The translations under genes and the position numbers were made by a program. A DNA stretch of 64,000 nt from Spiribacter halobius. Lineage in GTDB: Bacteria > Pseudomonadota > Gammaproteobacteria > Nitrococcales > Nitrococcaceae. Location: contig NZ_CP086615.1 of assembly GCF_020883455.1 (NCBI RefSeq), positions 1,612,001 to 1,676,000 of the forward strand, written 5' to 3'. Below the pieces are notes generated by a model. The model ran no database searches and had not been told where the DNA came from. It worked only from the letters and a program-made list of their open reading frames with translations. Shown here piece by piece: positions 1 through 64,000 of this stretch. Each line of letters opens with the position of its first letter. Position 1 is the stretch's first letter.

Positions 1-604
1 TGGCACCGGCGGCGCGAAGCTGCTCGGCGAGGCGCCAGCCCACGGCGCCGAGGCCCTGGACGCTCACCGTGAGCCCTTCCAGGCCGCGCCCCAGACGGTG
101 CGCCACGGCCACCTGCAGTCCGAGGAAGACGCCGTACGCGGTGGCCGGGGACGGATCGCCGCTGGCAATGCCCCCATCGAGACCGCGCCGTTCCCGGATA
201 CCTGTGACATGGGGTGTTTCCTGCGCCACGGTGCGCAGGTCGGCGACCGTGGTGCCGGAGTCTTCGGCGGTGACGTAGCGCCCGCCGAGGCTGTCGATCA
301 GCCGCCCCAGCGCCGCCAGCAGAGCGGGGGTCTTGTCCCGTCCCGGGTTCGCCATGACCACGGCCTTGCCGCCTCCCACCGGCAGCTCGGCGAGGGCGGA
401 TTTGTAGGTCATGCCCCGGGAGAGGCGGAGGACGTCCCGCAGCGCAGCCGCCTCGCCGGCATAGGGGAACACCCGGCAGCCGCCCATCGCCGGCCCGCGG
501 TGGGTGTTATGGATGGCGATGATGGCGCGCAGCCCCGCCGCCGTATCGCTGCCGAAGACCACCTGCTCGTGGCCGTCGAAATCCGGATGGCCGAAGATCT
601 CCAT
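1..604 (-). CDS. Glu/Leu/Phe/Val dehydrogenase, leucine-dehydrogenase type (3' end outside window)
   Basis: Reading the minus strand from 604 gives an open frame to the window edge, about 201 codons. It begins [17 protein letters not shown], contains the substrate and dinucleotide features [30 protein letters not shown] (with the catalytic-type Lys) and [15 protein letters not shown] (start of the Rossmann fold). This is the pattern of leucine dehydrogenases, which reversibly deaminate branched-chain amino acids with NAD+. An upstream in-frame ATG exists at 640, but the start at 604 has AGGGCGA seven bases ahead and matches the family N-terminus. The C-terminal half lies beyond base 1, so the substrate class (Leu versus Val or Phe) is inferred. 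Confidence 0.85.
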
Positions 605-687
605 GGCGTCGCCCTGCCGCGGGATGGTGCGGCGTACCATGCCATAATCCCGGCCGCATGCGCTGCGGAACCAGGGAGGGCAGGCGA

Positions 688-2295
688 GTGACACGGCGCT
701 TCGGCGGATGCGGGCTAGTGCTGGCGCTGCTTCCGGCCGTGGCGGCGGCGGATTGCGGCGAGCCCGCGACCCCGCTCGCCGCGGTGCGGGGCGCGGGTGA
801 GGCGCCGCTGCCCCCAGGGCGGATGGTGACGGTGGAGGCGACGGTCACCGGCAGCTTCCCGGGTGGCGACGGGCTCGACGGGTTCTACGTGGAGTCTGCC
901 ACCGAGCCCCGGGCCGGGGTGTTCGTCTACGCGCCGGAGGTGGACGCCGACGCCGCTCCCCGCAGCGCCGAGCGCTGGCGCATCCGGGCGCGTACCGGGC
1001 GCTACCGCGGGCGCATCCAGCTGGAGTCGGCCGAGGCACTGCAGCGCTGCGGCACCGCCAGCCTGGAGCCCGCGCCTCTGCGCCTGCCGGCCGCCGCAGG
1101 CGAGCTGGCCGGCCACAGTGACCGGCTGGTGCGCCTCGAGGGCGCGCTCGTGGTCACCGATGCCTGGGACCTGGCCCGTTACGGCAGCCTGGCCCTTGCC
1201 AGTCCGCAGCGGCGCATGCACCCGGCCAACGGCACGGCGGGGGGCGAGCCGGCCGGCGTGATCCTGGACGACGGCAGCTACCGGCGCGGCCCCGAGCCGA
1301 TCCCCCACCTCGATGCCGAGGGGACCCGCCGCCTCGGCAGCCGGGTCGAGTCGGCCGTCGGTGTGCTGACCCGGGCCTTCGGCGCCTGGCGGCTGCACCC
1401 GGTGCAGCCGGTACGCTTCCGCGATGACAATCCGCGCCGCCTGGCGCCGGTGCGCGAGCCGGGCGCGCTGCGGGCGGTGAACTTCAACCTGCGCAACTAC
1501 TTCCTCGACCGCGCCGGCCGCGGGCCCGACACCCCGTCGGGTTTCGAGCGCCAGCGCCGGCGGCTCGCGGCCAGCCTCGAGGCCCTCGACGCCGACGTCC
1601 TCGCCCTGCACGAGATCGAGAACCGCCCCGCGGTGGTGCGGGACCTGCTGCGCCTGGTCAATGCGGGCCGGGACGAGGCCCGGCGCTACGCCGCCGCCGC
1701 GGCGGCCATGGACCGCCGTGGCGTCATCCGCAGCGCGCTGCTCTACCGGCCGGCGCGCCTCACGCTCGAGTCCGTTCGTCTGGATGCTGCGCGGGTCCAC
1801 GACCGGCCTCCGGTGATCGCCGATTTCCGTGACCCGGACGGCCAGCGGCTGCGCGTCGCCGCGGCACACTTCAAATCCCGTGGCGGCTGTCCGCAGGCGG
1901 GCGACGTGGACCGGGGCGAGGGCTGCTGGGCGCAGCGGCGCCGGGCACAGGCCGACGCCCTCGCCGATGCCCTGGCGGCGGACGGTCCGGCGCCGGTGCT
2001 GCTGCTGGGGGACCTCAACGCCTATCCGGCGGAGCGCGCGCTGGCCCCGCTGCGCGCGGCCGGACTGGTGGACCTGGTCGCCCGCGAAGTGCCGGCCCCG
2101 CGCCGCTACACCTACGTCTACCGGGGCGCGGCCGGGTATCTGGACCACGCGCTGGCGAGTCACGGGCTCGCCGGGCGCGTGGCGCGGGTCGGCATCTGGC
2201 ATGTCAATGCGGACGAGCCGCCGTTCCTCGCCGATCGGGGCGACGGGGTCTGGCGAGCGTCGGACCACGATCCGGTGGTCGTGGACCTGCGTTAG
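688..2295 (+). CDS. Secreted endonuclease/exonuclease/phosphatase-family nuclease with OB-fold domain
   Basis: A 535-residue protein starting at a GTG behind GGGAGGG. Residues 1-25 form a signal peptide ending in AVAAA. Residues about 35-240 resemble the OB-fold region found ahead of the catalytic domain in ExeM/NucH-type extracellular nucleases. From about 265 an EEP domain follows: [18 protein letters not shown] (metal-binding Glu), LLLGDLNAY (Asp-Asn) and the terminal [11 protein letters not shown] (Asp-His). All catalytic motifs are present. It probably degrades extracellular DNA for nutrients or in biofilm turnover. A longer start at 658 lacks a good ribosome site. It is divergent from the dehydrogenase, with about 80 bases between. 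Confidence 0.85.
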
Positions 2296-2360
2296 GCAAG
2301 GCCGGCCGGCGCTGCTAATCTGCCGGTTCCGTGGAGCGGGCGGACGGGGATCATCGGCGC

Positions 2361-3149
<789 letters not shown>

Positions 3150-3210
3150 GTAACGGCTTCACCACACCCACGCCGGCGGGGTGCCGGCACTGACGGCGAG
3201 GAGACCGACA

Positions 3211-3948
3211 ATGATGAGAAAGCTGCTCCTTGGGCTGCTTCTGGGCCTCGCGGCGACGCCGCTGGCCGCCCAGGACACCCTGCGCATCGCCACCGAGGGC
3301 GCCTATCCGCCCTTTAACTTCATCGACGCCTCCGGCGAGGTGAAGGGCTTCGACGTCGACCTGGCCCGCGCGCTCTGCGAGGAGATGGGCGTGGAATGCG
3401 AGCTGGTGACCCAGGACTGGGACGGCATCATCCCGGGCCTGATCGCCGGGCGCTACGACGCCATCATCGCCTCGATGTCCATCACCGAGGAGCGCCAGCA
3501 GGCAGTGAGCTTCAGCGAGCCGTACTACTCCAACAAGCTGCAGTTCATCGCGCCAAAGTCGAGCGACTTCAGCCCCGACGAGCTCGCCGGGCTCACCATC
3601 GGCGCCCAGCGGGCCACCATCGCTGCGCAGTGGCTCGAGGACAACACCGAAGACGTCAGCATCCGGCTCTACGACACCCAGGAGAACGCCTATCTCGACC
3701 TCGAGAGCGGGCGCCTGGACGCCGTGCTCGCAGACGTCTACGTGAGCTATGAATGGCTCGAGAGCGAGGCCGGCTCGGATTACGAGTTCAAGGGCGATCC
3801 GGTCTACGACGACGACAAGATCGCCGTGGCCGTGCGCAAGGGTGACGAGGCGCTGGCGCGCCGCTTTAGCGAGGCCATCGAGGCCCTGCGTGAGGACGGC
3901 ACCTATCAGGAAATCAACGCCAAGTACTTCCCCTTCGACATCTACTGA
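3211..3948 (+). CDS. Polar amino-acid ABC transporter, periplasmic binding protein
   Basis: A 245-residue type-2 periplasmic binding protein. The ATG at 3211 follows GAGGAG by seven bases and opens a clear signal peptide (MMRKLLLGLLLGLAATPLAAQ). The family signature TEGAYPPFNFID begins the mature part, and GFDVDLARALCEEMGVEC and the later KGDEALARRFSEAI fit lysine/arginine/ornithine- or histidine-binding proteins (ArtJ/HisJ group). The mature protein is rich in Asp and Glu, as in salt-adapted bacteria. It captures substrate for the permease pair that follows. Confidence 0.9.
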   Translation: MMRKLLLGLLLGLAATPLAAQDTLRIATEGAYPPFNFIDASGEVKGFDVDLARALCEEMGVECELVTQDWDGIIPGLIAGRYDAIIASMSITEERQQAVSFSEPYYSNKLQFIAPKSSDFSPDELAGLTIGAQRATIAAQWLEDNTEDVSIRLYDTQENAYLDLESGRLDAVLADVYVSYEWLESEAGSDYEFKGDPVYDDDKIAVAVRKGDEALARRFSEAIEALREDGTYQEINAKYFPFDIY

Positions 3949-3954
3949 CGGCCG

Positions 3955-3988
3955 CCGCCGGCGCCCGGGCTGAGCCGGGCGCCGGCGG
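3955..3988 (+). promoter_or_regulatory. Intercistronic hairpin after binding-protein gene
   Basis: A perfect 14-bp stem (CCGCCGGCGCCCGG paired with CCGGGCGCCGGCGG, loop GCTGAG) starts six bases after the binding-protein stop. No T-run follows, so it is more likely a 3'-end protector or partial attenuator separating the abundant binding-protein message from the permease message than a terminator. Confidence 0.6.
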
Positions 3989-3997
3989 TCCCATTCC

Positions 3998-4690
3998 ATG
4001 GATCTTCAGGGATTCGGCACACAGCTCGCTTCGGGCACCTGGGTGACCGTCCAGCTGGCGCTCGCCGCCATGGCCTGTGCCATTGTGCTGGGCCTGCTCG
4101 GCGCCGGCGCCAAGGCGTCGCCGGTGGCGCCGCTGCGCTGGCTCGGCACGTTCTATACCGGCACCGTGCGCGGGTTGCCGGAGTTGCTGGTGATCCTGCT
4201 GGTCTATTTCGGAGCCGCGCGGGTGCTCAACGCCGCGGCGGGGGCCCTGGGGCACGACGGCTACGTGGAGCTGTCGCCGTTCGCCGCCGGCGTGGTGGCG
4301 CTCGCCTTCAACTACGGCGCCTATATGACGGAGGTCTTCCGCGGGGCGCTCGCCACCATCCCCCGCGGCCACATCGAGGCCGGGCAGGCCCTCGGCCTCG
4401 GCCGGCGGGTGATCTTCCGGCGCATCGTGCTGCCGCAGGTCTGGCGGGTGGCGCTGCCTGCCACCGGCAACATCTTCCTCGCCCTGCTCAAGGACACCGC
4501 GTTGGTCTCCGTGATCGGGCTCCAGGACCTGATGCGCGAGACCGCCATCGCCGTCGGCTACAGCAAGCAGCCCTTCACCTTCTACCTGGCAGCGGCGTTC
4601 ATCTACCTCGGCCTCACCGCGCTCGCCACCGCCGGCATCCATCTGCTGGAGCGTCGCACCGCCCACGGCATGAGGACGCTGCAGGGATGA
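3998..4690 (+). CDS. Polar amino-acid ABC transporter permease (HisQ/ArtQ type)
   Basis: A 230-residue inner-membrane permease with about five hydrophobic spans. The EAA loop that contacts the ATPase is visible as GHIEAGQALGLGRRVIFRRIVLPQ, split here as GHIEAGQALGLG and IVLPQ. TGTVRGLPELLVILLVYF is the usual entry motif of this family (RGTPLL position). It overlaps the next permease gene by four bases (ATGA), so the two are translationally coupled, and together they should form the heterodimeric channel. Confidence 0.9.
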   Translation: MDLQGFGTQLASGTWVTVQLALAAMACAIVLGLLGAGAKASPVAPLRWLGTFYTGTVRGLPELLVILLVYFGAARVLNAAAGALGHDGYVELSPFAAGVVALAFNYGAYMTEVFRGALATIPRGHIEAGQALGLGRRVIFRRIVLPQVWRVALPATGNIFLALLKDTALVSVIGLQDLMRETAIAVGYSKQPFTFYLAAAFIYLGLTALATAGIHLLERRTAHGMRTLQG

Positions 4691-5370
4691 ACTGGCAGGT
4701 CATGATCGACAGCCTGCCGCGCCTGCTGGAAGGGGCGTGGCTGACCCTGGAGCTGGTCTTCGTCTCGGGGGTGCTGGGGTTGATGCTCGCCGTTCCCATG
4801 GCGATGGCGCGGGTGTCGCACCGGCTCTGGCTGCGGGTGCTGCCCTGGCTGCACATCTACTTCTTCCGCGGCACGCCGCTGCTGGTGCAGATCTATCTGG
4901 TCTACTACGGGCTGGGGCAGTTCGAGGCGGTGCGGGAGTCGCTGCTCTGGCCGTACCTGCGGGAGGCGTACTGGTGCGCCATCATCGCCTTCACGCTGAA
5001 TACGTCGGCCTACACCGCGGAGATCCTGCGCGGGGCGCTGCAGGCGGTGCCGGGCGGGGAGGTGGAGGCGGCGCGCGCCCTCGGCATGCGCCCGGGCACC
5101 GTCTGGCGGCGGATCCTGCTGCCGCGGGCGTTCCGTATCGCGCTGCCGGCCTACAGCAACGAGGTCATCCTGATGCTCAAGGGCAGCGCGCTCGCCAGCA
5201 CCATCACCCTGATGGACCTCACCGGCGTGGCCCGCACCATCATCGCCCGCACCTATACCCCGCTGGAGCTCTTCCTCGCCGCCGGTGTGCTCTACGTGGT
5301 CCTGGCGTTCCTGATCCTTGGCGGTTTCCGCCTGCTGGAGCACCGGCTCTCGCGTCACCTGCGCGCCTGA
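4687..5370 (+). CDS. Polar amino-acid ABC transporter permease (HisM/ArtM type)
   Basis: A 227-residue inner-membrane permease, last gene of the 2361-5370 operon. It carries FFRGTPLLVQIYLVYYGL and the EAA-loop segment EVEAARALGMRPGTVWRRI, both typical of the HisM branch. The start ATG overlaps the stop of the preceding permease. No T-rich terminator is obvious in the 180 bases that follow. Confidence 0.9.
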   Translation: MNWQVMIDSLPRLLEGAWLTLELVFVSGVLGLMLAVPMAMARVSHRLWLRVLPWLHIYFFRGTPLLVQIYLVYYGLGQFEAVRESLLWPYLREAYWCAIIAFTLNTSAYTAEILRGALQAVPGGEVEAARALGMRPGTVWRRILLPRAFRIALPAYSNEVILMLKGSALASTITLMDLTGVARTIIARTYTPLELFLAAGVLYVVLAFLILGGFRLLEHRLSRHLRA

Positions 5371-5552
5371 GGGCCGTCCGGAGTTCGCCGAGGCGCGGCG
5401 CGAACCGGGGGCGGCTTCGCTTTTCGTGCGCGGGTCCACGGTCCTGATGGCCGCTGCCGCGGGACGATGCCGGCATTGGGGGCCGTTGCGGGAGTGCACG
5501 TCGCCTGCCGCGCGCCAGCCACGGCGTGGGGTGGGTGGCGATATTGGGGGTG

Positions 5553-6980
5553 ATGCAAGGGGCACTGGGGACACGCCGCTGGACGGGAGCACCGGCGCTG
5601 CTCGCCGGTTGGCTGCTGGCCGGCTGTGCCGGACCGGCCTCGCTCGCCGACGCGGAGCACGGCAGGTTGCCGGACGGCCATTCGGCGCCGGCGGTGGCAG
5701 AGCGCCCGGCCGGCCGACCGGCGGCGGAGCTGACACTGCCGGCGCTGGCCGGCGGGGCTGTGCCCGACGCGGCGCCGGCGCCCCTGCGCTCGAAGCTCTC
5801 CGGGATGCCCGCGGCGGCACCCGAGGCGGCTGCGGGCCTGCGGGTTCACGAGGACGGCGAGCGCACGCGCGGCCTCGCGCTGCAGGGCGCCCGCGACGGG
5901 GCGCTCGGCCGCCTGGCCCTCGAAGCGGCCTACACCCAGCGCGGGGGCATGCCGGCCGGTCCCGGGCAGACCGGCGGGGTCACCGGTGTGTGGGCGGGGG
6001 CGCTGGCGGTCGAGGCCCTGGAGCGCCGCCTTAGCCTGCACGCCGAGTACGCGCTCAGCCAGCACGATGCGCGGTCCGGCGAAGAGCCCGGGGAGGCTGC
6101 CACCGGCGAGGCGGGGGACCTGCGCCTCGCCTGGCGGCACGAGGCTGGCGCCGCCGTCGCCGCGCCGCGCTGGAGCGTCGCCCTGGAACAGAGCATGGCC
6201 GAATCCGCCTTTCGCGGCTTCGGTACGAGGCCGCGCGCCGGCGTGCGCGTCCGCCGCGTGGTGGGGGAGCTCGACTGGGGCCGGCTGCAGGCGCGGCTCG
6301 CGCGCGAGCTGCAGGCGGACGGGCTCGCGGGTACCGAGGCCTCGCGCCGGTTGCTGGACCTCTCGCTGCACTACCGGGGCGCATCGCCGAGCCGACTGCC
6401 GTTCGCGGACTGGCTGTTCCCGGCACCGCGCTACCGTCTGGACCTGCGGCGCACCCTTGTCGCCGACTCGGCGGCGGTGCCGGTCACCGCGACCGCCGAG
6501 GCGGTGTTTGGTCGCGGTGGCTGGCAGTGGGGGCTGTGGCATCGGCGCGAGTATCGGAGCGGCGCCGCCGGGAAGGCGGCACCGCCCGGCAGAGAGCGCA
6601 CGCGGCTTCGGCTGGCGCTGCCGCTGGCCGGTGGCCTCACGCTGCGGCCAGCCGTGGAGCGGGTGTCCCGGCGACCCGCCGTCGGGGCGCCCACGCTGCG
6701 GTACTGGCACGGCGCACTGACGGCGGAGCTGACGGTTCTGCCGCGACGCCTGCGAGGCCATCTACGGCTGCATGCCCGGGAGCGGCAGGACCGGAGCGCG
6801 CCGCGCGTCGGCGGGCTGACCGGTGGACTGGACTGGACGCTGCCGGCCCTGCCGGGCCGCCGGCCGCGGATCGCGCTCAAGCTGGACGGCGGCGTGGAGC
6901 GGCGTGATCCACCAGCGGGAGACTCGACGCGCCATCATTACCAGGCCAGCGCCGCGCTGGAGGTGGCCTGGGGCGACTAG
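5553..6980 (+). CDS. Putative lipoprotein / outer-membrane protein of unknown function
   Basis: I do not recognise a family. The 475-residue product starts with a lipoprotein-like signal (ALLAGWLLAGCAG, lipobox LAGC). Residues about 30-110 are Ala/Pro/Gly-rich and low in complexity. From about 115 to the end there are many short alternating polar/apolar stretches, for example GRLALEAAYTQRG, RLSLHAEYALSQ, TRLRLALPLAGGLTLRP and YQASAALEVAWGD, which read like transmembrane beta strands. The start is uncertain: ATG 5553 (weak GGGGG just ahead) or GTG 5526. The stop overlaps the convergent acetyltransferase gene by four bases. Inferred: an outer-membrane beta-structured lipoprotein; no partner is evident. 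Confidence 0.55.
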   Translation: MQGALGTRRWTGAPALLAGWLLAGCAGPASLADAEHGRLPDGHSAPAVAERPAGRPAAELTLPALAGGAVPDAAPAPLRSKLSGMPAAAPEAAAGLRVHEDGERTRGLALQGARDGALGRLALEAAYTQRGGMPAGPGQTGGVTGVWAGALAVEALERRLSLHAEYALSQHDARSGEEPGEAATGEAGDLRLAWRHEAGAAVAAPRWSVALEQSMAESAFRGFGTRPRAGVRVRRVVGELDWGRLQARLARELQADGLAGTEASRRLLDLSLHYRGASPSRLPFADWLFPAPRYRLDLRRTLVADSAAVPVTATAEAVFGRGGWQWGLWHRREYRSGAAGKAAPPGRERTRLRLALPLAGGLTLRPAVERVSRRPAVGAPTLRYWHGALTAELTVLPRRLRGHLRLHARERQDRSAPRVGGLTGGLDWTLPALPGRRPRIALKLDGGVERRDPPAGDSTRHHYQASAALEVAWGD

Positions 6981-7588
6981 CCCCAGGGGAGACTGACGCG
7001 GCTGCCCGCGGTCGCCGGCAGCAGGCCCAGGTGGCGCGGGTCGGTGACCCATTCCAGGCGGCAGGCGAACGGCCGGAAGCCCCGCCGGCGGTAGAAGGCG
7101 AGGGCGCCGGGGTGGTCTTCGCTGCAGGTGTGCAGCCAGACGCGCCGGACGCCGGCGCTGGCAGCGGCGTGCAGCGCCGCGCCAAGCAGCGCGCAGCCAA
7201 GGCCCCGGCCTCCCTGCTCCGGCGTCAGCCCACAGTGCAGGATCTCGGCATCGAGCGGAGCGCGCAGCAGCAGCTCGCAGAAGCCCACCAGGCGGCCGCC
7301 TGCGCGGGCGGCCCAGAGCCGATGGCCCGGGTCGGCCAGATCGCGGGCGAGAGCGCCGGTGCCCTGCTGCAGGCGCCCGTGCCAGAGCCACGGATCCCCC
7401 ACCCGGCGGTACAGGCCAAGGTAGGCGTCCGGGTCGGGTCGCCAGGGCCTCACGGCGGCGGTTCCGGGCGGCGCAGCGCCCGCGGGGTCCCGCTCCAGGC
7501 AGATCACGCGGGAGAGGTAGCGCCGGCGGGGGACGTCGGCGCGGCGGCTGTGCGGCTGGGCGATCCGGCGCTCGAGCGTGGGATTCAC
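6977..7588 (-). CDS. GNAT family N-acetyltransferase
   Basis: A 203-residue protein whose core (about residues 45-190) is a GNAT fold: AAVRPWRPDPDAYLGLYRRV at the N-terminal strand, RLVGFCELLLR, then the acetyl-CoA loop as GLTPEQGGRGLGCALLGAAL (the Q/RxxGxG/A position) and AFYRRRGFRP at the end. The N-terminal 40 residues are basic and non-conserved, so the true start may be downstream of the GTG at 7588. The gene lies 11 bases after the PLP-lyase gene on the same strand and may be co-transcribed. Substrate unknown. Confidence 0.8.
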   Translation of the reverse strand: MNPTLERRIAQPHSRRADVPRRRYLSRVICLERDPAGAAPPGTAAVRPWRPDPDAYLGLYRRVGDPWLWHGRLQQGTGALARDLADPGHRLWAARAGGRLVGFCELLLRAPLDAEILHCGLTPEQGGRGLGCALLGAALHAAASAGVRRVWLHTCSEDHPGALAFYRRRGFRPFACRLEWVTDPRHLGLLPATAGSRVSLPWG

Positions 7589-7599
7589 GGGCGTTGTGC

Positions 7600-8613
7600 T
7601 TACCCGCCGGACTCCGCATCCAGCAGATTGACGGCATAGCCGAACAGAGCGGCGCTGCCGCCGGTATGCAGGAACACCACGTTCTCGCCGTCGCCGAAGT
7701 GCCCGCGCCGGATGAGGTCGATGAGCCCCGCCATCCCCTTGCCCGAGTACACCGGATCCAGCAGCAGCCCCTCCAGCCGGGCGGCCAGCGATACGGCCTC
7801 CTGCATGCCGGCCGTGGGCACGCCGTAGCCGCCGCCGACGTAGTCGCAGTTGGCGCGTACGTCGGCGGCGGTTACGGCCCCCGGGATTTCCAGGTGCTCG
7901 GCGGTGCGCTCGGCCAGGGCGAGGACGTTCTCCTCCTGCTGCTTGCGCGGGGCGCGCACGCCGATGCCGAGCACCGGGATGCGGGTGCGGGCACCGGCCA
8001 GGCCGGTGACCAGGCCCGCCTGGGTACCGGCGCTGCCGGTGGCGTGGACCACGTGATCGATCCGCAACCCCTGATCATTGGCCTGACCGAGGAGCTCCAG
8101 GGCGGCGTTGACGTAGCCCAGAGCGCCGATCTCGTTGGAGCCGCCGCCGGGGATGATGTAGGGGCGCCGGCCCTCGGTGCGGAAGCGCTCCGCGGCCCGG
8201 GACAGGGCGGCCACCATGTCGGTACCGCCCTCATGGCGCTCGATGCTGGCGCCGTGCAGCCGGTCGAGCAGCACGTTGCCGTTGTCCTGGTAGTCCCGGT
8301 CCGCGCGCCCGGTGCGGTTCTCCAGCAGGATGTGGCAGTCGAGTCCCAGGCGGGCGGCGGCCGCGGCGGTCTGGCGGGCGTGATTGGACTGGGTCGCCCC
8401 CTGGGTGATGACCATGTCCGCCTCGTGGCGGCGGGCGTCGGCCATCAGGAACTCGAGCTTGCGCGTCTTGTTGCCGCCGGTGCTGAGGCCGGTGCAGTCG
8501 TCGCGCTTCACCCACAGCTGCGGGCCGCCAAGGTGGGCGGACAGCCGCGGCATGGGCTCGAGGGGGGTGGGCAGATGGGCGAGACGAACACGTGGATAGC
8601 GGGCCAGATGCAT
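7600..8613 (-). CDS. PLP-dependent lyase, L-cysteate sulfo-lyase / D-cysteine desulfhydrase family (CuyA/DcyD)
   Basis: A 337-residue fold-type II PLP enzyme of the ACC-deaminase group. The PLP Lys is in [12 protein letters not shown], the phosphate-binding loop is [12 protein letters not shown], and [20 protein letters not shown] and [15 protein letters not shown] are the usual substrate-site segments. These enzymes remove ammonia plus sulfite from L-cysteate, or ammonia plus sulfide from D-cysteine, giving pyruvate. The N-terminus ([20 protein letters not shown]) recalls CuyA from memory, not from a search. ATG 8613 has GGAGGAG six bases ahead. A LysR gene is divergent, and an acidic amino-acid importer follows that regulator. 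Confidence 0.8.
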
Positions 8614-8785
8614 GGCGGACTCCTCCCGGGCTTCCCCCGGCGCTGGCGCGGGCCGGGTCGTCAGGCCGAAGCTACTGCGTCGGGGTGGGTCGCGGCCAAT
8701 GCGGGATATGTTCGTTCCATAAAGAAAGGGCATGACGCATCATGCGGGCTGGCCGCAGCCCTCGCATCGCCATGGAGCCTGGAGC

Positions 8786-9703
8786 ATGAAACTCGCCTGG
8801 CTGGAGGATTTCCTCGCACTCCTCGACTGCGGCACCTTCTCCGCGGCGGCGCAGCGCCGCAACGTCACGCAGCCGGCATTCTCGCGCCGCATCCGCATGC
8901 TCGAGGACTGGCTCGGCGTGGCGCTCGTGGACCGCAGTGCCCACCGCTTCACGCCCACCGCCACCGCCCGGCGCTTCGAGCGAGAGATGCGCACGCTGGT
9001 GGGCCGCACCCACGAGCTGCGTACCCGAATGCGCGCCGATACTCTCGACGAGCGCCGGCTGACGGTGACCACCCCGCACACGCTGATGGTGACGCACCTG
9101 CCAGTGTGGCTGCATCGGTTCCAGGGCTGGCAGCCGGAGACCGCCTTCCTGGTGCGCACGGGCAACTCGGAGGAGTGTGTGCGCCAGCTCGAGCGCGGCG
9201 ATGCCGATCTGATGATCGGCTATGAGGCCGAGTCGGTGGCGGCGGTCAGCGAGGGCGCCATGGCGACGCTCGAGCGCGCCCCCTTGTCGGTGGAGTATCT
9301 GCTGCCGGTGGTGGCGCAGGGGGAGGGGAGCGCCGCCATCGGTGCCGACCGCATGCCGCTGCTCGCCTATCCCGCCGAGAGCTTCCTCGGGCGGGTCGTG
9401 CGCCGGCACTGCCTGCCGGCCCTGACGGGGCAGCTGGAGCCGGAGATCGTCTGCGAGTCGGCGTTCGCCGCGGGGCTCAAGGCGATGTGCCTTGCCGGCC
9501 TCGGGGTGGCCTGGCTGCCAAGCTCGCTGGTGGCCCAGGAGCTGGCCCGCGGGGCGCTCGACTCGCTCGCGCCCCGGCTGCCGGCGCCGGCCCTGGAGGT
9601 GAGCGCGCTGCGGCTGCCCGAGCACGTCAACCCGGCGCTGCCGGAGCTCTGGCGGCGGCTCGCACGCAGGCACGGTAACCCACCACCCGGCCAGCCCGGA
9701 TAG
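8786..9703 (+). CDS. LysR-family transcriptional regulator
   Basis: A 305-residue regulator. The N-terminal winged helix-turn-helix is WLEDFLALLDCGTFSAAAQ followed by NVTQPAFSRRIRMLEDWLGV; the remaining two thirds form the effector-binding domain. It is transcribed away from the PLP-lyase gene with a 172-base shared region, the classical LysR layout, so it probably controls the lyase and perhaps the transporter downstream. ATG 8786 has GGAG eight bases ahead. Its last codons and TAG stop lie inside the left arm of a 21-bp inverted repeat (9692-9793). Confidence 0.9.
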   Translation: MKLAWLEDFLALLDCGTFSAAAQRRNVTQPAFSRRIRMLEDWLGVALVDRSAHRFTPTATARRFEREMRTLVGRTHELRTRMRADTLDERRLTVTTPHTLMVTHLPVWLHRFQGWQPETAFLVRTGNSEECVRQLERGDADLMIGYEAESVAAVSEGAMATLERAPLSVEYLLPVVAQGEGSAAIGADRMPLLAYPAESFLGRVVRRHCLPALTGQLEPEIVCESAFAAGLKAMCLAGLGVAWLPSSLVAQELARGALDSLAPRLPAPALEVSALRLPEHVNPALPELWRRLARRHGNPPPGQPG

Positions 9704-9793
9704 CTCACCGATTCGCAAAGCGAACGCGTGGAGATGCCGGCCCGCCCGCCAGATACTTGCTCGCAACCGCGGATCGGTGAGCTATCCGGGCTG
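9692..9793. repeat. Palindromic repeat copy C (short version)
   Basis: Arms of 21 bases at 9692-9712 and 9773-9793 are perfect inverted repeats, with core GGATAGCTCACCGAT against ATCGGTGAGCTATCC. The interior is about 60 bases and keeps fragments seen in the longer copies at 24228 and 45664 (CGTGGAGATG, CGCCCGCCAGAT, GCTCGCAACC). The arm differs from the 24-kb copy at TAGCTC versus TATCTC, and the opposite arm has changed to keep pairing. The rest of 9704-9989, up to the binding-protein gene, shows only that gene's leader. Confidence 0.8.
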
Positions 9794-9989
9794 GCGCGCA
9801 TCCGGGGTCCGCTGCCGGTAGCGTCCCCCGCCCGATGCCGTTTCTTTATCGCCCCTCCAGAACTCGGCATTGGCAGTGCCCGGGGCGGGTACTAGCCTGC
9901 TAGAGAGGGTCCGCGATCGGCGGTGTCCGGGGGAACGGCCGGGCCGCCGCGAGCGAACCCGCATCACCCAAGACGGAGGGTTGGCAGAA

Positions 9990-10871
9990 ATGAGAACACA
10001 GCACCTCGTAGCCGGCATCGCTGGCCTCGTCATCGCCTGCGGCATCGGCAGCCCGGCCGTCGCCCAGGAGTTCCAGGAGACCCTGCAGCGCATCAAGGAC
10101 CGCGGCACCATCAACATCGGCCACCGCGAGGCCTCGGTGCCGTTCGCCTACATCGGCGAGGAGGGCGACGAGCCCATCGGCTACACCATCGATATCTGCC
10201 TCAACGTGGTGGATCGCATCGAGGAAGTGATCGGCGTCGACGAGCTCGAGATCAACTGGGTGGCGATCAATCCGCAGACGCGGATTCCGCTGATGGCGAA
10301 CGGCACCACCGACATGGAGTGCGGCTCGACCACCAACAACTTCACCCGCCAGCAGCAGGTGGACTACGCCTACACCACCTACATCACCGGCACCCGGCTG
10401 CTGACCAAGAAGGACAGCGGCATCGAGAACGTCGAGGACCTCTCCGGCAACGTCATCGCGCTTGCCCAGGGCACCACCAACGAGCGGGTGGTCAAGGAGG
10501 CGATCGAGGAGCGCGATATCGAGGACGTGGAGGTGCTCTCGGTGGCGGACCATGATGAGGGCTTCCTTGCCCTGCAGACGGACCGCGTGGATGCCTACTC
10601 CACCGACGACATCCTGCTCGCCGGACTGATCGAGAAGGCGCGCAATCCGGACGATTACCACATCGTCGGGGACATGCTGTCTTTCGAGCCCTACGCCATC
10701 ATGGTGCCGAAGAACGACAGCGAGTTCCGGCGCGTGGTGAACATGGAGCTCGCGGAGCTCTTCCGCAGCGGCGAGATCTACGACATCTACGACAAGTGGT
10801 TCCCGCCCATGGGCGTGCCGCTGTCCGACATGCTGGATTACGCCTTCAAGGTCCAGGCGGTGCCGGAATAA
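9990..10871 (+). CDS. gltI: Glutamate/aspartate-type ABC transporter, periplasmic binding protein
   Basis: A 293-residue binding protein of the GltI/AapJ group. The signal peptide ends SPAVAQ and the mature part starts EFQETLQRIKDRGTINIGHR. GSTTNNFTRQQQVDYAYTTY, LAQGTTNERVV and TDRVDAYSTDDILLAGLI are the recognisable family segments. ATG 9990 follows GGAGGG by nine bases. It heads a complete binding protein-permease-permease-ATPase operon to 13052. Related proteins bind glutamate, aspartate or similar acids; the neighbouring PLP lyase raises the possibility of L-cysteate, an aspartate analogue (inference). Confidence 0.88.
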   Translation: MRTQHLVAGIAGLVIACGIGSPAVAQEFQETLQRIKDRGTINIGHREASVPFAYIGEEGDEPIGYTIDICLNVVDRIEEVIGVDELEINWVAINPQTRIPLMANGTTDMECGSTTNNFTRQQQVDYAYTTYITGTRLLTKKDSGIENVEDLSGNVIALAQGTTNERVVKEAIEERDIEDVEVLSVADHDEGFLALQTDRVDAYSTDDILLAGLIEKARNPDDYHIVGDMLSFEPYAIMVPKNDSEFRRVVNMELAELFRSGEIYDIYDKWFPPMGVPLSDMLDYAFKVQAVPE

Positions 10872-10886
10872 GGCCCGGTTCCACCG

Positions 10887-10924
10887 AAACGGCGCCGGGG
10901 CCCGGCACGGGTCCCGGCGCGTTT
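10887..10924 (+). promoter_or_regulatory. Intercistronic hairpin after binding-protein gene
   Basis: Starting 15 bases after the gltI-like stop, GCGCCGGG pairs with CCCGGCGC, extended outward by AAAC/GTTT with one bulged G, giving a long GC stem. Only three Ts follow. The position is the same as that of the hairpin at 3955-3988 and points to segmental mRNA protection or partial termination. Confidence 0.5.
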
Positions 10925-10947
10925 CCTAGCGAGGGCGTGCAAGCACC

Positions 10948-11667
10948 ATGAACTACAGCTGGAACTGGGGCATCCTCTTCCAGGAGCCATACTTCGGCTG
11001 GCTCATCTCGGGCACCGGCTGGACCCTGGCGGTGGCGAGCGCGGCCTGGATCATCGCCTTCGTGGTCGGCTCGGCCATCGGCATTCTCCGCACCACGCCG
11101 AGCCGCCTCGCCCGCGGCTTCGGTACCGCCTACGTCGAGCTCTTCCGCGGCATTCCGCTGCTGGTGCAGCTCTTCCTCTGGTACTTCGTCGTGCCCGAGC
11201 TGGTGCCTCATGAGCTGGGCATGTGGATGAAGCGCGACATGCCCAATCCCGAGTACACCACGGCGGTGATCTGCCTCGGCCTCTACACCGCCGCGCGGGT
11301 GGCCGAGCAGGTGCGCTCCGGGATCGAGTCCCTCGGGCGCGATCTGGTCTACGCCGGGCTCGCCATCGGGTTGACGCCGCTGCAGAACTATCTCTACATC
11401 CGGCTGCCGATCAGCTACCGCATCATCATTCCGCCGCTCACCTCGGAGTTCCTGACGATCTTCAAGAACTCCGCGCTGGCGCTGACCATCGGCGTGCTGG
11501 AGCTCACCGCCCAGGCCCGCCAGATCGAGAACTACACCTTCCAGGGCTTCGAGGCGTTCACCGCGGCGACGGTGATCTATCTCGTCATCACGATGCTGGT
11601 GGTATTCATCATGCGCATCATCGAGCGCTACACGAAGGTGCCGGGTTTCGGCGCGGGTGCCCGGTAG
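10948..11667 (+). CDS. gltJ: Glutamate/aspartate-type ABC transporter permease 1
   Basis: A 239-residue permease with N-terminal MNYSWNWGILFQEPYFGWLI, the segment ELFRGIPLLVQLFLWYFVVPE and the EAA-loop region SLGRDLVYAGLAIGLTPLQN. This pattern (long periplasmic insert after VVPELVPHELG) is that of GltJ. It lies 76 bases after the binding-protein gene and three bases before the second permease gene, in an operon with matching ATPase. Confidence 0.87.
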   Translation: MNYSWNWGILFQEPYFGWLISGTGWTLAVASAAWIIAFVVGSAIGILRTTPSRLARGFGTAYVELFRGIPLLVQLFLWYFVVPELVPHELGMWMKRDMPNPEYTTAVICLGLYTAARVAEQVRSGIESLGRDLVYAGLAIGLTPLQNYLYIRLPISYRIIIPPLTSEFLTIFKNSALALTIGVLELTAQARQIENYTFQGFEAFTAATVIYLVITMLVVFIMRIIERYTKVPGFGAGAR

Positions 11668-11670
11668 GCC

Positions 11671-12327
11671 ATGGCGGACTTCGACTATCAGGTCATCATC
11701 GACTCGCTGCCCTTCCTGTGGCGCGGGATGCAGCTCAGCCTGCTGCTTACGGCGCTGGCCCTGTGCATCGGGTTCGCCTGGGGCACGGTGCTCGCCATCA
11801 TGCGCGTCTGGGGACCGGCACCGATCCGCTGGTTCAGCGCGGTCTACGTCAACGTCTTCCGCTCGATCCCGCTGATCCTGGTCATCTTCTGGTTCTACTT
11901 CCTGGTGCCGCTGGTCACCGGCGAGTCCGTGGGGCAGTTCCAAAGCGCGCTGATCGCCTTCGCGCTGTTCGAGGCCGCCTACTACGCCGAGATCATGCGA
12001 GCCGGGTTCAACTCCGTATCCCGCGAGCAGTACTACGCCGGGCAGGCCATCGGCCTGACCTATCGGCAGAACATGCAGTACATCATCCTGCCGCAGGCGT
12101 TCCGGAACATGATCCCGGTGCTGGTGACCCAGGCCATCATTCTCTTTCAGGACACCTCGCTGGTGTACGTCGTCGCGCTGCGTGATTTCATGACCTCCGC
12201 CAGTGTGGTCGCGAGCCGCGAGGGGCGCCTGGTGGAGATGTACACCTTCGCGGCCCTCGTCTATTTCGTCATCTGCTTTTCGGGCTCCATGTTCGTCAAG
12301 CGCCTGCAGAAGAAGACGGTTTCATGA
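11671..12327 (+). CDS. gltK: Glutamate/aspartate-type ABC transporter permease 2
   Basis: A 218-residue permease of the GltK type: [20 protein letters not shown] at the usual RGTP position and [20 protein letters not shown] for the EAA loop, then [16 protein letters not shown]. It begins three bases after the first permease and overlaps the ATPase gene by four bases, so all three should be made in fixed ratio. Confidence 0.87.
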
Positions 12328-13052
12328 TCGAGATCGAGCACGTCAGCAAGTGGTTCGGTGACTTTCAGGCCCTCAAGGACTGCTCGCTGAATGTGGAGCA
12401 GGGCGAGGTGGTCGTCGTCTGCGGGCCCTCGGGCTCCGGCAAGAGCACGCTGATCAAGTGCGTCAACGCCCTCGAGCCGGTGGACGAGGGGCGCATCGTG
12501 GTCAACGGCATCGAGGTGACCACCCGGCGCACCAACCTGCCCAAGGTGCGGGCGAAGATCGGCATGGTGTTCCAGCACTTCGAGCTGTTTCCGCACAAGA
12601 CCGTCATCGAGAACGTCACGCTCGGCCAGATCAAGGTGCTGAACCGCAGCGCGGAAGAAGCCCGCGAGAAGGGCGAGCAGCTGCTGGAGCGGGTCGGGTT
12701 GGCTGACCAGGCGGAGAAGTACCCCGCGGCGCTGTCCGGCGGTCAGAAGCAGCGGGTGGCAATCGCCCGTGCGCTGGCCATGGACCCGGTCGCCATGCTC
12801 TTCGACGAGCCTACCTCGGCGCTGGATCCGGAGATGATCTCGGAGGTGCTGGACGTGATGGTGCAGCTCGCGCAGGAGGGCATGACCATGATCGTGGTCA
12901 CCCATGAGATGGGCTTTGCCAGCAAGGTGGCCCAGCGCGTGGTGTTCATGGACCAGGGCGAGATCGTCGAGGTCCAGGAGACCGATCGCTTCTTCAAGCG
13001 CCCGGAAACGGACCGCGCACAGTACTTCCTCTCCCGCATCCTCCACGAGTGA
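12324..13052 (+). CDS. gltL: Glutamate/aspartate-type ABC transporter, ATP-binding protein
   Basis: A 242-residue ATPase, almost the same length as E. coli GltL and similar over its whole length ([39 protein letters not shown]). Walker A, Q-loop FQHFELFPH, signature [15 protein letters not shown], Walker [16 protein letters not shown] and the H-loop THEM are all present. It is the last transporter gene; the PLP enzyme at 13086 starts 33 bases later and is likely in the same transcript. Confidence 0.9.
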
Positions 13053-13085
13053 ACGCCTCAGCCACCGCCCGGGGAGGGCGTGACG

Positions 13086-14342
13086 ATGGACACGGATTCC
13101 TTCGGTAACCCGCTGGCGGCGGGTCTGCCCTATGCTCGGGGCCGGATTCTCCGCAGCACCGAGGACGACCTCACCAAGCTGCGCCATGCCTGGACGCTGA
13201 TCGAGCGCCGCCTGGCCGCGGGTGCCGGGGTTTTCAACTTCACCGGTCTCGAGCGCGGCTTCCACGCGGGCGCGGACGAGGTGCTGGACGACGAGCTGGC
13301 GCCGGCCCGGCATGCGCAGCGCCTCGCCGTGCTCGCCTGCGAGCACCTGGGCGGCGACCCCGGGCGCCATGACGTCATGCTGTTCAACCGCCAGACCGCG
13401 GCGCTGATGGCGGCCATGCTCTGCCTGGCGGAGCGTGGCGATACCATCATCGGCGTCTCGCCGACCTACAGCCATCCGTGCATCGCCCGCGGTGCCGGTC
13501 AGGTCGGTGCGCGCTACCTGGACGTGGTCGGCAGCGAGGGGCTGCGCCGGGCGCTGCGCGAGGCGGACGGCGTGTCCCTGGTGGTTCTGACCCGCCTGGC
13601 GGTGAGCTACGAAATCCTGCCCGAGGAGGAGCTGCGGGAGATCGTCACCCTGGCGCACCGCCATGGCGCGCGGGTACTCCTGGATGACGCCGGCGGCGCC
13701 CGCGTCGGCCCCGCGCTGTTCGAGCAGTCGCGATCACTGGAATACGGCGTCGACGTGGCGTCCACCGGGCTCGACAAGTACGGGACCGTGGGCCCGCGGC
13801 TCGGCCTGATGGTGGGCGAGCGCGACCTGGTGGCGCGGATCCGCGCCTTCGCCTTCGGCTTCGGCCTGGAGGCCCGGCCGATGCTGTATCCGGCCGTCGT
13901 GGCTTCCCTGGCACAGTACCGGCCGGCCCGGGTGCGGGAGCTGGTGGCCGCGACGAAGGGCGTTGCCACGGCGCTGCGCGGACGGCTTGGCGCGCGCGTC
14001 TCCGAGACCCCGATCATCGCGCTGTTGCGGGGCGAGGATATCCTGGAGCTGGCACTCGAGCGTGCCGGGCTTGCGGCCACCCGCGTCGTGCCGGTGGAGG
14101 CGACGGCGGCGCTGGCGATGACGCTGCTGCGCGAGCATGGCGTGCACACTGTGCATCTCGCGGCCATCCCGCCGGGAACCTCCGCGCTGCTGATCAAGTT
14201 CGTGCCACCGGAAACCCTGGAGCGCTTCGGCGGCCCGGACGCCCTGGCGGCCGCCATCGACGAGAGCATAAGCAGGGTGGCGACGCTGCTCACCGACGAG
14301 GCCGCCCTGCGGGCGGCGATTCTCGGTCCCGACGCGGAGTAG
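13086..14342 (+). CDS. PLP-dependent fold-type I enzyme, SelA-like, unknown substrate
   Basis: A 418-residue protein with the layout of SelA/DgaE-like and class V aminotransferase-fold enzymes. Visible landmarks are NRQTAALMAAMLCLAERGD, the PLP-ring aspartate in ARVLLDDAGGARVG, and the probable Schiff-base Lys in STGLDKYGTVGPRLGLMVG. It is not a canonical SelA (that is longer and sits with selB). ATG 13086 has GGGGAGGG seven bases ahead, better than GTG 13080. Position behind the acidic amino-acid importer suggests that it acts on the imported compound (inference). Elimination or lyase chemistry is common in this group. Confidence 0.7.
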   Translation: MDTDSFGNPLAAGLPYARGRILRSTEDDLTKLRHAWTLIERRLAAGAGVFNFTGLERGFHAGADEVLDDELAPARHAQRLAVLACEHLGGDPGRHDVMLFNRQTAALMAAMLCLAERGDTIIGVSPTYSHPCIARGAGQVGARYLDVVGSEGLRRALREADGVSLVVLTRLAVSYEILPEEELREIVTLAHRHGARVLLDDAGGARVGPALFEQSRSLEYGVDVASTGLDKYGTVGPRLGLMVGERDLVARIRAFAFGFGLEARPMLYPAVVASLAQYRPARVRELVAATKGVATALRGRLGARVSETPIIALLRGEDILELALERAGLAATRVVPVEATAALAMTLLREHGVHTVHLAAIPPGTSALLIKFVPPETLERFGGPDALAAAIDESISRVATLLTDEAALRAAILGPDAE

Positions 14343-14344
14343 GT

Positions 14345-14610
14345 ACTAATCGTTTCGGAAGTGTTGTCAGGTCTCAGCGGGCCTGTGCGCCGCGGCGGCA
14401 AGGCGCGAGCCGCGCAGTGTAGCCGGGCTACATAAGCGGCGAGCAACGCAGTCCGCCGCGGCGCACAGCCTCGCCCTGCGGGAGCCCCGGAGCGGGCCGG
14501 CGTCGGCGTTGCGCTCGCTTGACGTGGAATCACCACGCCGGCGCTCCCGTGCCTTGCCGCCGGCCCGCTCCGGGGCTCTGAGACCTGACAATACTTCCGA
14601 AACGATTAGT
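14345..14610. repeat. Composite palindromic element E: 33-bp outer arms enclosing two long hairpins
   Basis: Outer arms 14345-14377 and 14578-14610 pair over 33 positions with one G-T (start ACTAATCGTTTCGGAAG). Inside, hairpin 1 pairs TGTGCGCCGCGGCGG (14384-14398) with 14453-14467, 15 bp perfect, and has an inner TGTAGCC/GGCTACA hairpin. Hairpin 2 pairs 14482-14501 with 14559-14578, 20 bp perfect, beginning GAGCCCCGGAGCGGG. Both hairpins hold the internal-loop pair CAAGGCRCGRG and CGAGC(GC)AACGC, hairpin 2 in the opposite orientation. This fills the gap between the PLP gene and the LysE gene (14343-14698); it is too long and symmetric to be only a terminator. Confidence 0.85.
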
Positions 14611-14698
14611 AAGCGCCGGCCAGCGCCGTCGGGCCTCCGCAAGCCCCCGGCACTCCGGTATCATCGGACGACGGCGTGGGATGCGTTGAGGGCGCGCG

Positions 14699-15319
14699 GT
14701 GAGTCTGGAGAGCTGGTTCCTGTTCCTGGCGGTGAGCCTGGTCCCGGCGATGTCGCCCGGGCCGGCGGTGGTGCTTGCGCTCAGCAACAGCCTGCGCTTC
14801 TCGCCGCGGGCGACGCTCTGGTCCGCGCTCGGCAACGCGCTCGGGCTGCTGGTGCTCGGTGCCGCCGTGACCCTCGGCCTCGGGGGGCTGATCGCGGCCT
14901 CGGCGAGCGCCTTCACCGCGCTGAAGCTCCTGGGCGCAGCCTACCTCGTCTACCTCGGCGTGCGCATCTGGCGGCGTGGCGCCGGCGAGATGGAGTGCCG
15001 GGTGACCGCCGGCGCGGCGCGTCCCGGACGTCTGTTTCGGGAGGGGTTGCTGGTCGCGGTGACCAACCCCAAGGCGATGATCATTCTGGTGGCCCTGCTG
15101 CCGCCGTTCCTGGACAGCAGCGCGGCGGTGTGGCTGCAGGGCAGCATCCTGTCGCTTACCTATGCCGTTCTCTGCTTCCTCAACCACATGCTGGTGGCGA
15201 TCTGCGCCGAGCCGCTGCGGCTCGCCCTGCGCAGCCCGCGGGGCCAGCGCATGCTGCGGCGCGGCCTGGGCGGGACCTTCGTCGGTGTGGGCGCGGCGCT
15301 GGCGGCCTCCGGGCCCTGA
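14699..15319 (+). CDS. LysE/RhtB-family amino-acid exporter
   Basis: A 206-residue inner-membrane protein with about six hydrophobic spans. The family signature near the N-terminus is VPAMSPGPAVVLALSNSL, and GALLYLVYLG-like spacing is seen as LLGAAYLVYLGVRIWRRG, followed by NPKAMIILVALLPPFL. It should export amino acids or related metabolites. GTG 14699 follows GAGGG by six bases. The radical SAM gene begins ten bases after its stop. Confidence 0.88.
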   Translation: MSLESWFLFLAVSLVPAMSPGPAVVLALSNSLRFSPRATLWSALGNALGLLVLGAAVTLGLGGLIAASASAFTALKLLGAAYLVYLGVRIWRRGAGEMECRVTAGAARPGRLFREGLLVAVTNPKAMIILVALLPPFLDSSAAVWLQGSILSLTYAVLCFLNHMLVAICAEPLRLALRSPRGQRMLRRGLGGTFVGVGAALAASGP

Positions 15320-15328
15320 GGGCAGGGC

Positions 15329-16423
15329 GTGAGCGAGGGGCGTGCGCCGCTGCCGCCCCGGCCGCAGCGCGGCCGTGGCGCCGTGAGCAACCGCGAGGGG
15401 CGTTTCGCCCGTCAGCGGCACGAGCCCCTGGACAGCGACTGGTCCGACCCCGCCGGCGAGGTGCCCGAGTCCTCGCCGCGGACCACGGTGGCTGAGGATC
15501 GCTCGCGCCGGGTCATCACCTACAACCGCTCGCCGGATATCGGCTTCGACCGCTCGCTGAATCCCTACCGGGGCTGCGAGCACGGCTGCATCTACTGCTA
15601 TGCCCGGCCGAGCCACAGCTATCTGGACCTCTCGCCGGGGCTCGACTTCGAGACGCGGCTGTTCCAGAAGCCGGATGCGCCGGAGCAGCTGGCGCGGGAG
15701 CTGCGGGCCGAGGGCTACCGGCCGGCGCCCATCGCGCTGGGTGTCAACACCGATGCCTGGCAGCCGGTGGAGAAGCGGCTGCGGCTCACCCGGCGCATCC
15801 TCGAGGTGCTGCTCGCGTTCCGCCACCCGGTGCGCGTGATCAGCAAGTCCGTGCTCATCGAGCGCGATCTCGACCTGCTGGCAGCGCTCGCCGAGCAGGG
15901 GCTGGTGACGGCGGACGTCAGCGTCACGACCCTGGACGATGAGCTTAACCGGCGCCTGGAGCCCCGCGCCGCTGGCGGCCGCCGCCGCCTGGCGATGATC
16001 CGTCGCCTGGCCGCCGCCGGCGTGCCCACCAGCGTGCTCATGGCGCCGGTGATCCCCGCTCTCAACGACCATGAGATCGAGTGTGTCCTCGAAGCCGGCG
16101 CCGAGGCGGGCGCAGCGGCGGCGAGCTACGTCATCCTGCGGCTGCCCCACGAGGTGGCGCCGCTGTTCGAGGAGTGGCTGGAAACCCACTACCCGCAGCG
16201 CGCCGCCCACGTCCTGAGTCTCGTCAGCCAGCTGCACGGCGGGCGCACCTACCGCGCCGAGTTCGGCAGCCGCATGCGTGGCAGCGGCGAGCTGGCGACG
16301 CTGATTGCCCAGCGCTTCAATGTGGCCCGGCGCCGCCACGGCCTCGCCGAGAGCCTGCCACAGCCGCGCTGCGACGCCTTCCAGCCGCCGCCGGCGGCAG
16401 GCGATCAGCTGGGCCTGTTCTGA
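15329..16423 (+). CDS. PA0069-family radical SAM protein
   Basis: A 364-residue radical SAM protein. The cluster motif is GCEHGCIYC (CxxxCxYC, with CYARPSHSYLDL after it), preceded by VITYNRSPDIGFDRSLNPYRG, the family hallmark. The TIM-barrel segments LGVNTDAWQPVEKRL and VISKSVLIERDLDLL follow. The biological substrate of this family is unknown to me. The first 45 residues are Arg/Pro-rich and poorly conserved, so the GTG at 15329 is provisional; a GTG at 15382 region is an alternative. Confidence 0.85.
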   Translation: MSEGRAPLPPRPQRGRGAVSNREGRFARQRHEPLDSDWSDPAGEVPESSPRTTVAEDRSRRVITYNRSPDIGFDRSLNPYRGCEHGCIYCYARPSHSYLDLSPGLDFETRLFQKPDAPEQLARELRAEGYRPAPIALGVNTDAWQPVEKRLRLTRRILEVLLAFRHPVRVISKSVLIERDLDLLAALAEQGLVTADVSVTTLDDELNRRLEPRAAGGRRRLAMIRRLAAAGVPTSVLMAPVIPALNDHEIECVLEAGAEAGAAAASYVILRLPHEVAPLFEEWLETHYPQRAAHVLSLVSQLHGGRTYRAEFGSRMRGSGELATLIAQRFNVARRRHGLAESLPQPRCDAFQPPPAAGDQLGLF

Positions 16424-16492
16424 GCCCCCGCGGCATTCCGATACCGGCGCGGCCTGCGCTATGCTGGAGTGCCGCGAGCGCGGAGGTGCCCC

Positions 16493-16870
16493 ATGAACCC
16501 CTTGCTCGAGCTGGCCGAAAGGCGGATTCAGGAGTCCCTGGAAAGGGGCGAGCTGGATGATCTCCCCGGGCAGGGCAGGCCGCTGGCGCTGGACGACGAC
16601 AGTGGGGTACCCGAGCACCTGCGAGCGGCCTACCGCGTCCTGAAGAACGCCAACTGCCTGCCGCCGGAGCTAGCCGAACAGCAGGAGATCCGGCGCCTCG
16701 AGGATCTCCTCGCCCACGTCCACGAGCCGCAGGGGCCCGAGGCCGCGGCGGCCCGCCAGCGGCTGCTCGTGCTGCGCCTGTCCGTGGAGCGCCACAGCGG
16801 TCGTCCGCTGCGGACGGTGGCGGGCTACCAGGAGCAGCTGGCGGAGCGCCTGTCCGGATCCCGCGAATGA
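16493..16870 (+). CDS. DUF1992 (DnaJ-homologue subfamily C 28-like) protein
   Basis: A 125-residue cytosolic protein with the family motif AERRIQESLERGELDDLPGQ then GRPLALDDDSGVPEHLRAAY and VLKNANCLPPELAEQQEIRR. Function is not established for the family; it lacks a J domain. ATG 16493 has GGAGG nine bases ahead. Its stop overlaps the start of the cardiolipin synthase gene (ATGA), so the two are coupled. Confidence 0.85.
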   Translation: MNPLLELAERRIQESLERGELDDLPGQGRPLALDDDSGVPEHLRAAYRVLKNANCLPPELAEQQEIRRLEDLLAHVHEPQGPEAAAARQRLLVLRLSVERHSGRPLRTVAGYQEQLAERLSGSRE

Positions 16871-17991
16871 GCGGCGGCGACGTCTCCGGCCTGCACGGTG
16901 ACCGCCGGCGCTCGGCGGTCACCGCGGCGTTTCCCAAGGAGGTGTTCACCGAGGGCGACGAGCTCTACGGTCGCATGCTGGCCGAGATCGGCGCGGCGCG
17001 CCGTGAGGTCTGCCTCGAGACCTACATCTACTGCGACGACGCGGTCGGCCGCCGTTTCGCCCGGGCCCTGGCCGAGCGCGCGGAGGCCGGCGTGCGCGTG
17101 CGCCTGCTGGTGGATGCGTTTGGCTCGCTTGGCTGCTTCCCCCGGGCGCTGGAGGACGAGCTGCGGCGAACGGGCGTGCGGGTACGCCGGTTCCACCGCT
17201 GGCAGTGGCGGAATCCGCTGCGCTACAACCGCCGGGACCACCGCAAGCTCCTGGTGGTGGACGGGCAGGCCGCCTACCTCGGCGGTTTCAACATTCATGC
17301 CGAGAGCTCGCGGCGGGCGGTGGGGGAGCGCCGCTGGCGCGATACCCACGTGCGCTTCGCGGGGGCGCTGGCGCGTGATGCCGCGGAGCAGTTCGACCTT
17401 TTCTGGTACCGCCGCTGGCGGCGGCACCAGCCCCTGCGCCTGCCGGCGACGGATGTCCTCGCCGGCAACCACAACGCCTATGCCCGCCGGCGCCTGCGCT
17501 ATTTCATCGACGATATCCTGGAGACGGCGCGCCGCCAGGTCTGGCTGACCACCCCCTACTTCGTTCCCGACCACGCCATGCAGCGCCGGCTGGTGGAGGC
17601 CGCGGGTCGCGGCGTCGACGTGCGCATCCTGGTACCGGGCAAGAACGACATCCGGCTCGTGCGCTGGGCCTCCCATGCGGCCTACGCGCGGCTGCTCGGG
17701 GGCGGCGTGCGGCTGTTCGAGTACCGACCCCGCCTTCTGCATGCCAAGACGGTGGTCGCGGACGGCGAGTGGAGCATGGTCGGCACGGCGAATCTCGACT
17801 ACCGCAGCTTCCGCGACAACTACGAGCTCAATCTGATCTCCTCGGACCCGGCCCTGTGTGCCCGGCTCGAGGAGAGCTTCCGCGCGGATCTGCGCGAGAG
17901 TATCGAGGTCCATCCGCGGCGCTGGCAGGAACGGCACCGCCTGGAGCATCTCGCCGAGGCGGTGGGGTGGTTCGCCCGGCGCTGGCTGTGA
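16867..17991 (+). CDS. clsB: Cardiolipin synthase B-type phospholipase D-family protein
   Basis: A 374-residue PLD-superfamily enzyme with both HKD motifs: HRKLLVVDGQAAYLGGFN (about residue 120) and HAKTVVADGEWSMVGTANLD (about residue 290). Length and lack of N-terminal membrane spans match ClsB, which makes cardiolipin from phosphatidylglycerol and phosphatidylethanolamine at the inner membrane. More cardiolipin is a common response to salt. It overlaps the DUF1992 gene by four bases. Confidence 0.82.
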   Translation: MSGGDVSGLHGDRRRSAVTAAFPKEVFTEGDELYGRMLAEIGAARREVCLETYIYCDDAVGRRFARALAERAEAGVRVRLLVDAFGSLGCFPRALEDELRRTGVRVRRFHRWQWRNPLRYNRRDHRKLLVVDGQAAYLGGFNIHAESSRRAVGERRWRDTHVRFAGALARDAAEQFDLFWYRRWRRHQPLRLPATDVLAGNHNAYARRRLRYFIDDILETARRQVWLTTPYFVPDHAMQRRLVEAAGRGVDVRILVPGKNDIRLVRWASHAAYARLLGGGVRLFEYRPRLLHAKTVVADGEWSMVGTANLDYRSFRDNYELNLISSDPALCARLEESFRADLRESIEVHPRRWQERHRLEHLAEAVGWFARRWL

Positions 17992-18078
17992 GCGCTGCGC
18001 GTTGACACCCACCGGCGCGAACCTGCTACCGTCACCGGTCTTTACCGACGCAGTCCGCCATCGGCGAGAGGTTGCCCC

Positions 18079-18675
18079 ATGATGCGCATGATCACCCGCG
18101 GCTTTACCACCATCGCCCTGGCCACGACGCTGTCGCTTCTGGCGGCGCCGGCCTTCGCGCAGAGCATGGAGGGCAACGGCGGCGGCCAGGGCGGCGGCGA
18201 GGCGGCCGCCCTGCAGCAGGAATTGCAGGACCTGCAGCGCCAGCTTGCGGAGATCCGCACCGCGGCCATGGAGAACAACCCGGAGCTGCAGGAGCGCCAG
18301 ACGTCGCTGCAGAACGAGGTGATGACGCGGATGCGCGACGAAGGGGTCAACCCCGAGCAGGACATTCGCGAGCTGCAGGATCTCGCCACTCAGCTGCGCA
18401 GCGGCGACCTTAGCCAGTCCGAGCAGCAGGAGCTTGCCCGGGAGTACCAGCAGACGCGCCAGGAGCTCCTGGAGGCGCGGCGCACTGCGCTGGATGACGA
18501 GAATATCCGCCGGGCCCAGGAGGACTTCCGGGAGGATCTGGTCACTGCCATGGAGGCGGAGAACCCGGACGTGCGCGACCTCATCGAGGAGTTCGAAGCC
18601 ACCCGTGAGGCGCTGCGTGAGCAGATGCAGGGCGGCGGGCCTGGGGCTGGCGGCGGCAGCGCGGGCGCCCAGTGA
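18079..18675 (+). CDS. Periplasmic coiled-coil protein of unknown function
   Basis: A 198-residue protein with a signal peptide (TLSLLAAPAFAQ) and then a Gly-rich patch, a long heptad-rich helix (LQQELQDLQRQLAEIRTA onward to about residue 180) and a Gly/Ala tail. Composition is dominated by Glu, Gln, Leu and Arg. I do not recognise a family; the shape resembles small periplasmic coiled-coil chaperone-like or stress proteins. The likely start is the first or second ATG at 18079. It is followed after 40 bases by a DUF2721 membrane protein gene. Confidence 0.7.
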   Translation: MMRMITRGFTTIALATTLSLLAAPAFAQSMEGNGGGQGGGEAAALQQELQDLQRQLAEIRTAAMENNPELQERQTSLQNEVMTRMRDEGVNPEQDIRELQDLATQLRSGDLSQSEQQELAREYQQTRQELLEARRTALDDENIRRAQEDFREDLVTAMEAENPDVRDLIEEFEATREALREQMQGGGPGAGGGSAGAQ

Positions 18676-18715
18676 CCCCCGACGGACGGCGCGGCCGCTC
18701 GCGGCGGGGCAGGGC

Positions 18716-19117
18716 ATGGGGCTGACTCTCGCCACCCCCTCACTGCTGTTTCCGGCGGTCTCGCTGCTGCTCCTTGCCTATACCAATCGCTTCCTGGCTC
18801 TCGCGTCCCTGATCCGCGACCTGCAGGCGGAATACCGCAACACCCATCACGCCAGCCTGCGGCGGCAGATCGACAATCTGCGGCGCCGGGTGCGCCTGAT
18901 CCAGGGGATGCAGGCGGCGGGCGCAGGGAGCCTGCTGCTCTGCGTGGGCAGCATGTTCCTGCTATTCGCCGGGCTGGAGGCGCCGGCGCGCTGGCTGTTC
19001 GGCGCAAGCCTGGTGCTGATGATGCTCTCACTTGCCCTGTCCGTGCGCGAGATATGGATCTCGGTCACGGCGCTCAATATCCAGCTCGCCGACATGGAAG
19101 CGGAGGACGAGCGCTGA
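18716..19117 (+). CDS. DUF2721 membrane protein
   Basis: A 133-residue inner-membrane protein with three hydrophobic spans: an N-terminal one (LLFPAVSLLLLAYTNRFLAL), then after a charged cytoplasmic helix (RRQIDNLRRRVRLIQ) two more (AGAGSLLLCVGSMFLLFAGL and LFGASLVLMMLSLALSVREI). This arrangement is that of DUF2721. ATG 18716 has GGGGCAGGG directly upstream. The diguanylate cyclase gene follows after 25 bases. Confidence 0.75.
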   Translation: MGLTLATPSLLFPAVSLLLLAYTNRFLALASLIRDLQAEYRNTHHASLRRQIDNLRRRVRLIQGMQAAGAGSLLLCVGSMFLLFAGLEAPARWLFGASLVLMMLSLALSVREIWISVTALNIQLADMEAEDER

Positions 19118-19142
19118 CGCCCGCCTACCGGGAGACCCCGCC

Positions 19143-20249
19143 ATGACCTCGCCGCTGGAGCTCGTCGTTCCGCTGCACGATCCCAATCAGTCCCTGCGCC
19201 TGCGTCGCTTCCTGCTGGCGGCGCTGGTCTACGGCGTTGCCATCGGCCTGATGGGACTGTACGTGGTGCTCGGCTTCATGACCCTGGTTGGCTGGCAGAT
19301 CACCACCGCTGCGATCCTGGCGGTGAACGGGGTCATCTACACCGTGCTGCGCAGCGGCCGCAACGAGCGCCTGCGGGACCCGAGCCTCACGGGTGTGCAG
19401 ATGTTCTGCACCTGCCTGCTCATGGCGCTCACCATGTATCAGGTCGACAGCGCCCGTGGCGCGCTGCTGCTGCTGTACCTGGTGCTGCTGATGTTCGGCG
19501 TGCTGCGGCTGCGGCAGTGGCAGTTCATGGCGCTCGGACTGTTCGCGCTGGTCTGCTACGCCGCCGCCATCGCCGCCGTGTGGCAGACGCGCCCCTGGGC
19601 GGTGAACATGGACGTGGAGCTGCTGCAGCTCGCCGCCATGGCGACGCTGGTCCCCTGCGGAGGCTTTTTCGCGGGCTATGTGGGCGGTCTGCGGCGCAAG
19701 CTGCGGGACCGGCATATCGCCCTGCAGCAGGCGCGGGAGCAGGCGCACGATCTGCGCGTGCTGGATCCGCTGACCGCAGTGAGCAATCGCAGCCGCATCA
19801 TCGAATTCCTGGAATACGAGGTGGCTCGCGCGGCGCGGCTGGAGCAGCCGCTGTCGGTCATCATGCTCGACCTGGACCGCTTCAAGCGGATCAACCGCCA
19901 GTACGGTCATCCGGTGGGCGACGAGGTGCTCAAGCGCGTCGCCGAGCGCCTGCAGGGCGCCATGCGCAGCATCGACGGGCTTGGCCGCTACGGTGGCGAG
20001 GAGTTCCTGGTGGTTTTGCCGGACACGCCCCTTGCCGAGGCCAGCGTGTTTGCGGAGCGGCTGCGCGAGCGCGTGGAGGGCTGCCGATTCGCGAGCCTGC
20101 CGCCGACGTTCAAGCTGTCGGTATCCGTGGGGCTCGCCGAGTTCCGCCACGGGGACGGCGTCTGGAGCCTGATCGAGCGCGCCCGGGGCGCCGCCGACCA
20201 TGCCCTGGACGCCGGCGGCGGGCGCATCGATGCCACGGAAAGCAGGTAA
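19143..20249 (+). CDS. Membrane diguanylate cyclase (GGDEF domain)
   Basis: A 368-residue protein with about six transmembrane spans (residues 20-195), a short coiled coil (ALQQAREQAHDLRVLDPLT) and a GGDEF domain from about 205. The active-site motif is GGEEF, the metal-binding stretch is VIMLDLDRFKRINRQYGHP, and RSID lies exactly five residues before GGEEF, so the product-inhibition I-site is intact. It should therefore be an active, feedback-inhibited c-di-GMP synthase. The membrane part has no recognised sensor family. Confidence 0.9.
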   Translation: MTSPLELVVPLHDPNQSLRLRRFLLAALVYGVAIGLMGLYVVLGFMTLVGWQITTAAILAVNGVIYTVLRSGRNERLRDPSLTGVQMFCTCLLMALTMYQVDSARGALLLLYLVLLMFGVLRLRQWQFMALGLFALVCYAAAIAAVWQTRPWAVNMDVELLQLAAMATLVPCGGFFAGYVGGLRRKLRDRHIALQQAREQAHDLRVLDPLTAVSNRSRIIEFLEYEVARAARLEQPLSVIMLDLDRFKRINRQYGHPVGDEVLKRVAERLQGAMRSIDGLGRYGGEEFLVVLPDTPLAEASVFAERLRERVEGCRFASLPPTFKLSVSVGLAEFRHGDGVWSLIERARGAADHALDAGGGRIDATESR

Positions 20250-20331
20250 CCCGCCCCCCTGCGCCCGCAGCCTCCGGCATCGCGGATAGGCGACAAAGGC
20301 CCCTGAATCGACGGAGTTTGCCGCCGTCGGG

Positions 20332-20853
20332 TCAGGCGTGGCCGAGCGGCGGCCGCGGCGCGTCGGAGCCGCCACGGTTGACCTGGTGTGTGCTGAGCTC
20401 GGACTCGATCGCCTGCCAGTCTGCCTCCGCCAGCAGTCGTTCGGCGAGTGGCAGCAGGCGCCGCCGGCGGATTGCGAGCTGATGGCGCTGGCGGCGCAGG
20501 AAGCGCTCCGCCCGGGCATCGAACTCGGCCTTGGGCACCAGCACGTCCTCGGCCATGTCCTCGACAGTCTCCATCAGACGCTGGGCTTCCTCGCGGAGTG
20601 CCGACTGGCGCCGTTCGACGGCGCTGATCAGCCGCCGCAGGGGCGGCTGGGCGTCGCTCAGGCGGTGATAGACCAGCCGCTCCCGCGCATATCGGGGCAG
20701 CTCGCCGTGATGGATGAGGAAGTACAGGGTTTCGCCCACTGTATCCAGATCCGCCTCGCCCGCCTCGCGGAAGCGCAGCAGCTCGCGTTCCAGCAGGCCG
20801 AGGGCATCCTCGAGGTCGGCGTGGGCAGTGTGCAGGTGGCGCGCCATGCTCAT
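20332..20853 (-). CDS. Hemerythrin-domain-like protein with most iron ligands missing
   Basis: A 173-residue all-helical protein. Its pattern of four helices (HADLEDALGLLERELLRF, DLDTVGETLYFLIHHG, a middle helix, and FLRRQRHQLAIRRRRLLPL) follows cytoplasmic hemerythrin-domain proteins. Where these have HHPxED there is PRYARERLVYHRL, and the C-terminal HxxxEE position reads AIRRRR, so a di-iron site is unlikely. ATG 20853 follows GGGAGG by eight bases. It is third in a minus-strand run after fadD and the lipase gene, 70 bases behind the latter. Confidence 0.6.
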   Translation of the reverse strand: MSMARHLHTAHADLEDALGLLERELLRFREAGEADLDTVGETLYFLIHHGELPRYARERLVYHRLSDAQPPLRRLISAVERRQSALREEAQRLMETVEDMAEDVLVPKAEFDARAERFLRRQRHQLAIRRRRLLPLAERLLAEADWQAIESELSTHQVNRGGSDAPRPPLGHA

Positions 20854-20923
20854 CGATGGGACCTCCCGGGCTGAGCGCCCGTCGCGCGTGGACACGGCCC
20901 GAAGCGGGCACCGGGAAGTCTAG

Positions 20924-21886
20924 TCAGTGCCCGGGCGTCTGCCCGCTTCGGGCAACGGAAACGTGAAGTGCTTCCTCACCGTCCGTCGGGGCGTGCAGGG
21001 CCTCGAGCCAGTCGGCGATCCGGCGGACGGTGTCGGCGCGGTGTGCGAGCGCCAGATGGCCGCAGGCCGGCAGCCACTGGCCGTCGCCGGGTGCGGCCAG
21101 CGCACTGTGGGCGGGACTGACCAGCTCGTCGGCCGGGCTCGCGAGGTGCAGGGATGGCAGGTGTGCCGGTGCCTGAGGCAACGCCGCGAGCCACGCCGAG
21201 GCCGCGCGCATCTGCCGCCCGTTGGGCCCGGGGGCCAGGCGGGCGAGGGTGGTACCGGCATGCGGGGTGCCGAGGGTGATGAGCCCCGCAAGCCGACTCG
21301 TTCCGTACGCCCCGAGGTAGGCGCGCGCGACGAGGCCGCCCATGCTGTGGGCAATCAGCACAAGACGCGGGTCCGGGTCGGTGGCCGCCAGGGCCTCGAT
21401 ACGCTCGTGCAGCCGTTCCGCCAGGGTGTCGATGTCGGCGAACACGGGCTCGAGATCCACGGCGCGCTGGCAGCGGTAGCCGGCCCGCGCCAGCCTGCGC
21501 CGCAGTGGCAGCCAGAACTCGGCATTGCAGCAGTAGCCGTGGACGAACAGCAGGCTCGGGCCCGACTCGGCAAAGGCGGGCGCGAGGTGCCGGGTGAACG
21601 GCTTCGCCGGCTGCAGCAGGCTGTGGGTGAGGGTAAAGGCGACGAGCTCGCCGATGAACACGCGCGCGAAGGGCAGGGGCCGCGGCCAGGCGCGTTCCGG
21701 ATCGGTGGCGGCGGCGATGGCGAAGGCGGCGCCGACATAGATGGCGCGCCCGCTGAGGGCGAGCAGCAGGACGATGGTTGGCACTATCCAGCCGGGGGCG
21801 TCGGTGGCGAGCCACCATGCCAGCGCCAGCAGCAGGTGCAGCAGGAACTCGACGGCCAGCAGCCGTCGCTGGAGGCGCGCCAGCAC
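20924..21886 (-). CDS. Membrane-anchored alpha/beta-hydrolase (lipase/esterase)
   Basis: A 320-residue protein. The N-terminal 75 residues hold two or three hydrophobic spans (VEFLLHLLLALAWWLA, WIVPTIVLLLALSG). The hydrolase part has the oxyanion-side motif LLFVHGYCCNAEFW, the nucleophile elbow AHSMGG, LITLGTPHAG, and a late ACGHLALAH as the probable catalytic His. It resembles triacylglycerol lipase/PGAP1-like enzymes. GTG 21886 is the only in-frame start that keeps the first membrane span; no clear ribosome site. It lies 28 bases after fadD, suggesting that released fatty acids are passed to FadD. Confidence 0.78.
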   Translation of the reverse strand: MLARLQRRLLAVEFLLHLLLALAWWLATDAPGWIVPTIVLLLALSGRAIYVGAAFAIAAATDPERAWPRPLPFARVFIGELVAFTLTHSLLQPAKPFTRHLAPAFAESGPSLLFVHGYCCNAEFWLPLRRRLARAGYRCQRAVDLEPVFADIDTLAERLHERIEALAATDPDPRLVLIAHSMGGLVARAYLGAYGTSRLAGLITLGTPHAGTTLARLAPGPNGRQMRAASAWLAALPQAPAHLPSLHLASPADELVSPAHSALAAPGDGQWLPACGHLALAHRADTVRRIADWLEALHAPTDGEEALHVSVARSGQTPGH

Positions 21887-21914
21887 GGGGGTCAGCCGCG
21901 GCTTGCGCGCATGG

Positions 21915-23606
21915 TCAGGCCGCGCTCCCGGTGCGGCTCTGCGTGATTTCCTCGCGCAGCGCCCGGCGCAGGATCTTGCCGACGTTGGTCTTCGGCAGCT
22001 CGGTGCGGAAATGGATCTCCCGCGGCACCTTGTAGCGAGTAAGGCCCTCGCGGCAGTGGGCGATCAGCTCCTCCTCGGTGACGCCCGGCCCCGAGGTCAC
22101 CACGAAGGCGCAGACGCGCTCGCCGTGGTCGGGATCGGGCGCGCCGACCACGGCGGCCTCCAGGACCTTGGGGTGGGTCACCAGGACGTCCTCCACCTCG
22201 TTCGGATACACGTTGAACCCGGACACCAGGATCATGTCCTTGCGCCGGTCGACGATGTAGACGAAACCGCGCTCGTCCACCCGGGCCATGTCGCCGGTAC
22301 GCAGCCAGCCACCCTCGAAGAACGCATCGGCGCTCTCCTCCGGGCGCCCCCAGTAGCCGGGGGTCACCTGCGGGCCGCGCACGCACAGCTCGCCCACCTC
22401 GCCGATGCCCAGCTCGTTGCCTTCGCTGTCACGGATGCTGATGTCCGTCGAGGGCACCGGCAGTCCGACGCTGCCGTTGAACGCCTCCAGATCCAGCGGG
22501 TTGATGCAGGCTGCGGGGGAGGTCTCGGTGAGCCCATAGGCCTCCAGCAGCGTGCAGCCAGTGACCTCGCGCCAGCGCTCGGCGACGCGACGCTGGACGG
22601 CCATGCCGCCGCCGAGGGTCAGCCGCAGGCTGCTGAAGTCGAGCTCGGCGAAGTCGGGATGGTTCAGCAGGGCGTTGAAGAGGGTGTTGACACCGGTCAT
22701 GGCGGTAAAGCGAGTGGTGCGCAGCAGCCGCACGAAGCCGGGGATGTCCCGCGGGTTCGGCACCAGGACGTTCTCCCCGCCGAAGCGGATGAAGGTCATG
22801 CAGTTCGCGAGCAGGGAGAAGATATGGTAGAGCGGCAGCGCCGTGATGATCACCTCTTCGCCTTCACGCAGGGCATCGCCGAGCCAGGCGGACGCCTGCT
22901 CCAGGTTCGCGACCATGTTGCGGTGGGTCAGGATGGTGCCCCGGGCCGGGCCGGTGGTGCCGCCGGTGTATTGCAGGAAGGCGATATCGTCCGGACCGAG
23001 CGGCACGTCCCGCAGCGGCAGCCCCGCGCCCCGGCGCAGAGCGCCGGGCATGGCGATGGCGCCCGGGATCTGCCAGGGCGGCACCATGCGCTTGATATAG
23101 CGTGCCACCACGTTGACGAGCTGTCCCTTGGGCGTCGGCAGCAGGTCGCCGAGCCGGGTGGTGACCACCGTGCGCACCGACGTCTCGGCGATCACCGCCT
23201 CGAGCACGTGGGCGAAGTTCTCGAGGATGACGATGGTCTCCGCGCCGGAGTCCTGGAGCTGGTGACGAAGCTCGCGGGGGGTGTACAGCGGATTGACGTT
23301 GACCACGGTCAGGCCGGCGCGCAGGGCACCGAACAGGGCGACCGGGTACTGCAGCAGATTGGGCAGCATGATGGCGACCCGCTGGCCGCGTTCGAGGCCG
23401 GCCTCGTGCTGCAGCCAGGCGGCGAAGGCCCGGCTCAGGGCATCCAGGCGAGCGTAGCTCAGCGTCGCGCCCATGCAGGTGAAGGCGCGCCGCTCGGCGA
23501 AGCGCTCACAGCTGCGGTCGAAGATCTCACGCAGCGAGGGGTAGGCCTCGGGATCGATATCCGCCGGGACGCCGGGGCTGTAAGACGCCAGCCAGATCCG
23601 CTCCAT
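21915..23606 (-). CDS. fadD: Long-chain fatty-acid--CoA ligase
   Basis: A 563-residue ANL-superfamily enzyme of normal FadD length. The AMP-binding motif is FLQYTGGTTGPARGTILTH, followed by AYGLTETSPAACINP, the hinge GWLRTGDMARVDERGFVYIV and the C-terminal Lys region TNVGKILRRALREE. It activates exogenous fatty acids at the inner membrane for beta-oxidation. ATG 23606 follows AAGGAGGGGG. It heads the minus-strand run fadD-lipase-hemerythrin-like, and is divergent from the phasin gene. Confidence 0.93.
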   Translation of the reverse strand: MERIWLASYSPGVPADIDPEAYPSLREIFDRSCERFAERRAFTCMGATLSYARLDALSRAFAAWLQHEAGLERGQRVAIMLPNLLQYPVALFGALRAGLTVVNVNPLYTPRELRHQLQDSGAETIVILENFAHVLEAVIAETSVRTVVTTRLGDLLPTPKGQLVNVVARYIKRMVPPWQIPGAIAMPGALRRGAGLPLRDVPLGPDDIAFLQYTGGTTGPARGTILTHRNMVANLEQASAWLGDALREGEEVIITALPLYHIFSLLANCMTFIRFGGENVLVPNPRDIPGFVRLLRTTRFTAMTGVNTLFNALLNHPDFAELDFSSLRLTLGGGMAVQRRVAERWREVTGCTLLEAYGLTETSPAACINPLDLEAFNGSVGLPVPSTDISIRDSEGNELGIGEVGELCVRGPQVTPGYWGRPEESADAFFEGGWLRTGDMARVDERGFVYIVDRRKDMILVSGFNVYPNEVEDVLVTHPKVLEAAVVGAPDPDHGERVCAFVVTSGPGVTEEELIAHCREGLTRYKVPREIHFRTELPKTNVGKILRRALREEITQSRTGSAA

Positions 23607-23705
23607 CTCCCCCTCCTTTCGCCGGACCCGGCCGGCTTGCCGTCACGCGGGCGTCATGCTCCTCGCGCAGAGTATAGGAAGCCATGGCAGACGCAGCATC
23701 CGGTC

Positions 23706-23748
23706 ATGTTGCATCGCGTCAATCGCTTTGTTATGTTGCACCACAACA
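23706..23748. promoter_or_regulatory. Candidate operator ahead of the phasin gene
   Basis: ATGTTGCA occurs twice (23706-23713 and 23733-23740), and the second lies in the palindrome TGTTG-CACCA-CAACA (23734-23748), 43 bases before the phasin ATG. TTGCA-rich palindromes ahead of phasin genes are where PhaR-type repressors bind in other proteobacteria; assigning it to such a regulator here is inference. Confidence 0.4.
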
Positions 23749-23790
23749 GAGGCAAAGCCATGCACTCTGACAACCAAGAGGCCAGTGACC

Positions 23791-24219
23791 ATGTTCGATG
23801 AGCTGTTTTCCAAGAACGCCGTGAGCGTAGACAAGATGTTCGAGCCGAGCCGCCGTTTCCACGCACTCATGCTGAATGGCGTGGAGAAGGTCGCCCACTT
23901 CCAGCTCGACGCCGTGAAGTCCTATGCCGAGTTCGGTCTGAAGAACCTGCGCGAGGGCCTCGAGCTGCGCGATGTCAACGATATCCAGGGCTTCGTGACC
24001 AAGCAGGGCGAGCGCGCCCGCGAGCTGGGCGAGAAGGTCCAGAGCGACGTTCAGACCCTCGCCGGCATTCAGCAGGAGCTGGGCACCGAGGTGCAGAAGC
24101 TCATGCAGAACAACGTCGCCGGCCTGAGCGAGGCGCCTCGCGCGGCCCGCAGCAGCAGCAGCAAGAGCAGCTCCGGCGCGTCCTCCAGCGGCTCCAGCGG
24201 CAGCCGCAAGAGCGCCTGA
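23791..24219 (+). CDS. Phasin-family protein
   Basis: A 142-residue protein with the phasin layout: MFDELFSKNAVSVDKMFEP, an amphipathic helical core to about residue 110 (HFQLDAVKSYAEFGLKNLRE, QGFVTKQGERARELGEKVQS, QKLMQNNVAGLSEA) and a Ser/Gly/Lys-rich tail. Phasins coat polyhydroxyalkanoate granules, so the strain probably stores PHA, although no PHA synthase gene is in this window. ATG 23791 has AGAGG ten bases ahead. Confidence 0.85.
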   Translation: MFDELFSKNAVSVDKMFEPSRRFHALMLNGVEKVAHFQLDAVKSYAEFGLKNLREGLELRDVNDIQGFVTKQGERARELGEKVQSDVQTLAGIQQELGTEVQKLMQNNVAGLSEAPRAARSSSSKSSSGASSSGSSGSRKSA

Positions 24220-24227
24220 CCACGTTT

Positions 24228-24407
24228 AGCCCGGATATCTCACCGATTCCCGGCTGCGGGCGCGGATCTGGCGGGCAGTCCGGCGTTGCGCTCGGTCCGG
24301 GTGCTCGACGTACTGTCGAGTACGCCTGCGCGCCCGGACTCTCCCGCGCCTTGTCCTGCCCGCCATCTCCACGCCCTCGCTTCGCGAATCGGTGAGATAT
24401 CCGGGCT
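24228..24407. repeat. Palindromic repeat copy A (full length, minus orientation)
   Basis: Arms 24228-24248 and 24387-24407 are perfect 21-base inverted repeats (core CCGGATATCTCACCGATT). Inside, GGCGGGCAG (24270-24278) pairs with 24356-24364, GTCCGGG with CCCGGAC, and CTCGAC with GTCGAG, so the whole 180 bases form one long interrupted hairpin. The internal loops on the minus strand read CAAGGCGCGGGAG and CGAGCGCAACGCC. It is nearly the reverse complement of copy B at 45664. A short open frame inside is judged spurious. Confidence 0.85.
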
Positions 24408-24426
24408 AGTCACCACGTCTTCCCCG

Positions 24427-24457
24427 ACCGCCGGCCTCGCGCCGGCGGTTCTGTTTC
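24427..24457 (+). terminator. Probable Rho-independent terminator downstream of phasin gene and repeat
   Basis: A nine-base stem ACCGCCGGC/GCCGGCGGT with loop CTCGC is followed by TTCTGTTTCC. Between it and the SixA gene (24458-24645) I see no gene or clear signal. Confidence 0.55.
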
Positions 24458-24645
24458 CGGCCCTGGCATGACCGGGCGCGCCGCACGGCCATGCGCAGGC
24501 CACCGCGCTGCGGGTCCGGGCACGCTACGGGCTCATCTGCCGTGCCTGACCGCGCCCGAGCCTGTCACCTGATCGCCATAGGCGCCCGCGCCCGTGGGCG
24601 TTACTCTGAGGCGGCATCAGGAGCCGGCTGCAGGCGGAGGGCATC

Positions 24646-25173
24646 ATGAGCAACGGGGCGCGGGTCATCGTCATCCGGCACGGCATTGCCGAAGACGCCG
24701 AGGCCGCCGCGCGCGCCGGGACGCCGGACGCGCAGCGCGCGCTCACCGGGGCCGGCCTGCGCAAGCTGCGGCGTGCCGCTGCCGGCCTGCGAAGCCTCGA
24801 GCCACAGCTGGCTGCGATTGGTCACAGCCCCCTGCGCCGTACCCGCGAGACCGCCGAGGCCCTGGCTGCGTTCTGGCCCGGGGTCGGCTGTCAGCCGTTG
24901 CCCGCACTCGCCCCCGGTGGCGACGCGGCCGGCGTGCTCGCCTGGGTTGCCGACTACCGGGACGGCATTCCGGTGGCGTTGGTGGGGCATGAGCCGGATC
25001 TCGGCGAATGGATCGCGCGCGCGGTCAGCGGTGAGCCCGGCCCCGGCTTTCCGCTGCGCAAGGCGGGGATGGCCTGCATCGAGTTCCCTGACCGGGTGCG
25101 CTTCGGGGAGGGACGACTGCGCTGGCTGCTGCAGCCGAAACAGCTCCGGCGCCTGGCATCGGAGTCCGGGTAG
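24646..25173 (+). CDS. sixA: SixA-type histidine phosphatase
   Basis: A 175-residue histidine-phosphatase-superfamily protein with the catalytic RHG in VIVIRHGIAEDAEA, the second Arg in SPLRRTRETAEAL, and the second His in VALVGHEPDLGEWI. These features and the length fit SixA, which removes phosphate from histidine on phosphotransfer proteins. The Ppx gene begins on its last base (TAGTGA), so the two are coupled. Confidence 0.85.
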   Translation: MSNGARVIVIRHGIAEDAEAAARAGTPDAQRALTGAGLRKLRRAAAGLRSLEPQLAAIGHSPLRRTRETAEALAAFWPGVGCQPLPALAPGGDAAGVLAWVADYRDGIPVALVGHEPDLGEWIARAVSGEPGPGFPLRKAGMACIEFPDRVRFGEGRLRWLLQPKQLRRLASESG

Positions 25174-26681
25174 TGAGCGTGGCCAGGGCAGAGGACACCG
25201 CCGATCAGGTGGCCGCCATCGATCTCGGTTCCAACAGCTTCCACATGGTGGTCGCGCGGGTGGAGGGCACCGACCTCAAGGTCATGGATCGCCTGCGCGA
25301 GCCGGTGCGGCTGGCGGCGGGGCTCGGCGGCAACAAGCGTCTGACCCCTGAGGCAGTGGAGCGGGCCCTGGCCTGCCTGGAGCGCTTCGGTCAGCGGGTG
25401 CGGGAGCTGCCACCCGGCTCCGTGCGCGCCGTGGGCACCAACACGCTGCGCAAGGCGAAGGACCGGCGCGGCTTCCTCGCGGCCGCGGGTCGCGCCCTCG
25501 GCCATGACGTCGAGGTGGTCTCGGGCTATGAGGAGGCGCGGCTGATCTATCTCGGCGTCGCCCACAGCCTCGCCGACGACGAGGATCGCCGACTGGTGAT
25601 GGACATCGGCGGCGGCAGCACCGAGCTGATTATCGGTGAGCGCTTCGCCCCGCGGCTCATGGAGAGCCTGCACATGGGCTGCGTGAGCGTGACCCAGGAT
25701 TTCTTCGCCGACGGAGCGATCACGGCGAAGCGCATGGCACGGGCGGAGCTCGCGGCCCAGCGGGAGCTGGAACCGGTGGCCGAGCGCTTCCGCGAGCTTG
25801 GCTGGAGCCGGGCCGTGGGCGCCTCCGGCACGATCCGCGCGATTGACCGCACCCTGCGGGAGAACGGCTGGAGTGACGGCGCCATCGGGCCCGCCGGCCT
25901 GGCGCGCTTGCGCAAGGCGCTGATCGCCGCGGGTCACGTCGATCGGTTGAACCTGAAGGGCCTCGGCGGCGAGCGTGCGCAGGTCATCCCGGGCGGCTTC
26001 GCTGTCCTCAGCGGCGCCTTCAGGCAGCTCGACCTGGAGCGGCTGGACGCGGCCGACGGCGCGCTGCGCGAGGGACTGCTCTACGATCTCCTAGGCCGCA
26101 TCCGCCATGAGGACGTGCGCAGCGCGAGCGTCGTCGGCCTGGCCCGCCGCTACCATGCCGATGCCGCGCAGGCGGCGCGGGTCGAGACCACGGCGGGGTA
26201 TCTGCTGGCCCAGGTTGCCGACGACTGGGGCCTGCAGGGGCAGGCGAGGGCACGGCTGCTCGCCTGGGCGGCACAGCTGCACGAGGTGGGGCTGGATATC
26301 TCCCACAGCCAATACCACAAGCACGGCGCGTATATCGTCGGCTGGAGTGATCTCGCCGGGTTTTCCCGGGACGAGCAGCAGGTGCTGGCCACGCTGGTGC
26401 GCGCCCACCGGCGCAAGTTCCCGCTCGGCCAGTTCCGCGACCTGCCCGGCGGCTGGGCCGATACGGCCATGCGCCTCGCCGTGCTCCTGCGCCTGGCGGT
26501 GGTGCTGCACCGCGGCCGCAGCCCCGACCCGCTCCCCGCCGTCACGCTCAGGGCGCGAGAATCCGAGCTCGCGCTCGCTTTCCCCGCAGGCTGGCTCGAT
26601 CGCCATCCCCTGGCCGGCGCCGACCTGGAGGAGGAGGCGGCCTACCTCGCCAACGCCGGGTTCACGCTCGGCCTCGAATGA
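25173..26681 (+). CDS. ppx: Exopolyphosphatase, Ppx/GppA family
   Basis: A 502-residue enzyme starting at GTG 25173. The actin-like ATPase-fold motifs are AAIDLGSNSFHMVVARV (phosphate 1), VMDIGGGSTELIIGE (phosphate 2) and the EVVSGYEEARLIYLG signature; an HD-like C-terminal domain (about 315-500) contains AAQLHEVGLDISHSQYHKHG. It releases phosphate from the end of polyphosphate and perhaps hydrolyses pppGpp. It converges on ppk, the usual partner. Confidence 0.92.
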   Translation: MSVARAEDTADQVAAIDLGSNSFHMVVARVEGTDLKVMDRLREPVRLAAGLGGNKRLTPEAVERALACLERFGQRVRELPPGSVRAVGTNTLRKAKDRRGFLAAAGRALGHDVEVVSGYEEARLIYLGVAHSLADDEDRRLVMDIGGGSTELIIGERFAPRLMESLHMGCVSVTQDFFADGAITAKRMARAELAAQRELEPVAERFRELGWSRAVGASGTIRAIDRTLRENGWSDGAIGPAGLARLRKALIAAGHVDRLNLKGLGGERAQVIPGGFAVLSGAFRQLDLERLDAADGALREGLLYDLLGRIRHEDVRSASVVGLARRYHADAAQAARVETTAGYLLAQVADDWGLQGQARARLLAWAAQLHEVGLDISHSQYHKHGAYIVGWSDLAGFSRDEQQVLATLVRAHRRKFPLGQFRDLPGGWADTAMRLAVLLRLAVVLHRGRSPDPLPAVTLRARESELALAFPAGWLDRHPLAGADLEEEAAYLANAGFTLGLE

Positions 26682-26699
26682 CTTGCCATCGCTGGCTTG

Positions 26700-26784
26700 A
26701 ACACAACGACACCACGAGCACCACGGTTCACGATGACAGGAAAAGGCCCGTTGTGATCCGTTGTGTTCGTGGTGTCGTTGTGTT
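26700..26784. repeat. Long inverted repeat between convergent ppx and ppk
   Basis: AACACAACGACACCACGA (26700-26717) is the exact inverse of 26767-26784. The arms are 18 bp with a 49-base interior containing further GTTGTG copies and AAAAGGCCCG. It fills the space between two convergent stop codons and could act as a bidirectional terminator. It is much less GC-rich than its surroundings. Confidence 0.75.
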
Positions 26785-26814
26785 TATTCCATCGTTGCAG
26801 AACGCAAACCGGTT

Positions 26815-28902
26815 TCAGGCGCTCTCGGCGCGGTCGCGGAGCAGCTCCAGCTGGGCGCTGAAGGGCGCTTCGCCGTCCCCGGGGGTGGCCCGGGTGTAGC
26901 TGCCGTCGCGGTTCAGCACCCAGGCCTGGGTGTTGTCGCGCAGATAGCACTCGAGATCCTCCAGCACCCGCTCCCGCAGGTCCGGCTGCAGGACGGGGAA
27001 GGCGGTCTCCACCCGGCGGAAGAAGTTGCGCTCCATCCAGTCCGCCGAGCTGCAGTAGAGCTCCGGCTCGCCGTTGTTGGCGAAGTAGAACACCCGCGTG
27101 TGCTCCAGGAAGCGCCCGACCACGGAGCGCACCCGGATGTTGTCCGAGATCCCCGGCACCCCCGGGCGCAGCGAGCACATGCCGCGTACGATGAGGTCGA
27201 TCTGCACGCCGGCCATGGCGGCCGCGTACAGGGCCTGGATGGTGCGTGCCTCCACCAGCGAGTTCACCTTGATGATCAGTCGTGCCGGGCGGCCCGCCTC
27301 GGCGTGCTCGGTCTCGCGTTTGATCTTCGCGAGCATGCCCTCGTGGAGGGTGAACGGGGACTCGAGCAGCCGCGCCAGGCGCGAGACCTTGCCGAGGCTC
27401 GTCAGCTGCAGGAACACCCGGTGGACGTCCTCGCCCATGTCCTCGTCGGCGGTGAACAGGCCGTAGTCCGTGTACAGCCGCGCGGTGCGCGAATGGTAGT
27501 TGCCGGTACCGAGGTGGACGTAATGCTGGAGGCGCCTGCCCTCACGGCGGACTACGAGGATCATCTTCGCGTGGGTCTTGTGCCCGACCACGCCGTAGAC
27601 CACGTGCGCCCCGGACTCCTGCAGGCGATTGGCGAGCTTGATGTTCGCCTCCTCGTCGAAGCGCGCCCGCAGCTCCACCACCACGGTGACCTCCTTGCCC
27701 GCGCGTGCCGCGGCCACGAGATGGTCCACCAGCACCGAGTCCGGCCCGGTGCGGTAAAGGGTCTGCTTGATGGCGAGCACGTCAGGGTCCTGCGCGGCCT
27801 GGCGCAGGAACTCGATGACCGGCGCGAAGGACTCGAACGGATGATGCAGGAGAATGTCCTGCTGGCGCATGGCCTTGAAGAGGTCGCCGCTGTGGCCGAG
27901 CTTGGAGGGCAGGCCAGGAGTGAACGCCGGGTACTTGAGATCGGGGCGGTCGACGAGGTCGTATACCGCGAGCAGGCGGTTGAGGTTGACCGGCCCATTG
28001 ACCTGGTAGAGATCCTCCTGACCGAGCTCGAACTCCTCCAGCAGGTAGTCGGCCATCCGTTCCGGGCAGTTGGCGGCGACCTCGAGTCGCACCGCATCGC
28101 CGTAGCGACGCGAGGGCAGCTCGCCCTCCATGGCCCGGAGCAGGTCGTCCACCTCCTCCTCGTCCACGTACAGATCACTGTTGCGGGTGACGCGGAACTG
28201 GTAGCAGCCGGTGGCGTTCATGCCCGGGAACAGGTCGGTCACGTGGGCATGGATGACGGAGGACAGGAAGACGAAATCGTTCGGGCCGTTGCCCTCGATC
28301 TCCTGCGGCAGACGGATCAGCCGCGGCAGGGCGCGTGGGGCCTGAACCACGGCCATGCCGCTGTTGCGGCCGAAGGCGTCCTTCCCCTCCAGCGAGACGA
28401 TGAAATTCAGGCTCTTGTTCAGCACCTGCGGGAAGGGATGCGCGGGGTCGAGGCCGAGGGGGCTGAGGATCGGCAGCAGCGAATCCTCGAAGTACTCCCG
28501 GATCCAGGCCTGCTGGGCCTGGGTCCACTCGCTGCGACGCAGGAAACGGATGCCGGCGTCGGCCAGCGCGGGAGTGAGCTCAGCGTTGAGAATGCCGTAC
28601 TGCTCGTCCACCAGGTCATGGGTGCGCTGGCTGACCTCGCGCAATACCTCCTGGGGCGTGCGATTGTCCGGCCCCGCCTGCACCGAGCCCATCTCCAGCG
28701 CCTGCTTCAGGCCCGCCACCCGGATCTCGAAGAACTCGTCCAGGTTCGAGCTCGCGATGCACAGGAACTTGAGGCGCTCCAGCAGTGGGTTGGCGGGCTC
28801 CATCGCCTGCGCCAGCACACGTCGATTGAACTCCAGCAGGCTGAGCTGTCGGTTGATGTAGAGGTCAGGGTTTTTCAGATCCGGCATGTCCATGGGAGTC
28901 AT
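26815..28902 (-). CDS. ppk: Polyphosphate kinase 1
   Basis: A 695-residue Ppk1 of standard length. The N-terminal domain starts YINRQLSLLEFNRRVLAQA; the catalytic PLD-like part has HHPFESFAPVIEF, IKQTLYRTGPDSVLV, GHKTHAKMILVVRREG (phospho-accepting His) and HLGTGNYHSRTARLYTDYG (second His). It builds polyphosphate from ATP. Three in-frame ATGs open the gene; 28902 is kept as the first. Two small palindromes sit just upstream (CACTGCCT/AGGCAGTG and GGCCGGC/GCCGGCC around 28978-29012). Confidence 0.93.
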   Translation of the reverse strand: MTPMDMPDLKNPDLYINRQLSLLEFNRRVLAQAMEPANPLLERLKFLCIASSNLDEFFEIRVAGLKQALEMGSVQAGPDNRTPQEVLREVSQRTHDLVDEQYGILNAELTPALADAGIRFLRRSEWTQAQQAWIREYFEDSLLPILSPLGLDPAHPFPQVLNKSLNFIVSLEGKDAFGRNSGMAVVQAPRALPRLIRLPQEIEGNGPNDFVFLSSVIHAHVTDLFPGMNATGCYQFRVTRNSDLYVDEEEVDDLLRAMEGELPSRRYGDAVRLEVAANCPERMADYLLEEFELGQEDLYQVNGPVNLNRLLAVYDLVDRPDLKYPAFTPGLPSKLGHSGDLFKAMRQQDILLHHPFESFAPVIEFLRQAAQDPDVLAIKQTLYRTGPDSVLVDHLVAAARAGKEVTVVVELRARFDEEANIKLANRLQESGAHVVYGVVGHKTHAKMILVVRREGRRLQHYVHLGTGNYHSRTARLYTDYGLFTADEDMGEDVHRVFLQLTSLGKVSRLARLLESPFTLHEGMLAKIKRETEHAEAGRPARLIIKVNSLVEARTIQALYAAAMAGVQIDLIVRGMCSLRPGVPGISDNIRVRSVVGRFLEHTRVFYFANNGEPELYCSSADWMERNFFRRVETAFPVLQPDLRERVLEDLECYLRDNTQAWVLNRDGSYTRATPGDGEAPFSAQLELLRDRAESA

Positions 28903-29019
28903 CCTGCGGCCGCCGCCACGGGCGGCATGAGTCTGGCGCGGAGTGTGCCGCGGGCCCGTGAACTCAAAGTGACAGCCACTGCCTCAGGCAGTGTGGGGCC
29001 GGCAAGCCGGCCAGCCCGG

Positions 29020-29048
29020 TTGAAAAGGTACTGCCACGGTCCTATTAG
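29020..29048 (+). promoter_or_regulatory. Candidate sigma-70 promoter
   Basis: TTGAAA (29020-29025), a 17-base spacer and TATTAG (29043-29048) lie 46 bases before the small ORF at 29094 and ahead of YceI. Five of six and four of six positions match consensus. Confidence 0.45.
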
Positions 29049-29093
29049 GACAGAAATCGCTGGCGAAGGGCTCCGTCGACAGAGGTACGGCGC

Positions 29094-29327
29094 ATGCGAC
29101 ATGACAATACCCACAAGAAGTTCCGCCGCTGGCCGCCACGGGTCAAGAGGCGCAGACACGAACCGGCAGAGCGGGCTCCGGATGCCGGCGCCCCCGCCCC
29201 CGCCGGACGTGAGTCCCCTGCCGACCCGCCGGAGGAGCCCCAGGGCCGCTCGCGGCCGGTGGCCGGGCGCGACGTCAAGGTGAGCTTCCGCCACCGGCGG
29301 CGAAGCGTTTCGCAGCCGGAGACCTGA
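29094..29327 (+). CDS. Possible small basic, Pro/Arg-rich protein
   Basis: A 77-residue frame beginning MRHDNTHKKFRRWPPRVKRR, with an acidic/Pro middle and a basic end. AGAGG lies eight bases ahead of the ATG and a promoter-like pair lies upstream, but there is no recognised domain, and high GC makes chance frames common. It could be a real short gene or only the leader of yceI. Confidence 0.35.
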   Translation: MRHDNTHKKFRRWPPRVKRRRHEPAERAPDAGAPAPAGRESPADPPEEPQGRSRPVAGRDVKVSFRHRRRSVSQPET

Positions 29328-29393
29328 ACCGAGGCGGCCCCTTCCGGGCCGCCGTCCTTTCCCGCATCGCCCATTCCGCCAAGGAGACATTCG

Positions 29394-29966
29394 ATGAGTC
29401 GAGTAGTGAAAGCCTTCCTCGTCGCCGGCGCTCTGCTGCCCGGGGCTGCGCTCGCGCAGCAGACCTACGAGATCGACCCGACCCATACGTACCCGAACTT
29501 CACGGTCGACCATCTCGGCTTCTCGCTCATGCACGGCCGGTTCAACGAGACCACGGGCACGATCGTGATGGATCGGGAAGGTGACGGCTCCTCCGTGTCC
29601 GTGACGATCCAGGCCGATTCCATCGATACCGGCTACGACGAGCGCGACGAGCATCTGCGCTCGGGGGATTTCTTCGACGTGGAGAACTATCCCGAGATCA
29701 CCTACGAGTCCCGCGAGGTGATCTTCCACGACGAGGACAGCGCCACCGTCCTGGGGGAGCTTACGCTGCTCGGCGAAACCCGTCCCGTCAGCCTGGCGGT
29801 CAGCGCCATCAACTGCGGCGAAAACCCCATGAGTGGCGCCGCCACCTGCGGGTTCAATGCCTACGCCACGATCAACCGCTCGGACTTCGGCATGAACTAT
29901 GCGCTTCCGGCGGTTGGCGATCAGATCAACATCCGCATCGAGGCCGAGGGCATCCTGCAGGAGTAG
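29394..29966 (+). CDS. YceI-family periplasmic lipocalin-like protein
   Basis: A 190-residue protein with a signal peptide (AGALLPGAALAQ) and the YceI fold: YEIDPTHTYPNFTVDHLGFS, MHGRFNETTGTIVMD, IDTGYDERDEHLRSGDFFDV and GFNAYATINRSDFGMNY. The family binds isoprenoid quinones or fatty-acid-like ligands in the periplasm. The mature protein is strongly acidic (DEDS, DERDE stretches), in keeping with a salt-adapted host. The ATG follows AAGGAGA. Confidence 0.9.
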   Translation: MSRVVKAFLVAGALLPGAALAQQTYEIDPTHTYPNFTVDHLGFSLMHGRFNETTGTIVMDREGDGSSVSVTIQADSIDTGYDERDEHLRSGDFFDVENYPEITYESREVIFHDEDSATVLGELTLLGETRPVSLAVSAINCGENPMSGAATCGFNAYATINRSDFGMNYALPAVGDQINIRIEAEGILQE

Positions 29967-30060
29967 GCGGCCCCGCTCCAGGCGCCGCAGGTCGGCAAGC
30001 GCGCGGCGCTCGCGGACAGCCGAGCCCCGGCGCGGCATTGTCCCATTCGCCTGCCGGTGT

Positions 30061-30335
30061 GTCGGGTCCCGCCTTGCGGCGGTTCCCGACCTTGTATGCT
30101 GCGCTTGAAGCTTTTCGAGCTTCACGAACCGGTTACCGGGGAAGCCGCGCCGACCTGGAGGCAGTCGCCGACTGACCTCGTCCGTAGAGCGGCTCCCCGC
30201 CTCATTGCCCACTTCGAGGAGTATCCGGAAGCCAGCCGTGCTGGACTTCGCATCACAAGGTCGAAGCGGCAACAACTGCGAGGTCGGGGAGCCTGGTAGC
30301 CAGTCTCTCTCAGTCACGTTCAGGAGGCCAAGAGG
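30061..30335 (+). ncRNA. Candidate bridge RNA (seekRNA) region of the IS110 element
   Basis: The non-coding left part of the element holds successive hairpins: 30061-30090 (GTCGGG/CCCGAC plus CCGCC/GGCGG), 30106-30124 (TGAAGCT/AGCTTCA, loop TTTCG) and 30158-30179 (GAGG-C-AGTC/GACT-G-CCTC with one bulged A). IS110 transposases are guided by a structured RNA made from exactly this non-coding end. RNA limits and guide loops are not determined. The rest of 29967-30335 has no gene. Confidence 0.5.
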
Positions 30336-31328
30336 ATGTGCAACGTCGGGGTCGATATCGCCGCTGCAAGCTTCGAGCTGGTCACGCGCAAGGCCGGGCG
30401 CAACAGCCCCTCGAAGCGCTTCGAGCAGACCCCGCAGGGCCATCGCCGCGCCATCGCCCACCTCCAGCGCCTCGCCCCCGAGCGCATCGTGCTCGAGGCC
30501 ACCGGCGTGTACTTCCTCGATCTCGCCCTCGCGCTGCACCAGGCGGGGCTGCCCGTGTGCGTGATCAACCCGCGCGCGTTCAAGCACTTCGCCGATCTCA
30601 AGCTCACCGGCTCGAAGACCGATCCCATCGACGCCGCGCTGCTCGCCGACTACGCCGAGTGCATGCACCCGCCCCTGTGGCAGCCCCCGCGCGAGAGCGC
30701 CCTTGCCCTGCGCGAGCTCGGCCGCCAGGTCAACCGCCTCGTCGGCGAGCGCACCCAGGCGAAGAACCGCCTCCACGCCCTCGGCGCCAAGCAGGCCACG
30801 CCGGCGCTGGTCATCGACGACGAGCGCGAGGGCATCGCCGCGCTCGATCGGCGCATCGAGCGCCTGCGCGCCGCAGCGCTGGAGCTGATTAGCGCCGATG
30901 CCACCCTCCAGGCGCAGTTCCACGCCCTCACCGCCGCCGTCGGCGTCGGCGAGGTCAGCGCCATCACGCTCATCGCCGAACTCTGCACCTTGCCCGAGCA
31001 ACTCAAGGCCAAGCAGGTCGCCCGCCACGCCGGGCTCGACGTGCGCCTCAACCAATCCGGTACCAGCGTCGCCAGACCCGGACGGCTCAGCAAGGCCGGC
31101 AATGCCTACCTGCGCGCGGCGCTGTTCATGCCGGCCATGGTCGCCATCCAGAATGATCCCTACGCCAAGGCCTTCTACGAGGCGCTCATCGCCCGCGGCA
31201 AAAAGCGCATCCAGGCCATCTGCGCGGTCATGCGCAAGTACCTCACCGGCATCTGGGCCTGCTTCAAAACACAGCAGCCCTTCGATAGCAGCCAGCTGTT
31301 CAGCAGAAACCACATGCAGAAGGCTTGA
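30336..31328 (+). CDS. IS110-family transposase (DEDD, intact)
   Basis: A 330-residue transposase. The N-terminal RuvC-like domain shows NVGVDIAAASFELV (Asp), RIVLEATGVYFLDLAL (Glu) and SKTDPIDAALLADYAE (Asp-Asp); the C-terminal Tnp domain shows VGVGEVSAITLIAEL, AGLDVRLNQSGTS and RLSKAGNAYLRAALFMPA with the catalytic-type Ser. No frameshift or stop breaks it, so the copy may be active. CAGGAGG and AGAGG precede ATG 30336. Confidence 0.92.
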   Translation: MCNVGVDIAAASFELVTRKAGRNSPSKRFEQTPQGHRRAIAHLQRLAPERIVLEATGVYFLDLALALHQAGLPVCVINPRAFKHFADLKLTGSKTDPIDAALLADYAECMHPPLWQPPRESALALRELGRQVNRLVGERTQAKNRLHALGAKQATPALVIDDEREGIAALDRRIERLRAAALELISADATLQAQFHALTAAVGVGEVSAITLIAELCTLPEQLKAKQVARHAGLDVRLNQSGTSVARPGRLSKAGNAYLRAALFMPAMVAIQNDPYAKAFYEALIARGKKRIQAICAVMRKYLTGIWACFKTQQPFDSSQLFSRNHMQKA

Positions 31329-31398
31329 CCCGGCAAGGGAGTATCTACGGCTATGGGAGCGGCACTCCCGCCGCGAATTCCCAGGATCATACCTGGCG

Positions 31399-31448
31399 CG
31401 CATATCTCACCGATCCACGCCCGCAGCCGTGAATCGATGAGATATGCG
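31399..31448. repeat. Palindromic repeat copy D (minimal version)
   Basis: Arms CGCATATCTCACCGAT (31399-31414) and ATCGATGAGATATGCG (31433-31448) pair at 15 of 16 positions. The 18-base interior (CCACGCCCGCAGCCGTGA) equals the right-hand interior of copies A and B, so this is an internal deletion form. It sits about 70 bases downstream of the IS110 transposase stop. The outer arm differs from the other copies, with a matching change on the other side. Confidence 0.7.
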
Positions 31449-31475
31449 GGGTAGGGCGGCGGCGTTCGGGGCTTG

Positions 31476-31493
31476 CCATACGCCACCGTATGG
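31476..31493. promoter_or_regulatory. Candidate TetR operator
   Basis: CCATACG-CCAC-CGTATGG is a perfect seven-base inverted repeat with a four-base centre, 15 bases before the TetR start. Position and symmetry fit autoregulation of the TetR-fadE genes. Confidence 0.5.
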
Positions 31494-31508
31494 ACTAGAT
31501 TCGATGCC

Positions 31509-32177
31509 ATGAACGAGAGCAATGCCAGGCAGTCGCTGAGCGCCGAGGACTGGGCCGACGCCGCGCTGGAGGCGATCGCCGAGTCCGGCATCAAGGGGGT
31601 GGCGGTGGAGCCGCTGGCGCGGCGCCTCGGCGTCACCAAGGGCAGCTTCTACTGGCACTTTGCCAATCGGCGGGCGCTGCTGGAGGCCGCGCTGCGGCTG
31701 TGGGAACAGCGCGAGACCGACGCCGTGCTGGCCCGCGCCGCCGAGGAGCAGGACCCGCGCAAGCGGCTTGCGCGGCTCTTCCGCGAGGCGGATGGCAGTC
31801 AGCGCGCCGGCCGCCTCTACTTGGCGCTTACCGGTGCGACGGAGAACCGCTTCGTGCAGGTGGTGGTGCGCCGGGTGATGGAGGAGCGTATCGGCTTCCT
31901 GCGCCAGTGCTACGCGGCGATGGGCCTGGATGCGAACGAAGCCCACGACCGCGCGGTGCTCGCCTACTCGGTGTTCCTCGGCACGCTGCAGATGCGCCGC
32001 GATGCACCGGACGTGGTGCCGAGCGGGGAGCACTTCCACCAGTACATGCACTTCATCGGCGAGGCCCTGATCCCCGGCTACCGGCCGGAGCTGGTCCGCC
32101 GCGAGGGCACGGGGGCCGGTGCCGTGGCGAGCGCCACGGTGAATGTCGGGACCAACACCCGAGGAGACGTGTCATGA
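31509..32177 (+). CDS. TetR-family transcriptional regulator
   Basis: A 222-residue regulator. The N-terminal helix-turn-helix is WADAALEAIAESGIKGVAVE followed by LARRLGVTKGSFYWHFANRR; the C-terminal ligand domain is unlike any specific family I know. ATG 31509 is chosen over the upstream frame opening because the DNA-binding domain then starts at the usual distance. It overlaps the acyl-CoA dehydrogenase gene by four bases, so it is very probably the acyl-CoA- or fatty-acid-responsive repressor of this beta-oxidation cluster. Confidence 0.87.
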   Translation: MNESNARQSLSAEDWADAALEAIAESGIKGVAVEPLARRLGVTKGSFYWHFANRRALLEAALRLWEQRETDAVLARAAEEQDPRKRLARLFREADGSQRAGRLYLALTGATENRFVQVVVRRVMEERIGFLRQCYAAMGLDANEAHDRAVLAYSVFLGTLQMRRDAPDVVPSGEHFHQYMHFIGEALIPGYRPELVRREGTGAGAVASATVNVGTNTRGDVS

Positions 32178-34630
32178 CGACGCTCGCAGTGATCCTGCTG
32201 CTGCTGGCCGGGGCGCTGGCGCTGGCTTTTGTCGGCGTTCCACTCATCGTCTGGACTGTGGCGCTGGCTGCCCTGGTGGCGGTTGGCGCGGCCACCGGGG
32301 TGCTGGGTAGCGTCGCAACCGCCGCGGCGGTCGTCCTGCTCGGGCCGCCGGCGCTCGTGCTCAACGTGCCGGCGCTGCGCCGGCAGCTGCTCTCGGCCCG
32401 GCTGCTCACGATCTTCCGGCGCGTGCTGCCGCCCGTGAGCCAGACCGAGCGCGAGGCGCTGGAGGCGGGCGACACCTGGTGGGAAACCGATCTCTTCCGC
32501 GGCCGGCCGGACTGGCAGCGGCTGCTGGAGACCCGGGTCACCGAGCTCTCGGCGGAGGAGCGCTCGTTCATCGACAACGAGGTGGAGACCCTGTGCGCGA
32601 TGCTGGACGAGGACCGCATCGTGCGCGAGGATCGGGACCTGAGCCCGGCGGCGTGGGACTACCTGCGCCGGGAGCGCTTCTTCAGCCTGATCATCCCCAG
32701 GCGCTACGGCGGGCGGGAGTTCTCCTCGCTCGCCCAGTCCACGGTGGTGGCCAAGATCTCTACCCGCAGCCTGTCGGCGGCGGTCACTGTCATGGTGCCG
32801 AACTCCCTCGGGCCGGGTGAGCTGCTGCTCAAGTACGGCACCGAGGCGCAGAAGGACTACTGGCTGCCGCGGCTTGCGGATGGCCGGGAGATCCCCTGCT
32901 TCGCGCTCACCGGCCCGGATGTCGGCTCCGACGCCGGCTCGATGCCGGACTACGGCGTCGTCTGCCGCGGCGAGCACGAAGGCCGCGAGGTGCTCGGGAT
33001 CCGGCTCAACTTCTCCAAGCGCTACATTACGCTGGCGCCGGTGGCGACGGTGCTGGGCCTCGCCTTCCGGCTGCACGATCCGGACCATCTGCTTGGAGAG
33101 CGCGCGGACATCGGCATCACCTGCGCGCTGATCCCGGCGGATCACCCCGGAGTGCGCATCGGCCAGCGTCACTTCCCCATGGGACTGGCCTTCATGAACG
33201 GGCCCATCGAGGGGGAGGACGTCTTCATCCCGCTGGACTGGATCATCGGCGGTCAGACCATGGCCGGCCGTGGCTGGCGCATGCTGGTGGAATGCCTGTC
33301 GGTGGGCCGGGCGATCTCCCTGCCGGCATTGGGGACGGCCGCGAGCAAGGTCGCCTACCGCATGACCGGCGCCTACGCCCGCATCCGCCGCCAGTTCAAG
33401 CTGCCCATCGGCCGCTTCGAGGGCGTACAGGAGGCCATGGCGCGTATCGGCGGTGGCACCTACACCCTCGAGGCCGCCCGCGTGCTCACGGCGAGCGCCG
33501 GCGACCTCGGCGTCCGGCCCTCGGTGGTTTCGGCCATCGCCAAGTACCACATGACCGAGCGCATGCGCGGCATCGTCAACGACGCCATGGACGTGCATGC
33601 CGGACGCGCCGTGATCTTCGGCCCGCGCAACTACCTCGGCTACGCCTACCAGGCGGTGCCGGTGGGCATCACCGTCGAGGGCGCCAACATCCTCACCCGC
33701 AGCCTGATGATCTACGGCCAGGGCGCGATCCGCTGCCATCCCTACGTCTTCGACGAGATGGAGGCGGCGCGAGCCGACGACGTCGCCGCCTTCGACCGGC
33801 TGCTGTTCAGCCATCTCGGCTACACCGTCAACCGCGGCGTGCGGGCCTTCCTCCTGGGGCTGACCGGGGCACGGCTCGCGCGCAGCCCCGCGGACGGCGA
33901 GCTCGCCGGCTACTACCGCCAGCTCGAGCGCATGAGCGCCGCCCTGGCCTTCGTGTCCGACGTGGCCATGGCGCGCCTCGGCGGCGATCTGAAGCGCCGG
34001 GAGCGGCTCTCCGCACGCCTCGGCGACGTGCTGAGCCAGCTCTATCTGGCCTCGGCGGTGCTCAAGTACCACCACGACGGTGGTCGTGACGAGGCCGAGT
34101 TGCCCTATGTGCGCTGGGCTCTGGAGCAGGCCCTGTTCGAGATCCAGCGCGCCTTCGAGGGCTTCTTCGAGAACTTCCCGGGGCGTTTCGCCGGTGGTGC
34201 GCTGCGGTGGCTGGTGTTCCCCCTCGGCCGCCCCTACCGTGCCCCCGCCGACCGCCTCGGCTCCGAGGTCGCCCGCAGCATGATGACGGCCGGCGCCGCG
34301 CGCGACCGCATCAGCGCTGACATGTACCTGGGCGACGGGCCCGAGGACGCCATCGGCCGCATGGAGGCGACCTTCGCCCTGCTGGAGCGGGTGGAGCCGG
34401 TTTACGAGCGCTTCCTGAAGGCGGCGGCCCGGGGCGAGCTGGATGGGCACACCTTCGAGGCGCGCCTGGAATCGGCGCGGGCCCAGGGCGTGCTGGGCGC
34501 CGAGGAGGCCGCACTCGTGGCCGAGTACGAGGCGCTGCGCCGCGAGGCCATCGCCACGGACGTCTTCGAGCCCTCGACCCTCAGCCCGGCGGGCGCGGGC
34601 GAGGCGCCGCGACGCGCCGACGTGGCCTGA
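32174..34630 (+). CDS. fadE: Acyl-CoA dehydrogenase
   Basis: An 818-residue protein, close to E. coli FadE (814). Residues 1-65 hold two hydrophobic spans; the dehydrogenase domain (about 90-500) shows FSLIIPRRYGGREFSS, ALTGPDVGSDAGSMPD and RRQFKLPIGRFEGVQEA; the C-terminal third is the FadE-specific DUF1974 region (GRPYRAPADRLGSEVA). It performs the first oxidation of beta-oxidation at the membrane, feeding electrons to ETF. The ATG overlaps the TetR stop, giving direct coupling to its probable regulator. Confidence 0.93.
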   Translation: MTTLAVILLLLAGALALAFVGVPLIVWTVALAALVAVGAATGVLGSVATAAAVVLLGPPALVLNVPALRRQLLSARLLTIFRRVLPPVSQTEREALEAGDTWWETDLFRGRPDWQRLLETRVTELSAEERSFIDNEVETLCAMLDEDRIVREDRDLSPAAWDYLRRERFFSLIIPRRYGGREFSSLAQSTVVAKISTRSLSAAVTVMVPNSLGPGELLLKYGTEAQKDYWLPRLADGREIPCFALTGPDVGSDAGSMPDYGVVCRGEHEGREVLGIRLNFSKRYITLAPVATVLGLAFRLHDPDHLLGERADIGITCALIPADHPGVRIGQRHFPMGLAFMNGPIEGEDVFIPLDWIIGGQTMAGRGWRMLVECLSVGRAISLPALGTAASKVAYRMTGAYARIRRQFKLPIGRFEGVQEAMARIGGGTYTLEAARVLTASAGDLGVRPSVVSAIAKYHMTERMRGIVNDAMDVHAGRAVIFGPRNYLGYAYQAVPVGITVEGANILTRSLMIYGQGAIRCHPYVFDEMEAARADDVAAFDRLLFSHLGYTVNRGVRAFLLGLTGARLARSPADGELAGYYRQLERMSAALAFVSDVAMARLGGDLKRRERLSARLGDVLSQLYLASAVLKYHHDGGRDEAELPYVRWALEQALFEIQRAFEGFFENFPGRFAGGALRWLVFPLGRPYRAPADRLGSEVARSMMTAGAARDRISADMYLGDGPEDAIGRMEATFALLERVEPVYERFLKAAARGELDGHTFEARLESARAQGVLGAEEAALVAEYEALRREAIATDVFEPSTLSPAGAGEAPRRADVA

Positions 34631-34693
34631 GGGGCGCAGGCGAGCAGCGTTTTCCGGCGCCCGCTCCGGGCGCCGGCAATGGCGGAGGAGCGC

Positions 34694-37060
34694 ATGACGG
34701 AGCAACTGGAAGTCCGCCGCGCGGCGGTGCTCGGCGCCGGGGTCATGGGCGCGCAGATCGCCGCGCACCTGGCCAATGCCGGTATCGAGACCGTGCTCTT
34801 CGAATTGCCGGGGGAGGGCGCCGATCGCAGCGCCCCGGCGCAGCAGGCCATCGAGCGGCTGGCGAAGCTGCAGCCGGCGCCGCTCGCGACCCCGGCCTAC
34901 GCCCGGCGCATCCGGGCGGCAAACTACGATGAGGACCTCGCCGAGCTCGCCGACTGCGATCTCGTGATCGAGGCGGTGGCGGAGCGGCTCGATATCAAGC
35001 GCCAGCTCTTCGAGGGGGTGGCGCCGCATCTGCCGCCGGCAGGGGTGGTGGGCACCAACACCTCGGGGCTGTCGGTGAACGCCCTCGCGGAGGTGCTGCC
35101 CGAGGGGCTGCGCGGCCGCTTCTGCGGCATTCATTTCTTCAACCCGCCGCGCTACATGCATCTGGTGGAGCTCATCCCCGGAGCGGCCACCGAGGCCGCC
35201 GTCCTCGACCAGGTGGAGGCCTTCCTCGTCACCAGTCTGGGCAAGGGCGTGGTGCGGGCGAAGGACACGCCGAACTTCATCGGCAACCGCATCGGCGTGT
35301 TCTCCATCATGGCCACGATGCACCACGCCGAGCGCCTCCGCATCCCCTTCGACGTGGTGGATGCCCTCACGGGACCCGCCATCGGCCGGCCCAAGAGCGC
35401 CACCTTCCGTACCGCCGACGTGGTGGGTCTGGACACCCTGGCCCACGTGGTGGAAGGCTCCGCACCGCGACTCTCCGACGACCCCTGGGTCGGTTATCTG
35501 AGGCTCCCGGACTGGCTGCGCGCGCTGATCGACCGGGGTGCCCTGGGGCAGAAGAGCGGCGCCGGGGTCTATCGCAAGGAGGGGCGGCAGATCCTGGTGC
35601 TCGATCCCGAGCGCGGCGAGTACCGCCCGGCGCAGCCCCAGGCGGCGGACGCGGTACAGACCCTGCTCGCCGAGCGCGATCCGGGCCGCAAGCTCGCCGC
35701 TCTGCGGGCCTCGGACCATCCTCAGGCGAAGTTCCTCTGGGCCATCCACCGGGACGTCTTCCACTACGCCGCGCACCTGCTCGGCGGCATCGCGGACAAC
35801 GCCCGGGACGTGGATCTGGCCCTGCGCTGGGGGTTCGGGTGGCGGCACGGCCCGTTCGAGACCTGGCAGGCCGCCGGCTGGCGGGAGACCGCCCGGGCCC
35901 TCGGTGATGACATCGATGCCGGGCGTGCCCTGACGGCGGTGCCGCTGCCGGACTGGGTGCAGGCGGTGGAGGCCGTGCACACGCCGCAGGGCTCCTGGGC
36001 ACCGGCAGCCGGAGATTACCGTGCCCCCTCGCCGCTGCCCGTCTATTGCCGCCAGCGCCAGCCGGAGACCGTGCTTGGCGGCCCGCGTCCGCCGGCGGGG
36101 GAGACCACCTTCGAGACCGAGGCGGTGCGGCTCTGGCATCTGGAGCCGGACGTGGGGATCCTCTCATTCCGCACCCGCAGCCAGGCCGTCAGCCGCGAGG
36201 TGCTGGAGGGCGTGCTCGCCGCCGTGGACGAGGCCGAGGCACGCTACCGCGCCGTGGTGCTCTGGCAGGACAGCGAGCCCTTCTCGGTGGGCGCGGATCT
36301 GAAGCAGGTCACCGCCGCCCTCGATGCGGGTGACTTCGACAGCCTCGAGCGCATGGTGGCGCGCTTCCAGGAGGCGACCGGGCGCCTGCGCAGCGCGCGG
36401 GTGCCGGTGGTGGCGGGGCTGCGCGGCATGGCCCTCGGCGGCGGCTGCGAGTTCGTCATGCACTGCGACCACGTCGTGGCGGCGCAGGAGAGCTACGTCG
36501 GCCTGGTGGAGGCAGGCGTGGGGCTCATCCCTGCCGGTGGCGGCTGCAGGGAGCTGGCCCGTCGCGCCGCGGTGCAGGCACCGGACGGCGACCCCTTCCC
36601 GTTCCTGCGCCACTACTTCGAGGCGGTGGCGAAGGCCGAGGTGGGTCGCAGCGCCCCTGAGGCCCGCCGGCTCGGTCTGCTGGGGCCGAACACCACCACC
36701 GTGATGCATGGCCAGGAGGTTCTGCACGTGGCCATGGCCCATGCCCGGGCGCTCGCCGAAGCGGGCTACCGGCCGCCGCTGCCGGAGCCGGTGCGGGTCG
36801 CGGGGCGCGAGGGGCTCGCCAACTTCGAGGGCATGCTGGCGAATTACCGTGCCGGTGGCTTCATCAGCGAGCATGACCACGCGGTGGCACGCGCCGCCGC
36901 GGCGGCCCTCTGCGGCGGCGAGGTGGAGAGCGGCACGGAGGTGGACCAGCGCTGGCTGCTGCGCCTGGAGCGGGAGGGCTTCATGGCGCTGCTGCGCAGC
37001 GAGGCCACCGCCGCGCGCATCCGCCACATGCTCGAGACCGGCAAGCCGCTGCGGAACTGA
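34694..37060 (+). CDS. Bifunctional 3-hydroxyacyl-CoA dehydrogenase/enoyl-CoA hydratase, FadN-type domain order
   Basis: A 788-residue protein. The NAD-binding dehydrogenase is first (AAVLGAGVMGAQIAAHLANAG, catalytic His region GIHFFNPPRYMHLVELIPG, residues 1-390) and the crotonase domain is last (VLWQDSEPFSVGADLKQV, GMALGGGCEFVMHCDHVVA, about 470-720). This is the reverse of FadB and the same order as Bacillus FadN. ATG 34694 follows GGAGG by five bases; ATG 34679 is possible. It catalyses the hydration and second oxidation steps of beta-oxidation. The thiolase follows 13 bases later. Confidence 0.88.
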   Translation: MTEQLEVRRAAVLGAGVMGAQIAAHLANAGIETVLFELPGEGADRSAPAQQAIERLAKLQPAPLATPAYARRIRAANYDEDLAELADCDLVIEAVAERLDIKRQLFEGVAPHLPPAGVVGTNTSGLSVNALAEVLPEGLRGRFCGIHFFNPPRYMHLVELIPGAATEAAVLDQVEAFLVTSLGKGVVRAKDTPNFIGNRIGVFSIMATMHHAERLRIPFDVVDALTGPAIGRPKSATFRTADVVGLDTLAHVVEGSAPRLSDDPWVGYLRLPDWLRALIDRGALGQKSGAGVYRKEGRQILVLDPERGEYRPAQPQAADAVQTLLAERDPGRKLAALRASDHPQAKFLWAIHRDVFHYAAHLLGGIADNARDVDLALRWGFGWRHGPFETWQAAGWRETARALGDDIDAGRALTAVPLPDWVQAVEAVHTPQGSWAPAAGDYRAPSPLPVYCRQRQPETVLGGPRPPAGETTFETEAVRLWHLEPDVGILSFRTRSQAVSREVLEGVLAAVDEAEARYRAVVLWQDSEPFSVGADLKQVTAALDAGDFDSLERMVARFQEATGRLRSARVPVVAGLRGMALGGGCEFVMHCDHVVAAQESYVGLVEAGVGLIPAGGGCRELARRAAVQAPDGDPFPFLRHYFEAVAKAEVGRSAPEARRLGLLGPNTTTVMHGQEVLHVAMAHARALAEAGYRPPLPEPVRVAGREGLANFEGMLANYRAGGFISEHDHAVARAAAAALCGGEVESGTEVDQRWLLRLEREGFMALLRSEATAARIRHMLETGKPLRN

Positions 37061-37073
37061 CGGGGGATCGAAC

Positions 37074-38270
37074 ATGAGCCAGATCCAGGACGCCTACATC
37101 GTCTCCGCCCTGCGTACCCCCGTGGGCAAGGCGCCCAAGGGGCAGTTCCGGCACACCCGGCCCGACGATCTGCTCGCCCACGTGCTCCGCGGCGCGGTGG
37201 CGCGGGTGCCGGGGCTAGACCCCGCCCTGGTGGAAGACGTCATCGTCGGCTGTGCCATGCCCGAGGGGGCGCAGGGCCTCAACGTCGCCCGCATCGGCGC
37301 GCTGCTCGCCGGCTTTCCCGACTCGGTGCCCGGCGTGACCGTCAACCGCTTCTGCGCCTCCGGCCTGCAGACGGTGGCCATGGCCGTCGAGCGCATCCGC
37401 CTCGGCGAGGCCGACTGCATCGTCGCCGGCGGCACCGAGAGCATGAGCGCCGTGCCCATGATGGGCTTTCGCCCGTCGTTCAACCCGCGCCTGTTCGAGG
37501 ATGACGAGCACGTGGGCATCGCCTACGGCATGGGCATCACGGCCGAACGCGTGGCCGAGCGCTGGCGGGTGAGCCGCGAGGACCAGGACGCCTTCGCCCT
37601 CGAAAGCCACCGGCGGGCCATTGCTACCATCGACGGCGGTGAGTTCCGCGACGAGATCCTGCCGGTCACCGTGCACACCCACGCCCCGTCCGCGGACGGC
37701 CAGACGGTGGCGGTCGCCGAGACCATCGCCGACACCGACGAGGGCCCACGCCGGGATACCAGCGCCGAGGCGCTGGCGAAGCTACGGCCCGCCTTCGCTG
37801 CCCGCGGCAGCGTCACCCCCGGCAACAGTTCCCAGACGAGCGACGGCGCGGGGGCCGTGGTGGTGATGAGCGAGCGCCTGCTGCGCAAGCTCGGCGCCGA
37901 GCCATTGGCACGTTTCGCCGGCTTCAGCGTGGCCGGAGTCCCTCCGGAGATCATGGGTATCGGCCCGAAAGAGGCGATACCCCGGCTGTTGAAGAGAACC
38001 GGCGTGCACCTTGCCGACGTGGACTGGATCGAGCTGAACGAGGCTTTCGCCGCGCAGAGCCTGGCGGTGATGCGCGAGCTGGAGCTGGACCCGGAGCGCG
38101 TGAACCCGCTCGGCGGCGCCATCGCCCTGGGCCACCCTCTCGGCGCCACCGGCGCGATCCGCACGGCCACCGTGGTGCACGCGCTGCGGCGGCGCGGGCT
38201 GCGATACGGCATGGTCACCATGTGCGTCGGCACCGGCATGGGCGCGGCGGGGCTGCTCGAGCGGGTTTGA
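37074..38270 (+). CDS. fadA: Acetyl-CoA C-acyltransferase (3-ketoacyl-CoA thiolase)
   Basis: A 398-residue thiolase. The acyl-accepting Cys94 is in NRFCASGLQTVAMA, the catalytic His in GGAIALGHPLGATGAIR, and the deprotonating Cys in MVTMCVGTGMGAAG. It completes beta-oxidation by cleaving 3-ketoacyl-CoA to acetyl-CoA, pairing with the multifunctional protein immediately upstream. It is the last gene of the tetR-fadE-fadN-fadA cluster. Confidence 0.93.
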   Translation: MSQIQDAYIVSALRTPVGKAPKGQFRHTRPDDLLAHVLRGAVARVPGLDPALVEDVIVGCAMPEGAQGLNVARIGALLAGFPDSVPGVTVNRFCASGLQTVAMAVERIRLGEADCIVAGGTESMSAVPMMGFRPSFNPRLFEDDEHVGIAYGMGITAERVAERWRVSREDQDAFALESHRRAIATIDGGEFRDEILPVTVHTHAPSADGQTVAVAETIADTDEGPRRDTSAEALAKLRPAFAARGSVTPGNSSQTSDGAGAVVVMSERLLRKLGAEPLARFAGFSVAGVPPEIMGIGPKEAIPRLLKRTGVHLADVDWIELNEAFAAQSLAVMRELELDPERVNPLGGAIALGHPLGATGAIRTATVVHALRRRGLRYGMVTMCVGTGMGAAGLLERV

Positions 38271-38301
38271 GGGTCCTGTTCCCATAGGTGCTTGCCGGTG
38301 G

Positions 38302-38336
38302 GTAGGTCGCACGCGGCGCCGCCGCGCACGACCTAC
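38302..38336. terminator. Hairpin between convergent fadA and thioesterase genes
   Basis: GTAGGTCG (38302-38309) pairs with CGACCTAC (38329-38336), with an inner CGCGGC/GCCGCG stem. It lies between the two stops and touches the thioesterase stop. There is no T-run, so termination in either direction is inferred from position. Confidence 0.4.
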
Positions 38337-38773
38337 GGTGTGTGAAAGCGCTGCGCCAGGCGTTCCCGGAAGGCCTCGGGGGCGTGGGCGATGCGGCGTT
38401 CGCGGTAATCGAAGAACACGATGCCGGTCTTGGCGCGGGCGATCTCGGTGTCGTCGGCGGGGCGGTGGAGGCGGTAGGCGAGATCGCAGCCGCGGCGGTT
38501 ATGGTCATGGGCGCCGACCGCGATCTCCAGATGGTCTCCGGCGAAGGCCTCGGCGCGGTACTGGATCGCGGCGTCGGCCACAATGATGCCGAGGCCCTCC
38601 ACGTCCAGCTCCCGGTAGCCCAGCGCCGCGAAGAACTCGGCGCGGGCCTGCTGGCAGAAGGCGAGCACCGTGTCGTTGCCGACGTGTCCGCCGTAGTTGA
38701 GGTCGGTCACGCGTACGGTCAGACGTGTGACGAAGGGGAGCGTCTCCGGCAGCGCGACGTGAACCCTGGCCAT
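38333..38773 (-). CDS. Acyl-CoA thioesterase (4HBT hotdog fold)
   Basis: A 146-residue hotdog protein: TRLTVRVTDLNYGGHVGNDT (the catalytic Asp/His region of YbgC-like thioesterases), then QARAEFFAALGYRELDVEGL, IIVADAAIQYRAEAFAGDHL and AKTGIVFFDYRERRIA. It hydrolyses acyl-CoA or hydroxybenzoyl-CoA-type esters; the substrate is unknown. It starts two bases after the DsbA-family gene and is the last gene of the sthA-dsbA-thioesterase operon. Confidence 0.85.
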   Translation of the reverse strand: MARVHVALPETLPFVTRLTVRVTDLNYGGHVGNDTVLAFCQQARAEFFAALGYRELDVEGLGIIVADAAIQYRAEAFAGDHLEIAVGAHDHNRRGCDLAYRLHRPADDTEIARAKTGIVFFDYRERRIAHAPEAFRERLAQRFHTP

Positions 38774-38775
38774 GC

Positions 38776-39414
38776 TCAGTGCTCCCGGGCGGCCGGGCGG
38801 ATCCCCTGCTCGCGCAGGGCCCGCTCGAGGGTGTCCACCGACACCGCTCCCGGAAAGGCGCGCTTGCCCACAACGAGCGTCGGCACCCCGGAGAGGCCGA
38901 TGCGACGGGCGGCCTCCACATGCTCCAGCAGGCGTTCCAGCGGGGCCTGGGTCTGCCACGCCTGCTCCGTGAGATCGCCGGCGCCGTGGGCCGCGGCCAG
39001 CTCCCTCAGCACCGCCTCGTCACCGATATTGCGGCGCTCCACGAAGTAGGCATGGAAGATGGCGGCGTGCAGCGGCAGGAAGGCCTCCGGGCGCTGGTCG
39101 AATACCGTCTGGGCGAGCAGCAGGGCCTGGCGCGAGTTGGTGGTGAAGTCGCGCTCGGCAAGGGGCAGCCCGTCCTCGGCGGCCATGCGCTCGAGGTTCG
39201 CGGTCATGGCCTGCCACTGCTCCGGGAGATAGCCGAGCTCCGTGACCGGTCGCCCCTGGGCGGGGTTGTCCGGATGGATCTCGAGGAAGCGGTAGTGAAC
39301 GGCGACCGGATAGTCCGCGACCACCCGGGCGAGCCGATGCCAGCCGATGTAGCAGAACGGACAGACGTAGTCGAAGTAGAGCTCGACCGGGATCCGCTCG
39401 GCAGTTGCGCTCAC
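38776..39414 (-). CDS. DsbA-family thiol oxidoreductase (FrnE-like, cytoplasmic)
   Basis: A 212-residue thioredoxin-fold protein with the redox motif CPFC in [18 protein letters not shown] and the cis-Pro loop [17 protein letters not shown]. There is no signal peptide, as in the FrnE/HCCA-isomerase group of cytoplasmic DsbA relatives. Its ATG overlaps the sthA stop by four bases, linking a thiol redox protein with nicotinamide balancing. Confidence 0.87.
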
Positions 39415-40811
39415 TTCGGCACCCGGTTGTAGCCGTTGAGTGCCGCGACGCGATAGCCCTCTGCCATGGTGGGATAGTTGAAGGTGGTGTTCATGAAGTA
39501 GCGCAGCGTATTGCCTGGCGCCGGCTGGGCCATGATCGCCTGGCCGATGTGCACGATCTCGGCAGCCTGGTCGCCGAAGCAGTGGATGCCCAGCAGCTCG
39601 AGGCTGTCGACGTGGAACAGCAGCTTGAGCATGCCCGTGGTCTGGCCCGAGATCTGCGCACGGGCCAGGTCCTTGAAGAAGGCATGCCCCACCTCGTAGG
39701 GCACCTGCGCCTCGGTGAGCTCGCGCTCGCTACGGCCAACCGAGCTGATCTCGGGGATGGTGTAGATGCCCGTGGGCACGTCGTGAGCGAGCCGGTAGTC
39801 GCACTCGCCGTTGACCATGTGCGTCGCGGCATAGCGGCCCTGGTCGTAGGCCGCGCTGGCGAGGCTCGGATAGCCGATGACGTCGCCGACGGCGTAGATG
39901 TGCGGCTGGGCGGTCTGGAAGTCGTCGTTGACCTCGATCTGGCCGCGGCCGTTGGGCACGATATCCAGGGCCTCGAGTCCCATGCCGTCGGTGTTGCCGC
40001 TGCGGCCATTGGCCCAGAGCAGCAGGTCGCCGCGGATGCGCTTGCCGGACTTGAGCTCCAGGGTGACATGATCATCGCCCGCCACCACCCGCTCGTACTC
40101 CTCGCGGTGCCGGATGAGCACGCCGTGCTCGCGCAGGTGATAGGAGATGGCGTCGGAGATCTCGTCGTCCAGGAAGGCGAGCATGCGCTCCCGGGTGTTG
40201 ATCAGATCCACCTTCACGCCGAGCCCACGGAAGATCGACGCGTACTCGCTGCCGATGACGCCGGCCCCGTAGATGATGATGTTGCGCGGGGTGTGGTCGA
40301 GCTCCAGGATCTGGTCGCTGTCGCAGATGCGGGGATGCTCGAAGTCCACGTCCGGCGGGCGGTAGGGCCGGGAGCCGGTTGCGATCAGAAAGTGCCTGGC
40401 CTCGAGCCGGCTGCTGCGCCCGTCCGGCCCCATGAGCTCCACCGTTTGCGGGTCGACGAAGCGGGCCTCGCCCTGCAGCACGGGGACGTCGTTGCGCACG
40501 TAGAATCCGGTGCGCAGGCTCACCTGGCGGTCGATCACCTGCCGGGCGTGGCGGAGCATGGTCGGAAAGGACAGATGCCGGGGCTCGCTCGCCTCGCGGA
40601 ACAGCGGGCTCGAGTTGTACTCCATGAGCCGCCGGACGTTGTGGCGCAACGCCTTGGACGGGATCGTGCCCCAGTGGGTACAGCCGCCCCCGACCTCGCG
40701 ATGGCGCTCGATCATCGCCACCGAGCGCCCGGACTTGGCGAGCTTCATCGCCGCCCCCTCGCCGGCGGGCCCGCTGCCGAGGACGATGGCGTCGTAGCGC
40801 TTGGTGCTCAT
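39411..40811 (-). CDS. sthA: Soluble pyridine nucleotide transhydrogenase
   Basis: A 466-residue flavoprotein, same length as E. coli SthA. The FAD motif is [20 protein letters not shown]; the position of the disulfide in related reductases reads [17 protein letters not shown] (only one Cys, typical for SthA); the NAD-binding motif is [18 protein letters not shown]; the second FAD motif is [18 protein letters not shown]. It transfers hydride between NADPH and NAD+, useful when beta-oxidation and the TCA cycle change NADPH balance. Confidence 0.93.
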
Positions 40812-40866
40812 GGGCCCTCCGTCGGCGCGTTGCGGCGCCGCAGTATAGCGCGTGGGCCCCGCGCGG

Positions 40867-42261
40867 TCAGGCGGTGAGCCGGCCAAGGCAGAGCATGGTC
40901 TGCTCGGCCAGATGGCAGAAGCCGTCGAAGGCCTCGCGCAGGGCCTCGCCGCTGGCGGCGCCCGGCTCGGCGAGCAGCACACCGATGGTCCGGCCGCGGA
41001 GCTGCAGCGGCGCCACGAAGACCACCGGCCCAAGCTGCGCTGCCGCCTCGGCCATGACCTGGCGGCGGCGCGGGTCCTCCAGCCGCGCCGGCCGCCCTTC
41101 AGCGAGCAGACCCGCCAGCGCCGACCCCGGTTCCAGCGACACGCGTTCCAGGGCGCCGTAGAGCGCGGCGGGCACGCCCAGGGCCGCGCGGATGGCGAGC
41201 CCGCGGCGATCCCGGCGCAGGGCGGCGAGGGCGCAACGGTCCAGGGCCTGGCCGCGGTAGAGACCCTCCACCGCCAGATCGAACAGGGCCTGCAGGTCCC
41301 GAGACTCGTGGGCCGTGGCGGACATCTCCCGCAGCACCCGCAGCTGCAGTGCCGGGTCCGGCTGTCGCGTCGGTTCCGCCAGGCGCTCCGGTCGGGCCGC
41401 ATCGGTGCGGGCGCCGACATCCACGCCCAGGGCCCGCCCGAGCTCGGGCAGCGCCGCCGTGGCCCGCTCGATCAGCGCGCCGGCCTCCACCGGCTCGAGG
41501 CGGGCCTCGCGCGCGACGCGGTTCGTGGCCGCCTCCAAGCGGCCGGCCTCGAGGTCCGCGACTACGGCATGGGCGTTGCGGGTGAGGCGGGCCCGGCCGT
41601 CCCGCGGCGCGCCGGGGCGGAGCGCTCCGGTGAGCAGGTCGCCGAGGCGCCAGTCCCGGGCGAGGGCGCGGGAGAGCTCCCGCAGCGCGAAGCCCAGGGT
41701 GTCGCGTTCGATATCCGCCGGGCTGCCGGCGCCCTCGGCCAGGGCGGTCTCCAGCCCGGCGGCGGTAGCGTCGTCGGCCAGGGACCAGAAAGCCAGCTCG
41801 CCGATGCGGTACAGCAGGGCGGCGATCAGCACCTCCTCCGGGGCCGGGTCGCCGGTGGCCTCTGCCAGCGCCCGGGCCTGCACCGCTGCGTGCAGCGAGC
41901 TGCGGAATACCCGGCGCACCCGGCTGTGCTGGTCACCGCGCACCAGGGTGTCGATCACCGTCAGCGAGAGCCCGATGGCCCGCACCGTGTCGAAGCCGAG
42001 CACGATCACCGCCCGGCTCACCGTGCTGATGCGCACCCCTGCGGGGTTGAAGTAGGCGCTGTTGGCGATGCGGATGACGTCCGAGGTAAGCGCCGCGTCG
42101 CGGAGGATCACCCGGGCGAGATCCGTAGCCGAGCTGCCGTGGTCCTGCGCGGTGTTGCACAGGGCCTGCACGGTGTCCCCGAGTACCGGCAGGTCCTCGC
42201 GCTGCAGCCGGCGCAGCCAGTCGTCGAGTCCGTCCGGTGCAAGGGGAGGGGCGTCGCTCAC
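40867..42261 (-). CDS. HDOD domain protein with C-terminal GAF-like domain
   Basis: A 464-residue protein. Residues about 15-210 form an HDOD domain ([57 protein letters not shown]), which resembles HD phosphohydrolases but lacks their metal ligands and works in signalling. Residues about 310-460 look like a GAF domain ([15 protein letters not shown] to [21 protein letters not shown]). Its start overlaps the stop of the upstream OmpA/MotY-like gene by four bases. Confidence 0.8.
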
Positions 42262-43250
42262 AGGCCGGCCTCGATCACCGCCCGGCGGTTGCGGGAGCGC
42301 TGGTAGCGGTCCCCGTTGTCGGCGACCGGCGCGGTCTCGCCCTCGCTGCGGATGCCGAGCCGCTCGGCCGCCACCCCTTCGGCGATCAGGCGGTTGCGCA
42401 CCTCGATGGCGCGGGCGAGACCCAGTGCCCGGTTGTAGCCCCGGCTGCCGGTGCTGTCGGTGTGGCCGACAATGGTGATCTCCGAGAGATGGCCGGCATT
42501 GCGGAGCTGCCCGGCGAGCCGTCGGATGGCCTCGAAGTCGACCCGGTCCAGCCGGGCGGTGCCGTGGCCGAAGTAGATGGGTGTTGCCCCGCCGCCCAGG
42601 CCCCTGATGGTTGCCCCCAGGTCGGCCGGGTTGGGTGAATGGTCGCGCCGCTCGGGTGCGGCGCCGGCTGCCACGCCGGATGGCGCCGCTGTATTGCCGC
42701 CGCCGTCGTCGCCAGCGCGATCGCTCTCACTGCGGCTGTCGGGGGGATCGCCTCCGGTTGCCGCGCCCAGGCAGGCCAGGTGTCGGCGCAGCGCCGGCCG
42801 GAAGGCCACCGGCGAGACGACGGCGTCCAGCGGGCCCACCTGCCAGTCCGGGAAGCTCAGGCGCATCTCGTGCCCGGCCTCCAGACCCTCCAGCAGCAGG
42901 GCCGAGATCTGCCCGTCGAAGCGCAGGGCGTTGCGCTCGGGGCGCGCCTGCACGCGGGTGAGCCGCTCCCGTCGCCCGGACTGCCAGGCGGTGGCCTGGC
43001 GGTAGAGCTGTCCCTCGCGATCGGCCCCCGGGGGACGCCGGGTGACGAAGGTGGTGACCAGACGGTCGTCGCGATACTGGGTGAGGATCAGTGTGCCGAG
43101 CCGGGGTATTCGGTGAACGAGATGGCAGGCGTTACCGCCGGGCACGCTTTCCCAGCCGGCATCGGCGAGGCGCGCCCGGAAGCCGTCGGCGCCAGCGGCC
43201 GACGGCAGCAGGATCGCGGTCAGCCAGAGCGTAATCAGCATGCGTTGCAT
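42258..43250 (-). CDS. OmpA-family protein with MotY-like N-terminal domain
   Basis: A 330-residue exported protein (signal peptide LITLWLTAILLPSAAGA). Residues about 20-160 resemble the MotY N-terminal domain: W..., CHLVHRIPRLGTL, a conserved LYRQATAWQSG, LLLEGLEAGHEMRLSF and DAVVSPVAFRP. A Ser/Gly/Asp linker follows, and the OmpA peptidoglycan-binding domain is ITIVGHTDSTGSRGYNRALG and YQRSRNRRAVIE. MotY surrounds the sodium-driven flagellar motor; no flagellar genes are in the window, so this role is inferred. No good ribosome site at 43250. Confidence 0.7.
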   Translation of the reverse strand: MQRMLITLWLTAILLPSAAGADGFRARLADAGWESVPGGNACHLVHRIPRLGTLILTQYRDDRLVTTFVTRRPPGADREGQLYRQATAWQSGRRERLTRVQARPERNALRFDGQISALLLEGLEAGHEMRLSFPDWQVGPLDAVVSPVAFRPALRRHLACLGAATGGDPPDSRSESDRAGDDGGGNTAAPSGVAAGAAPERRDHSPNPADLGATIRGLGGGATPIYFGHGTARLDRVDFEAIRRLAGQLRNAGHLSEITIVGHTDSTGSRGYNRALGLARAIEVRNRLIAEGVAAERLGIRSEGETAPVADNGDRYQRSRNRRAVIEAGL

Positions 43251-43443
43251 AACCGGGGAATCGGCGCCGTAGCCGCAGGCTTGAGGGGGACACCGGCATA
43301 TCGCATCGTGCAATGAGCCCCGCTTTATGAATTCCGGTGCCTCGTTTAAGCTATTGGGCTTTTGCCAGTGGCGGTAGACTCCGGCCCTGGCGCTTCCGGC
43401 CATGGGGCCGGCCCCGGACAGCACAGCAGGAGCGAGACAGGCT

Positions 43444-45615
43444 ATGACCGAGCGAGTTGAGGCAGGCGGGCTTCAGGTGGCGAAGCCGCTGCATGATCTG
43501 ATCGAGCAGGCGCTGCCGGGAACGGGGGTCGATGCCGGCACGTTCTGGTCCGGGCTGGCGAGCATCGTCAGGGACCTCGGCCCCCGCAATCGGGAGCTCC
43601 TCGCCATTCGCGACGAGCTCCAGGCGCGCATCGATCAGTGGCACCGGGACAATCCCGGCCGCCACCACGACCCCTCCTACCGCAGCTTCCTCGAGGAGAT
43701 CGGCTATCTGCGCCCCGAGGGCGAGGATTTCCAGGTCAGCACCCGCAACGTGGACCCCGAAATCGCGGATATCGGCGGGCCGCAGCTGGTGGTGCCGGTG
43801 AACAACGCGCGCTACGCACTGAATGCGGCCAACGCCCGCTGGGGCAGCCTCTACGATGCCCTCTACGGCACCGACGTCATCCCGGAGACGGGCGGCGCCG
43901 AGAAGGGCGCGAGCTTCAACCCGGTGCGCGCGCAGAAGGTGGTCGCCTGGGCGGCGGACTTCCTGGACCGCAGCTTCCCGCTCACTGGCGGCAGCCACGC
44001 CGACGCCACCGCCTACAGCATCGCCGCCGAGGGTGCCCGGGGCACGCTGCGGGTTGCGCTGGCCAACGGTCAGACCGTCGGCCTGCAGGACCCGACCCAG
44101 CTCGTCGGCTACCAGGGCGGCGAGACGCCTACCGCGGTGCTGCTGCGTCGACACGGGCTGCATGCGGAGATCCAGATCGATTCCGGGCACCCCATCGGTC
44201 GGGAGCATGCGGCGGGCGTCAAGGACGTGCTGCTGGAGTCCGCTGTCACCGCGATCCAGGACTGCGAGGATTCCGTCGCCGCGGTTGACGGCGAGGACAA
44301 GGCGCTCGTCTACGGCAACTGGCTCGGCCTGATGAAGGGGGATCTCAGCGAGACCTTCGAGAAGGGCGGCCAGCAGGTCACCCGCCGGCTCAACGCCGAC
44401 CGCCAGTACACCACACCCGAGGGTGGCCAGCTGACGCTGCCCGGCCGCAGCCTGATGCTGATCCGCAACGTCGGCCACCTGATGACCACGCCGGCGGTGC
44501 TGGATGCGGACGGCAACGAGATCCCCGAGGGCATGCTGGATGCCCTGTGTACCGCGCTCATTGCGATGCACGACCTCAAGGGCAATGGCTCGGTGAGCAA
44601 CAGTCGCAGCGGCAGCGTGTACATCGTGAAGCCCAAGATGCACGGGCCGGACGAGGTCGCTTTCACCGTGCAGCTGTTCGAGCGCGTCGAGGACATCCTC
44701 GGCCTCGAGCGCAACACCCTCAAGGTGGGGGTCATGGACGAGGAGCGGCGCACCACGCTCAACCTCAAGGCCTGCATCCGCGAGGCGCGCGAGCGCCTCA
44801 TCTTCATCAACACCGGCTTCCTGGATCGCACCGGCGACGAGATCCACACCAGCATGGAAGCCGGGCCGATGATCCGGAAGGGTGAGATGAAGCAGTCCCG
44901 CTGGCTGAATGCCTACGAGGACTGGAACGTGGACATCGGCCTCGAGTGCGGGCTGCGCGGGCATGCCCAGATCGGCAAGGGCATGTGGGCCATGCCGGAC
45001 CGCATGGCGGATATGCTCGAGGCGAAGATCGGCCATCCCAAGGCCGGTGCCAACTGTGCCTGGGTGCCTTCGCCCACCGCGGCCACCCTGCATGCCATCC
45101 ATTACCATCAGGTGGACGTCAAGGCGCGCCAGCAGGAGCTCGGCGGGCAGCGCCGCGCCAGCCTGGAGGACCTGCTGGCCGTGCCGGTGGCCGAGGATCC
45201 GGGCTGGTCGGCCGAGGAGATCCGCCAGGAGCTGGAGAACAACTGCCAGGGCATCCTCGGCTACGTGGTGCGCTGGATCGATCACGGCGTCGGCTGCTCC
45301 AAGGTGCCGGACATCAACGACGTCGGCCTGATGGAGGACCGGGCGACGCTGCGCATCTCGAGCCAGCACATCGCCAACTGGCTGCATCACGGCATCGTCG
45401 GCGAGGATCAGGTGATGGACGCCCTGAAGCGCATGGCCGAGGTGGTGGACCGCCAGAACGCCGGGGATCCGGCCTACCGCCCCATGGCCCCGTCCTTCGA
45501 TGGCGTCGCCTTCCAGGCCGCCTGTGACCTGGTCTTCAAGGGCCGTGAGCAGCCCAGCGGCTACACCGAGCCGGTGCTGCACGCACGGCGGCTGGAGCTT
45601 AAGGCGAAGGGCTGA
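43444..45615 (+). CDS. glcB: Malate synthase G
   Basis: A 723-residue enzyme of exact GlcB length. Recognisable segments are [79 protein letters not shown] and [18 protein letters not shown]. It condenses glyoxylate with acetyl-CoA to malate, so together with the beta-oxidation genes it supports growth on fatty acids or C2 units. It is transcribed away from the MotY-like gene; repeat copy B begins 49 bases after its stop. Confidence 0.94.
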
Positions 45616-45663
45616 GCAGAGTGCGGAGCGGGGCTGTGGCAAACGGCCCCGCCCGCGTTCCCG

Positions 45664-45843
45664 AGCCCGCCTATCTCGCCGGTTCGCGAAGCGAGGGCGT
45701 GGAGATGGCGGGCAGGACAAGGCGCGGGAGAGTCCGGGCGCGCAGGCGTACTCGACAGTACGTCGAGCACCCGGGCCGAGCGCAACGCCGGCCTGCCCGC
45801 CAGATCCGCGCCCGCAGCCGTGAATCGGTGAGATAGGCGGGCT
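45664..45843. repeat. Palindromic repeat copy B (full length, plus orientation)
   Basis: Arms 45664-45684 and 45823-45843 pair throughout if two G-T pairs are allowed (core CCCGCCTATCTC against GAGATAGGCGGG). Inner stems are GGCGGGCAG (45707-45715)/CTGCCCGCC (45793-45801), GTCCGGG/CCCGGGC with one G-T, and CTCGAC/GTCGAG. Internal loops read CAAGGCGCGGGAG (45718-45730) and CGAGCGCAACGCC (45777-45789). It lies between the convergent glcB and coxF-like stops. Confidence 0.85.
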
Positions 45844-45845
45844 AG

Positions 45846-46721
45846 TTACCCGCCGCCGCAGCAACCCGCGCTGCTCGCCCCGGCGCGGGCGCCTGGCGTC
45901 GCCGCCGGCTGCGGCACTGCCGGGGCTTGCCCCGAATCCACGGCGCCACCCCGCCGCCAGGCGATCAGCTCCGCCAGCACGGTGATGGCGATCTCCTCCG
46001 GCGTGCGTGCACCGAGGTCGAGGCCGGCGGGGGCCTTGATGGCATCCAGCCTGGCGGCGTGATGGCCGCGCTCGGCGAGCTGCTCCCGCAGTCGGGCGAA
46101 CTTGCGGCGGCTGGCAATGAAGCCGATGCGCTCCGCTCCGCTGGCCAGGGCGGCCTCCAGGGCCGGGCGGTCGCCCCGGCCCTGGGTGGCCACTACCGCG
46201 AACCGAGGGGCCGGCCAGTCCTCACCGGCGCGCCAGTCGTCGGCGTGGCGGACCGCCCCGGCGAACGCCTCCGCCGTGGTGTCGGGGGCCACCGCCTGCA
46301 CCGCGAAGCCGACACCGGCGGCGGTGACGGCGAGATGGCGCGCGGCCGGGCTGGCGCCGTACACCCGCAGTGCCGGCGCCGGCAGCACCGGGTCCACGAA
46401 AAGATCCAGCGTGCCGCCGCTGGCACAGCCGGTATGAAAGTCGCGGAGCCCTTCCACGGCGCCCTGCTCGCGCCGCGGCGAGACGCGGATGAGCTGGGGC
46501 TGGCCATCCTCCAGCGCCTCGGCGACGGTGCGCAGCACCGCCGGCTGGGCGCAGCCGCCCCCGATCCAGCCCGCCTCGATGCCCTCGGCGGTGACCACGG
46601 CCTTCTGCCCGGGACGGGCGGAGGTGGGCGTCTCGCAGCGCACCACGGTCACCAGGGCGCAAGGCACGGCGGCGTCCTGAAGGCGCTGCAGGGTGGCGAA
46701 GAGTGTCTGTTCCCCGGTCAT
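45846..46721 (-). CDS. coxF: XdhC/CoxF-family molybdoenzyme maturation protein
   Basis: A 291-residue protein. The N-terminal XdhC domain has CETPTSARPGQKAVVTAEG and AGWIGGGCAQPAVLR; the C-terminal Rossmann part has RVYGASPAARHLAVTAAGVG and VVATQGRGDRPALEAAL, and ends in SAGCCGGG. Proteins of this family load or sulfurate the molybdenum cofactor, in the cox cluster for CO dehydrogenase. ATG 46721 follows GAGGAGG. It is last in the cluster, 12 bases after coxE. Confidence 0.85.
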   Translation of the reverse strand: MTGEQTLFATLQRLQDAAVPCALVTVVRCETPTSARPGQKAVVTAEGIEAGWIGGGCAQPAVLRTVAEALEDGQPQLIRVSPRREQGAVEGLRDFHTGCASGGTLDLFVDPVLPAPALRVYGASPAARHLAVTAAGVGFAVQAVAPDTTAEAFAGAVRHADDWRAGEDWPAPRFAVVATQGRGDRPALEAALASGAERIGFIASRRKFARLREQLAERGHHAARLDAIKAPAGLDLGARTPEEIAITVLAELIAWRRGGAVDSGQAPAVPQPAATPGARAGASSAGCCGGG

Positions 46722-46733
46722 GGCGGAGCCTCC

Positions 46734-47885
46734 TCAGAGTCTGGCCAGCTCGTCCTCGAGGGCGAGCAGGCTGGCGAGATCGTGGGCCGGCGCGAGCCGG
46801 TCGACATAGGGCAGGGCGGCGCGCATGCCCGCGGCCTCGGGCCGATAGCCGGTGCGCCCGGCGAGCGGATTGAGCCAGACCACCCGCCCACAGCGCCCGC
46901 GGAGCTCGGCCATGGCGGCGGCCAGGCGCTCGGGGGTCCCGGTGTCGAGGCCGTCACTGAGGATCACGGCGACCCCGCGGCGGCGAGCGACGGATGGGGC
47001 GTGGTCACGGTTGAAGGCCTCGATGGACTCGCCGATGCGCGTGCCGCCGGACCAGCCGCTGGAGAGCAGGGCGAGCTGCTCGCGCATGCGCTCCGGGGAG
47101 GGCGCCGCCACGGCCTCGGTGACCCGCACCAGGTGGGTGTGGAAGATGAAGGCCTCGGCCCGGGGAAAGGCGAGCAGGGCGCCGCGGGCGAGGCGCAGGA
47201 AACGCAGGCTGTAGACGCTCATGGAACGGCTGGCGTCCACCAGCAGCACCAGCGCCGGTGGCCGCCGGCGCGCCCGGCGGAAGGCCGGGTCCACGGGTAT
47301 CCCGCCCTGGCCGAGGCTGTGCCGCAGGGTGCGCCGCACATCGAGCCGCCCGCGGCGCCCGGCGCTGCGCCAGCGTCGGCGCAGCCGTCGCTGCCAGCGG
47401 CGGGCAAGGCGCTCCATCAGGGCCTCCAGGGCGGCGTTCTCGTCGGCGTCGTGGAGATGGCGGAAATCCGTGTGGCCGAGGGCGCGGCGGGCGCTCGCCC
47501 CGTGCTGGGCGGCGCTGCCGGGCGCGGCGTCGGCGTCGCCGGGGCCCTCGCTCCGCCGCGGGCGGTCGGGGCTGCCGTGCTCGCCGCCGCCGGCGCCGGG
47601 TACCGGCTGCAGCCCGCCCCCGGGCCCCTGACTGCGGGTGCGCACGCCGCGGCGCGGGAACCAGTAGCGCTGGAAGAGCTCGTCGAACTCCCGCCACTGC
47701 TCCGGCGTGCCGCAGAGCAGGGGGCGCAGCGCCGCCGCGAGAGCGCGCCGGTCTTGGAGGCCGACGGCCTCGGCGATGCGCAGGGCGTCGTGCTGCTCCT
47801 CGATGCCCACCGGCCAGCCCCGCGCGCGCAGGCTCTGGCAGAGCCCGAGCAGGTTCGCGGCCACCGGCGGTGCGGTCGGGGTCAT
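46734..47885 (-). CDS. coxE: von Willebrand factor A-domain protein (CoxE)
   Basis: A 383-residue protein. After an N-terminal helical part and a Gly/Arg-rich stretch, the VWA domain starts at PALVLLVDASRSMSVYSLRF (MIDAS DxSxS), with SGWSGGTRIGESIEAFN (Thr ligand) and AVILSDGLDTGTPERL (Asp ligand). In Oligotropha CoxE works with the AAA protein CoxD to build the Cu-S-Mo site of CO dehydrogenase. It overlaps coxD by four bases, as expected for a functional pair. Confidence 0.87.
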   Translation of the reverse strand: MTPTAPPVAANLLGLCQSLRARGWPVGIEEQHDALRIAEAVGLQDRRALAAALRPLLCGTPEQWREFDELFQRYWFPRRGVRTRSQGPGGGLQPVPGAGGGEHGSPDRPRRSEGPGDADAAPGSAAQHGASARRALGHTDFRHLHDADENAALEALMERLARRWQRRLRRRWRSAGRRGRLDVRRTLRHSLGQGGIPVDPAFRRARRRPPALVLLVDASRSMSVYSLRFLRLARGALLAFPRAEAFIFHTHLVRVTEAVAAPSPERMREQLALLSSGWSGGTRIGESIEAFNRDHAPSVARRRGVAVILSDGLDTGTPERLAAAMAELRGRCGRVVWLNPLAGRTGYRPEAAGMRAALPYVDRLAPAHDLASLLALEDELARL

Positions 47886-48760
47886 CGCGTCTCCGCGGCC
47901 AGCGCGTCGATGCGCTCCGGGGTGAGGGCGTCGCGGTCGGCGCGGGTCTTCACCAGGCAGGAGAGGGTCTCCAGCAGGGCCTCCGGCGACTGGTCGATGC
48001 GCTCCAGGCCGAGCCCCATGAGCGCGGCGGCCCAGTCCAGGGTTTCGGCCACCCCCGGCGCCTTGCGCAGCCCAAGCCGGCGCAGCTCGTGGACGAAGCG
48101 CACGGCCTGCTCGGCGAGCCGCCGGTCGATGCCGGGCAGATGCGCCTCGAGAATCGCGAGCTCCTTGTCCAGGCCGGGATAGTCCAGATAGTGGTAGAGG
48201 CAGCGCCGGCGCAGGGCGTCGGAGAGCTCGCGGGTGGCGTTGGAGGTGAGCAGCACCCGCGGGCGGCTGGCCGCGCGCAGGGTGCCGAGCTCGGGCACCG
48301 TGACCTGGAACTCCGAGAGCACCTCCAGCAGATAGGCCTCGAATTCCTCGTCGGCGCGGTCGATCTCGTCGATCAGCAGCACCGGCGGTTCGGTGGCCGA
48401 GATCGCTTCCAGCAGCGGGCGGCGCAGCAGATAGCGCTCGCTGAAGATCGCCGCCTCGGCGTCCTCGCCGGCCCGGCCCTCGGCCTCCAGCAGGCGAATG
48501 GCCAGCAGCTGGCGCTGGTAGTCCCACTCGTAGACCGCCGACTGCAGATCCAGCCCCTCGTAGCACTGCAGGCGGATCAGCCGGCTGCCGTGGAGGCGGG
48601 CGAGGGCCTGGGCGACGGCGGTCTTGCCGACGCCGGCCTCGCCCTCCAGCAGCAGCGGCCGGCCGAGCTGCTCGGCCAGGGCCAGAGTGGTGGCCAGCGC
48701 CGGGTCGGCGACATACCCTGCCTCGGCGAGCCGCTCGCGGTAGCCCTCGGCGCCCTCCAT
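47882..48760 (-). CDS. coxD: MoxR-type AAA+ ATPase (CoxD)
   Basis: A 292-residue AAA+ protein: Walker A LLLEGEAGVGKTAVAQAL, Walker B PVLLIDEIDRADEEFEAYLL, sensor 1 VLLTSNATRELSDALRRRC. This is the MoxR branch that partners VWA proteins; in cox clusters it is CoxD, needed to introduce copper and sulfur into the active site. It starts four bases after coxL ends. Confidence 0.88.
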   Translation of the reverse strand: MEGAEGYRERLAEAGYVADPALATTLALAEQLGRPLLLEGEAGVGKTAVAQALARLHGSRLIRLQCYEGLDLQSAVYEWDYQRQLLAIRLLEAEGRAGEDAEAAIFSERYLLRRPLLEAISATEPPVLLIDEIDRADEEFEAYLLEVLSEFQVTVPELGTLRAASRPRVLLTSNATRELSDALRRRCLYHYLDYPGLDKELAILEAHLPGIDRRLAEQAVRFVHELRRLGLRKAPGVAETLDWAAALMGLGLERIDQSPEALLETLSCLVKTRADRDALTPERIDALAAETR

Positions 48761-48764
48761 GGCG

Positions 48765-51848
<3,084 letters not shown>

Positions 51849-51927
51849 GTCTGCTCTCCTCGCGATGGCCGCCCGCAGGTCGCGGCGGTCGGGAATCGGT
51901 GATGACGCCTGTCGGGCAGGGGCGCGG

Positions 51928-52437
51928 CTACTCGGTAGCCGCCTCGCCCTCTGCGACGGGCTCGCCGCGCAGCTCACGGGCGGCGCGGCGCACCGAGCGC
52001 ACGATGTTCTGGTAGCCGGTGCAGCGGCAGAGGTTGCCCGCCATCTCGAAGCGGATCTCCGCCTCGCTGGGGTCGGGGTTGTCCTGCAGCAGCCGCCAGC
52101 CCCGCACCAGCATGCCGGGCGTGCAGTAGCCGCACTGCAGGCCGTGCTCCTGGACGAAGGCGGCCTGCAGCGGGTGCAGCCCGTCGGGCCCGGCCAGCCC
52201 CTCCACGGTGATCAGCTCGGCCCCCTGGCACTGGACCGTGAGCACGGTGCAGGACTTCACCGAGGCGCCGTCCAGATCCACCGTGCAGGCGCCGCAGTGG
52301 CTGGTCTCGCAGCCGATGTGGGCGCCGGTGAGGCGCAGGCGCTCACGCAGGGTGTGGATCAGCAGCTCCCGCGGGTCCACCAGCACGTCCACGGCCTCGC
52401 CGTTGACCGTGAAGCTCACATGCACCTTGTCGCTCAT
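51928..52437 (-). CDS. coxS: CO dehydrogenase small (2Fe-2S) subunit
   Basis: A 169-residue subunit with both iron-sulfur sites: the plant-type one in [18 protein letters not shown] with a later SC, and the helical one in [10 protein letters not shown] and [10 protein letters not shown]. It passes electrons from the Mo-Cu centre of CoxL to the FAD of CoxM. It overlaps coxM by four bases; a 79-base space separates it from coxL. Confidence 0.93.
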
Positions 52438-53309
52438 CGGGCGCCTCCTTCGGCTCGCTCCTGGGCCAGGCGCAGGGCCCGGCGGGTCATCTCACCGGCC
52501 ACGTGGGCCTTGTACTCGGGGCTGCCGCGCAGGTCCTCGGCGGGGTCGGTGGCGGCGGCCGCGGCCTGGCCGGCCTGCTCGATGCGCCCGGCATCCAGCG
52601 GCTCGCCGGTGAGCAGATCCTCGACGTCGTGAACGCGGATCGGCGTGGGGCCGAGGTTGGTGAGCGTCAGCCGGACGCGCTGTACGCGGCCCTCCGCCAG
52701 CTCGAGAATGCAGGCGGCGGCGGCGGTGGCCCAGTCGCCGGTCTTGCGCTTGAGCTTGCAGTAGGCGTGGCCGTGGCCCGGCGCGGGGATGGGGATGCGG
52801 ATGGCGGTGACCAGCTCGTCGTCCCCGAGATCCTTCAGATAGGGGCCGAGGTAGAAGCCGTCGGCAGCGGACTCGCGCTGACCGCGCGGGCCGCGGATGA
52901 CGAAGCGCGCATCCAGGGCGGTCAGCACGGCGGGATGGTCATTGGCCGGATCGCCGTGCAGGGCATCGCCGCCCAGCGTTCCGCGGTTGCGGACCTGGGG
53001 GTCGGCAATCTGCCGGGCCACCTCCGGCAGCAACGGGCAGCGGCGGGCGAGCACGTCGGAGGCGAGCAGCTCGGCCTCGGTAGTCATCGGCCCGATGACC
53101 AGCTCGCCGCCTTCCTCGCGGATGCCCTTGAGCTCGGTGATCTTGCCCAGATCAATGAGATGCGCCGGCTCGGCGAAGCGCAGCTTCATCATCGGCAGCA
53201 GGCTGTGGCCGCCGGCGAGCAGGGCCCGCTCGCCCTCGAGCTCGCTCAGCAGGCGCAGCGCCTCGTCGACACCGCTTGCGGCGTGGTATTCGAATCGCCC
53301 CGGGATCAT
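52434..53309 (-). CDS. coxM: CO dehydrogenase medium (FAD) subunit
   Basis: A 291-residue FAD subunit starting [18 protein letters not shown]. The two FAD motifs are [15 protein letters not shown] and [20 protein letters not shown]. The C-terminal CO_deh_flav_C domain follows ([19 protein letters not shown]). ATG 53309 follows AAGGAGGAG. It is the first structural gene of the cox operon, downstream of rcoM and of a repeat-bearing regulatory region. Confidence 0.93.
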
Positions 53310-53347
53310 GGCTTGTCTCCTCCTTGCCCTGCCGGTTGCCCGGTCTA

Positions 53348-53449
53348 CTTGTACACCCAATACAGCGCAGTGGGTCCATTGCGTACAAGCCGCCATTCAC
53401 CAACGGCGTTATCGGTGCGTGAATGGCAGTATTGCCGCCGGAATGGCAG
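53348..53449 (-). promoter_or_regulatory. Probable coxM promoter and RcoM-binding region
   Basis: On the minus strand a TTGTAC/18 bases/TGTATT promoter-like pair lies inside an inverted repeat CTTGTAC/GTACAAG (53348-53354, 53383-53389). Upstream are three copies of a short element: GAATGGCAG at 53421-53429 and 53441-53449 on the plus strand, and its inverse GCCATTC at 53392-53398. Their centres are about 30 and 20 bases apart, that is whole helical turns. Repeated sites are what LytTR-domain regulators bind; binding here is inferred. Confidence 0.5.
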
Positions 53450-53457
53450 CCGGACGC

Positions 53458-54186
53458 TCAGGCAAGCCCGAAGGCATCCTTGACCCGCGGCACCTGGCTG
53501 CGGCTGATGGGCACCTCGGTGGTTTTCCGGTCGCCCAGGGTGAGTACGTAGCGCTCGTCCCGGCGGGCAAGGGCGGTGGCATACCCGAGGTTGACGATGT
53601 AGGAGCGATGCACGCGCAGAAAGCGCTCGGGGTCGAGGCGGGCCTCGAGGTCGGCGAGCGACAGGTTGCAGAGATAGCGCTCGCCCGCCGTGAAGACGTC
53701 GGTGTAATGCCCGCCGGCGCGCAGGTGCACCACCTCGTCCAGATCCAGCAGCATCACCTCCTGCTGGCGCGACACGGGCAGCTTGCGCAGCTGCCGCAGA
53801 CGCCCGTCGGCGGCCGGGCGCGCCCCCGACGTGGCATCGGTGACGTCGAAGAACACCAGGCAGTAACCGCCCGGCGCACCGCCCGCGCCGACCATGCGGG
53901 TGAGCTTGATCAGGAGGATGCGGTCGGGGATGTTGATCATCATCGTCATTGGCGGCGAGCTGCTGACCGGGCAGTAGGCGCCGCCGCTCGCCTCCAGCAG
54001 CCAGGCGATCTTGTCGCGGCTCTTGAGCGGATGCAGCTGCAGTACCTCGCGGCCCATCACCTCGCCGGGTGCGACGCCCAGCACCTCGGCCGCGACGCCG
54101 TTAAGGGCCGTGACGCGGTGTGCGGCGTCGAGCCAGATCACGCCGGGATCGAATTTCTGCAGACGGTGCTCGAAGCGCTCTTCCAT
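53458..54186 (-). CDS. rcoM: RcoM-type CO-sensing regulator (heme PAS plus LytTR)
   Basis: A 242-residue protein: PAS domain (about 10-120) and LytTR DNA-binding domain (about 140-240, VVHLRAGGHYTDVFT, RFLRVHRSYIVNL). In RcoM of Paraburkholderia xenovorans the heme ligands are His74 and Met104, with Cys94 in the ferric form. Here His52 (LQLHPLKSR), Cys72 (AYCPVSS) and Met82 (PPMTMMINIPDR) have exactly the same 20- and 30-residue spacing. ATG 54186 follows GGAGGGG. It lies directly upstream of coxM on the same strand. Confidence 0.9.
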   Translation of the reverse strand: MEERFEHRLQKFDPGVIWLDAAHRVTALNGVAAEVLGVAPGEVMGREVLQLHPLKSRDKIAWLLEASGGAYCPVSSSPPMTMMINIPDRILLIKLTRMVGAGGAPGGYCLVFFDVTDATSGARPAADGRLRQLRKLPVSRQQEVMLLDLDEVVHLRAGGHYTDVFTAGERYLCNLSLADLEARLDPERFLRVHRSYIVNLGYATALARRDERYVLTLGDRKTTEVPISRSQVPRVKDAFGLA

Positions 54187-54641
54187 GAATGATTACCCCT
54201 CCTTGCCTGGCGCTCGCCGCGCGACCTCCACGCTTGGACCGTGGGCGGGGGGCGAGGTTGCGTACATACCCCCGGGTGTGTTTGCCGTTACTGCTCGGCG
54301 CCCCCGCGCCGGGATTTGCTCGCTGCGGCGGGGCTGTGATGTACTTTACGTGGTCTGACCAAGAGCGGATGGGTGACGGGCGATCGCTGCAGACGGCGCT
54401 CGCCGATGGGCTCTGAAGCCCATGGTCTATACTCTGACGCCACTACGGGTTGCTGCCCGCCGGGCGGTACAGGACAGCGGCCGGCCGCGCGGCAGGCGGA
54501 AGGACGCGGCAGCCGGCCGGACGGAATGAGAAGGTTCCCGCTCGGGTGTCGTCTGTTCGGGGCGATACGCGTGCCGAGCCGGGAAGCGGCCAGACGGCCG
54601 CCGATCGGTGCATAAACCAAGGCCCCAATGGGAGGAGTGAG
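54187..54641. other. Divergent rcoM/TRAP intergenic region
   Basis: The 455 bases between rcoM and the TRAP binding-protein gene hold no convincing gene. Signals seen: the 11-base palindrome TGGTCTGACCA (54351-54361), an isolated TATACT (54428-54433) without a good -35, and GGGAGGAG as the ribosome site at 54630. Short frames here are Arg-rich and have no family features. Confidence 0.6.
54351..54361. promoter_or_regulatory. Candidate GntR/FadR-type operator
   Basis: TGGTCTGACCA fits the TGGTnnnACCA site of FCD/FadR-type GntR regulators, which often control TRAP operons. It is about 280 bases before the TRAP gene and no GntR gene is in the window, so this is only suggestive. Confidence 0.3.
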
Positions 54642-55832
54642 ATGACCGAGACGAAAGACAACGGCCAGGTCACGAACAAGACCAATCAGGCCGAAGTGAC
54701 CAGCAAGCCGACCTCGCGTCGAAATTTCCTCAAGGGGGGGCTGCTTGCAGCCGGCGGCGCCGCCGCGGCGAGTACCTTCCCGGCCCCCTACGTGCATGCC
54801 CAGCAGAGCCCCATCACCCTGCGCATGCAGACTTCCTGGCCATCCGGCGACATCTGGATGGACTTCGCCCAGCAGTACGTTGACCGCCTCGAGGCGATGT
54901 CCGGCGGACGGCTGCGTGTCGAGCTGCTGCCGGCCGGTGCGGTCGTCCAGGCCTTCCAGGTGATGGACGCTGTCAGTGACGGGGTGCTCGACTGCGCCCA
55001 TACCGTGGCGGCTTACTGGTACGGCAAGCACCGGGCGGCGTCGCTGTTCGGCACCGGGCCGGTCTGGGGCTGGGACGGCCAGAGCTTCCTCAGCTGGTTC
55101 TACCAGGGTGGTGGCCAGGAGCTCTACCACGAGCTGGCGCAGGATATCCTCGGGCTCAACGTCTACGGATTCTACGCCTTCCCGATGCCGCCGCAGCCGT
55201 TCGGCTGGTTCAAGGAGCCGGTGACCTCGGTGGAGGAGCTCCAGGGCTTCAAGTACCGCACCGTGGGGCTGGCCACCAATGTCATGCAGGCACTTGGCAT
55301 GAGCGTGACCCAGCTGCCTGGCGGCGAGATCGTCCCGGCGATGGAGCGCGGCGTGATCGACGCGTTCGAGTTCAACAACCCGTCCTCCGACCTGCGCTTC
55401 GGTGCCCAGGACGTGGCCAAGCACTACATCCTGAGCTCGTACCATCAGGCCAACGAGACCTTCGAGATCATCTTCAACCGGGACGTGTTCGACGACCTGG
55501 ACGACGACCTCAAGGCCATCGTGCGTCACGGCGCGGAGGCGGTGTCCACCGCGAACTTCGCCTCGGCGATGGACAACTACTCGCGCGATCTGCAGCGGCT
55601 CCAGGAAGAGCATGGCGTCACCCTGCACCGGACCTCGGACGAGATCCTGCAGGCGGAGCTCGAGGCCTGGTCGGACGTGATCACGGAGCTCGAGGAGGAC
55701 GACGAGTTCAACAAGCGCGTCCTGGACAGCCAGCGCGAGTGGGCGCGGCGCGTGAGCTTCTACACGATCATGAACGGCGTGGATCAGGCGCTCGCCTACG
55801 AGCACTTCTTCCCCGGTCGTCTGAAGCTCTAG
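54642..55832 (+). CDS. TRAP transporter periplasmic binding protein (DctP family, Tat signal)
   Basis: A 396-residue binding protein with a Tat signal: TSRRNFLKGGLLAAGGAAAA then PAPYVHAQ. The mature protein has ITLRMQTSWPSGDIWMDFAQ, RLRVELLPAGAVVQAFQVMD and FKYRTVGLATNVMQALGMSV, the DctP-fold segments with the carboxylate-binding Arg. The length and Tat export match the TakP/mannitol-type branch that binds 2-oxo acids and related carboxylates; the ligand is not decided. Folded export suggests dimerisation or a metal in the cytoplasm (inference). Confidence 0.9.
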   Translation: MTETKDNGQVTNKTNQAEVTSKPTSRRNFLKGGLLAAGGAAAASTFPAPYVHAQQSPITLRMQTSWPSGDIWMDFAQQYVDRLEAMSGGRLRVELLPAGAVVQAFQVMDAVSDGVLDCAHTVAAYWYGKHRAASLFGTGPVWGWDGQSFLSWFYQGGGQELYHELAQDILGLNVYGFYAFPMPPQPFGWFKEPVTSVEELQGFKYRTVGLATNVMQALGMSVTQLPGGEIVPAMERGVIDAFEFNNPSSDLRFGAQDVAKHYILSSYHQANETFEIIFNRDVFDDLDDDLKAIVRHGAEAVSTANFASAMDNYSRDLQRLQEEHGVTLHRTSDEILQAELEAWSDVITELEEDDEFNKRVLDSQREWARRVSFYTIMNGVDQALAYEHFFPGRLKL

Positions 55833-55838
55833 CAGCCA

Positions 55839-55955
55839 GCGAGGCCGTGAGGTCCGGGCCCTTATCCTGCCGGGCCGGGGCCTCGCGGTTCCCAGTGGCC
55901 GGGCCATGCGCGGCTACAACCGGAGAGATGCACGGCGGCCGCGGGGCCGCCGTGC
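55839..55955 (+). promoter_or_regulatory. Two intercistronic hairpins after the TRAP binding-protein gene
   Basis: GCGAGGCC (55839-55846) pairs with GGCCTCGC (55879-55886), and GCACGGCGGCC (55930-55940) pairs perfectly with GGCCGCCGTGC (55945-55955), loop GCGG. As in both ABC operons of this window, stable hairpins sit directly after the binding-protein gene and before the membrane subunits, with no T-run. Confidence 0.55.
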
Positions 55956-55986
55956 CGTAACGACCGGCAAAGGATAATCCCGCACC

Positions 55987-56610
55987 ATGGTAAGGCTGGT
56001 TACACTCATCGACTCGCTCACCGGCTGGTTCGGCCGCGCCTTTGCGTGGCTGATCCTGCTGATGGCCTTCGCGATGGGCTACGAGGTCCTCTCGCGCTAT
56101 CTCTTCAATGCGCCGACCGCGTGGGCCTACGACCTCTCGTACATGATGTACGGCACGCTGCTCATGATGGGCGGCGCCTACACGCTGTCGCGCAATGCTC
56201 ACGTGCGCGGCGACTTCCTCTACCGGCTCTGGCCGCCACGGGTGCAGGCAGGCGTGGAGCTGGTGCTCTACTTCCTGTTCTTCTTCCCGGGCATCCTCGC
56301 GCTGATCTTCGCCGGCGCGAAATACGCCGGACGCTCCTGGCGCTATCTGGAGACGAGCGTGTTCTCGCCTGCCGGGGTACCCATCTTCCATTTCAAGACG
56401 GTGATCGTCGTCGCCGGGGTGCTGCTCCTTCTCCAGGGCATCGCCCAGGTCTGCCGCTGCATCCTCTGCCTGCGCACCGGAGAGTGGATGCAGCATGAAG
56501 AGGACGTCGTGGAGCTCGAGGAGAAGCTGGCCCGCGAGGCCAAAGAACGAGAAAGCTATGCAGGTACCGACACCATGAGCGGCCACGCTTCCGGGGGAGA
56601 GCGCGCATGA
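55987..56610 (+). CDS. TRAP transporter small membrane subunit (DctQ)
   Basis: A 207-residue protein with four hydrophobic spans; WLILLMAFAMGYEVLSRYLFNAPTAWAYDLSYM is the typical DctQ entry (helix 1 plus amphipathic turn), and HVRGDFLYRLWPPRVQ the conserved loop. A charged C-terminal tail of about 50 residues (EDVVELEEKLAREAKERE) is longer than usual. It overlaps the large subunit gene by four bases. Confidence 0.88.
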   Translation: MVRLVTLIDSLTGWFGRAFAWLILLMAFAMGYEVLSRYLFNAPTAWAYDLSYMMYGTLLMMGGAYTLSRNAHVRGDFLYRLWPPRVQAGVELVLYFLFFFPGILALIFAGAKYAGRSWRYLETSVFSPAGVPIFHFKTVIVVAGVLLLLQGIAQVCRCILCLRTGEWMQHEEDVVELEEKLAREAKERESYAGTDTMSGHASGGERA

Positions 56611-58025
56611 CCGAACCGCAAATCGGGATCCTGATGCTCGGGATCTTCATTCTGTTCATCTTCTTCGGCTTTCCCATCGCCTTCACGCTGATGGCCCTCG
56701 GCATCGCCTTCGGGTATTTCGCGTATTGGGAACCCGGGCGCATGTGGCGCGACTATGACCGCGCGGTGGAGGCCGGCGCCGAAGGCTGGGACGTCTGGAT
56801 TGCCTGGCTGGACGGCTTCCTGAATAACCGCGTCTTCGACCTGTTCGTCAACCAGACCTATTCGGTCATGTCGAACGAGGTGCTGACCGCGGTGCCGCTG
56901 TTCCTGTTCATGGGTTATATCGTCGAGCGCGCGAACATCGTCGACCGCCTGTTCTCGACGCTCTACATCGCGGCACGCCGGCTGCCCGGCGCCATGGCCG
57001 TCGCGGCGCTCATCACCTGCGCGCTGTTCGCCACCGCCACCGGTATCGTCGGCGCCGTGGTCACGCTCATGGGGCTGCTGGCGTTCCCGGCCATGCTCAA
57101 GGCCCGCTATGACACGAGTTTCGCCTCGGGGGTGATCTGCGCCGGCGGGACGCTCGGCATCATGATTCCGCCGTCGATCCTGCTCATCGTCTATGCCGCG
57201 GCCTCCGGCACGTCGATCGTGCGGCTCTATGCGGGGGCGCTGCTCCCGGGCTTCCTCCTGGCCGGTCTGTATCTGGTCTACATTATCGTCCGTTCCATCC
57301 TGCAGCCGGAAAAGGCGCCGAAGCCCACGGACGAGGAGGTGGGCGACGTGCCCACCGGCAAGCTGGTGCTGATGATCATCGGCTCGTTCGTGCCGCTCGC
57401 GGTACTGATCCTCGCGGTGCTCGGCTCCATTCTGTTCGGGCTTGCCACGCCCACCGAGGCGGCGTCGGCCGGAGCGCTGGGAGGCCTCGCACTCGCGGTC
57501 GGCTACCGCGCGCTGACCTGGGACCGCCTGCGCGAGGCCGTCTATCTGACGATGAAGACCACGGCCATGGTTTGCTGGCTGTTCGTCGGGTCCTGGGTGT
57601 TCTCGTCGGTGTTCTCCTATCTTGGCGGCGAGCACGTGATCACGAACTTCGTGACCGGGCTCGACATGTCCCCGGTGATGTTCCTGATCCTGGCGCAGCT
57701 GATCATCTTCCTGCTGGGCTGGCCGCTGGAGTGGTCCGAGATCATCATCATCTTCGTGCCCATTTTCCTGCCGCTGCTGCCGCATTTCGGCATCGACCCG
57801 CTGTTCTTCGGGATTCTGGTGGCGCTCAATCTGCAGACTTCGTTCCTGACCCCGCCGATGGCGATGTCCGCGTATTACCTCAAGGGGATAGCGCCACCTC
57901 ACGTGCAGCTCACGCAGATATTCCGCGGCTGCATGCCGTACCTGGCAATGGTGATCATCTGCATGGTCATCCTCTACAACTTCGAGGGCATCGTGTTCTG
58001 GCTGCCGGGGGTGATCTATGGCTGA
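56607..58025 (+). CDS. TRAP transporter large membrane subunit (DctM)
   Basis: A 472-residue polytopic protein with about 12 spans. DctM marks are VPLFLFMGYIVERANIVDRL, CALFATATGIVGAVVTLMGL, SGVICAGGTLGIMIPPSILL and TPTEAASAGALGGL. It uses a sodium or proton gradient to bring in the ligand delivered by the DctP subunit. It overlaps the DctQ gene by four bases and the amidase gene by eight. Confidence 0.92.
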   Translation: MTEPQIGILMLGIFILFIFFGFPIAFTLMALGIAFGYFAYWEPGRMWRDYDRAVEAGAEGWDVWIAWLDGFLNNRVFDLFVNQTYSVMSNEVLTAVPLFLFMGYIVERANIVDRLFSTLYIAARRLPGAMAVAALITCALFATATGIVGAVVTLMGLLAFPAMLKARYDTSFASGVICAGGTLGIMIPPSILLIVYAAASGTSIVRLYAGALLPGFLLAGLYLVYIIVRSILQPEKAPKPTDEEVGDVPTGKLVLMIIGSFVPLAVLILAVLGSILFGLATPTEAASAGALGGLALAVGYRALTWDRLREAVYLTMKTTAMVCWLFVGSWVFSSVFSYLGGEHVITNFVTGLDMSPVMFLILAQLIIFLLGWPLEWSEIIIIFVPIFLPLLPHFGIDPLFFGILVALNLQTSFLTPPMAMSAYYLKGIAPPHVQLTQIFRGCMPYLAMVIICMVILYNFEGIVFWLPGVIYG

Positions 58026-59370
58026 GCGTATCCAGCCAGCTGACCCGGTGACCCTGACCGCCCGCGAGGCGGCGCGGCGGATCGGCTCCGGTGCGCTCAG
58101 CTCGCGCGCTCTCGTCGAGGCCTGCCTGGAGCGGATCGCCCGGGAGGACGAGTCCCTCCGGGCCTGGAAGTTCGTGGATCCGGAAAAGGCGCTGGCGGAG
58201 GCAGACGAACGCGATCAGCGCCGCAAGCGCGGGCTGCCGCTCGGGTCCCTGCACGGGGTGCCGGTGGGCATCAAGGACATCATCGACGTCCAGGGCATGC
58301 CCACGACCAATGGCACGGCCGTAGACGAGGGTCGCCGGCCCGAGGCGGACGCCACGCTGGTGCGCCGGCTCCGGCAGGCCGGTGCCGTCATTCTGGGCAA
58401 GACCGTGACCACCGAGCTCGCCTACTATCAGCCGGCCGACACGCGCAACCCCCATGACCCGGAGCGCACGCCGGGTGGGTCGTCCAGCGGGTCGGCCGCG
58501 GCGGTGGCGGCTCATATGGTCCCGCTGGCCGTCGGGACCCAGACCCATGGATCGGTCATCCGGCCCGCCGCCTTCTGCGGCGTGGTGGGATTCAAGCCTA
58601 CCTACGGCGCCATTCCCCGCACTGGCGTGCTCAGGCTCGCGCCGACGCTCGATCAGGTTGGCGTATTCGCGCGCAGCATCGAGGACGCGGCGCTTGCCGA
58701 GGTGGTGATGGGTGCAGACGGCAGCGACACCGACGTCCGCGAGTACCCCGGGCCTCTCACCGGTACTACGCTCTCGGAACCGCCGGTGGCGCCGGACCTC
58801 GCGTTCACGGGCAGTCCGGCCTGGGACAGGGCCGAGGAGGGGACCGAGGCGGCCTTCGACGAGCTTCGGGAGGCGCTCGGCGACCGCATCGAAGCGATGG
58901 AGATGCCCGAGGTATTTGCTCGCGCCCGCGGGTGGCTGGATGCCGTCATGCGGGCGGAGATGGCGCGCAATGTCGGCCACTACGTGGATCGTTACCCGGA
59001 TCAAATGAGCGACAAGCTCAGGGAGCTGGTGGAGGAAGGCCGAGGTATCCGCGCGCCGGACTACCTGGCTGCCCGGGACATGTCCACGGTGCTCCACGAA
59101 GGGTTGCGGCCCATCTTCCACCGCTTCGATGCCATCGTGACGCCGGCGGTGCCGGGCGAGGCGCCGGTGGGTCTGGACACGACGGGAGACCCGGCCTTCT
59201 GCAGTCTCTGGACGTTCTGTGGCTTGCCCTGCCTGAGCCTGCCACTGCTGACCGGGCCGAACGGCCTGCCTCTCGGCGTGCAGCTGGTGGGGCAGCGGGG
59301 GCAGGATGCGCGGCTCCTGCGCACGGCGCGCTGGCTGGTGCGACAGCTCACCGAGGGAGAGGCGACATGA
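58018..59370 (+). CDS. Amidase (amidase-signature family)
   Basis: A 450-residue amidase-signature enzyme. The Ser-cisSer-Lys triad is visible: Lys in HGVPVGIKDIIDVQG, the cis-Ser in TPGGSSSGSAAAVAAHMV and the nucleophilic Ser in GTQTHGSVIRPAAFCGVVGF. It hydrolyses an amide to carboxylate and ammonia. It overlaps the DctM gene by eight bases, so the substrate is probably brought in by the TRAP system. GatA is unlikely because gatB and gatC are absent. Confidence 0.88.
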   Translation: MAERIQPADPVTLTAREAARRIGSGALSSRALVEACLERIAREDESLRAWKFVDPEKALAEADERDQRRKRGLPLGSLHGVPVGIKDIIDVQGMPTTNGTAVDEGRRPEADATLVRRLRQAGAVILGKTVTTELAYYQPADTRNPHDPERTPGGSSSGSAAAVAAHMVPLAVGTQTHGSVIRPAAFCGVVGFKPTYGAIPRTGVLRLAPTLDQVGVFARSIEDAALAEVVMGADGSDTDVREYPGPLTGTTLSEPPVAPDLAFTGSPAWDRAEEGTEAAFDELREALGDRIEAMEMPEVFARARGWLDAVMRAEMARNVGHYVDRYPDQMSDKLRELVEEGRGIRAPDYLAARDMSTVLHEGLRPIFHRFDAIVTPAVPGEAPVGLDTTGDPAFCSLWTFCGLPCLSLPLLTGPNGLPLGVQLVGQRGQDARLLRTARWLVRQLTEGEAT

Positions 59371-59534
59371 CGAGCGAATACATTCTCGCAGGTCTTGCCC
59401 TGCTCGGGCTTATCCTGTTCCTGATCGTCGTACCGCTGTTCGTGCCGCACGTGGACCTGATTCTGTTCACGATCGGCTGCGTGGCCCTGGCGGCCTACGA
59501 CTTCTGGCGCACGCTCGCCAAGCGGGGTGAGTAG
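59367..59534 (+). CDS. Small two-span membrane protein of the TRAP-amidase operon
   Basis: A 55-residue protein. Two hydrophobic spans are seen (YILAGLALLGLILFLIVVPL and HVDLILFTIGCVALAAYDFW) with a basic end (RTLAKRGE). ATG 59367 overlaps the amidase stop by four bases and follows GAGGGAGAGG, a strong sign that it is translated. No family recognised. It may be an accessory subunit or regulator of the TRAP transporter (inference). Confidence 0.75.
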   Translation: MTSEYILAGLALLGLILFLIVVPLFVPHVDLILFTIGCVALAAYDFWRTLAKRGE

Positions 59535-59587
59535 GGCCGGGCGCCGTGCCTGCGGAGCCGCTCCGGACGCCCGCAGGGCGCGCCTGC

Positions 59588-59657
59588 GTGGGAGCGGTCC
59601 CCGACCGCGAAACGCCGTGTAACGGCGTAGCGTAGCGCAATCGGCGACCGCTCCCAC
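59588..59657. repeat. REP-like palindrome F
   Basis: GTGGGAGCGGTC (59588-59599) pairs perfectly with GACCGCTCCCAC (59646-59657); an inner ACGCCGT/ACGGCGT hairpin (59612-59628) lies between. GTGGGAGCGG-type arms are widespread REP-like intergenic palindromes in gammaproteobacteria. It belongs to a different family from copies A-E. Confidence 0.75.
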
Positions 59658-59706
59658 GAGGCGGAGAGGCCCGCCGATAGCTGAGCATACGTTCGACAGG
59701 CTCAGT

Positions 59707-59734
59707 AAAAAGCCCGGCCGAGGCCGGGCTTTTC
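59707..59734. terminator. Bidirectional Rho-independent terminator
   Basis: AAAA-AGCCCGGCC and GGCCGGGCT-TTT form a 9-12 bp stem with A-run on one side and T-run on the other. It lies between the convergent TRAP operon and acnA and can end both. Confidence 0.85.
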
Positions 59735-59758
59735 TGTTGGCGACTCCTGCCGCGGTGT

Positions 59759-62509
<2,751 letters not shown>

Positions 62510-62680
62510 CGGTCCTCCCGGTCCATTTGGCGGGTAGGGGCGGCCATCGATGCTCAGGGCCGGCACACCGATCCGTCTGCCCCGCAAGTCGTGTGTTCTG
62601 CGGCTTCGGGGCGGCAGGCGCCAGCCCCGAGGCGCCCATATTCTACATGACGCACCGCGGAAGAGCAGCGCGCCGGGCCG

Positions 62681-63301
62681 TCAGTAGATGCGGGCGAGCT
62701 CGCCGCGGGCGGCCTCGATGATGCCGCGTCGACCGATGATAAGCCGGAGCCGGCCGCCCCCCGATGCCCGCCAGAGGCTGGCGGCGCGCAGGGCCGCGAG
62801 CAGCAGGCTGCGGATGAGCGCGGCGTTGTAGGGGTCCTCGAGATAGGCCTGATGGCCCCGCACCACGATGCGCGGGCGCAGCGGGCTGATGTTCTCCCGG
62901 TAGAGCTCGCCGAGATTGCGCAGCACGCTGTCGTGGCTGACGCTCTCGAAGTACTCCGCCTGCTTGCTCGCCTGGGCGAGCCCGTCGATCACCCGTTGGA
63001 AGCGCTGCCGGTCGCGGCGCAGCTTACGCTCGAGCTGCATCACCGCCACCAGATAGCGCGTCAGCTCCATCTCCCGTGGCTGGGCGAGATGCTCCACCAG
63101 CAGCCGCAGCCCGGGCTCGAGGGCCCCGGGGCCGCCGTAGAGGTCGGCGACGGAGCCCTCCCACTGGTTCAGCAGGGCATGCAGGCAGGGCTCGATCCGC
63201 CGCCGCTCGCCCTGGCCGTGGGCGGCGATCTGGCGAACCTCGGAGAGCGCCTGTACCAGCCCGGCCAGCGCCAGCGCCTGCTCGCGCTCAGGCGACGCCA
63301 A
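62681..63301 (-). CDS. hflD: High-frequency lysogenization protein HflD homolog
   Basis: A 206-residue helical protein: ALALAGLVQALSEVRQIA at the N-terminus, ELTRYLVAVMQLERKLRRD in the middle and VRGHQAYLEDPYNAALIRSLLLAALRAASLWR near the end, all hallmarks of HflD. A TTG start at 63301 with GGGGAG seven bases ahead gives the family N-terminus and overlaps the mnmA stop by 14 bases. The mnmA-hflD order is common in gammaproteobacteria. Confidence 0.88.
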   Translation of the reverse strand: MASPEREQALALAGLVQALSEVRQIAAHGQGERRRIEPCLHALLNQWEGSVADLYGGPGALEPGLRLLVEHLAQPREMELTRYLVAVMQLERKLRRDRQRFQRVIDGLAQASKQAEYFESVSHDSVLRNLGELYRENISPLRPRIVVRGHQAYLEDPYNAALIRSLLLAALRAASLWRASGGGRLRLIIGRRGIIEAARGELARIY

Positions 63302-64000
63302 GGTCGGGCTCCCCCGCTGCCGGGTCCAGACGCCGCTCGATAACCCCGCCGCCGAGGCAACGGCTATCGTCGTAGAAGACCACCGACTGCCCCGGCGCCA
63401 GCGCACGCTGCGCATGCCGGAAGATCACCCGTGCACGGTCGCGCCCCCGCGGCACTACCCGGCAGGGCTGCAGTGGCTGGCGGTGCCGCACCCGCGCCAG
63501 GGCGTCGAGGGGCGCCCGCGGCGGTGCACCGCTGATCCAGTGCACGTCGCTGGCCTCCAGCGCGCCGGCCAGCAGCGCCGGATGGTCGTGCCCCTGGACC
63601 ACGATCAGGCGATTGCCGGTGAGGTCCTTGTCGAACACGTACCAGGGGGCGCCGCTGCGCTCGGCGCGCCCGCCGAGATCGAGCCCGCGCCGCTGCCCCA
63701 CGGTGTAGAAGGCAAGGCCACGGTGCTCCCCCAGCACGCTACCGTCGATATCGACGATGGGTCCCGGCTCGCGCGGCAGGTAGCGACCCAGGAACTCGGC
63801 GAAATCGCGCTCGCCGATGAAGCAGATACCGGTGCTGTCGGGCTTGTCGAAGTTGGCGAAACCCGCGGCATCCGCGCGCCGGCGGACCTCCGCCTTGCGC
63901 AGTCCGGCAAGCGGGAACACCGCCGCCTCCAGCTGCGCCTGGTCCAGGGCATGCAGGAAGTAGGTCTGGTCCTTGTTGCCGTCGGCGGCGCGCAGCAGCG
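63288..64000 (-). CDS. mnmA: tRNA-specific 2-thiouridylase MnmA (N-terminus outside window)
   Basis: The C-terminal 237 codons or so of MnmA. Present are DGNKDQTYFLHAL, the second catalytic Cys in DSTGICFIGERDFAEFL, and VGQRRGLDLGG and APWYVFDKDL of the central and C-terminal domains. It thiolates U34 of Lys, Glu and Gln tRNAs. The PP-loop and first catalytic Cys lie beyond base 64000. Confidence 0.93.
   Translation of the reverse strand, partial: LLRAADGNKDQTYFLHALDQAQLEAAVFPLAGLRKAEVRRRADAAGFANFDKPDSTGICFIGERDFAEFLGRYLPREPGPIVDIDGSVLGEHRGLAFYTVGQRRGLDLGGRAERSGAPWYVFDKDLTGNRLIVVQGHDHPALLAGALEASDVHWISGAPPRAPLDALARVRHRQPLQPCRVVPRGRDRARVIFRHAQRALAPGQSVVFYDDSRCLGGGVIERRLDPAAGEPDLGVA

Follow-up and report, generated by a model that had tools for sequence, protein, structure and literature searches.

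Introduction

MITEs derived from insertion sequences with TA or CTAG (YTAR) targets have terminal inverted repeats, no coding capacity, and TA or CTAG ends. Folded single-stranded DNA (ssDNA) is recognized in a strand-specific manner at the ends of IS200/IS605 elements and at integron attC sites. According to the accessible part of PMC3733652, REP dimers have been found inside longer palindromes, and TIR/TIRYT elements and the "double inverted repeats" of P. putida and P. fluorescens combine terminal repeats with stem-loops and reach hundreds of copies in Pseudomonas. Several multi-copy intergenic families of P. fluorescens (e.g., R178 and R200) have inverted repeats and are called MITE-like in the accessible part of PMC2718517.

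Here, we describe palindromic elements from a 64,000-nt stretch of the Spiribacter halobius genome (NZ_CP086615.1, assembly GCF_020883455.1, positions 1,612,001-1,676,000, forward strand; hereafter, the window; the contig is labeled G000:C1 below). The initial annotation had reported four hairpins with two conserved loop sequences and freely changing stems, and had read them as a product of selection on a folded single strand. MITE-like mobile palindromes are of a known kind; those described here have, in addition, a widely distributed core of which one strand is selected to fold.

Results

Elements in the window and in the S. halobius genome

All four hairpins reported initially were present (Table 1), and the element at 14345 indeed consists of two opposite hairpins within an outer stem, whose length is 34 nt and not the 33 bp first given. 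A covariance model, R1, built from 40 hairpins of which none came from the S. halobius genome, recovered the window hairpins with E-values down to 3.8e-22. The hairpins at 24270 and 45707 scored 23.0 and 21.7 bits (E = 3.8e-5 and 1.1e-4), and two extra matches, at 45099 (plus strand, E = 7.8e-4) and 21122 (plus strand, E = 0.0054), may be due to chance. When folded as ssDNA, the hairpins at 14384-14467, 14482-14578, 24270-24364, and 45707-45801 had z-scores of -5.0, -7.4, -4.2, and -3.3, with 0, 0, 0, and 2 per 200 shuffles, respectively, folding as well; the z-score of the entire 14345 element was -16.9. The stems had been described as unrelated in sequence and always perfectly paired. They do covary (see below), but the 24270 and 45707 hairpins are copies of one family, and G.U pairs, G.A pairs, and a few mismatches are present.

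Table 1. Coordinates of elements and their parts in the window
Feature	Position	Strand	Remarks
Two-hairpin composite, family II	14344-14611		6 copies in the genome
Left terminal inverted repeat, 34 nt	14344-14377	+	Pairs with 14578-14611; paired changes among the 6 copies
Hairpin A	14379-14472	+	CAAGGC at 14399-14404, AACGC at 14445-14449; R1 73.5 bits, E = 3.8e-22
Mini-hairpin CCC-TGC-GGG between hairpins A and B	14474-14482
Hairpin B, orientation opposite to A	14484-14576	-	CAAGGC..AACGC on the minus strand; R1 32.0 bits, E = 3.5e-8
Right terminal inverted repeat	14578-14611	+
Family I element, 183 bp, CTAG-type ends, one hairpin	24227-24409	-	R1 match 24261-24373
Family I element, one hairpin	45662-45845	+	R1 match 45698-45810
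Palindrome related to family I (its arms), without box hairpin	9691-9794
Short palindrome, 62 bp, family I arms only	31393-31454

Throughout, family I denotes the 183-bp element and family II the composite. The strict loop pattern had 38 matches in the S. halobius genome (reversed-pattern control, 0), 37 of which belonged to family I and one of which (L017) was unrelated. The 14-nt family I arm was found at 152 + 178 places with up to 2 mismatches, the arms of full copies being counted in (reversed control, 13 + 18), and the 58 loci fetched showed that arms also occur in short palindromes, half units, and nested longer forms. Composites were located inside longer family I copies at L040 (313-513), L102 (848-1047), and L103 (849-1047), with start offsets of 104-106. 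Another composite, with a different terminal repeat, was found at G000:C1:3054130 (L319), where R1 scored one hairpin and the palindrome was recognized by eye. Among 19 relatives searched, family I was represented by one copy, in G004, and matches in G005 and G015 were unlike it.

Covariation and the invariant core

The 40 hairpins underlying R1 (set A1) came from a scan of GTDB genomes for the exact loops (39) and from a scan of viral contigs (1); they are non-redundant, of one length, and gapless. The GTDB scan used both loop sequences only, with stems left free. Since exact boxes were demanded, box conservation in A1 and the G.A pairs inside CGAG/CGAG hold by construction. The B hairpins of composites, which were not selected by the pattern, provided a free test of the loops. 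R1 scores of pattern loci also depend partly on the boxes, and the probable chance loci L139 and L166 pass as well.

Stem pairing in A1 covaried strongly, above both shuffled and slid controls. Paired cells amounted to 77.6% (shuffled, 55.6%), both sides had changed in 331 cells (shuffled, 133 ± 9), the covariation score was 0.526 (shuffled, 0.169; slid partners, 0.117-0.193), further pair types numbered 106 (shuffled, 89), and double changes were present at all 20 stem-1 pairs. The weak one of the five measures was the number of pairs with any double change, i.e., 30 versus 27.9, which was matched by 32 of 500 shuffles. A clear stem 1 was formed by 84 of the 108 distinct pattern hairpins with enough flank; the remaining 24 were weak, some resembling chance matches in genes.

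A fixed core of CGAG/CGAG plus GCG/CGC was dropped because hairpins B show both to be replaceable. These hairpins mostly retain CAAGGC and AACGC, and at adjoining positions they carry other paired sequence (GCGGGAT/ATCCCGC, GCAGGCC/GGCCTGC) or tandem G.A pairs. What remains invariant is an internal loop in which CAAGGC lies opposite AACGCNG; the helix above this loop is either Watson-Crick or tandem G.A. Of the conserved loops proposed initially, CAAGGC and AACGCNG are constant, but GCGCGAG/CGAGC can be exchanged for other paired sequence. A second set, A2, comprised 150 of 157 R1 matches (56 after removal of redundancy), and the exact core CAAGGC..AACGCNG occurred in 129 of the 150. Of the 56 hairpins, 33 had G.A and 19 Watson-Crick at helix-2 pair 6, and 34 and 15, respectively, at pair 7; both positions were free in the search. 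Columns 36/57 were G.A in 33 of the 40 A1 hairpins. At helix-2 pairs 3 and 4 the exact boxes themselves impose G.A; among the 14 hairpins without exact boxes, these pairs were G.A in 6 and 1, respectively. One G.U pair was commonly kept (21 of 40 hairpins).

Within family I, for which 38 gapless copies from the S. halobius genome were used and a relative's copy (L033) was left out, variability of unpaired (0.038) and paired (0.043) columns was equal, which counts against a fixed-loop picture in this recent family. Double changes occurred in 58 cells versus 16 when shuffled (maximum of 300 shuffles, 26).

A single strand under selection to fold

Where one strand forms a G.U pair, its complement has an A.C mismatch. 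More G.U than A.C on a strand therefore identifies it as the one selected to fold. The G.U:A.C ratio on the loop strand was 56:20 in the 84 of 108 hairpins with a clear stem, which were chosen by loop only, and 43:16 (P = 6e-4) in the 56 non-redundant hairpins. In the 38 gapless family I copies it was 101:9 by cells, 39:9 by tree groups (P = 1.5e-5), and 20:7 by classes (P = 0.019). Among the tree groups, the ratio was 25:3 inside and 14:6 in the outer stem, where it fell short of significance (P = 0.12). Selection on a single strand of the hairpin to fold is therefore well supported, and covariation, the kept G.A pairs, and the excess of G.U over A.C bear out the reading given initially, although the G.U excess does not separate ssDNA from RNA.

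Covariation could also arise without selection on a fold, if the elements were ordinary MITEs in which template switching or hairpin repair during replication makes one arm match the other. Such arm correction readily affects long palindromes, the outer stems of family II change in pairs between copies while the interiors, compared by eye, are near-identical, and family I stems vary as much as the unpaired parts. However, arm correction would erase mismatches, yet the G.A pairs at helix-2 pairs 6 and 7 and at columns 36/57 were kept; it would not distinguish G.U from A.C, contrary to what was observed; and it leaves a loop that is invariant across phyla unexplained. The G.U/A.C asymmetry and the kept G.A pairs thus argue against arm correction as the sole cause, and we consider this explanation very unlikely.

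Geometry of composites

Hairpins lying within 300 nt of each other were arranged tail to tail, plus then minus, in 43 of 43 close pairs from 100 loci (93 of 120 pattern loci and 7 of 20 others), with a start offset of 106 in 33; the offset of the window composite is 105. In the 27 remaining pattern loci, three of four close pairs were tail to tail. The exception, L146 (2879-3106; an Acidobacteria MAG), has two minus hairpins, head to tail and 53 nt apart. Because of the tail-to-tail layout, each strand of a composite has one functional hairpin beside its 5' terminal repeat.

Among 39 distinct spacers, 36 formed CCC-N3/4-GGG. The spacer loop was TTC in 15 and GAA in 7 (together, 22 of 39), followed by a scatter that included the rarer GCA/TGC and GGA/TCC. 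The mini-hairpin has GNA triloops on one strand and UNCG-like loops on the opposite strand.

Distribution

The exact loop pattern occurred in at least 118 stretches of GTDB genomes. The 80 matches listed by title included Pseudomonadota (several classes), Acidobacteria, Verrucomicrobia, Planctomycetes, Gemmatimonadetes, Myxococcota, Omnitrophota, Fibrobacter, and an actinomycete MAG, and many of the rare-phylum records were MAGs. With up to 14 candidates scored per genome, R1 was positive in 79 of 299 genomes of the phylum of S. halobius, representing 38 of 154 genera; in the phylum of genome G022, three of 96 genomes were positive, G022 included, with 26, 9, and 1 matches. The distribution is patchy, often high in copy number, and spans several phyla.

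Among viral contigs, the exact pattern was found in two stretches of a single contig. This 16-kb, viral-classed contig (IMGVR_UViG_3300022695_000189; L251 and L252) carries two composites, and the frame after one of them resembles, by eye, a phage baseplate protein. In an Omnitrophota MAG (L163, 3299-3391), a hairpin lies within an open frame of 535 aa that looks by eye like a metallo-beta-lactamase fold. BLAST searches of the window elements against plasmids gave no match; a Pseudomonas element (L170) matched four plasmid records and no phage, and the plasmid element of L326 had no match in E. coli genomes.

Gene context and the RNA alternative

Gene strands were called by codon scores, the caller having been checked at three sites in the window. 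The 42 family I copies in this set, in which gapped copies were included, were placed in sense (10), antisense (13), convergent (9), divergent (9), or unclear (1) positions relative to flanking genes. Single hairpins were in sense in 12 cases versus antisense in 8 (a class could be assigned to 50 of 107 elements). A role as terminator was rejected, copies not being confined to gene 3' ends. In family I, the G.U:A.C ratio was 10:2 in sense copies, 18:5 in antisense copies, and 23:2 in those otherwise placed; since the excess holds in all three, read-through transcription is not its cause.

These data bear on the possibility that the hairpin acts as RNA made from its own or a neighbor's promoter, with an internal loop that binds a protein or is catalytic and with mobility being secondary. 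G.A pairs, a kept G.U pair, and an excess of G.U are what one typically finds in RNA, and a composite transcribed from either side would give one functional hairpin. However, there was no preference for the sense orientation, antisense copies also had the G.U excess, and the distribution was patchy and not host-conserved. A comparison with Rfam, as proposed in the initial annotation, gave no match above gathering threshold in the window (release 15), and in 15 carrier loci the sole matches were two tRNAs; the best weak match on the composite was AS1890, at 16.6 bits versus a threshold of 39. Moreover, a reverse transcriptase was rejected as partner since RVT_1 was present in 9 and absent in 11 of the 20 carriers tested (of 79), so that RNA copied by reverse transcriptase is not needed for presence of the element. 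Taken together, we find action as RNA rather unlikely.

Ends, insertion sites, and mobility

A terminal-repeat partner was identified for 110 of 150 hairpins, at best no more than 173 nt beyond the hairpin, and 40 were without one. Terminal repeats vary by lineage (e.g., TAGGGCCTGTTAACA, TAGGGTCTGTTGACG, CTAGTGTSGTG, and CTAGCCCGCAT), with CTAGCCCGCAT being common to S. halobius family I and a Verrucomicrobia locus (L161). The occurrence of one core within different terminal repeats suggests several mobilizing enzymes, not one. The elements have terminal inverted repeats, are short, lack a transposase gene, end in TA or CTAG, and reach many copies in single genomes. These are features of MITEs, and the contrast with MITEs drawn initially therefore fails: each element is both a MITE-like carrier and a structurally selected core.

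A left-hand CTAG end was present in 29 of the 38 family I copies; since TA and CTAG are self-complementary, a target-site duplication and an element end are indistinguishable here. Among 42 ends of genes pointing toward a family I copy, 18 coincide with the TAG of the copy's own end (19 with a TAGCCCG). Stops at an element's TAG would fit a CTAG target in a GC-rich genome. On a Pseudomonas plasmid, a composite with drifted loops (R1, 48.5 and 27.4 bits) takes up the whole space separating two co-directional genes; on another plasmid the homologous genes have no such composite between them, and this empty site is too diverged to show a duplication. No transposition was observed. In G020 (Thiodiazotropha), contigs C6-C9, C12, C14, C20, and C26 have a terminal repeat 70-186 nt from the contig start; since eight contigs start near terminal repeats, assemblies seem to break inside the elements.

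Search for a partner enzyme

If the element were of the REP/REPIN type, it would be mobilized by a RAYT (Y1 transposase). Inverted hairpins within a palindrome do resemble REP doublets, and Y1 genes are present in the S. halobius genome and are enriched in carriers (62 of 79 versus 113 of 220 non-carriers; P = 3e-5, with kinship ignored). To the contrary, R1 had no significant match in 33 Y1/RAYT-type loci (30 of 39 in 15 carrier genomes plus three from S. halobius, with up to 1.5 kb per side and less at contig ends), the best being 13.9 bits (E = 0.077; L254). A looser pattern had given matches at Y1 loci that looked chance-like by eye, and the test was repeated with R1. In addition, 17 carriers were without Y1, including the one-contig genomes G096 and G165, and no GTAG or CGTC tag was seen by eye at a fixed place by the hairpin foot in the printed copies. 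A Y1 partner was accordingly rejected, being neither adjacent in the loci fetched nor required for presence, and RAYT mobilization, the explanation that the initial annotation had set against its own, appears quite unlikely. The S. halobius Y1 gene (G000:C1:445187-446140; L130; 318 aa) lies beside a partial duplicate of 163 aa, and around this pair are several copies of GGGGTCAAGTCTTGACATGACAGTT, a repeat different from the hairpin element. With its GGGGTCAAGTCTTGACATGACAGTT copies, the locus resembles TIRYT elements as described in the accessible part of PMC3733652.

Seven reverse transcriptase frames of 506 aa were noted in the S. halobius genome (C1 652663, 1085058, 1730617, 1732729, 2746842, 3411761, and 3273509); six are of equal score, two are ~2.1 kb apart, and by size and copy number they are group II intron-like. 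Six of these intron-like loci had no R1 match, and a family I arm was found in one. For nine hairpins a copy of the repeat lay more than 300 nt away, with ordinary genes between in the three looked at. An autonomous element between distant terminal repeats was sought and none was seen in the loci examined (in G020, ~100 of 203 repeat positions), nor was an autonomous IS with matching ends found there.

Discussion

The explanation that we favor, giving it about an even chance, is that the elements are MITE-like, mobile but non-autonomous, and that a candidate enzyme acting in trans recognizes them as a folded single strand, probably ssDNA. Terminal inverted repeats enclose one hairpin or two tail to tail, and the folded strand would most likely be ssDNA exposed during replication or excision. 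The putative enzyme would recognize this strand, probably at the internal loop CAAGGC/AACGCNG, and move the element. Since each strand of a composite has one functional hairpin by its 5' terminal repeat, either strand could be used. More tentatively, and at somewhat less than even odds, the elements may constitute a phylum-crossing selfish class that is defined by its strand-specific folded core and not by its ends, with the loop read by a putative enzyme on ssDNA (or RNA) and the core being a recognition module shared by different mobilization systems.

Should the elements move as the folded strand, they would provide a system, distinct from IS200/IS605, RAYTs, and integrons, in which strand-specific recognition can be tested, as well as a direct route to the enzyme. 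If the hairpin instead acts as RNA, it is a common structured RNA absent from catalogues. Either way, it accounts for many intergenic palindromes of sequenced genomes.

Searches of the open-licence literature by concept gave no described match to the element; searches with the loop strings listed matches that look unrelated by title, and those with the terminal-repeat strings gave none. In the accessible parts of PMC3116915 and PMC3733652, REPINs and the GTAG- and CGTC-tagged REP dimers resemble the elements in being short, extragenic, multi-copy palindromes with inverted pairs and paired stem changes. Unlike them, the elements described here have a hairpin of ~90 nt with a conserved internal loop and terminal repeats, and neither a GTAG or CGTC tag in the printed copies nor RAYT adjacency in the loci examined was found. 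The TIR/TIRYT elements and double inverted repeats reported there flank a Y1 gene or hold degenerate GTAG-1 units, and the accessible part of PMC3733652 describes no internal loop shared across phyla; nevertheless, compared by description only, some TIR/TIRYT elements or Pseudomonas double inverted repeats may be equal to ours. Families of the R178/R200 type (accessible part of PMC2718517), compared in the same way, may include Pseudomonas copies of this element.

Unlike IS-derived MITEs, whose architecture they otherwise share, the elements had no autonomous partner in the loci examined, and one core hairpin occurs in several different terminal repeats. They also differ from IS200/IS605 in that a Y1 gene was not beside the hairpin in the loci examined, and we know of no motif common to the hairpin and IS200/IS605 ends or attC sites. 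If ssDNA is indeed what is recognized, however, IS200/IS605 ends and attC sites would work alike with the hairpin described here.
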